Translations under genes and position numbers: made by a program | Notes under the pieces: generated by a model | Databases searched by the model: none | The model's input: the letters and a program-made list of their open reading frames with translations, nothing else | What the model was told of the DNA's origin: nothing | From: a virus | Direction: 5' to 3' (one strand) | DNA: 23,204 nucleotides | Virus record (IMG/VR): IMGVR_UViG_3300033149_002609 | Span: 1-23,204 of that record | Shown: positions 1-23,204 of the stretch, piece by piece | Position numbering within the stretch: the first letter of the stretch is position 1 | Layout: every line of letters starts with the position of its first letter

Positions 1-2
1 CG

Positions 3-1805
3 GTTAATCTGGATAGTACTCTTGATAGTGGTATATCAACGTTAAACAGTTTTGTTGATGGCGGAACAACTTACGTCTATGTCTTCTCAACAGAAGATGG
101 TAACATCTCAAACTCTGAGTGGAATGCTTACTATATTGATCAGGGTGCAGCTTCCCCATTTACAGCTGGCAACTGGACAGAAGATACAATAGCTGCACAA
201 ACAGAGTACTCTGTCGACGCAGATAACCACTGTGATTCAGTAGCAGATGATAGTAACAATATTTATATTGTTATGAAGACAGATGCTGTAACTACTGGTG
301 AAACTCTGATTGGGTTGCTGAAACGAACCGCTGGTGGTATATATACAAGTCATACTATTGTAACAATGCCTGCAGCAGCAGCAGATAGTAGAACACGACC
401 ATGTATTGCTTATGATAAAACTAACAGTAAAATTTATATAGCTTACTCAAAAGAAAATACAGGCGACTTAGATGGTTGGTACGTTAGTGCTGACATATCT
501 GATTTAGATACATGGTTATCAGAGACTAACTTATTCGATATATCCGGGAAAGACTTTAATAATATTAGATCCCCGCAGCAGGATTTTCAGGGTACGGACT
601 CTACGGGTATCTTATTTGTTGCTGCTCAAGATGCGGTAGCGGGTGATGACGATGATGATGTATACCACAGCTTAGTAACGATAGCAGCAGCCGGTATAAG
701 TATTGAAGTCCCAACAACTGACTTAGTTTTATCAACAACTACCCCCGCTGTAATAATATCAGCAAGCCCAAGTTTTGAGGTCCCTGTTGTAAATCTCACC
801 TTATCAACTGTTGCTCCTTCAGTTGGGACAGGTGTGGGTGTACCAGCAGTGGACCTCACCCTATCTACAACGGCACCGACGGCAACTATTTCCGATCATA
901 TAGCTATCGAGGCCCCAACGGTTGATTTAGTTTTATCTACATCAACACCAACAGTAACTGTTACCGATCACGTAGATGTTGAAGTACCAGTTACCGGTTT
1001 AGTATTATCTACAACGGTACCGACGGTGCCTGTTACCGATCACGTAGATGTTGAAGTTCCCGTTACCAGTTTAATTTTATCCACAACGGCACCAACGGCG
1101 GCGGTATCAGGTACCGTGGGTATCGAAGTACCGACAGTTAATTTAGTACTATCAACAGTAGCGCCGATAGTAACCATTACGAATCACGTAGATATCGAAG
1201 TACCCGTCACTAATTTAGTTTTATCGACAGTAGCGCCGATAGTCAATATCGGTATAAACACCGAAATCCCAACAGTTAATTTAGTATTATCAACGACAGT
1301 ACCGACGATAGCCGTTACCAACCATATAGATATTGAAGTACCGGTTATTGATTTAGTATTATCAACGACAGTGCCGACGGTAGCCGTTACCAACCATATA
1401 GATATTGAAGTACCGGTTACCAATTTAATTTTATCTGCAACCGCACCAACAGTTGATATTGGTATTAATTTAGATATCACTGTCCCAGTTGCGACCCTTA
1501 ATATTTCAACAACTGCACCCACTATTTCAATACCGGCCAATGTTAGTATTGAAGTTCCACGAGTTGATTTACTACTTTCAACAGTTGCTCCGGTAATCGA
1601 TGAAACTACTACAGTAAGTTTGGCTATACCAACAGTTGATTTAATATTAAGCACCGTCGCACCCGTGGTATCGGCAGTAACATTGGCATCACCAGCTAAG
1701 AGTTTATCATCTGAAGAACCGGGCACTGGGTTTGCATCTAAAGAACCGGGTACTGGATTCATATCCAATCGATTAGATCGTACAAAAAATACAGGATTAT
1801 CATAA
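3..1805 (+). CDS. Propeller-like structural protein with tandem VP..LxLST..AP repeats (5' end cut by window)
   Basis: The frame is open from base 3, so the gene starts left of the window and the ATG at 273 is internal. About 600 codons are visible. The N-terminal 230 residues are rich in Tyr, Ser, Asp and Asn with strand-like motifs such as NNIYIVM and SKIYIAYSKEN, which resemble sialidase/BNR-type propeller blades. From base 702 follow 14 repeats of the form VP-x3-L-x-LST-x-AP-x-V, about 24 residues apart. The tail contains EEPGTGF and KEPGTGF. The gene ends in TAATG, so it is coupled to the next gene. Its place just before the head-tail completion genes suggests a head-associated fibre or decoration protein, but a tail appendage is also possible. 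The structural role is inferred from context; the repeat is seen directly. No signal peptide can be judged because the start is missing. Confidence 0.75.
   Translation, partial: VNLDSTLDSGISTLNSFVDGGTTYVYVFSTEDGNISNSEWNAYYIDQGAASPFTAGNWTEDTIAAQTEYSVDADNHCDSVADDSNNIYIVMKTDAVTTGETLIGLLKRTAGGIYTSHTIVTMPAAAADSRTRPCIAYDKTNSKIYIAYSKENTGDLDGWYVSADISDLDTWLSETNLFDISGKDFNNIRSPQQDFQGTDSTGILFVAAQDAVAGDDDDDVYHSLVTIAAAGISIEVPTTDLVLSTTTPAVIISASPSFEVPVVNLTLSTVAPSVGTGVGVPAVDLTLSTTAPTATISDHIAIEAPTVDLVLSTSTPTVTVTDHVDVEVPVTGLVLSTTVPTVPVTDHVDVEVPVTSLILSTTAPTAAVSGTVGIEVPTVNLVLSTVAPIVTITNHVDIEVPVTNLVLSTVAPIVNIGINTEIPTVNLVLSTTVPTIAVTNHIDIEVPVIDLVLSTTVPTVAVTNHIDIEVPVTNLILSATAPTVDIGINLDITVPVATLNISTTAPTISIPANVSIEVPRVDLLLSTVAPVIDETTTVSLAIPTVDLILSTVAPVVSAVTLASPAKSLSSEEPGTGFASKEPGTGFISNRLDRTKNTGLS
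702..1670 (+). repeat. 14 tandem coding repeats, consensus VP-x3-L-x-LST-x-AP-x-V
   Basis: Fourteen imperfect units occur in one frame, for example VPVTNLVLSTVAPIV and IPTVDLILSTVAPVV, joined by linkers such as TVTDHVDVE. Spacing is mostly 24 residues (72 nt). Some neighbours are nearly identical in DNA: 959-985 matches 1031-1057 exactly, and 1281-1347 matches 1353-1419 with two mismatches. This indicates recent tandem duplication by recombination or slippage. The alternating hydrophobic pattern suggests a short beta-hairpin or Ig-like unit. The same motif recurs at the C-termini of the proteins at 18304 and 18636. Confidence 0.9.
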
Positions 1806-2167
1806 TGACCGCTATCTATATAACACAACAAATAATCGGCGCGTACCTTAAGGGTGAGATCCCACAAGCCGTACAGGTAACTTTTAAGGATGACGCAGGG
1901 ACCGTTTTGGATTTATCAGGATTCACTGCCCAATTTGAGATAATTAGAATTGATGGTGGAACTGATCCCGGAAATCTTGGTCAGGGAACACCATCCATAC
2001 CAACACCCCTTTCTGGCTTAACTCAATATGTATGGCATGCAAATGATCTATTGACAGTCGGGATGTACCGAGGTATAATGTGGGTTGGGGATGGTACAAA
2101 TCGATATGGCTCTGAATTTTTTGAGTGGTTTGTCCGAGATTCATTAACTACAGTACCGAGTATTTAA
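1805..2167 (+). CDS. Small Ig-like phage structural protein, BppU N-terminal-like
   Basis: This 120-residue protein starts at an ATG that shares one base with the previous stop (TAATG), so it is probably translationally coupled. The pattern 'QVTFKDDAGTVLDLSGFTAQFEI ... YVWHANDLLTVGMYRGIMWV ... SEFFEWFVRDSL' (parts of the protein) fits the Ig-like beta-sandwich seen in N-terminal domains of phage baseplate upper proteins and related decoration proteins. It has no TM segment or catalytic motif. Its position between the repeat protein and the head-closure gene suggests it is a partner or adaptor of the repeat protein on the virion. The fold is a pattern match by eye and the role is inferred. Confidence 0.55.
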   Translation: MTAIYITQQIIGAYLKGEIPQAVQVTFKDDAGTVLDLSGFTAQFEIIRIDGGTDPGNLGQGTPSIPTPLSGLTQYVWHANDLLTVGMYRGIMWVGDGTNRYGSEFFEWFVRDSLTTVPSI

Positions 2168-2169
2168 AA

Positions 2170-2499
2170 ATGGCTGTTAGCGATTTCCTAGATATGATGC
2201 CAGCTACTATTGTGCACAGGCCATTAACCAGTCGGGATGAATATAATGTTCCCACTTATGGTGACCCCACTAGTTACCCCGCTAGAATCGTCCATAAAGA
2301 TACAATAATCCGTGGCTCTGATGGCTCTGAACTTGTATCTAGGCTTCAATGTTGGGTAGGTGGTATACCATCTATGGGTCCTGAAGATAGTATAACTTTA
2401 CCCAATGGCACTGCACCTCCGATATTTAATGTTGAAAAATTCACTGATGAAGGTGGTGACCACCATGTTAAAATATTCTTCGGTCAGGAGGTAATATGA
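2170..2499 (+). CDS. Putative head closure / head-tail joining protein
   Basis: This is a 109-residue protein. The preferred start is the ATG at 2170 (MAVSDFLDMMPATI), just after the stop of the previous gene. The longer frame from 2125 would overlap the upstream gene and adds an atypical leader. The pattern 'MMPATIVHRP...DEYNVPTYGDPTSYPARI...GSELVSR...ITLPNGTAPPI' is typical of small beta-barrel head-completion (stopper) proteins of siphophages. Such proteins close the connector after packaging and receive the tail. It lies directly before an HK97 gp10-like gene and a tail terminator, the usual order. Its stop overlaps the next ATG by four bases. The family assignment rests on pattern and synteny. 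Confidence 0.65.
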   Translation: MAVSDFLDMMPATIVHRPLTSRDEYNVPTYGDPTSYPARIVHKDTIIRGSDGSELVSRLQCWVGGIPSMGPEDSITLPNGTAPPIFNVEKFTDEGGDHHVKIFFGQEVI

Positions 2500-2882
2500 C
2501 AACTATATCTATGAATATCAAGGGTATAGGTAAGATTCAATCTCAGATAAAAAAATACGGTAGAATTGCTGAGGTAGCCCTTGCTAAATCTTTAAAAGAA
2601 GAGGCTAATGGTATTTTACAACAAAGTAAAGAATTAGTACCTGTTGATACTGGTGCATTGAGAGATTCAGGCAAAGTTACTGGGCCAATCAATAATGTTA
2701 TTTCTATCCAATTCGGCGGCGGGAATGTGGGTTATGCAGCCGCTGTTCATGAGATAATTGATGCCTTCCATGCTGGTGGTATGGCTAAATTTTTGGAAAT
2801 ACCAGCTAGAAAAGCCATACCCGGTATGAGCAGACGAATTGCAAAAGATATTAAAATAGCCACAAAGAGTCTTAAAAGATGA
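2496..2882 (+). CDS. HK97 gp10-like head-tail connector / tail completion protein
   Basis: This 128-residue protein has the hallmark of the HK97 gp10 family: an N-terminal helix (SQIKKYGRIAEVALAKSLKE), then 'LVPVDTGALRDSGKV', a beta region, and 'VGYAAAVHE' leading to a basic C-terminal helix. The family sits at the head-tail interface of siphophages and is needed for joining or completing the tail. The start is ATG at 2496 with a strong AGGAGG four bases upstream and an ATGA overlap with the preceding stop. The stop overlaps the start of the next gene in the same way. Confidence 0.85.
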   Translation: MTTISMNIKGIGKIQSQIKKYGRIAEVALAKSLKEEANGILQQSKELVPVDTGALRDSGKVTGPINNVISIQFGGGNVGYAAAVHEIIDAFHAGGMAKFLEIPARKAIPGMSRRIAKDIKIATKSLKR

Positions 2883-3262
2883 GTATATTGGATGATATCG
2901 GCGATAAACTAATAGCTGATGGTGTGGTCGGGGGTGTTACCGATTGGGTATTAGGTAAATCATACATGCCACCAACCCCTGATGATGTGATCGCATTGTT
3001 CGAGACTGGGGGTGATATCCCCGATCAGACCCCCGGAACTAAATATGAATACCCAACTTTTCAAGTTAGGGTCCGTGGCGGTAAATTTGGTTATGAGGCT
3101 GCTAGGATTAAAATACAGGAAGTGTTTGATAGTTTGAATGATTCCACTGTATCAGGGTATATATACGTTTTTCCTTTACAATCTGGTCCCATACCATTGG
3201 GTTATGACCGAGAAGACAACAGACCGGAGTTATCGTGGAACTTCGCAACGATGAAAGGGTAA
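2879..3262 (+). CDS. Tail terminator / phage minor capsid protein family
   Basis: This 127-residue protein contains 'DDVIALFETGGDIPD' and 'YPTFQVRVRGGKFGYEAAR' (residues about 38-82). This is the signature of the phage minor-capsid family related to tail terminators (PF12691-like). Tail terminators cap the tail tube at its correct length and bind the head connector. The start is at an ATGA overlap with the gp10-like gene. In related phages the major tail protein follows directly; here nine sugar-related genes intervene. The first of these starts 28 bases inside this gene. Confidence 0.75.
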   Translation: MSILDDIGDKLIADGVVGGVTDWVLGKSYMPPTPDDVIALFETGGDIPDQTPGTKYEYPTFQVRVRGGKFGYEAARIKIQEVFDSLNDSTVSGYIYVFPLQSGPIPLGYDREDNRPELSWNFATMKG

Positions 3263-3828
3263 TCTATATAGCCGGGGGTGGTCCGTCTTTAAAAGGTTAT
3301 AATTGGAACCTTTTGAAGGATAAAAGAATTATCGCTGTTAATAGATCATACGAAGTAATACCGTGGGCTGAAGTAGTGTACTTTACAGACAAGAGATTTT
3401 TTGATTGGCATAAAGATGGTCTAATAAAGCATAATGGCGTTAAAATAACTGGTGATAAGCATATTGATCACCCCGACGTGCAAAATTATAGATTAACCGG
3501 GTGCAAAGGAATTGATTTAGGTCATATGCGGTTAAAGCACGGTAATAATTCTGGTTATGCAGCTATGAATCTAGCAGTGCATTTGGGTGCTAGAATAATA
3601 GTTTTACTTGGGTTCGATATGAAATTTAGTGGTGAGGAATCCCATTGGCATAATGGTTACCCAGTGGCTAGTAGACCCAAACAATATAAGAATATGTTAT
3701 CGTGTTTTAAATCAATAGCTGTGGGATTGAATAACAGAGGGATTACGGTATTTAATGCATGTGAAGACTCAGAATTAAAAGAATTTTATAAAACGCCTTT
3801 AGATAAGGCACACTTAGTAAGGGGCTAG
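3235..3828 (+). CDS. DUF115/sialyltransferase-like Rossmann protein, first gene of sugar cassette
   Basis: This 197-residue protein starts at GTG 3235 with a GGAG five bases upstream, overlapping the tail terminator by 28 bases. The N-terminal 'VIYIAGGGPSL' and then 'IIAVNRSYEVIPWAEVVYFTD' look like the nucleotide-sugar binding start of DUF115 (MptE/Maf-like) proteins. Further on are 'HGNNSGYAAMNLAVHLGA' and 'IIVLLGFDMKFS...HWHNGYP'. Related proteins occur in many phages without known function, and in bacteria some members act in flagellin glycosylation. I infer a glycosyl- or sialyl-transfer role because of the following glycosyltransferases. The reaction and substrate are unknown. It has no TM segment and is probably cytoplasmic. 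The stop lies 6 bases before the next start. Confidence 0.7.
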   Translation: MELRNDERVIYIAGGGPSLKGYNWNLLKDKRIIAVNRSYEVIPWAEVVYFTDKRFFDWHKDGLIKHNGVKITGDKHIDHPDVQNYRLTGCKGIDLGHMRLKHGNNSGYAAMNLAVHLGARIIVLLGFDMKFSGEESHWHNGYPVASRPKQYKNMLSCFKSIAVGLNNRGITVFNACEDSELKEFYKTPLDKAHLVRG

Positions 3829-3834
3829 GTTAAT

Positions 3835-4353
3835 ATGTTAATACAGCAATATATCGAAATGCACAGTAATCCAAAGCGGTTTCCCGGATTCTCTATAAAA
3901 GAACATATATCAGAGATAACTAGTTTAGTGGAAAAGCATGCAGTATTTAACTTATTAGATTATGGCTGTGGTAAAGGCTATCAGTACCTAGCAAAACGGT
4001 ACCATGAATCCTGGGGTATACTTCCACATTGTTACGACCCCGGTGTAACATTTTTGAATATCAAACCGGAAGGAACATTCGGTGGCGTTATCTGCACAGA
4101 TGTTCTTGAGCACATCCCCGCAGAAGAAATAAAATCATTCCTAACTGAATTGTTTAGTTATGCAGATAAATTTATTTTTCTATCCATCGCCACTTTCCCG
4201 GCTAGGAAATCCCTGCCCAATGGCACTAATTGCCATGTTACGGTTGAAAATAAGGAATGGTGGTTAAAGCAGATTAAGCCATTCGTTACAAATTTGGATT
4301 GTGTAGTAAGTTTCCGCCATCTCGATAATAAATTTGAGTTGGTAGAGTTATGA
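3835..4353 (+). CDS. Class I SAM-dependent methyltransferase
   Basis: This 172-residue protein carries the Rossmann motif I 'LLDYGCGKG' (residues 40-48), an acidic loop 'YDPG' (67-70), and the post-motif 'CTDVLEHI' (87-94) typical of Methyltransf_11/23-like enzymes. It should transfer a methyl group from SAM to a small molecule or glycan. DNA methylation is unlikely because there is no DPPY or PC motif. An AAGGGG lies upstream of the ATG, and the stop overlaps the next ATG (ATGA). Its position among glycosyltransferases suggests methylation of a sugar residue, for example capping a chain. The acceptor is inference. Confidence 0.8.
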   Translation: MLIQQYIEMHSNPKRFPGFSIKEHISEITSLVEKHAVFNLLDYGCGKGYQYLAKRYHESWGILPHCYDPGVTFLNIKPEGTFGGVICTDVLEHIPAEEIKSFLTELFSYADKFIFLSIATFPARKSLPNGTNCHVTVENKEWWLKQIKPFVTNLDCVVSFRHLDNKFELVEL

Positions 4354-5162
4354 AATCGGCGCATTGCTTGGTTAAAAAGAAATCCGAATACCCTTGGCAG
4401 GGTATACATAGTGGGATTCGATCACAGGGGTATGATTTAAGTGGGGGAACATTACCGGCAGATTTGTTAGTAACTTGGACCCCGTGGAACAATTCAATAG
4501 CTCATCGCGCCGGTGAGAATCAAAAGAAATATGGTAAAGATTGGGTAGTTTTTGAAAATGGCTATCTACCTTTAAGTAATAATGTTAGGTATTATTGCGC
4601 CGGTTTAAATGGTTTTAATGGCCATGGTGACCATAAAATCCACAATATAGATGAATCGCGGTTGGGTAAGTTAAATATTGATATAAAAGATTGGACCACT
4701 AAAGGTGAATATATATTAATAGTATCTCAATTTGGTCACAGGGACACTAGATATTCAATGCCGATTGATTGGCCCGATACCATAATCAAAAAATTACGTG
4801 AATATACTGATCGCCCTATAATCTTTAAATCTAAAGCCGGGAAACGTAGAGTTCCATCTAAATCCTATCTTAATGTGACGGTTGTTGATAATAGTGAATC
4901 CCTTAGTTCACTTATAAAAAGTGCTTGGGCGGTTGTTGTGTGGAACAGTAAAGCGGCTGTTAAATCCCTTATTGAGGGTGTGCCAATAGTGGTAGATGCT
5001 CCTGTTGCTATTTCTAAATTTATGTGCACTTCGATCGAATCCATAGAGACACCTTATCGACCGGAAGATGCAGACAGATTATACTTTTTTAATTGGTTAG
5101 CAAATGCACAATGGAGTGAACAAGAAATAGCTACCGGTAAGCCATTTGAGCAGCTGCTATGA
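4350..5162 (+). CDS. Putative GT-B-like glycosyltransferase, paralogue 1 of 4
   Basis: This 270-residue protein is the first of four tandem relatives. It shares with them an N-terminal segment ending in 'WVVFENGYL' (about 66-74), a central 'GEYILIVSQFGHRDT' (about 118-132), 'LREYTDRPIIFK' (about 149-160), 'VVVWNSKAAVKSLIEGVPIV' (about 194-213), and a C-terminal 'NAQWSEQEIATGKPF'. A Ser/His-Ser-x(4)-A-x(3)-G-(I/V)-P segment near the C-terminus resembles the donor-binding part of GT-B enzymes and capsule-type transferases, so glycosyl transfer is the best guess. No reaction is known. It has ATGA overlaps on both sides and no TM segment. Among the four, this copy alone has Asn-Ser-Lys instead of (H/N)-(S/G)-(N/T) in the core loop, so its donor may differ. 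Confidence 0.6.
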   Translation: MKSAHCLVKKKSEYPWQGIHSGIRSQGYDLSGGTLPADLLVTWTPWNNSIAHRAGENQKKYGKDWVVFENGYLPLSNNVRYYCAGLNGFNGHGDHKIHNIDESRLGKLNIDIKDWTTKGEYILIVSQFGHRDTRYSMPIDWPDTIIKKLREYTDRPIIFKSKAGKRRVPSKSYLNVTVVDNSESLSSLIKSAWAVVVWNSKAAVKSLIEGVPIVVDAPVAISKFMCTSIESIETPYRPEDADRLYFFNWLANAQWSEQEIATGKPFEQLL

Positions 5163-5995
5163 CTATTAATTATTACACAGATGGTGGGAAAAGGGCCGGT
5201 GTATTAGAAAAAGCCATGATAAATGGTTCCAGATTAGCTGGGTATAGATGTGGTGCGATACCCAAGGAAAGATATACAGGGGTTAAAACAAGGATTGCAG
5301 CTCTGTATGGTTTATGGGGGAATTCCAGAGATATTATACATGAATATGTTGATGCTGGTAAAAAATCTATATTCTTTGATCTAGGTTATTGGGGTAGGCA
5401 TGACGGCGGTAGATTAAAGGGCTACCACCGTATAGCTATTGATGGTTACCATGCTAAATTTGATAATACCGATTGTAGTCCTGTTAGGTTCAATAAGTTT
5501 AAAATAAAAACCAAATCTTTTGATAATTCAGGTGAATATATCCTCCTTTGTGGGCAATCAGCAAAAGCAGCTTGGGTATATAACCTAAGTCCTGAAGAAT
5601 GGGAAAAACAAACTATAGAAGAGATAAGAAAGTACACTGATAGACCTATCTGGTATGTGCCGAAACCATCATGGCTTGATAAAAAACCTATTTCAGGGAC
5701 AATATATTGCGATGGCCCTGTTGAGCAATATTTGGGTGATTGTAAAGCAGTCGTCACACATCACAGTAATTCTGGTGTACATGCATTAGCGTTGGGTAAA
5801 CCAGTCTTTACACAAGAAGGCATATCAAAATCACTGGTGGGTGAATTAGATTTATCGAAAATTGAATCCCCAATGATCCCCAGTGAAGAAGAGCGCGATA
5901 TGTTTTTATTTAACGTTGCACAATGGCAATGGTCTGTTGATGAAATTAGTGGTGGTATTATGCTTAGATGTTTAAAAAGTAGGGGGTTATTATGA
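5159..5995 (+). CDS. Putative GT-B-like glycosyltransferase, paralogue 2 of 4
   Basis: This 278-residue protein aligns by eye with its neighbours. It has 'SIFFDLGYWGRHDGG' (GY motif, about 69-83), 'GEYILLCGQSAKAAW' (about 125-139), 'EEIRKYTDRPIWYVPK' (about 153-168), 'AVVTHHSNSGVHALALGKPV' (about 197-216), 'RDMFLFNVAQWQWSVDEISG' near the end. The Gln-Trp-x(3)-Glu-x(3)-Gly motif at the C-terminus marks all four copies. HHSNSGV followed by GKPV fits the donor phosphate-binding loop of GT-B-like transferases. It has ATGA overlaps at both ends, so it should be made together with its paralogues. Substrates are unknown. Confidence 0.62.
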   Translation: MTINYYTDGGKRAGVLEKAMINGSRLAGYRCGAIPKERYTGVKTRIAALYGLWGNSRDIIHEYVDAGKKSIFFDLGYWGRHDGGRLKGYHRIAIDGYHAKFDNTDCSPVRFNKFKIKTKSFDNSGEYILLCGQSAKAAWVYNLSPEEWEKQTIEEIRKYTDRPIWYVPKPSWLDKKPISGTIYCDGPVEQYLGDCKAVVTHHSNSGVHALALGKPVFTQEGISKSLVGELDLSKIESPMIPSEEERDMFLFNVAQWQWSVDEISGGIMLRCLKSRGLL

Positions 5996-6870
5996 GATTG
6001 GTTTTTTATGCAGCGGATAAAGAGCGGGAAGGCCTATTAGCTCTAGCCTTTAATGAAGGCGTTATGCACCATGATGGGGATGTCGCTGTTGTAAAATCAA
6101 CAACAGACTATGAATTACCTGAGATGGGAACTGATGTTGCAGTTGTAATAGGGGTTAAGGGTAAAAGTCGTCAAATTATAGATGATCATAAAGCTATGGG
6201 TAAAAAGATAATTTATATTGATAAAGGTTATTTCAGAATCGCTAATACACATCCAGATAGGTTAAGTAGATCATTATATTATAAGACTAGTGTCGATAAT
6301 TTTCAGCCATTGGATTATTTAATGGATTTAAAAGTTAGTGGTGATCGGTGGTCTAAATTAAGTAAAAAATTCGGGTTAAAACTAAAACCGTGGCAGTTAA
6401 AGGGTTCAAATGTTATTTGGTTAGGCCCATCCCAAAAATATTGCACATTCCATGGACTGGGGGATGCTACTGAATTTTCAGAATCGAATATTAAAATTCT
6501 ATTGAAAAAGACTGGTAAGGACGTGGTTTATCGACCTAAACATAGCTGGGGGGATGCAACACCTATAAAAGGTACTAGGTTTTCAAGACCCCCAATTAAA
6601 ATAGAAGATGAATTTAAGGATGCATATGCTCTAGCGACACACGGTAGTAATATGTCAGCTGAAGCCATTGTTGCCGGTATCCCTATTATTGCATTCGGCC
6701 CAGCGATAACTAGACCGATAGCTTCAACGGAACAAGATAAATTAAATAAAATATCATTCCCTGATTATGATTTAAGGTTAGATTGGTTAAGAAAAATTTC
6801 TTATTGCCAATGGACATTAGCTGAAATGGCATCCGGACTAATGTGGTCTAATACTAGGCACCTAATATGA
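5992..6870 (+). CDS. Putative GT-B-like glycosyltransferase, paralogue 3 of 4
   Basis: At 292 residues this is the longest of the four tandem copies. It shows 'VAVVIGVKGKSRQIIDDH', 'IIYIDKGYFRI' (about 73-83), 'VSGDRWSKLSKKFGLKLKPW', 'NVIWLGPSQKYCTFHG', 'DVVYRPKHSWGD', 'ALATHGSNMSAEAIVAGIPI' and 'SYCQWTLAEMASGLMW' at the C-terminus. THGSNMSAEA-x(3)-GIPI is the clearest GT-B-like donor loop of the set and resembles capsule-polysaccharide transferases. The extra 15-20 residues relative to copies 1 and 2 lie in the middle (VSGDRW segment), which copy 4 also has, so copies 3 and 4 look closer to each other. It has ATGA overlaps on both sides. Confidence 0.65.
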   Translation: MRLVFYAADKEREGLLALAFNEGVMHHDGDVAVVKSTTDYELPEMGTDVAVVIGVKGKSRQIIDDHKAMGKKIIYIDKGYFRIANTHPDRLSRSLYYKTSVDNFQPLDYLMDLKVSGDRWSKLSKKFGLKLKPWQLKGSNVIWLGPSQKYCTFHGLGDATEFSESNIKILLKKTGKDVVYRPKHSWGDATPIKGTRFSRPPIKIEDEFKDAYALATHGSNMSAEAIVAGIPIIAFGPAITRPIASTEQDKLNKISFPDYDLRLDWLRKISYCQWTLAEMASGLMWSNTRHLI

Positions 6871-7691
6871 AAATTATAACATTCTTACCGAATAATATGA
6901 TAAAGGAGCAAGTTGACACTCTTATTGCTTTCAGCAATGGTTTAATTGACCTAGGTTATAAAGTTTCGATAAATTCACATGATAATGTAGAATTGTGTGA
7001 TGTAGCTGTAGTATTCGGTTGGAACAAACCATACCATAAAGAAATAGAACGCGTAATTAAAGAATTCGGTGGTCGTGTTCTAGTATTAAGTTATGGTTTA
7101 TTCAATAGACCGAAGTACTGGACCGCCGGGTGGGATAATTTAAGTGGTCGCGCCGATTACGTTAATGAAAATTCACCCTCCGATCGATGGGATGAGATGG
7201 GTGCGGGGTTGAAGCCTTGGAAATCAACGGGGGAACACATTTTAGTTACTTGCCAAGTTCCAACGGATGGTTCCGTATATGACATTGATATTTTTCAATG
7301 GAGTCAGGATACTATAGATTTAGCTAATGAAATAGTGGATTACCCTATTAGATTTAGACCGCATCCACTCGCTACTAATATAACACCTGATATGGAAGGC
7401 TCTATAAGGTCGGAAGCATCATTTGAAGAGGATTTATTAAATGCTAAGGCTATAATAACGTACAATAGTACTTCCAGTAGCATGGCTATATTTGAGGGTA
7501 TCCCACTATTTGCAATGGATCGTGGCTCAATGGCATGGGATGTAGCCAACAAAGACTTAAAAGACTTAAATAACCCAAAAATGTTTGACAGGGGGCAATG
7601 GTCCCATAATCTTGGGTATTGTCAATGGACATTAGACGAGTTTAAAGATGGCACGGCTTGGGACCATCTAAAAAGGGGAGTATTAACATGA
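6867..7691 (+). CDS. Putative GT-B-like glycosyltransferase, paralogue 4 of 4
   Basis: This 274-residue protein shares with the three upstream genes 'DVAVVFGWNKPYHKEIER', 'VLVLSYGLFNRPKYW', 'SPSDRWDEMGAGLKPW', 'GEHILVTCQVPTDGS', 'YPIRFRPHPLAT', 'AIITYNSTSSSMAIFEGIPL' and 'GYCQWTLDEFKDGTAWDHL'. RFRPHP followed about 45 residues later by a Ser/Thr-rich loop and GIP is a pattern known from CDP-glycerol and capsule transferases, which supports glycosyl or glycerophosphate transfer. The start is at an ATGA overlap, and the stop overlaps the ATG of the next gene in the same way. The true start is ATG 6867, since the preceding codons belong to copy 3. Confidence 0.65.
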   Translation: MKIITFLPNNMIKEQVDTLIAFSNGLIDLGYKVSINSHDNVELCDVAVVFGWNKPYHKEIERVIKEFGGRVLVLSYGLFNRPKYWTAGWDNLSGRADYVNENSPSDRWDEMGAGLKPWKSTGEHILVTCQVPTDGSVYDIDIFQWSQDTIDLANEIVDYPIRFRPHPLATNITPDMEGSIRSEASFEEDLLNAKAIITYNSTSSSMAIFEGIPLFAMDRGSMAWDVANKDLKDLNNPKMFDRGQWSHNLGYCQWTLDEFKDGTAWDHLKRGVLT

Positions 7692-8362
7692 TTAAAATTT
7701 TTATCGGGTATGATCGTGCAGAAGAAGTGGCATATCATGTTTTATGCCATAGTATACAACGTAAAACTAAAGTACCTATTTCTATAACTCCAATTGAGTT
7801 GCGACAATTAAGCAATTTAGTAGATCGGCCAAGAGAACCAGAACAGAGCAATGAATTTACATTCACTAGGTGGCTAGTGCCATATCTATGTAATTATGAA
7901 GGTTATGCTATCTTCATGGATTGTGACATGCTTCTACGTGCGGATATAAATGAATTATGGGAACTCCGGGATGATGTTTACCCTATTCAGTGCATTAAAC
8001 ACAACCACGTCCCTAAAGAGGATACCAAATTTCTAGGTACTATGCAAACGAAATATGATCGCAAAAATTGGTCCAGTGTTATGATATTCAATAACGCTAG
8101 GTGTAAAGCCCTCACACCTGAATACATAAATACTGCTTCCAGACTTGATCTACATCAATTTAAATGGTTAAATGGGGAGGTTATCGGAAGTTTACCAAAA
8201 GAGTATAACCATTTAGTCGGTTATGACTTCCCAAATAATAAAGCTAAAATAGCCCATTTTACTCTCGGTGGTCCATACTTTAGAGAGTATAGGGGTTGCG
8301 AATTTTCAGATGAATGGTTTAGGGAGCACAGGTCTATGCTTCATTGTGATCAATTACAATGA
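7688..8362 (+). CDS. GT8-like (GT-A) glycosyltransferase
   Basis: This 224-residue protein starts at ATG 7688, which forms an ATGA overlap with the previous stop; the frame extends upstream but only through coding sequence of that gene. It begins 'MIKIFIGYDRAEEVAYHVL', continues with 'SNEFTFTRWLVPYL' (54-67) and has the metal/nucleotide-binding DxD motif in 'AIFMDCDMLL' (D78, D80). A late 'IAHFTLGGPYF' supplies the His expected for a retaining GT8-like enzyme. Such enzymes use a UDP- or GDP-sugar with a divalent metal in the cytoplasm. The acceptor is unknown, and the context suggests the same glycan as the neighbouring transferases. Confidence 0.75.
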   Translation: MIKIFIGYDRAEEVAYHVLCHSIQRKTKVPISITPIELRQLSNLVDRPREPEQSNEFTFTRWLVPYLCNYEGYAIFMDCDMLLRADINELWELRDDVYPIQCIKHNHVPKEDTKFLGTMQTKYDRKNWSSVMIFNNARCKALTPEYINTASRLDLHQFKWLNGEVIGSLPKEYNHLVGYDFPNNKAKIAHFTLGGPYFREYRGCEFSDEWFREHRSMLHCDQLQ

Positions 8363-9162
8363 ATTACACAGTCGTCACAAGCTTCAGTGAAAAGGGTTTT
8401 CATGAATATGGTCGCCGATTCATAGAGACTTTCGAGCAATTCTGGCCCCCCGAAGTATCCCTTATAATATACCATGAGGGGTCGGACGACCCCATTATAC
8501 TTCGACACCACAACGTAGACTTGATAAAATATGTCAAGAACTGCTATACTTTTTTGGAGAAATATTCAGGTAACCCATTGTTTAATGGGGCCTCAATTAA
8601 TCGGCCCCTACCGTGGAAAAAGAAATGCATAATGGAAGGTTATAATTACAGATTCGATATGGTAAAGTTTGCTCGAAAGGTATTTGCCATTGAGGATGCA
8701 GCATCTATCAATAAAACCGGGAAAATGTTCTGGGTGGATGCCGATGTATTAACTTTTGCTAAAGTCTCCATTAACTTTCTAAATAGCCTTCTACCGGATG
8801 ATGTAGCCTTAAGTTTCTTACACCGCCCCGATTCATACAGCGAATGTGGTTTTGTTGGATATAATTTAGACCACCCAGCCTGCCCGTCTTTTATCTCTGA
8901 GTTTGCTGGTGTATATAAAGACGGCAGGGTTATAGATTTCCCCGAATGGCATGATTCGTATATATTCGATAAAATTAAGGATTCCAAAAATATTCCGGGT
9001 TATAGCATACCTTCGCCTGTGGATCGGGGTCATATCTTTATTAATAGCATTCTGGGCAGTGTTATGGACCATTTAAAGGGTGATAGGAAACAATCTGGTA
9101 AATCTAATGATGTAGATTTAACAACGGAACATGAGCATGAATATTGGCAGGAGAGAGCATGA
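8359..9162 (+). CDS. Putative GT-A glycosyltransferase with DxD motif
   Basis: This 267-residue protein starts 'MNYTVVTSFSEKGFHEYG', has 'YRFDMVKFARKVFAI' (about 97-111), a DxD motif in 'MFWVDADVLTF' (D127, D129), and 'ECGFVGYNL' (about 162-170). These follow the order of a GT-A fold: donor-binding strand, helix, metal motif, acceptor loop. A late 'DHLKGDRKQSGKS' is a basic conserved-looking tail motif. It has ATGA overlaps with both neighbours. Specificity is unknown. It is not clearly related to the GT8-like gene before it beyond the shared fold. Confidence 0.65.
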   Translation: MNYTVVTSFSEKGFHEYGRRFIETFEQFWPPEVSLIIYHEGSDDPIILRHHNVDLIKYVKNCYTFLEKYSGNPLFNGASINRPLPWKKKCIMEGYNYRFDMVKFARKVFAIEDAASINKTGKMFWVDADVLTFAKVSINFLNSLLPDDVALSFLHRPDSYSECGFVGYNLDHPACPSFISEFAGVYKDGRVIDFPEWHDSYIFDKIKDSKNIPGYSIPSPVDRGHIFINSILGSVMDHLKGDRKQSGKSNDVDLTTEHEHEYWQERA

Positions 9163-9797
9163 AGCAGCATGGTGGTTTATGGTTACCCGATAGCGATCAA
9201 TATTTTGGTGAAATATTTGAAAGAGAGGGTGGTTTTCAAATAGATCGTCTTAAGATAGCCCTATCTTACGTAACGTCATGGGATTATGCTATAGATGGCG
9301 GTGCTCACGTAGGAACGTGGTCAATCGAGATGGCTAAGCAATTTAATCATGTTTTATCATTTGAACCGGCACCAGATACGTTTAAATGTTTGTGCAGTAA
9401 TACAAAAGAATTTCCGAATGTAGAACAATTTAATGAAGCATTGGGTGATCGCCAAGGGCTTGTAAATTCAATGGATGATATAACTAGGCCGGGTAATACT
9501 GGTTCCCGATTTGTTGAGCAAAATTCCAATGGTAAAATCCCGATGGATAGTATTGATAATTTAGATTTACCCTCATTAGGTTTTTTAAAGTTGGATTTGG
9601 AGGGTGCTGAGTACTTGGCATTAAAAGGGGCGGAGGGAACGATATGTGAACATAAGCCCGTGGTTTTTGTTGAAATAAAAAAAGGGATGGCAGAAAGATT
9701 TAATAGCGATATGTATGCGCCGTTAAACTTTTTGAAGGAGCTTGGTGCAAAAGAAGTCGATCGTATTAAAAGCGATTATATTTATATGTTTGTTTAA
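9159..9797 (+). CDS. FkbM family SAM-dependent methyltransferase
   Basis: This 212-residue protein starts at ATG 9159, overlapping the previous stop (ATGA), with AGGAGAG upstream; an in-frame start at 9144 would only add five residues inside the upstream gene. It carries the FkbM SAM-binding motif 'AIDGGAHVGTWSIEMA' (44-59), 'SFEPAP' (67-72), and the second motif 'FLKLDLEGAEYLALKGA' (142-158), all typical of Methyltransf_21. FkbM enzymes O-methylate sugars or polyketides. As the last gene of the sugar cassette it probably methylates a glycan. The stop is 23 bases before the major tail protein gene, with no terminator or clear promoter between. Confidence 0.85.
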   Translation: MKQHGGLWLPDSDQYFGEIFEREGGFQIDRLKIALSYVTSWDYAIDGGAHVGTWSIEMAKQFNHVLSFEPAPDTFKCLCSNTKEFPNVEQFNEALGDRQGLVNSMDDITRPGNTGSRFVEQNSNGKIPMDSIDNLDLPSLGFLKLDLEGAEYLALKGAEGTICEHKPVVFVEIKKGMAERFNSDMYAPLNFLKELGAKEVDRIKSDYIYMFV

Positions 9798-9820
9798 TTA
9801 ATTAACAGAGGAACGAAAAA

Positions 9821-10234
9821 ATGGCAGCTAGTAGAGGACGTAGTATTCTATTGAAAATCAGTGATGGTACCTCACCGGGTGCATTTACTTCTATCGCCGG
9901 GTTGCGGTCTAAAACCATCACTATTAATAACGAAACTGTTGATATAACCACAAGTGATGATGCCCCGTGGCGTCAATTGCTAGGTAATACTGGTATTCGC
10001 TCCGTATCGATGAGTGGTTCTGGTGTATTTCAAGATGATGCCGCTGTGAATGATGTCGAAGACTTAGCTATGAATGGCCTAGCGCAAGAATTCCAGATGG
10101 TGTTCGAGAATGGTGATATCATTCAAGGTTTCTTCCAAGTTACATCATTTGAGTACGGTGGTGAACATACCGCTGAACAAACTTATAGTGTATCATTTGA
10201 AAGTTCGGCGAATGTAACGTTGATTCGGGCTTAA
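9821..10234 (+). CDS. Major tail (tube) protein, TP901-1 type
   Basis: This 137-residue protein contains 'AGLRSKTITINNETVDITTSD' (partly), 'SVSMSGSGVFQDDAA', 'QMVFENGDIIQGFFQVTSFE' and 'GGEHTAEQTYSVSFESS', the hallmark of the TP901-1 major tail protein family (PF06199). It polymerises as hexameric rings to form the tail tube. A good RBS (AGAGGAA) precedes the ATG. It has a free-standing start, unlike the coupled genes before it, as expected for a protein needed in high amount. A second copy of the domain is fused to a propeller at 13167. Confidence 0.9.
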   Translation: MAASRGRSILLKISDGTSPGAFTSIAGLRSKTITINNETVDITTSDDAPWRQLLGNTGIRSVSMSGSGVFQDDAAVNDVEDLAMNGLAQEFQMVFENGDIIQGFFQVTSFEYGGEHTAEQTYSVSFESSANVTLIRA

Positions 10235-10256
10235 TATTTATTAAAGGAGCAATGTG

Positions 10257-10649
10257 ATGGCTAATAGTCAGCGCGGGGAAGTTAGTATTAAATTATCGGG
10301 TGAAACTTATATTATGAGGCCATCCTTTGAGGCACTATGTGAATTGGAAGATGTACTGGGTACGACACTTCCCCAATTAGTGATAGATTTGCAAACGGGG
10401 AATGTTTCACTTAAAAAAGTAACCGCTGTAATTTGGTCGGGTATTTGGGGTTATAATAAAGATAAAGCCCCTAGTATGGTAGAAATCGGGGAGATGGTGG
10501 TCAATGATGGTATGTTGAACATAGTCAACCAAGACTTAGTTAAAGATCCCACGGTAGAGGATGCTGGGCCAATTATAACTTATTTGGTATATGGTATTTC
10601 CGGGAATGAATCTGTGGAGGAGGACCAAACCGAAGACCCAAAAGAGTAA
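10257..10649 (+). CDS. Tail assembly chaperone, upstream (G-like) product, GTA-type
   Basis: This 130-residue protein starts at ATG 10257 with AAAGGAG seven bases upstream; a GTG three bases earlier is also possible. 'RGEVSIKLSGETYIMRPSFEALCELEDVLG' (in part) and 'VTAVIWSGIWGYNKD' match the GTA-type tail assembly chaperone family (PF11836-like) found between major tail protein and tape measure genes. It binds the tape measure during tail assembly and is not in the mature virion. Near its end lies a -1 slippery heptamer (10637-10643), six bases before a strong stem; part of the translation should shift to give a 205-residue fusion. The tail end is acidic (VEEDQTEDPKE). Confidence 0.85.
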   Translation: MANSQRGEVSIKLSGETYIMRPSFEALCELEDVLGTTLPQLVIDLQTGNVSLKKVTAVIWSGIWGYNKDKAPSMVEIGEMVVNDGMLNIVNQDLVKDPTVEDAGPIITYLVYGISGNESVEEDQTEDPKE

Positions 10650-10690
10650 GTGAAGACGATGAAGAAGAGGCTAAAGATTTTCGTCTTCAC
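10637..10690 (+). promoter_or_regulatory. Programmed -1 ribosomal frameshift signal
   Basis: The heptamer C CCA AAA (10637-10643, zero frame spaced) fits the X XXY YYZ rule. It is followed by a six-base spacer including the zero-frame TAA (10647-10649). Then comes a perfect 10-bp stem GTGAAGACGA (10650-10659) with TCGTCTTCAC (10681-10690) and a 21-base loop. The spacer length and stem position are textbook. Part of the loop (GAGGC, 10666-10670) could pair with GCCTT just downstream to form a pseudoknot; that is speculative. Confidence 0.85.
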
Positions 10691-10873
10691 ATGAGGTTTG
10701 CCTTGGGGGTGTTATTATGGTCACCCCAACAATTTTGGGAATCTACAATGTGTGAATTATTGGCCGCTAGTGAGGGATATACTAAGGCTAATACTGTTGA
10801 ATCAGAGGATAAGCCTATGACTAGGAAGGAATTTAATGATTTGAAGGAATTATTGGACAAAAATAAATCATGA
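10643..10873 (+). CDS. Tail assembly chaperone, downstream (T-like) part made by -1 frameshift
   Basis: Frame 2 is open from 10610 to 10873 and overlaps the end of the upstream chaperone. Slippage at 10637-10643 would add 76 residues beginning RVSEDDEEEAKDF. The core 'RFALGVLLWSPQQFWESTMCEL' (in part) matches the small GTA-type tail chaperone family PF09550, with its W-x-P-x-x-FW motif. The internal ATG at 10691 has no Shine-Dalgarno, and it sits just after the stem, so independent translation is unlikely, though it cannot be excluded. The stop overlaps the tape measure ATG (ATGA). The arrangement mirrors lambda G/GT: the extension recruits tail tube protein to the tape measure complex. Confidence 0.8.
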   Translation, partial: RVSEDDEEEAKDFRLHMRFALGVLLWSPQQFWESTMCELLAASEGYTKANTVESEDKPMTRKEFNDLKELLDKNKS

Positions 10874-13164
10874 CTACTAGGGTTGAAGACTTAATTGTTG
10901 AATTAAAGGCTGATATCAAACAGTTTACCCAACAGTTTGACAAAGCTGGTGATAAAATTGGGAAATTCAACAAGAAGACTAAGAAGACCAAAAAAGGTGT
11001 CACTGATGCTTCCAGTGCTCTCAGGGAAATGGCATCATCTGTTGCTATTTTACAGGGACCATTGGGACCAATTGCTGGTAGAATCGGTGCGCTCGGCGCG
11101 GCACTGGGCCGTGTAAACCCCCTACTTTTAATAGGGGGTTTAGCTTTCGCCGGTTTTACCTTAGCACTCCGCAAAGCTATTTCCATAGGTATTGATGCCG
11201 AAGTTCAATTACATCAATTGGAAGGCCAAGTTAAAGCTACTGGCTTTGCCGCAGGATTAACAGCGAAGCAAATAAACATATTTGCGGTGGGTCTTGGTGA
11301 TGCTACGCTAACATCGGCAAAAGCAGTTAGAGAAGCATCGGGGATTCTACTTACATTCCGATCCATTTCCGGTGAAACTTTTAAGGAAACATTAAGACTG
11401 GCCCAAGATTTATCACAGGCCGGTTTTGGTTCCTTAAAAACCAATGTGTTATCTCTAGCTAAAGCTCTAGAAGACCCCGCTAGGGGTATGACTGCCCTTC
11501 GTCGTCAGGGTGTTATATTTTCTGAAACCCAAACTGAAATAATTAAAAAATTAGTTAAAACTAATCAATTATTTAAAGCACAAGAACTGATACTGGAAGC
11601 AGTTGCTAAACAGACTGGTGGTGCTGGGCTGGCAGCATCCCAGAAGACATTGGCTGGCTCTCTCGATACAATGGGAGAGAGAATGTCAAAATTCACTGAG
11701 CAAGTAGTGGAAAATAGTGGTGCCCTCGGATTTCTTAAGGATGTCTCTGATTCCATTAATAGGGGATTGGGCTCACTTATTAATAATACTAAATCATACG
11801 CTGATATGGAACTATCAACGTTGGTTGACCAGCACATGCAAATCTCGACTGCTATACTCCTAGAAAGAAAAGCCATGGAGGGAACATTCTTTCTAACCAA
11901 GAAAATACATAAAGATAATATCACTGAATTTAAGGAAACACAATTAGCTCTTAGAAAGGAAATTGAGAGTAGACGTAAATTACGTGCATTAGCGGCAGCG
12001 GGGCCGGGTAAAGTAAAGGCACAAAGAAAGATTGATGAGGATGCGGCTGCGGCCACAAAGGCTGCGGCTGCGAATGATAAATTTCAGGCTTCTTTAGAGA
12101 AACAAATTGCCACACTTGGTGCTACTAACGTTCAAATGTTACAGTATAAGGCGTCCTTATTAGCCTTAGGTGACCCACAAAAAGCTGTGATAAATGGGCT
12201 GATAGAAACTATCCAAGCGTTTGAAAATCAAAAAGTCGCCTTAAGTGATACCACTAAGGCGATGGCAGCTAGTCGATTAGCAGAACTTGATAAATCTATG
12301 ATGAGTGAAAAAGAGTTATTAGCTCTCGGTTATAATGAACAGACTGTTATAATTACCGACGCCTTAGCCGCTCAAGTTACAAGTTTAACAGATGCTAAAG
12401 TTAGAATGTTAGAATTGGAAGGTAAATATCAGACGGATTTAGAGGCCATTACCCGCAAAGAAGCTTTAGGGGGTCTCGACCCTGAAACAGTTGATAAGCG
12501 TTTAGCTACATTAGATGAATCGTTATTATCTGAATTAGATTTATTAGCATTAAATTATAACCAGCGTGTTCAAATAGTTACCGACGCTTTCACTGAACAA
12601 GAATTAACAGAAGGGGCTGGGAAAGAAAGGTTATTAGCATTAGAAGCCGGATATCAACAAGATAAAAGTAGGATAGTACAACAAGGTGAAAATACTCGTC
12701 GATTAATGATGGCATCTGGATTAGGTGCTGCGGCTAACATTTTTAATGCCTTGGGGGCATTGATGGGGAAAGCCGGTGAGAAAATGAATGCTAGGCAAAA
12801 AGGAATGGCCCGTTTAGGCATTATAGCCTCTACCGCACAGGCCATTATGAACGCTTTAGCTGTTCCCCCCTACCCATTAGGTGCAACTTTAGCAGTAGGT
12901 GCAGCATTGCAGGGTGCCCAACAATTAAGGGCGGTGGGTGGTGGTGGCGGCATATCAACTCCCTCCTCTGTCTCAGAGACAGCTACCCCGACAATAGCTA
13001 CCCCGACAACTGTAGGTTCTGCTGGTTCTGGTGCGGTTAATCTCAGGGTTAATTTAGGTGATGATGATGATTTGATAAGTAAGAGTGCTGTGCGCCGTCT
13101 TATTGATAAAATTAATGATGAAATAGCAGATGGCGCAACTTTAGCCAGCATAGGGGTTTCTTAA
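10870..13164 (+). CDS. Tail tape measure protein
   Basis: This 764-residue protein starts at an ATGA overlap with the chaperone frame. It is mostly helical. 'VEDLIVELKADIKQFTQQF' at the N-terminus is the typical tape-measure opening. A hydrophobic segment lies around 80-102 (PLLLIGGLAFAGFTLAL). 'LLTFRSISGETFKETLRLAQ' (in part) to 'SLAKALEDPARGMTALRRQG' (about 160-215) matches the lambda-type tape measure domain, and another hydrophobic stretch is near 640-690 (AQAIMNALAV...). It sets tail length and helps DNA enter the cell. By the usual 0.15 nm per residue its size implies a tail of roughly 110 nm. Two internal segments (around 475-560) repeat the pattern LDxSxxSExxLLALxYNxxxxIVTDA. I see no lytic transglycosylase or peptidase domain. 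Confidence 0.9.
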   Translation: MTTRVEDLIVELKADIKQFTQQFDKAGDKIGKFNKKTKKTKKGVTDASSALREMASSVAILQGPLGPIAGRIGALGAALGRVNPLLLIGGLAFAGFTLALRKAISIGIDAEVQLHQLEGQVKATGFAAGLTAKQINIFAVGLGDATLTSAKAVREASGILLTFRSISGETFKETLRLAQDLSQAGFGSLKTNVLSLAKALEDPARGMTALRRQGVIFSETQTEIIKKLVKTNQLFKAQELILEAVAKQTGGAGLAASQKTLAGSLDTMGERMSKFTEQVVENSGALGFLKDVSDSINRGLGSLINNTKSYADMELSTLVDQHMQISTAILLERKAMEGTFFLTKKIHKDNITEFKETQLALRKEIESRRKLRALAAAGPGKVKAQRKIDEDAAAATKAAAANDKFQASLEKQIATLGATNVQMLQYKASLLALGDPQKAVINGLIETIQAFENQKVALSDTTKAMAASRLAELDKSMMSEKELLALGYNEQTVIITDALAAQVTSLTDAKVRMLELEGKYQTDLEAITRKEALGGLDPETVDKRLATLDESLLSELDLLALNYNQRVQIVTDAFTEQELTEGAGKERLLALEAGYQQDKSRIVQQGENTRRLMMASGLGAAANIFNALGALMGKAGEKMNARQKGMARLGIIASTAQAIMNALAVPPYPLGATLAVGAALQGAQQLRAVGGGGGISTPSSVSETATPTIATPTTVGSAGSGAVNLRVNLGDDDDLISKSAVRRLIDKINDEIADGATLASIGVS
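11114..11142 (+). other. Intragenic perfect 11-bp stem-loop in tape measure gene
   Basis: TAAACCCCCTA (11114-11124) pairs perfectly with TAGGGGGTTTA (11132-11142) around a 7-base loop. It encodes VNPLLLIGGL, so it may be a by-product of codon use in a hydrophobic helix. No U-tract follows, so it is not a terminator. It may slow translation at the first membrane-like segment; that is a guess. Confidence 0.5.
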
Positions 13165-13166
13165 TA

Positions 13167-14468
13167 GTGGCTAAAGGTAGAAATTTATTACTTCAAGTTG
13201 ACATCAGCGGCACGATGACGACTATTGGTGCCTTACGCTCCAAAACTGTTACTATCAACAATGAAACAATAGAAATTACAAATCTTGATTCCAATGACTG
13301 GAGGGAACTTAATCCCAATGGGTTGGGTTCTAGGACAATTTCAGCATCTGGCTCCGGGGTGTTTACTGGTGATGCGGCAGCTAAATTTATTGAGGATGCC
13401 TGTTTTAACAGAGACATCCTGTCAATGCAAATAGTATTTGAAAATAGTGATGTTCTATCCGGTAATTTTGCGGTAACTTCCTTTGTTAGGGGTGGTGAAC
13501 ATACTGCAGAAGAAACTGTATCGATATCATTAGAAGGTTCCGGTGAATTTACAATGACAAGAATACCTATTCATTGTATAGGTGCTCTTACTGCTGATAC
13601 TTGGGTAGCTCAAACTATTGGGGATTTCACTGGTTCCACGAATTATTTGAATGGTATAGCTTCAGATTTAGCGGGACTGTGGGTAGCAGTAAGTAATTTA
13701 GGATACATCGGATCTTCTGTAGATGGTGGTGATTGGGTTACTAGATTTTTTGATGTAACTATATCCATACATGACGTTGAATACGCGAATAGCACATGGG
13801 TAGCTTGTGGGCAAAATCATATCTATTATAGCTCCGATGGATTATCTTGGACTAAGGTGTTTGTTGCATCAGCAGTATTCCACAAAGTTACTTATAATGA
13901 TGGGGTTTGGGTAATTGTCGGAACTGGTAACAATATATATAGATCAACGGATGATGGTGTATCGTGGACACAGGCTACTACTGTCCCAGCGGGGGTCGGT
14001 ACATTTCACAGTATAGCTTATGGCGGTGGTGTGTGGGCTGTGGGTAAAGCTGATGGTACCATTCTTACGTCTACAGATGATGGGGATACTTGGGTAGCGA
14101 ATAGCACTCCGTTTGATGTCATTGCTATCCAAGGGATGGCATATGGCCAAAGTAAGTTTGTAGCTGCTAATGGTAATGGTCAAATTGGGTCTTCATCTAA
14201 TGGGGTCGATTGGGTGATCGACGGTACTGGGTATGGTTTTGCCAATGACTTGATATTCAGTCCGGTAGGTTTATGGATACTTGCTGGTTTTACTAACGGA
14301 AAAGAATTATACCACTCTACAGATGGAACATCTTGGACTCTGGTAACTGGGGTTTTGGGGGCTACTAATAATGTAGTGTCCGTTGGATTTGATTGTGCTG
14401 GGGCTTTATTAGCAGTTGGTTCTTCAGATGCATTCGTTGGTGCAAAAATATCGAAGTCAACAGCTTAA
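13167..14468 (+). CDS. Tail-tube domain fused to a six-bladed beta-propeller
   Basis: This 433-residue protein starts at GTG 13167, two bases after the tape measure stop, with an AGGGG upstream. Residues 1-133 are a paralogue of the major tail protein at 9821; both share 'LRSKT(I/V)TINNET', 'SGSGVF', 'VFEN' and 'F..GGEHTAE'. Residues about 140-433 hold six Asp-box-like S-x-D/N-x-G-x-x-W motifs (SVDGGDW, SSDGLSW, STDDGVSW, STDDGDTW, SSNGVDW, STDGTSW), the sign of a BNR/sialidase-like propeller. Sialidase catalytic residues are not evident, so glycan binding is more likely than cleavage. Its place after the tape measure suggests a special ring of the tail tube or tip displaying propellers, or a minor tube subunit. 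The domain calls are strong; the role is inferred. Confidence 0.8.
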   Translation: MAKGRNLLLQVDISGTMTTIGALRSKTVTINNETIEITNLDSNDWRELNPNGLGSRTISASGSGVFTGDAAAKFIEDACFNRDILSMQIVFENSDVLSGNFAVTSFVRGGEHTAEETVSISLEGSGEFTMTRIPIHCIGALTADTWVAQTIGDFTGSTNYLNGIASDLAGLWVAVSNLGYIGSSVDGGDWVTRFFDVTISIHDVEYANSTWVACGQNHIYYSSDGLSWTKVFVASAVFHKVTYNDGVWVIVGTGNNIYRSTDDGVSWTQATTVPAGVGTFHSIAYGGGVWAVGKADGTILTSTDDGDTWVANSTPFDVIAIQGMAYGQSKFVAANGNGQIGSSSNGVDWVIDGTGYGFANDLIFSPVGLWILAGFTNGKELYHSTDGTSWTLVTGVLGATNNVVSVGFDCAGALLAVGSSDAFVGAKISKSTA

Positions 14469-14492
14469 TAACTTACAGATAGGATTTTAATT

Positions 14493-15251
14493 ATGGCTAA
14501 ACCAAAATTCGGATATGAAAATTTTTTCACCACTGGTGTGGTAACAGTAACTAATGAGGCTGTTGGCTTCCCGAAAGAAAATGCTTATGATTGGAATACC
14601 TATGATTACTGGAAGGCTAGTTCTGATGGGATAGTTTATATAACAGTCGATTATGGTTCTGCTAGATCGGCTGATTATTGGGGCATCGCCGCACACACTT
14701 TATTTGATAATGCTGGTACCGTTCAATGTCAATATAGTACGGATAACTTTTCTGCAGATATCAATGATATAGGTGATTTGGTGACACCATCGGATAGTAG
14801 TCCGATTTTTAGTATTTTCACCGCTACTTCCGCTAGATATTGGCGTCTTAAAATTACTTCTACAGGCGCGGCCAGTGCTATAGGAGTGGCATCGATCGGG
14901 GCGGCGTTGGAGATGGATCGCGCTGTGAGTTCTGGGGCCATGCTACCTAAAGAATCCCGAACAGATACGATAATAAATCAAACTTCAGAAGGCGGTCAAT
15001 TTATAGGCCGATCGATTGTGAGGAAAGGTGTTAAGTTCGATTTGTCATTCACAATTCAAACACTGGCATTTGCCCGTGGGAGTTGGAGTGCGTTTCTTGA
15101 TCACGCTGAAGTAAAACCATTTTGGTATTCATGGAACCCGGATTATGATGACGCTGTATTTTGTTGGATGGATGGTTTCCCCATGGCCCCCAAATTTGAT
15201 AGACCTAATACAATGACCCTTGGTATGAAATTGATGGGATTGCGTTCGTGA
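14493..15251 (+). CDS. Minor tail protein with discoidin-like jelly-roll N-terminal domain
   Basis: This 252-residue protein begins at ATG 14493. Residues 20-140 (AYDWNTYDYWKAS..., YITVDYGSARSADYWGI, ATSARYWRLKITSTG) follow the pattern of F5/8 type C-like carbohydrate-binding sandwiches found in tail proteins. The C-terminal half (GRSIVRKGVKFDLSFTIQ ... PFWYSWNPDYDDAVFCWMDG) resembles distal tail or tail-tip proteins that follow the tape measure in GTA-like phages. The stop overlaps the GTG of the hub gene. It may join the tail tube to the hub and touch host glycans. Assignment is by pattern and synteny. Confidence 0.6.
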   Translation: MAKPKFGYENFFTTGVVTVTNEAVGFPKENAYDWNTYDYWKASSDGIVYITVDYGSARSADYWGIAAHTLFDNAGTVQCQYSTDNFSADINDIGDLVTPSDSSPIFSIFTATSARYWRLKITSTGAASAIGVASIGAALEMDRAVSSGAMLPKESRTDTIINQTSEGGQFIGRSIVRKGVKFDLSFTIQTLAFARGSWSAFLDHAEVKPFWYSWNPDYDDAVFCWMDGFPMAPKFDRPNTMTLGMKLMGLRS

Positions 15252-17320
15252 GTCATGCTGCAGAAAAGTCTGTAATAGGGCGCATACCTTTTGCTGTCAT
15301 TAAATTATCTTTAGATTATTGTACCCGCACATATGGTCGGGATGAATGTACTGTAGGGAGGGAAGCATCTGGAACTGCTCAAGCCGGTGGGATTAATACT
15401 ATCACGGTATCCGCTAGTGACTCTTTCGGTGATGACACCCTAATCGGTTACGTTGTTTATATTTCCGGTGGTGCGGGGGTTGGGCAAGAGGGCCGAGTTA
15501 CGACCAATGACAATACCACCAAAATAGTTACAGTTGCGGATAATTGGTCTACGCAACCAGATAACACCAGTACTTACGTACTCATTAATAGAACTACGGC
15601 TTGTCATAATACGCGGTCCAATTGCCAAGATGTATCCAATTATGATGGGAGCCCTACTGAAAATGAAATATGGATAACTAGCATCACAGCTGACTTCCCG
15701 GCTGATATTTGGGATGAAGCTAACCTCGGCATCGCTGTACCCACATTGAAAAAAATTTCTGCCACACCCCCTAAGATCGATATTGCGGGGGGGCTTGGTC
15801 AACGTGCCTCCATTTCCGTTAATTGCGTTGACTTCCCTCATCACGATCGCGGTGTTGATAAGTATGCTTTAAATCGCTTATATGATGCCTATGATAGAGG
15901 TACATTTTGGGGTAAATTCATAACTAGAAATACTTATTATCAAGGCCGCACATTAACTTATTATGACGGGTATTTAGTTGATGGTCTTTTTGATGTAACA
16001 AACTTTCATGCCAGAACGTACATAATAGAAAAAATTACCGGCCCCGACAGTGGTGGTGGGGTATTTATAATTGCTAAAGATATCTTAAAATTAGCGGATG
16101 ATGATAGGTCATTTGCCCCCGCGCCGTCTGTGGGCATTCTCGCAGCTGAATTATTATCCGGTGAAACGGGCTCTCTCATGCTACCCACCGGTGATGGTGC
16201 TGAATATGGCGACAGTGGTTATGTTAGGGTCAATTCAGAGATTATATATTTCGCTAGTCGGTCTGACGATGTATTAACTACGTTAACTAGGCAAACATGG
16301 GGAACCACTTTAGACAGTCACGAGGTTGGTGATTCGGTTCAATTATGCCTATCTTATGAAGATATTAATGTTGTAGATATAGTTGAAAATTTATATACCA
16401 CCTATACGGATATACCACCAGCTTATATACCATCTACTGATTGGGCCGTTGAGAAAAATACATTATTGTCTTCAAACAATTTAACTGCTATAATATCAGA
16501 ACCGACCGGTATTAATAAACTTGTTAAAGAGTTAGTTCAACAAAATTTAATGTACATATGGTGGGCGGATGAAGTACAGGAAATTAAATTAAAAGCTTAT
16601 GCGCCTGTCACATCTACTACCCCCATTAATGATAATGATAATATTTTAGCTAATTCTATAAAAGTTTGGCATGAACCGAAATTACGTGTTAGTCAATTTT
16701 GGATGTATTATGCTTTAAGAGATTATACTGATACAGACACCCGTAATTATAGAAATTTATACATACAGGTGGACTCTGACACGGAAAGTACAGATAAATA
16801 TGATGAAACCAGACGTCGGAAAATAGAATCAAGGTGGTTAAATTCTGTTGGTGCCGGTCTCGTTTTACAAATAGCTGGGCGCACTTTATCTATATTGTCA
16901 GAAACACCTAGGATGGCTAAATTTCGTTTAGATGCCAAAGATGAAGTTGAAACGGGAGACTTTATTACTTTAACTACAAGATTGATGCAGGATGCTAGTG
17001 GTCTCGAAGTTGATCTTGATATGTTAGTTATTGAAAAAAGACAGATTATATCAGGTACTACATATGAATATTTAGCCCAAGAATTTAATTTTACAGGTAA
17101 ATATGGTTATATCGGCCCTGATACACTCCCGGATTATTCGGGGGATACTGTTTTAAAACAAGATGGTGATGCCCTGTTAACCGAGATTGGTGATTTTATC
17201 TTACTGGAAGATGCCATAATTACTGATGGTGCCAGTGATGCACAAAAGAGTGCTTATGCTTGGATAGCCCCTGATAGTGGTTATTTTGCTAACGGTGATG
17301 AAGCCTATAAAATTTTGTAA
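15248..17320 (+). CDS. Tail tip / baseplate hub protein with split Cys4 (Fe-S type) motif
   Basis: This 690-residue protein starts with GTG in a GTGA overlap. Near the N-terminus it has C25-x8-C34 (DYCTRTYGRDEC) and C119-x6-C126 (ACHNTRSNCQD). Related phage tail-tip proteins, including lambda gpL and GTA gp13, carry four cysteines that bind an Fe-S cluster, and there the two halves lie close together. Here about 75 residues are inserted (about 42-113, GTAQAGGINTITV...WSTQPDNTSTYVL), a beta-rich module widely seen in phage structural proteins. The remaining part (about 140-620) looks like a long beta-rich hub, with 'SGYVRVNSEIIYF' and 'TLTRQTWGTTLDSHEVGD'. It should lie at the tail tip and contact the tape measure and fibres. 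The RBS is weak, so coupling to the upstream gene is likely. Confidence 0.75.
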   Translation: MSHAAEKSVIGRIPFAVIKLSLDYCTRTYGRDECTVGREASGTAQAGGINTITVSASDSFGDDTLIGYVVYISGGAGVGQEGRVTTNDNTTKIVTVADNWSTQPDNTSTYVLINRTTACHNTRSNCQDVSNYDGSPTENEIWITSITADFPADIWDEANLGIAVPTLKKISATPPKIDIAGGLGQRASISVNCVDFPHHDRGVDKYALNRLYDAYDRGTFWGKFITRNTYYQGRTLTYYDGYLVDGLFDVTNFHARTYIIEKITGPDSGGGVFIIAKDILKLADDDRSFAPAPSVGILAAELLSGETGSLMLPTGDGAEYGDSGYVRVNSEIIYFASRSDDVLTTLTRQTWGTTLDSHEVGDSVQLCLSYEDINVVDIVENLYTTYTDIPPAYIPSTDWAVEKNTLLSSNNLTAIISEPTGINKLVKELVQQNLMYIWWADEVQEIKLKAYAPVTSTTPINDNDNILANSIKVWHEPKLRVSQFWMYYALRDYTDTDTRNYRNLYIQVDSDTESTDKYDETRRRKIESRWLNSVGAGLVLQIAGRTLSILSETPRMAKFRLDAKDEVETGDFITLTTRLMQDASGLEVDLDMLVIEKRQIISGTTYEYLAQEFNFTGKYGYIGPDTLPDYSGDTVLKQDGDALLTEIGDFILLEDAIITDGASDAQKSAYAWIAPDSGYFANGDEAYKIL

Positions 17321-17329
17321 GGAAAGAAC

Positions 17330-18292
17330 ATGACTGACTTTAATGCTATTCCAGACTCCGATATCGACCCAGAGAGTCCCATTGTTACAACTTTAATGAC
17401 GTGGCTGCGTGATAACCATATAGCCACCGCAGAAGCTGCGGATGGGGCACCTAATATATGGCATAGATTTAATCCGTGGTTAATGAATTTTGGTGATCAG
17501 TCTGATGGTGCTATAACTCATTCCATAACTGCGAGCGTTCCGGGCGGCTTATATCAATGTACTACATTTACCATTGATGCCAGTGTGGTAGCTACATTTG
17601 ATGCCCCTGTAATCATCAGGGCTTCCACTTCTATTATCATTAATGGTAACATTAATTGCCGAGGTGCCGATAAAAGTTACGAATTGAGTGGCGGCGGGGC
17701 TATCGGCGGTGGCGGTGGCGGCGGTGGCGGCGGTGGCGGTAGTTTTTATAGTGATGGTAATCCGGGCCTCCCCGGACAATTTGGGGTATATGATGCTGTG
17801 GGTGGCATCTCAGGTACCCCCGGATTTTATGGTAGCGGTGGCGACGGTGGTAGTGGTGGCGGTGGTGCCACTAATGCTACCACTAGGGGTAAAATATCAG
17901 CTTTAGAAACCCTCCCGGCGGTCCTCTCAGGTGGTGCCGGTGGTGCCGGTGGTTATGGTGGCAGTAATACTGATACCAGTGGTGGTGCCGGTGGTGCCGG
18001 TGGTGCGGGTGGCGGGCCTATCATTCTCATTGCCCCTAGCATTATTATTGATGCCGGGGCTGTGCTTAATGTTAGCGGGGCTAATGGTAGTAGCGGTGGT
18101 GCCGGTGCCTCTGGTGGTGGTGCGGGCGGTGGGGGTGGAGGTGGTGCTATTATTAAGGTCGGTAGGGCGATAACGGATAATGGTACTAATACAGTTACCG
18201 CTGGTGCTGGTAGTGCTAGTGCCTCCGGTGGTGGTAGCAGCGGCGCAGGCGCTGCTGGGTGGGCATTAAATCTGTTGATTGTTGACGCATAA
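17330..18292 (+). CDS. Glycine-rich putative tail adhesin
   Basis: This 320-residue protein has a folded-looking N-terminal 115 residues (PESPIVTTLMTWLRDNHIATAE..., then strand-rich SIIINGNINCRGA). From about 120 it contains long glycine-rich runs (a run of 12 Gly at about 127-138, several GGAGGAGG segments) broken by short hydrophobic strands such as PIILIAPSIIIDAG and AIIKVGRAI, ending WALNLLIVDA. This organisation resembles polyglycine-II sandwich adhesins such as gp38 of T2/S16-type phages, which bind host receptors at fibre tips. The similarity is architectural, not sequence-level. RBS AAGGAAAG precedes the ATG. It follows the hub and precedes fibre-anchor proteins, which fits a receptor-binding role. 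Confidence 0.6.
   Translation: MTDFNAIPDSDIDPESPIVTTLMTWLRDNHIATAEAADGAPNIWHRFNPWLMNFGDQSDGAITHSITASVPGGLYQCTTFTIDASVVATFDAPVIIRASTSIIINGNINCRGADKSYELSGGGAIGGGGGGGGGGGGSFYSDGNPGLPGQFGVYDAVGGISGTPGFYGSGGDGGSGGGGATNATTRGKISALETLPAVLSGGAGGAGGYGGSNTDTSGGAGGAGGAGGGPIILIAPSIIIDAGAVLNVSGANGSSGGAGASGGGAGGGGGGGAIIKVGRAITDNGTNTVTAGAGSASASGGGSSGAGAAGWALNLLIVDA
17690..17740 (+). repeat. GGN-rich microsatellite coding for polyglycine
   Basis: A run of GGC/GGT codons with few interruptions encodes the 12-glycine tract and flanking GGG. Being triplet-based it can gain or lose codons without a frameshift, so length variation between relatives is expected. It is low-complexity DNA in a putative host-range gene. 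Confidence 0.75.
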
Positions 18293-18303
18293 GGAGTAGG
18301 GTA

Positions 18304-18639
18304 ATGGCTTCAACCAAAATATCAAATCTAACAGCAGTTGTTGCGGTGGCCCTAACTGATGCATTTATAGTTGTTCAGGAAGGCGTCTCAAAGAAAATGA
18401 CAATCGATCAAATCCGCACACTTGATGCTGTGACTATATCAGGTTTGGGTGATGAAGCCACATATCAATGGCAATTAGCAATCGTCACTGATGATGTGGA
18501 TGGTCCCGGTGTTGATAATCGGTCTATTGTTTATAGTGATGGTGTAGACTGGCGTCGAATGTCAGATGGGACTATCCTTGCCTTGAGACCACCCACGGCG
18601 GATGTGATTATTTCAACAACCGCACCGGCAGTGTTATGA
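18304..18639 (+). CDS. Tail fibre-anchor-like protein, paralogue a
   Basis: This 111-residue protein has a strong RBS (AAGGAG) before the ATG. The start 'STKISNLTAVVAVALTDAFI' leads to 'VVQEGVSKKMTIDQIR', a module often found at the N-terminus of phage tail fibres where it packs against the tail tip. It continues with 'YQWQLAIVTDDVDGPG' and 'YSDGVDWRRMSDG', shared with the next gene. The C-terminus 'VIISTTAPAVL' is one unit of the repeat seen 14 times in the first gene. I infer a small virion subunit with a repeat-derived tail. No enzymatic motif is seen. Its stop overlaps the next start (ATGA). Confidence 0.6.
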   Translation: MASTKISNLTAVVAVALTDAFIVVQEGVSKKMTIDQIRTLDAVTISGLGDEATYQWQLAIVTDDVDGPGVDNRSIVYSDGVDWRRMSDGTILALRPPTADVIISTTAPAVL

Positions 18640-19028
18640 CAGCTACTAAAATATCAAATTTACCAGCTGTTGCAACGCCTGAGTTTACCGATGAATTTGC
18701 TATTGTTGATATTTCAGCGGATGAGACTAAAAAGGCAACCCTGGGTATTGTTAGGGCAAAACCAACATACTCATGGGCGAATTTACCTGATGTAGGTACA
18801 TACCAATGGCAATTAATTATCGTGTCCGACAACGTCAACTCTCCTTTAGCTTATAGTGATGGTGCCGATTGGAGATATGTTAGTGACGGTAGTTTGGTTA
18901 GAATGGAAGATATACCATCGGGTAGTTTAGTAATCATCACTATGGCACCCTCAGCTATAGTCGATTTAACGATTGAAGTACCTATAACTAGTCTAGTATT
19001 AACTACAACAGCACCAACAGTAGTATAA
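18636..19028 (+). CDS. Tail fibre-anchor-like protein, paralogue b
   Basis: This 130-residue protein is a tandem paralogue of the gene at 18304: 'TATKISNLPAVATPEFTDEF', '...SADETKKATLGIVR', 'YQWQLIIVSDNVNSP', 'YSDGADWRYVSDGSLV'. The C-terminus holds about one and a half copies of the repeat (LVIITMAPSAIV, then VPITSLVLTTTAPTVV). It starts at an ATGA overlap. The shared repeat suggests that these proteins and the large repeat protein at the left edge use the same fold, perhaps to bind one another or a common partner. Function is unknown, and the virion role is inferred from context. Confidence 0.6.
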   Translation: MTATKISNLPAVATPEFTDEFAIVDISADETKKATLGIVRAKPTYSWANLPDVGTYQWQLIIVSDNVNSPLAYSDGADWRYVSDGSLVRMEDIPSGSLVIITMAPSAIVDLTIEVPITSLVLTTTAPTVV

Positions 19029-19040
19029 AGGAGCAATTAC

Positions 19041-19574
19041 ATGATTTTTATTAGTGCGGGGCATTATGAACGTAAACAGGGTGCTAGTTTCGGTAATTTC
19101 ACTGAATGGAAAGAAGCTACATCGTGGCAAAGTATAATTATGGGATTACTTGGGCCTGCAGCTATAGCTGTTCCGCCCATATCATTAAGAAGTAAAGTTA
19201 TATTTATCAATAACCATAAACCCGACAGCGGTGACATAGCAGTTGAAATTCACTTTAATAGTGCCGTTAACTCCCACGGTAATCATATCGGGGAAGGCAG
19301 TGAAACTTTATACTGTCCCGGTAGTTCTAAAGGTAAAATTATAGCTGAACACGTGCAAGGGTCGATGTGCCGTATTTGGCCACCCTCTAGGGGTGTTAAA
19401 GAGGGTTGGTACCAAATGAACCCAGATAAAGGCCCAGATTATTTCCTAAAGGCTACCCACTGTCCAGCGATTATCGTTGAACCGGAATTTGTGCATAATG
19501 AGGATATGATCGAAGAACGTAGGTATGTCGGATGTGCAGCACTGGCCGAGGCACTCCTTGACCTACAGACTTGA
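19041..19574 (+). CDS. Endolysin, N-acetylmuramoyl-L-alanine amidase (Amidase_3-like)
   Basis: This 177-residue protein has the motif order of Amidase_3: 'IFISAGHYE' (zinc His8), an acidic ligand candidate at E22 or E25, 'VEIHFNS' (zinc His71), and 'CPAIIVEPEFVHN' (catalytic Glu147). These enzymes cut the bond between MurNAc and L-Ala in peptidoglycan. There is no signal peptide and no separate cell-wall-binding domain, as usual for phages of Gram-negative hosts that depend on a holin. AAAGGAG precedes the ATG. It is followed by a strong hairpin and the membrane-protein part of the lysis cassette. Confidence 0.85.
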   Translation: MIFISAGHYERKQGASFGNFTEWKEATSWQSIIMGLLGPAAIAVPPISLRSKVIFINNHKPDSGDIAVEIHFNSAVNSHGNHIGEGSETLYCPGSSKGKIIAEHVQGSMCRIWPPSRGVKEGWYQMNPDKGPDYFLKATHCPAIIVEPEFVHNEDMIEERRYVGCAALAEALLDLQT

Positions 19575-19583
19575 TACATCTCC

Positions 19584-19611
19584 GTCGCACGGGGAGGTAT
19601 CCCCGTGCGAC
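19584..19611 (+). other. Perfect 11-bp stem-loop after endolysin gene
   Basis: GTCGCACGGGG (19584-19594) pairs perfectly with CCCCGTGCGAC (19601-19611) around a 6-base loop AGGTAT, starting 10 bases after the endolysin stop. The downstream bases (TTGAAGATAG) lack a U-tract, so it is not a standard intrinsic terminator. It may protect the 3' end or mark an mRNA processing point. Confidence 0.7.
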
Positions 19612-19676
19612 TTGAAGATAGATATAGGTACATATGTAGCTATTTTATAGGTCGATAAGAAGGAGGACGAGGGAAA

Positions 19677-19799
19677 ATGAGTATACCCATTACCAATTAT
19701 ATGATAATAAAGGGGGTGATCCTTGGAGTTACATTAATACCGGGACCAAGTATACTTGGGTGTATTAAACTTATTAAAGGAGATAATTATGAAATTTAG
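19677..19799 (+). CDS. Small single-TM protein of lysis cassette (40 aa)
   Basis: This short frame begins at ATG 19677, preceded by AGAAGGAGGACGAGGG, one of the strongest Shine-Dalgarno regions in the window. It encodes 40 residues with a hydrophobic centre (MIIKGVILGVTLIPGPSILG, 9-28) and a lysine-containing tail, and ends 11 bases inside the next gene. Position between endolysin and holin genes, RBS strength and hydrophobicity support a small membrane protein. It may modulate the holin. I do not recognise a family, and it could also be a leader peptide that couples translation of the gene at 19789. Confidence 0.5.
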   Translation: MSIPITNYMIIKGVILGVTLIPGPSILGCIKLIKGDNYEI

Positions 19800-19977
19800 T
19801 CAAAACTTATCCACCTTCATATCCAGTAAAAGTAATTGGACTGGGATGGCGGCGATAATCGGTTCCATCAGTACATTTATTGCTGGGACCATAGATACCG
19901 GCCTTATGTTACAAGGTGTATTTGGCGGGCTAGCATTAATTTTTGTTAAAGATGCTGTAGCTAAAGTCGGTAAATAG
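19789..19977 (+). CDS. Small two-TM membrane protein, holin-like
   Basis: This 62-residue protein starts at ATG 19789 after AAAGGAG; an upstream in-frame ATG at 19756 lies in the preceding small gene and lacks an RBS. Two hydrophobic segments, about 19-35 (TGMAAIIGSISTFIAGT) and 42-54 (QGVFGGLALIFVK), are joined by a short acidic turn (IDTG). The start is SKSNWTG and the end is DAVAKVGK. Similar small proteins are common in phage lysis cassettes, where they are thought to be holins or holin partners. Since a 3-TM holin follows, this one may act as accessory or antiholin. The role is inferred from size, topology and place. Confidence 0.65.
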   Translation: MKFSQNLSTFISSKSNWTGMAAIIGSISTFIAGTIDTGLMLQGVFGGLALIFVKDAVAKVGK

Positions 19978-19988
19978 TTGTATGACTT

Positions 19989-20030
19989 CACCACCCGGAA
20001 TATCTTCCCCGCGTCCGGGTGGTGCTTTTT
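19989..20030 (+). terminator. Intrinsic terminator-like hairpin just before holin RBS
   Basis: CACCACCCGG (19989-19998) pairs with CCGGGTGGTG (20015-20024) around a 16-base loop and is followed by CTTTTT (20025-20030). The T-tract runs directly into the AAAGGAG of the holin gene. It should end much of the late transcript after the small membrane gene and limit holin expression by partial read-through. Confidence 0.75.
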
Positions 20031-20045
20031 AAAGGAGATATCATT

Positions 20046-20600
20046 ATGTTTGATTTTTTAGGTGATGCATTGGGAGCCATTATTTCAGGCGGCACTACCG
20101 GATTACTTGGAGCCGGTATCAGTTTGTTCGGCGAGATTAAAAAACAGAAAATGATTTTTGATCATGATGAAAATATGGAAGGTTTAAAGCAAGATAGTAT
20201 GAGATTAGAGGCTGATCTCAAGATGGATTTAGCTAAAGTAGAGGGCGGCATAAAAATCGACCTTTCTGAAATGCAAGCCTTTACACAATCCCAATCCAAT
20301 GACAAAGCGACTTATTCTGATCCCAGTAAATTCGGGGCGATAGGTAGATTTTTTATGGGAATGGTTGATTTTTGTCGCGGTATGATCAGACCCAGTATGA
20401 CTGTTTATATGACGGTATTAACGACCCTTATGTACTGGCAACTGATTGAAATGGTTGGTGGACTAGAGGGTGTTATTAATAAAGACATGGCCCTCGGTAT
20501 GATTCAGCAAATTACCCTCGTTATCCTTTATATAACTAGCACTGTTATTTTATGGTGGTTTGGGACTCGTCAGAAGATAATTCAGAAACCATCTGTTTAA
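20046..20600 (+). CDS. Holin of 3 TMs, GTA-release type
   Basis: This 184-residue protein starts at ATG 20046 after AAAGGAGAT; a GTG at 20019 in the same frame lies inside the terminator hairpin and is unlikely. It has an N-terminal hydrophobic stretch (ALGAIISGGTTGLLGAGISLF), a charged helical middle (residues about 33-85), then 'FFMGMVDFCRGMIRPSMTVYM' with the conserved Arg-Pro and a C-terminal TM (ITLVILYITSTVILWWFG). This matches the GTA 3-TM holin family (PF11351-like). It would permeabilise the inner membrane so that the endolysin reaches the wall. It is the last plus-strand gene, and its 3' end overlaps the converging minus-strand gene by 56 bases. Confidence 0.8.
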   Translation: MFDFLGDALGAIISGGTTGLLGAGISLFGEIKKQKMIFDHDENMEGLKQDSMRLEADLKMDLAKVEGGIKIDLSEMQAFTQSQSNDKATYSDPSKFGAIGRFFMGMVDFCRGMIRPSMTVYMTVLTTLMYWQLIEMVGGLEGVINKDMALGMIQQITLVILYITSTVILWWFGTRQKIIQKPSV

Positions 20601-20823
20601 TATCTTTTAGAGTGTAATTAACTTTCATTATTTTATCAATGCCAGTGATAACCAGTACCAAATTTTTCTGATTATCTAATTCGGTACCTTTTCGCTGGCC
20701 TTTATAGTGATTCCCCCACATATCGGTAATTTCATAATACCACCAACCATCAACTTCATAAAATTTAATTAATTTACATTTCTCTTTTTTAGGGTGGGGG
20801 CCACCTGCTGCTACATTAATCAT
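20545..20823 (-). CDS. Hypothetical protein, 92 aa
   Basis: I do not recognise a family. The start is an ATGA overlap with the stop of the upstream nucleotidyltransferase-cupin gene, which supports that it is real and coupled. The first half is basic and aromatic (PKKEKCKLIKFYEVDGWWYYEI), with a pattern of short beta strands, possibly a small SH3-like barrel. The C-terminal half is helical and acidic (LKDIKQMVSELSSDESQTTIK). It has no TM segment. It overlaps the holin 3' end in convergent orientation by 56 bases. Confidence 0.6.
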   Translation of the reverse strand: MINVAAGGPHPKKEKCKLIKFYEVDGWWYYEITDMWGNHYKGQRKGTELDNQKNLVLVITGIDKIMKVNYTLKDIKQMVSELSSDESQTTIK

Positions 20824-21551
20824 TTAAGTACCCTTCCGTAATTGTCTTCCAATCGTTCTATATCTGTTTCAGATAATTTTTTTCCTAAAGCTATCTCTAT
20901 TACTACTGCTGGTGTATCTTTAAGATTGGTCAATCTATGTACGGATTCAGCATTAACCTTGATAGATTCACCGGCCCACACCTCATGTGTATTATTATCA
21001 ATTTCTGCCATAATAACACCACTTGCTATAACCCATATTTCACTTCGGTGGGAATGTTTCTGCAAACTTATGGATTGTTTCGGATTTATGGTTAAACTTT
21101 TAACCCAATAACCGTTAGCTTGCATAAACAATTGCCAATGACCCCACGGACGTTGTTGCGCGGTTAATTCACTACTCGATGCCCGTTTTACTTCACCGCC
21201 CAATCTAAATAATCTAATAATTCCCAGACTTGCACACAATTCTGATTCCGGTGTATTAGTCTCTATACGGTCACCACCATTACCGAATATATTTGGTCGG
21301 TATTCTTTTATTGCTTCACAAACTGTATCATCCTTATCATCTACCCCAACCACACTATCCACGTAATTGATCGATTCCAATATTTCCCTTCGGTCATCCC
21401 ATGGCATGAATGTGTAACCTTTTTTACGTATTAACCAATCATCACTATTTAGAGCAACTATTACTTTTCCATATACCGCTGCATCTTTTAACAAATCGAG
21501 ATGCCCAACATGGATTGGGTCGAAACCGCCACTAACCATAATAGTTTTCAT
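20820..21551 (-). CDS. Nucleotidyltransferase-cupin fusion (RfaE/TagD-like plus mannose-6-P isomerase type II cupin)
   Basis: This 243-residue two-domain protein has a cytidylyltransferase-like domain at residues 1-130: 'GGFDPIHVGHLDLLKDA' with the HxGH motif and 'VKRASSSEL' for the later signature. The domain joins a nucleotide to a sugar- or polyol-phosphate. Residues about 133-243 form a cupin: 'RPWGHWQLF', 'LQKHSHRSEIWVIASG', 'ESIKVNAESVHRLTN', 'VIEIALGKKLSETDIERLED', as in the C-terminal part of GDP-mannose pyrophosphorylase/phosphomannose isomerase. Metal-ligand-like His residues are kept (KHSHRSE, HRL). It probably makes or processes an activated sugar. The start and stop are both at ATGA overlaps. 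The substrate is unknown; a link to the glycosyltransferases on the other strand is an inference. Confidence 0.8.
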   Translation of the reverse strand: MKTIMVSGGFDPIHVGHLDLLKDAAVYGKVIVALNSDDWLIRKKGYTFMPWDDRREILESINYVDSVVGVDDKDDTVCEAIKEYRPNIFGNGGDRIETNTPESELCASLGIIRLFRLGGEVKRASSSELTAQQRPWGHWQLFMQANGYWVKSLTINPKQSISLQKHSHRSEIWVIASGVIMAEIDNNTHEVWAGESIKVNAESVHRLTNLKDTPAVVIEIALGKKLSETDIERLEDNYGRVLK

Positions 21552-21961
21552 TTTGATAGTACCCCCGCTAACTCTTTAAAATCGATTTTTCTAGACCACA
21601 TGTGATCGCACCGCATAACTAATTCACGTTTGGTTAATCGCCCAACCATTTGGGCCTTTTGCCAGTCAAACAGCATAAAATCATCTCTGCCAACCCGTAA
21701 AAATAACCAACAATGCTGATCATGCCTCCCCCTATGCCGTAACCATTTTCTTTGTTCAGACGTATAGTGATCTATCGTAACCACTGTATCCTTCATTTTC
21801 GGCCAATTATGGAGATATTTAAGTTCAACCCAACCGCCAACACCCCGCATACCATATGATACATCAGGTATACCAAGTGTCAGTTTATCCTCATGCCGTT
21901 GGGCATGCCAATAACCCTTCATACCTTTTCTTAAGTATGCCCAAAAAGTGCTCTCATCCAT
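21548..21961 (-). CDS. PD-(D/E)XK nuclease-like protein (VRR-NUC type)
   Basis: This 137-residue protein shows the PD-(D/E)XK core: a helix with Glu3, 'GIPDVSYGM' (D33) and 'GGWVELKYLH' (E46-x-K48), followed by a helix 'YTSEQRKWLRHRGRH' and a strand 'CWLFLRVG'. This order fits VRR-NUC and Holliday-junction-resolvase-like nucleases, which often occur in phages as small stand-alone proteins. A role in DNA recombination, repair or replication is likely. Its start overlaps the end of the HD gene by eight bases and its stop overlaps the next start. Confidence 0.7.
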   Translation of the reverse strand: MDESTFWAYLRKGMKGYWHAQRHEDKLTLGIPDVSYGMRGVGGWVELKYLHNWPKMKDTVVTIDHYTSEQRKWLRHRGRHDQHCWLFLRVGRDDFMLFDWQKAQMVGRLTKRELVMRCDHMWSRKIDFKELAGVLSK

Positions 21962-22538
21962 GCATCTTCTCGAATTCGATTTGGCTAGTTCCTTTATCTT
22001 GGGTTAATTTACCTAACATATCTAACACAGCCAACCAATCATGAATTGGCCATTCTAATTTAGCTGATTGAACATTCTTACCTAGTGTATCCATTAAAGA
22101 TGCCCCGACATATGATGCATGGTCTCCCATACCCTCAGTATCTAGAAATATAATACCATCCATGATGTCCGCTAATTTTACCACAGCCTCAATATAAGTT
22201 CCAGATATCGCATCCTTAGCATTACTGTATACTTCAGACATTTGGCGATCTAGGGCGTCGAAAGGGTCTTCATCACATTTACTCTTGATCATCTTCTTCA
22301 TTGGTGTTGCAACATCACCAGTAATAACTTCTGGTACGTCATGGTTTAACGACCAGTTCATTAATTTTATTTTTTCATTATCCGGCAGGGGGCCAAGGTT
22401 AATTAATTCTGCTATTTCTAAACTAAGCATAGTTACTAAGTATAAATGCTCAGCCAGTGTCTGTTGTCGAGCAGTACGTACAATTTGCCATCTGGTAACG
22501 TGCCCGGTTCTTAAAATATCTTTAATTGTAATTTCCAT
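21954..22538 (-). CDS. HD-domain 5'-deoxynucleotidase, YfbR-like
   Basis: This 194-residue protein starts at ATG 22538, with GGAGGAA seven bases upstream; a longer start at 22562 would lie upstream of this RBS. Motifs follow E. coli YfbR with a constant offset of two: R16-W17, H31 (LAEHL), H66-D67 (LNHDVPE), E70, D75 (ITGDVATP). D124 (KLADIMDG) completes the metal site. In YfbR the equivalent residues bind Co2+/Mn2+ and choose deoxynucleoside monophosphates. It should dephosphorylate dNMPs and adjust the nucleotide pool. A relation to the dATP-specific HD enzyme DatZ of 2-aminoadenine phages is possible but not shown. It lies in an operon with a MazG-like gene. Confidence 0.85.
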   Translation of the reverse strand: MEITIKDILRTGHVTRWQIVRTARQQTLAEHLYLVTMLSLEIAELINLGPLPDNEKIKLMNWSLNHDVPEVITGDVATPMKKMIKSKCDEDPFDALDRQMSEVYSNAKDAISGTYIEAVVKLADIMDGIIFLDTEGMGDHASYVGASLMDTLGKNVQSAKLEWPIHDWLAVLDMLGKLTQDKGTSQIEFEKMHG

Positions 22539-22540
22539 AA

Positions 22541-22780
22541 TCAATTCCTCCGGTCTACCCATCTATCCAATGTATGTAAAGCATCCTTAACCCTAGGTTC
22601 GATGTGGTGCTCTCTGATATGTCGCATTTCATAATTTATACTTGCTAACACGCAAGCCTCCCGTAATTCAGACGGAGTGAAATGTGCGGATTCGATCATA
22701 TGCTCAAGAGTATTAACTAAATGATTATACTCAGGGTCATTCATGAATTTCTCTCTGGGCGATTTCATTGATCTAGCCAT
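22541..22780 (-). CDS. Hypothetical phage protein, 79 aa
   Basis: I do not recognise a named family. The start is ATG 22780 after AAGGAGAAAAG. The sequence has a basic start (MARSMKSPREKF), then 'VNTLEHMIESAHFTPSELREA' (in part), 'ACVLASINYEMRH' and a helical basic end (RVKDALHTLDRWVDRRN). It is all-helical in appearance and soluble, and small proteins with FTPSELREA-like segments recur in phage accessory regions. The stop is two bases before the HD gene start, so the two are co-translated or at least co-transcribed. Confidence 0.65.
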   Translation of the reverse strand: MARSMKSPREKFMNDPEYNHLVNTLEHMIESAHFTPSELREACVLASINYEMRHIREHHIEPRVKDALHTLDRWVDRRN

Positions 22781-22800
22781 TCTCTTTTCTCCTTAATATT

Positions 22801-22820
22801 GGGGCCGGTTTCCCGGCCCC
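22801..22820 (-). other. GC-rich stem-loop with GAAA tetraloop between minus-strand genes
   Basis: On the minus strand GGGGCCGG pairs with CCGGCCCC (8 bp) around a GAAA (GNRA) loop, directly after the Lys/Ala-rich gene and before the RBS of the 79-aa gene. No U-tract follows on the minus strand, so it is more like an mRNA-stabilising or processing hairpin than a terminator. Confidence 0.7.
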
Positions 22821-22826
22821 GCAATT

Positions 22827-23030
22827 TTACAACTTTGCTAAACGAGCAGCTAGGCTGGCTTTAGCCTTCACTGCCTTATCAACAGCCCGTGTAGCCGCTT
22901 TAAGTACCTTATTGGCGGCTGCAGCAACTTTACGATCTGCTGTTGCCCCGGCTTTCAGTTCCTTGATCGAGGCGTTTGCCTCTTTAATTGCTGATCGAAG
23001 GACTGCTTTTTTCTGTTTGTTGTCACTCAT
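22827..23030 (-). CDS. Lys/Ala-rich small basic protein, 67 aa
   Basis: The start is ATG 23030 with AGGAGCAATAAA upstream. It is almost entirely Ala, Lys, Arg and Val in a pattern that makes a long amphipathic helix (KKAVLRSAIKEANASIKELK, AAANKVLKAATRAVDKAVKA). It resembles histone H1-like or nucleoid-associated small proteins in composition, so DNA or RNA binding is possible. Composition alone is weak evidence. The start is two bases after the stop of the MazG-like gene. A GC-rich hairpin follows its stop. Confidence 0.7.
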   Translation of the reverse strand: MSDNKQKKAVLRSAIKEANASIKELKAGATADRKVAAAANKVLKAATRAVDKAVKAKASLAARLAKL

Positions 23031-23031
23031 T

Positions 23032-23204
23032 TTATTGCTCCTCTTTCTTTGGTTTAATGTGGTTCATAAATCCAGTTTCTGGATTCACTGCCCACTCTCT
23101 TTTGCGGTTAATTTCCATCTTTTCCAAAACCGCCTTTCTTACATCAATGCCTTTAAGGTAAGCTATATCTAAGATAAGGATTACCAAATCAGCATATTCA
23201 TGTG
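23032..23204 (-). CDS. MazG-like nucleotide pyrophosphohydrolase, C-terminal part (cut by window edge)
   Basis: An open frame of 56 codons enters from the right edge and ends at TAA 23034-23032. The residues 'EYADLVILILDIAYLKGID' and 'VLEKMEINRKREW' match the C-terminal helices of MazG-like/DUF550 pyrophosphohydrolases, with E, D, K and N in the expected spacing for metal and phosphate binding. It ends in a 'VNPETGFMNHIKPKKEEQ' tail. Such enzymes cleave (d)NTPs to monophosphates, which fits the neighbouring YfbR-like gene. The N-terminal part lies outside the window, so the exact subgroup is open. Confidence 0.7.
   Translation of the reverse strand, partial: HEYADLVILILDIAYLKGIDVRKAVLEKMEINRKREWAVNPETGFMNHIKPKKEEQ

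Follow-up and report, generated by a model that had tools for sequence, protein, structure and literature searches.

What does a long and very regular repeat do at the end of a large viral protein, and on which part of the virion would it sit? The question is raised by the first gene of a virus contig of 23,204 bases (IMG/VR virus record IMGVR_UViG_3300033149_002609, positions 1-23,204), which we analysed as a whole and call the window. The gene runs in from the left edge and carries an array of similar units close to its end (Table 1). The initial annotation had seen fourteen units with a period close to 24 residues, placed the protein probably near the head and suggested a stalk or fibre on the capsid or neck.

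The repeat itself stands. The first VP of the array starts at 708 and the last APVV ends at 1670; 11 of the 13 spacings between units are 24 residues, one is 20 and one is 22. A strict unit pattern occurs 14 times in the window protein; over 10,000 shuffles it averages 0.0002 occurrences and never exceeds 1. The open frame, the spacings and the shuffles thus bear out the fourteen units and their period.

The array is a repeat at the protein level, because silent-site differences exceed replacement differences between units. Over 19 core codons, mean pS is 0.66 and mean pN is 0.32, and pN is smaller than pS in 90 of the 91 pairs of units. Hence, repetition in the window is under protein-level selection. 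Tandem Repeats Finder reports only parts of the array as DNA repeats (for example, 97% over 1279-1419). The whole array is unlikely to be an assembly artefact, because the units differ from each other and a sibling contig (L007) agrees. Searches with the window repeat protein gave nothing in Pfam, in PHROGs (E up to 1) or among PDB sequences, and NCBIfam gave nothing above its cut-off; neither as a single sequence nor as a profile did the repeat match any PDB sequence.

Table 1. Features of the repeat gene, its downstream neighbours and the additional units in the window.
Feature	Position	Strand	Remark
C-terminal 600 residues of a large protein	3..1805	+	frame open at the 5' end, start outside the window
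End of a roughly 430-residue domain, no Pfam match	3..695	+	L007 residues 375-804
Array of 14 units, [IV].VP...L.LST.AP.V, 24 residues (one 20, one 22)	702..1670	+	
C-terminal tail; EPGTGF motif doubled, last residues RLDRTKNTG	1671..1802	+	
Next gene, 120 aa, Ig/BppU-like by eye	1805..2167	+	
Connector-type protein	2125..2499	+	phrog_16085 (unknown function), E 2.6e-8; phrog_3881 head-tail connector, E 4.7e-4
Neck1 / HK97 gp10-like protein	2496..2882	+	phrog_5, PF04883
Tail terminator	2879..3262	+	PF12691, phrog_2595
Single C-terminal unit of array type, in a 111-aa protein (18304-18639)	18589..18636	+	
Two C-terminal units of array type, in a 130-aa protein (18636-19028)	about 18912..19025	+	

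The sibling contig takes us beyond the left edge, although only in part. It differs from the window protein at 4 of 587 residues and by one 13-residue gap (39 nt), which may be an assembly effect. L007 extends the protein to at least 1161 residues but is itself cut at the left. From the left, it has the last part of a domain that looks lectin-like by eye, then two units, a Laminin_G_3 lectin-fold domain (PF13385, E 8.4e-13), one unit, a domain of about 430 residues, the array and a 44-residue tail. The three extra units between domains lie left of the window edge. Units thus occur both in an array and as spacers between domains. The N-terminal part had initially been called propeller-like. This remains unconfirmed: the 430-residue domain (L007 1124-2413) has no Pfam match, and the domain that can be assigned upstream of it is Laminin_G_3.

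Of the other repeat proteins, L020 has a nearly identical C-terminal tail and L022 a similar one, while their N-terminal parts differ from that of the window protein. Laminin_G_3 is present in the repeat proteins of L007, L024, L047 and L095; a Pfam scan of ten repeat proteins gave a match in L095 only. Among 70 frames (stop-to-stop, some cut by contig ends), the median number of residues after the last unit is 44.5, with at most 150 in 68 frames, and 40 frames have at least 150 residues ahead of the array. L022 and L046 are one whole 24-residue unit apart and differ at none of 948 other residues; the extra unit, whose copies differ by 1 of 72 nt, may reflect assembly collapse. In L018 (3037-6783), units alternate several times with arginine-rich inserts of about 40 residues in a single frame of 1249 residues.

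How widespread is the repeat? IMG/VR was searched with a degenerate two-unit DNA pattern; a profile bait made from units was dropped as insufficiently conserved. The pattern gave 56 stretches, L007 and 55 new loci, and an HMM finds the repeat in 52 of these 55. Fifty-two proteins at E < 1e-6 (window, L007 and Gordonia included) reduce to 30 non-redundant ones. The full set, including arrays found beside PHROG_644 (see below), comprises 71 non-redundant proteins and 759 units, with a median of 10 and a maximum of 36 units per protein. The unit threshold is passed by chance at about 1 in 2000 shuffled positions, and therefore some units and odd spacings may be false.

Outside IMG/VR, four repeat queries against 50,697 named phage records gave six Gordonia records only and a fifth gave none; these early queries all missed the degenerate units of mycobacteriophages. 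In bacterial and archaeal genomes, a protein bait led to 225 candidate stretches with no relative among them. A two-unit DNA pattern gave 0 matches in the same genomes, which for one strict pattern is not proof of absence; it recovers 48 of 72 examined repeat loci, 12 of the 48 being window copies. Our literature search found neither the repeat nor its link to PHROG_644 described. The repeat is common to many unrelated bacterial viruses.

PHROG_644 is a protein of about 145 residues with no assigned function that recurs beside the array. In sister phages of the window (L073, L074 and L060), its gene precedes the repeat gene by five or six genes, a position that falls outside the window. With PHROG_644 as a bait, the best 80 of 501 relatives were kept and 79 examined, leaving out the already known L037. 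An array is present in 49 of the 79 loci (50 at a laxer setting), and 30 have none in the stretch examined. Array and PHROG_644 share a strand in 49 of 49 cases, with PHROG_644 upstream in 42. Once eight contigs already in the repeat set are removed, 42 of 71 loci have an array. A terminase bait served as a control: its 80 loci contain one array, on the query's own contig, and three more have PHROG_644 alone. The seeds were taken from repeat loci and near-duplicates among the best 80 of 501 were kept, and therefore these fractions overstate the array link for the PHROG_644 family at large.

Mycobacteriophages are an independent test of the pairing. Three of their minor tail proteins (Ogopogo gp23, Courthouse gp38 and Bask21 gp28) contain a degenerate repeat (HMM E 1.7e-4 to 1.4e-3; 0 of 900 shuffles fall under E 0.01). 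In Ogopogo and Courthouse the units are spaced 24, 20, 22 and 22 residues apart, a result obtained without any demand on spacing. Here, a protein of 315 residues carries a short array of about five degenerate units at its N-terminus, the gene lies at the tail/lysis end of the operon and PHROG_644 is directly downstream. The repeat stretch matches 208 phage records, all of them mycobacteriophages, prophage records included; the 40 that were listed are mostly annotated as minor tail or hypothetical protein. PHROG_644 matches 165 mycobacteriophage records, and in 10 of 10 records listed for both the repeat lies about 1 kb upstream of it.

Gordonia phages carry the repeat as well. Gibbles gp37, Kampe gp39 and Orchid gp38 are Orchidvirus minor tail proteins with tandem units on the same skeleton as the window units, and the window protein in turn has the tandem [VI]P...L.L....P units at 24-residue spacing that mark the Orchidvirus type. 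Gibbles gp37 has 10 units at a spacing of 24, once 25; its last units and C-terminal domain match phrog_7114 and phrog_553 'minor tail protein'. A PHROG_644 gene (E 2.1e-26) is directly upstream of the repeat gene. Unlike in the window, the N- and C-terminal domains are of other kinds, and the gene stands between lysin A and lysin B, at the tail/lysis end.

The window gene stands before the neck genes and the tail terminator instead of at the tail/lysis end. Sister phages begin this region with the large terminase (phrog_38), followed by the portal (phrog_113), the major head protein (phrog_1005), a phrog_1732 gene that looks adaptor-like by eye and accessory genes. Next come PHROG_644 and, after another four to five genes, the repeat gene with the 120-aa gene behind it, and then neck proteins and the tail terminator. 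This order, established with PHROG and Pfam families, supports a head-proximal gene in the window's lineage, as had been supposed. The 120-aa gene has no significant profile match in PHROGs or Pfam and adjoins the repeat gene in all 8 loci found for it (few lineages). Among the 55 pattern loci, neighbour genes were inspected at 24, and 20 neighbour proteins from 17 loci were profiled, one locus being the window's sister. Eleven of the 17 have a head, packaging or connector family beside the gene (terminase, portal, scaffold, major head protein or adaptor), one has a tail family (L048) and five have none.

Several other genes in this lineage deserve a mention of their own. Nine glycosyl- or methyltransferase-like genes (by eye) lie between the tail terminator and the tail tube (window 3235-9797), which is unusual in a morphogenesis operon. 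A tail tube-type protein (PF06199, E 2.9e-26) at 13167-14468 has a BNR/Ycf48-like extension (weak, below the cut-off), and by eye 9821-10234 encodes another tail tube-like protein. On the minus strand, 20820-21551 encodes a nucleotidyltransferase fused to a cupin-like sugar-isomerase domain, also by eye. The head module of sister phage L073 includes a radical-SAM-like gene (1912-2856; phrog_14086, E 2.3e-5).

Because the repeat recurs in unrelated bacterial viruses beside a small partner gene, the array is probably the stalk of an adhesive virion fibre, a reading that we think somewhat more probable than otherwise. The stalk or fibre suggested initially gains indirect support from the lectin-fold domain, the array near the C-terminus, PHROG_644 and the virion-type neighbours. 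Phage fibres with repeats and lectin domains are a known kind.

Where such a fibre would be mounted is a separate question. The strongest alternative is a purely tail protein: every carrier would have the stalk attached to its baseplate or tail tip, and in the window's lineage the position on the head side would be no more than an insertion site for accessory genes. The actinophage relatives, minor tail proteins by position and annotation, and the PHROG_644 fold point to the tail. The PHROG_644 model (pLDDT 89.9) has nothing at E 0.001 in a Foldseek search of the PDB. Among PDB chains its best structural match is a T4 baseplate chain (Z 11.9, rmsd 2.7, 128 aligned), from its length presumably gp7, followed by a Bxb1 tail-tip chain (Z 8.6, rmsd 2.5, 101 aligned). 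A511 gp105 (Z 6.8, rmsd 3.8, 107 aligned) and a 7-7-1 tail-fibre entry (Z 4.9) score under 8, where a match may reflect a common arrangement only. In BFVD, the model matches structural proteins of the Agrobacterium phages Atu_ph07 (E 1.1e-6) and 7-7-1 (E 2.9e-6) and, more weakly, tail-collar fibre proteins (E about 5e-3 and weaker). As far as a predicted fold can tell, PHROG_644 therefore pulls towards the tail. The available part of the WIVsmall virion protein list (PMC10453261) yielded no mapping to PHROG_644.

The window adds to this its extra units: the small proteins that carry them adjoin a gene that looks amidase-like by eye, in a tail-fibre position. Against a tail protein in all carriers stand the head-side families at 11 of 17 metagenomic loci and the parallels in phiCbK and Atu_ph07, which are capsid appendages. 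We regard the tail protein as a real possibility that falls short of probable. For the window's lineage, gene order and the phiCbK parallel slightly favour an appendage on the head or neck.

A second alternative sees in the array a flexible linker, for the most part unstructured, whose only role is to tether domains. T, A, V, P and S make up 58% of the arrays, as might be expected of a linker, and the array model has a low pLDDT. We modelled eight window units with AlphaFold2 (29 rows). The structure prediction places three short strands in each unit, at the same place in every unit, but its confidence is low (mean pLDDT 50.8, pTM 0.42). A Foldseek search with the model, relevant also to a possible beta-solenoid, gave nothing significant (best E 0.36, mostly beta-helices). 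Such a weak model would fit an intertwined oligomer and disorder as well.

The spacing of the units tells against the linker. Among the 667 spacings of no more than 30 residues, 24 occurs 416 times, 22 occurs 168 times and 20 occurs 52 times; 640 are even. An even spacing other than 24 is present in 52 of 71 proteins, an odd one in 21. The first DNA pattern required one spacing of 24 and the search therefore favours 24, whereas 22 and 20 are unaffected. The length variation falls between APTV and the next V.VP, and the steps of two are what a beta hairpin losing two residues would allow. A free linker would not be expected to show steps of two residues, fixed L, L, P and V places or selection at the protein level, and the model repeats its strands at one position in each unit; we consider the linker unlikely.

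It is very improbable that the protein is a secreted or cell-surface adhesin of the infected cell: the literature yielded no virion proteomics of a carrier, nor microscopy for a protein with the window-type repeat, but the gene lies inside morphogenesis operons and L020 and L022 have no signal peptide, as judged by eye.

We return to the virion stalk and propose how it may be built. Each 24-residue unit would form two or three short beta strands that probably pair, and the stretch from APTV to V.VP would behave like a hairpin that loses one residue per strand at a time. Units in series would make up the stalk, probably an intertwined homo-oligomer, whose length would change by whole units. Single units would be spacers between N-terminal domains, among them one with the lectin fold of Laminin_G_3. 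The stalk would be fixed or capped either by the C-terminal tail or by PHROG_644, the small partner. The appendage would sit on the head or neck in some lineages and on the tail in others, and would serve attachment to the host or to surfaces.

More broadly, these proteins could form an unnamed, widespread class of appendages, consisting of a lectin or another ligand domain, a beta-repeat stalk and a short tail, with PHROG_644 as anchor or cap, and with head or neck filaments on the phiCbK plan in carriers with the gene in the head module, the window's phage among them. We offer this class tentatively and hold it to be possible but doubtful. If it exists, genes with the PHROG_644 fold mark an appendage operon, and the capsid fibres of 7-7-1 and Atu_ph07 should come from 7-7-1_000107 to 000109 and from gp573-gp576. 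With a repeat that can be recognised and a small gene linked to it, such appendages could be found from sequence. Many structural genes of environmental phages that now lack annotation would gain a meaning, as would a pair of mycobacteriophage genes shared by many cultured phages. Such a repeat also brings the question within reach of experiments on laboratory strains.

Capsid fibres remain little understood; in the case of 7-7-1, the available text of PMC12796354 states that the fibre proteins are unknown, and its authors suggest a link protein as an anchor. One parallel is the head filament of phiCbK. In the accessible text of PMC3556154, gp76 is named the most probable gene for the filament and is described as lying on the head side and as carrying tandem duplications and a ConA-like lectin domain; the same text reports that gp76 was not detected in virions. 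We find that gp75, directly upstream of gp76, is a PHROG_644 protein (E 1.9e-22). Hence gp76 resembles the window-type protein in its lectin-fold domain, its tandem repeats, its head module and PHROG_644 one gene upstream. The window's lineage in turn shares with phiCbK a long head-module repeat protein that includes a lectin-fold domain (L007 and sister-phage order). Unlike the window-type protein, gp76 has 2799 aa and a glycine-rich N-terminal half. The spacings between its C-terminal repeats peak at 22 and 24. By eye these repeats seemed to align with the window repeat, but homology was rejected after HMM, PSSM versus shuffles and hhalign proved negative; a MAFFT alignment of gp76 units is poor.

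Phages 7-7-1 (7-7-1_000107 to 000109) and Atu_ph07 (gp573-gp576) also have a long domain followed by short tandem repeats, with a PHROG_644-like fold nearby. In 7-7-1, 000107 is a 502-aa structural protein, assigned from its length as the BFVD match, and precedes 000109 by two genes; the latter combines a long domain and five repeats of 21 residues. Between them, 000108 (L242 10297-11319) is annotated as structural and has G.W.YP.Y repeats, an autocorrelation peak at 21 and an arginine-rich C-terminus. The cryo-EM paper on 7-7-1 numbers genes differently, and 000107-000109 may be assigned elsewhere there. Small 7-7-1 proteins were considered as PHROG_644 members and rejected (HMM E 4.4 or worse). 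In Atu_ph07, whose appendages appear mainly capsid-associated according to the available text, repeats of 21 residues close both gp575 and gp573; WD40-type matches occur in gp575, one of them (PD40) above the cut-off, and those of gp573 are weaker. From its length gp576 is the BFVD match, and gp574 is a tblastn relative of 7-7-1_000107. All three 7-7-1 genes have relatives in phage Milano, and two of these relatives are annotated as virion-associated; the accessible part of its structure paper mentions no capsid fibre. Further papers behind these comparisons, likewise available in part, are PMC10491603, PMC8310070 and PMC6102473.

Unlike the window repeat, the repeats of 7-7-1 and Atu_ph07 have a period of 21, an unrelated sequence and no HMM match, and we read both cases as parallels of plan, not homology. 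In adenovirus-type triple beta-spiral shafts, short beta repeats with proline build a thin stalk. Shafts of this type have no sequence match to the array in the PDB; by analogy, the array may still work as they do, with short beta repeats and proline forming a thin stalk.
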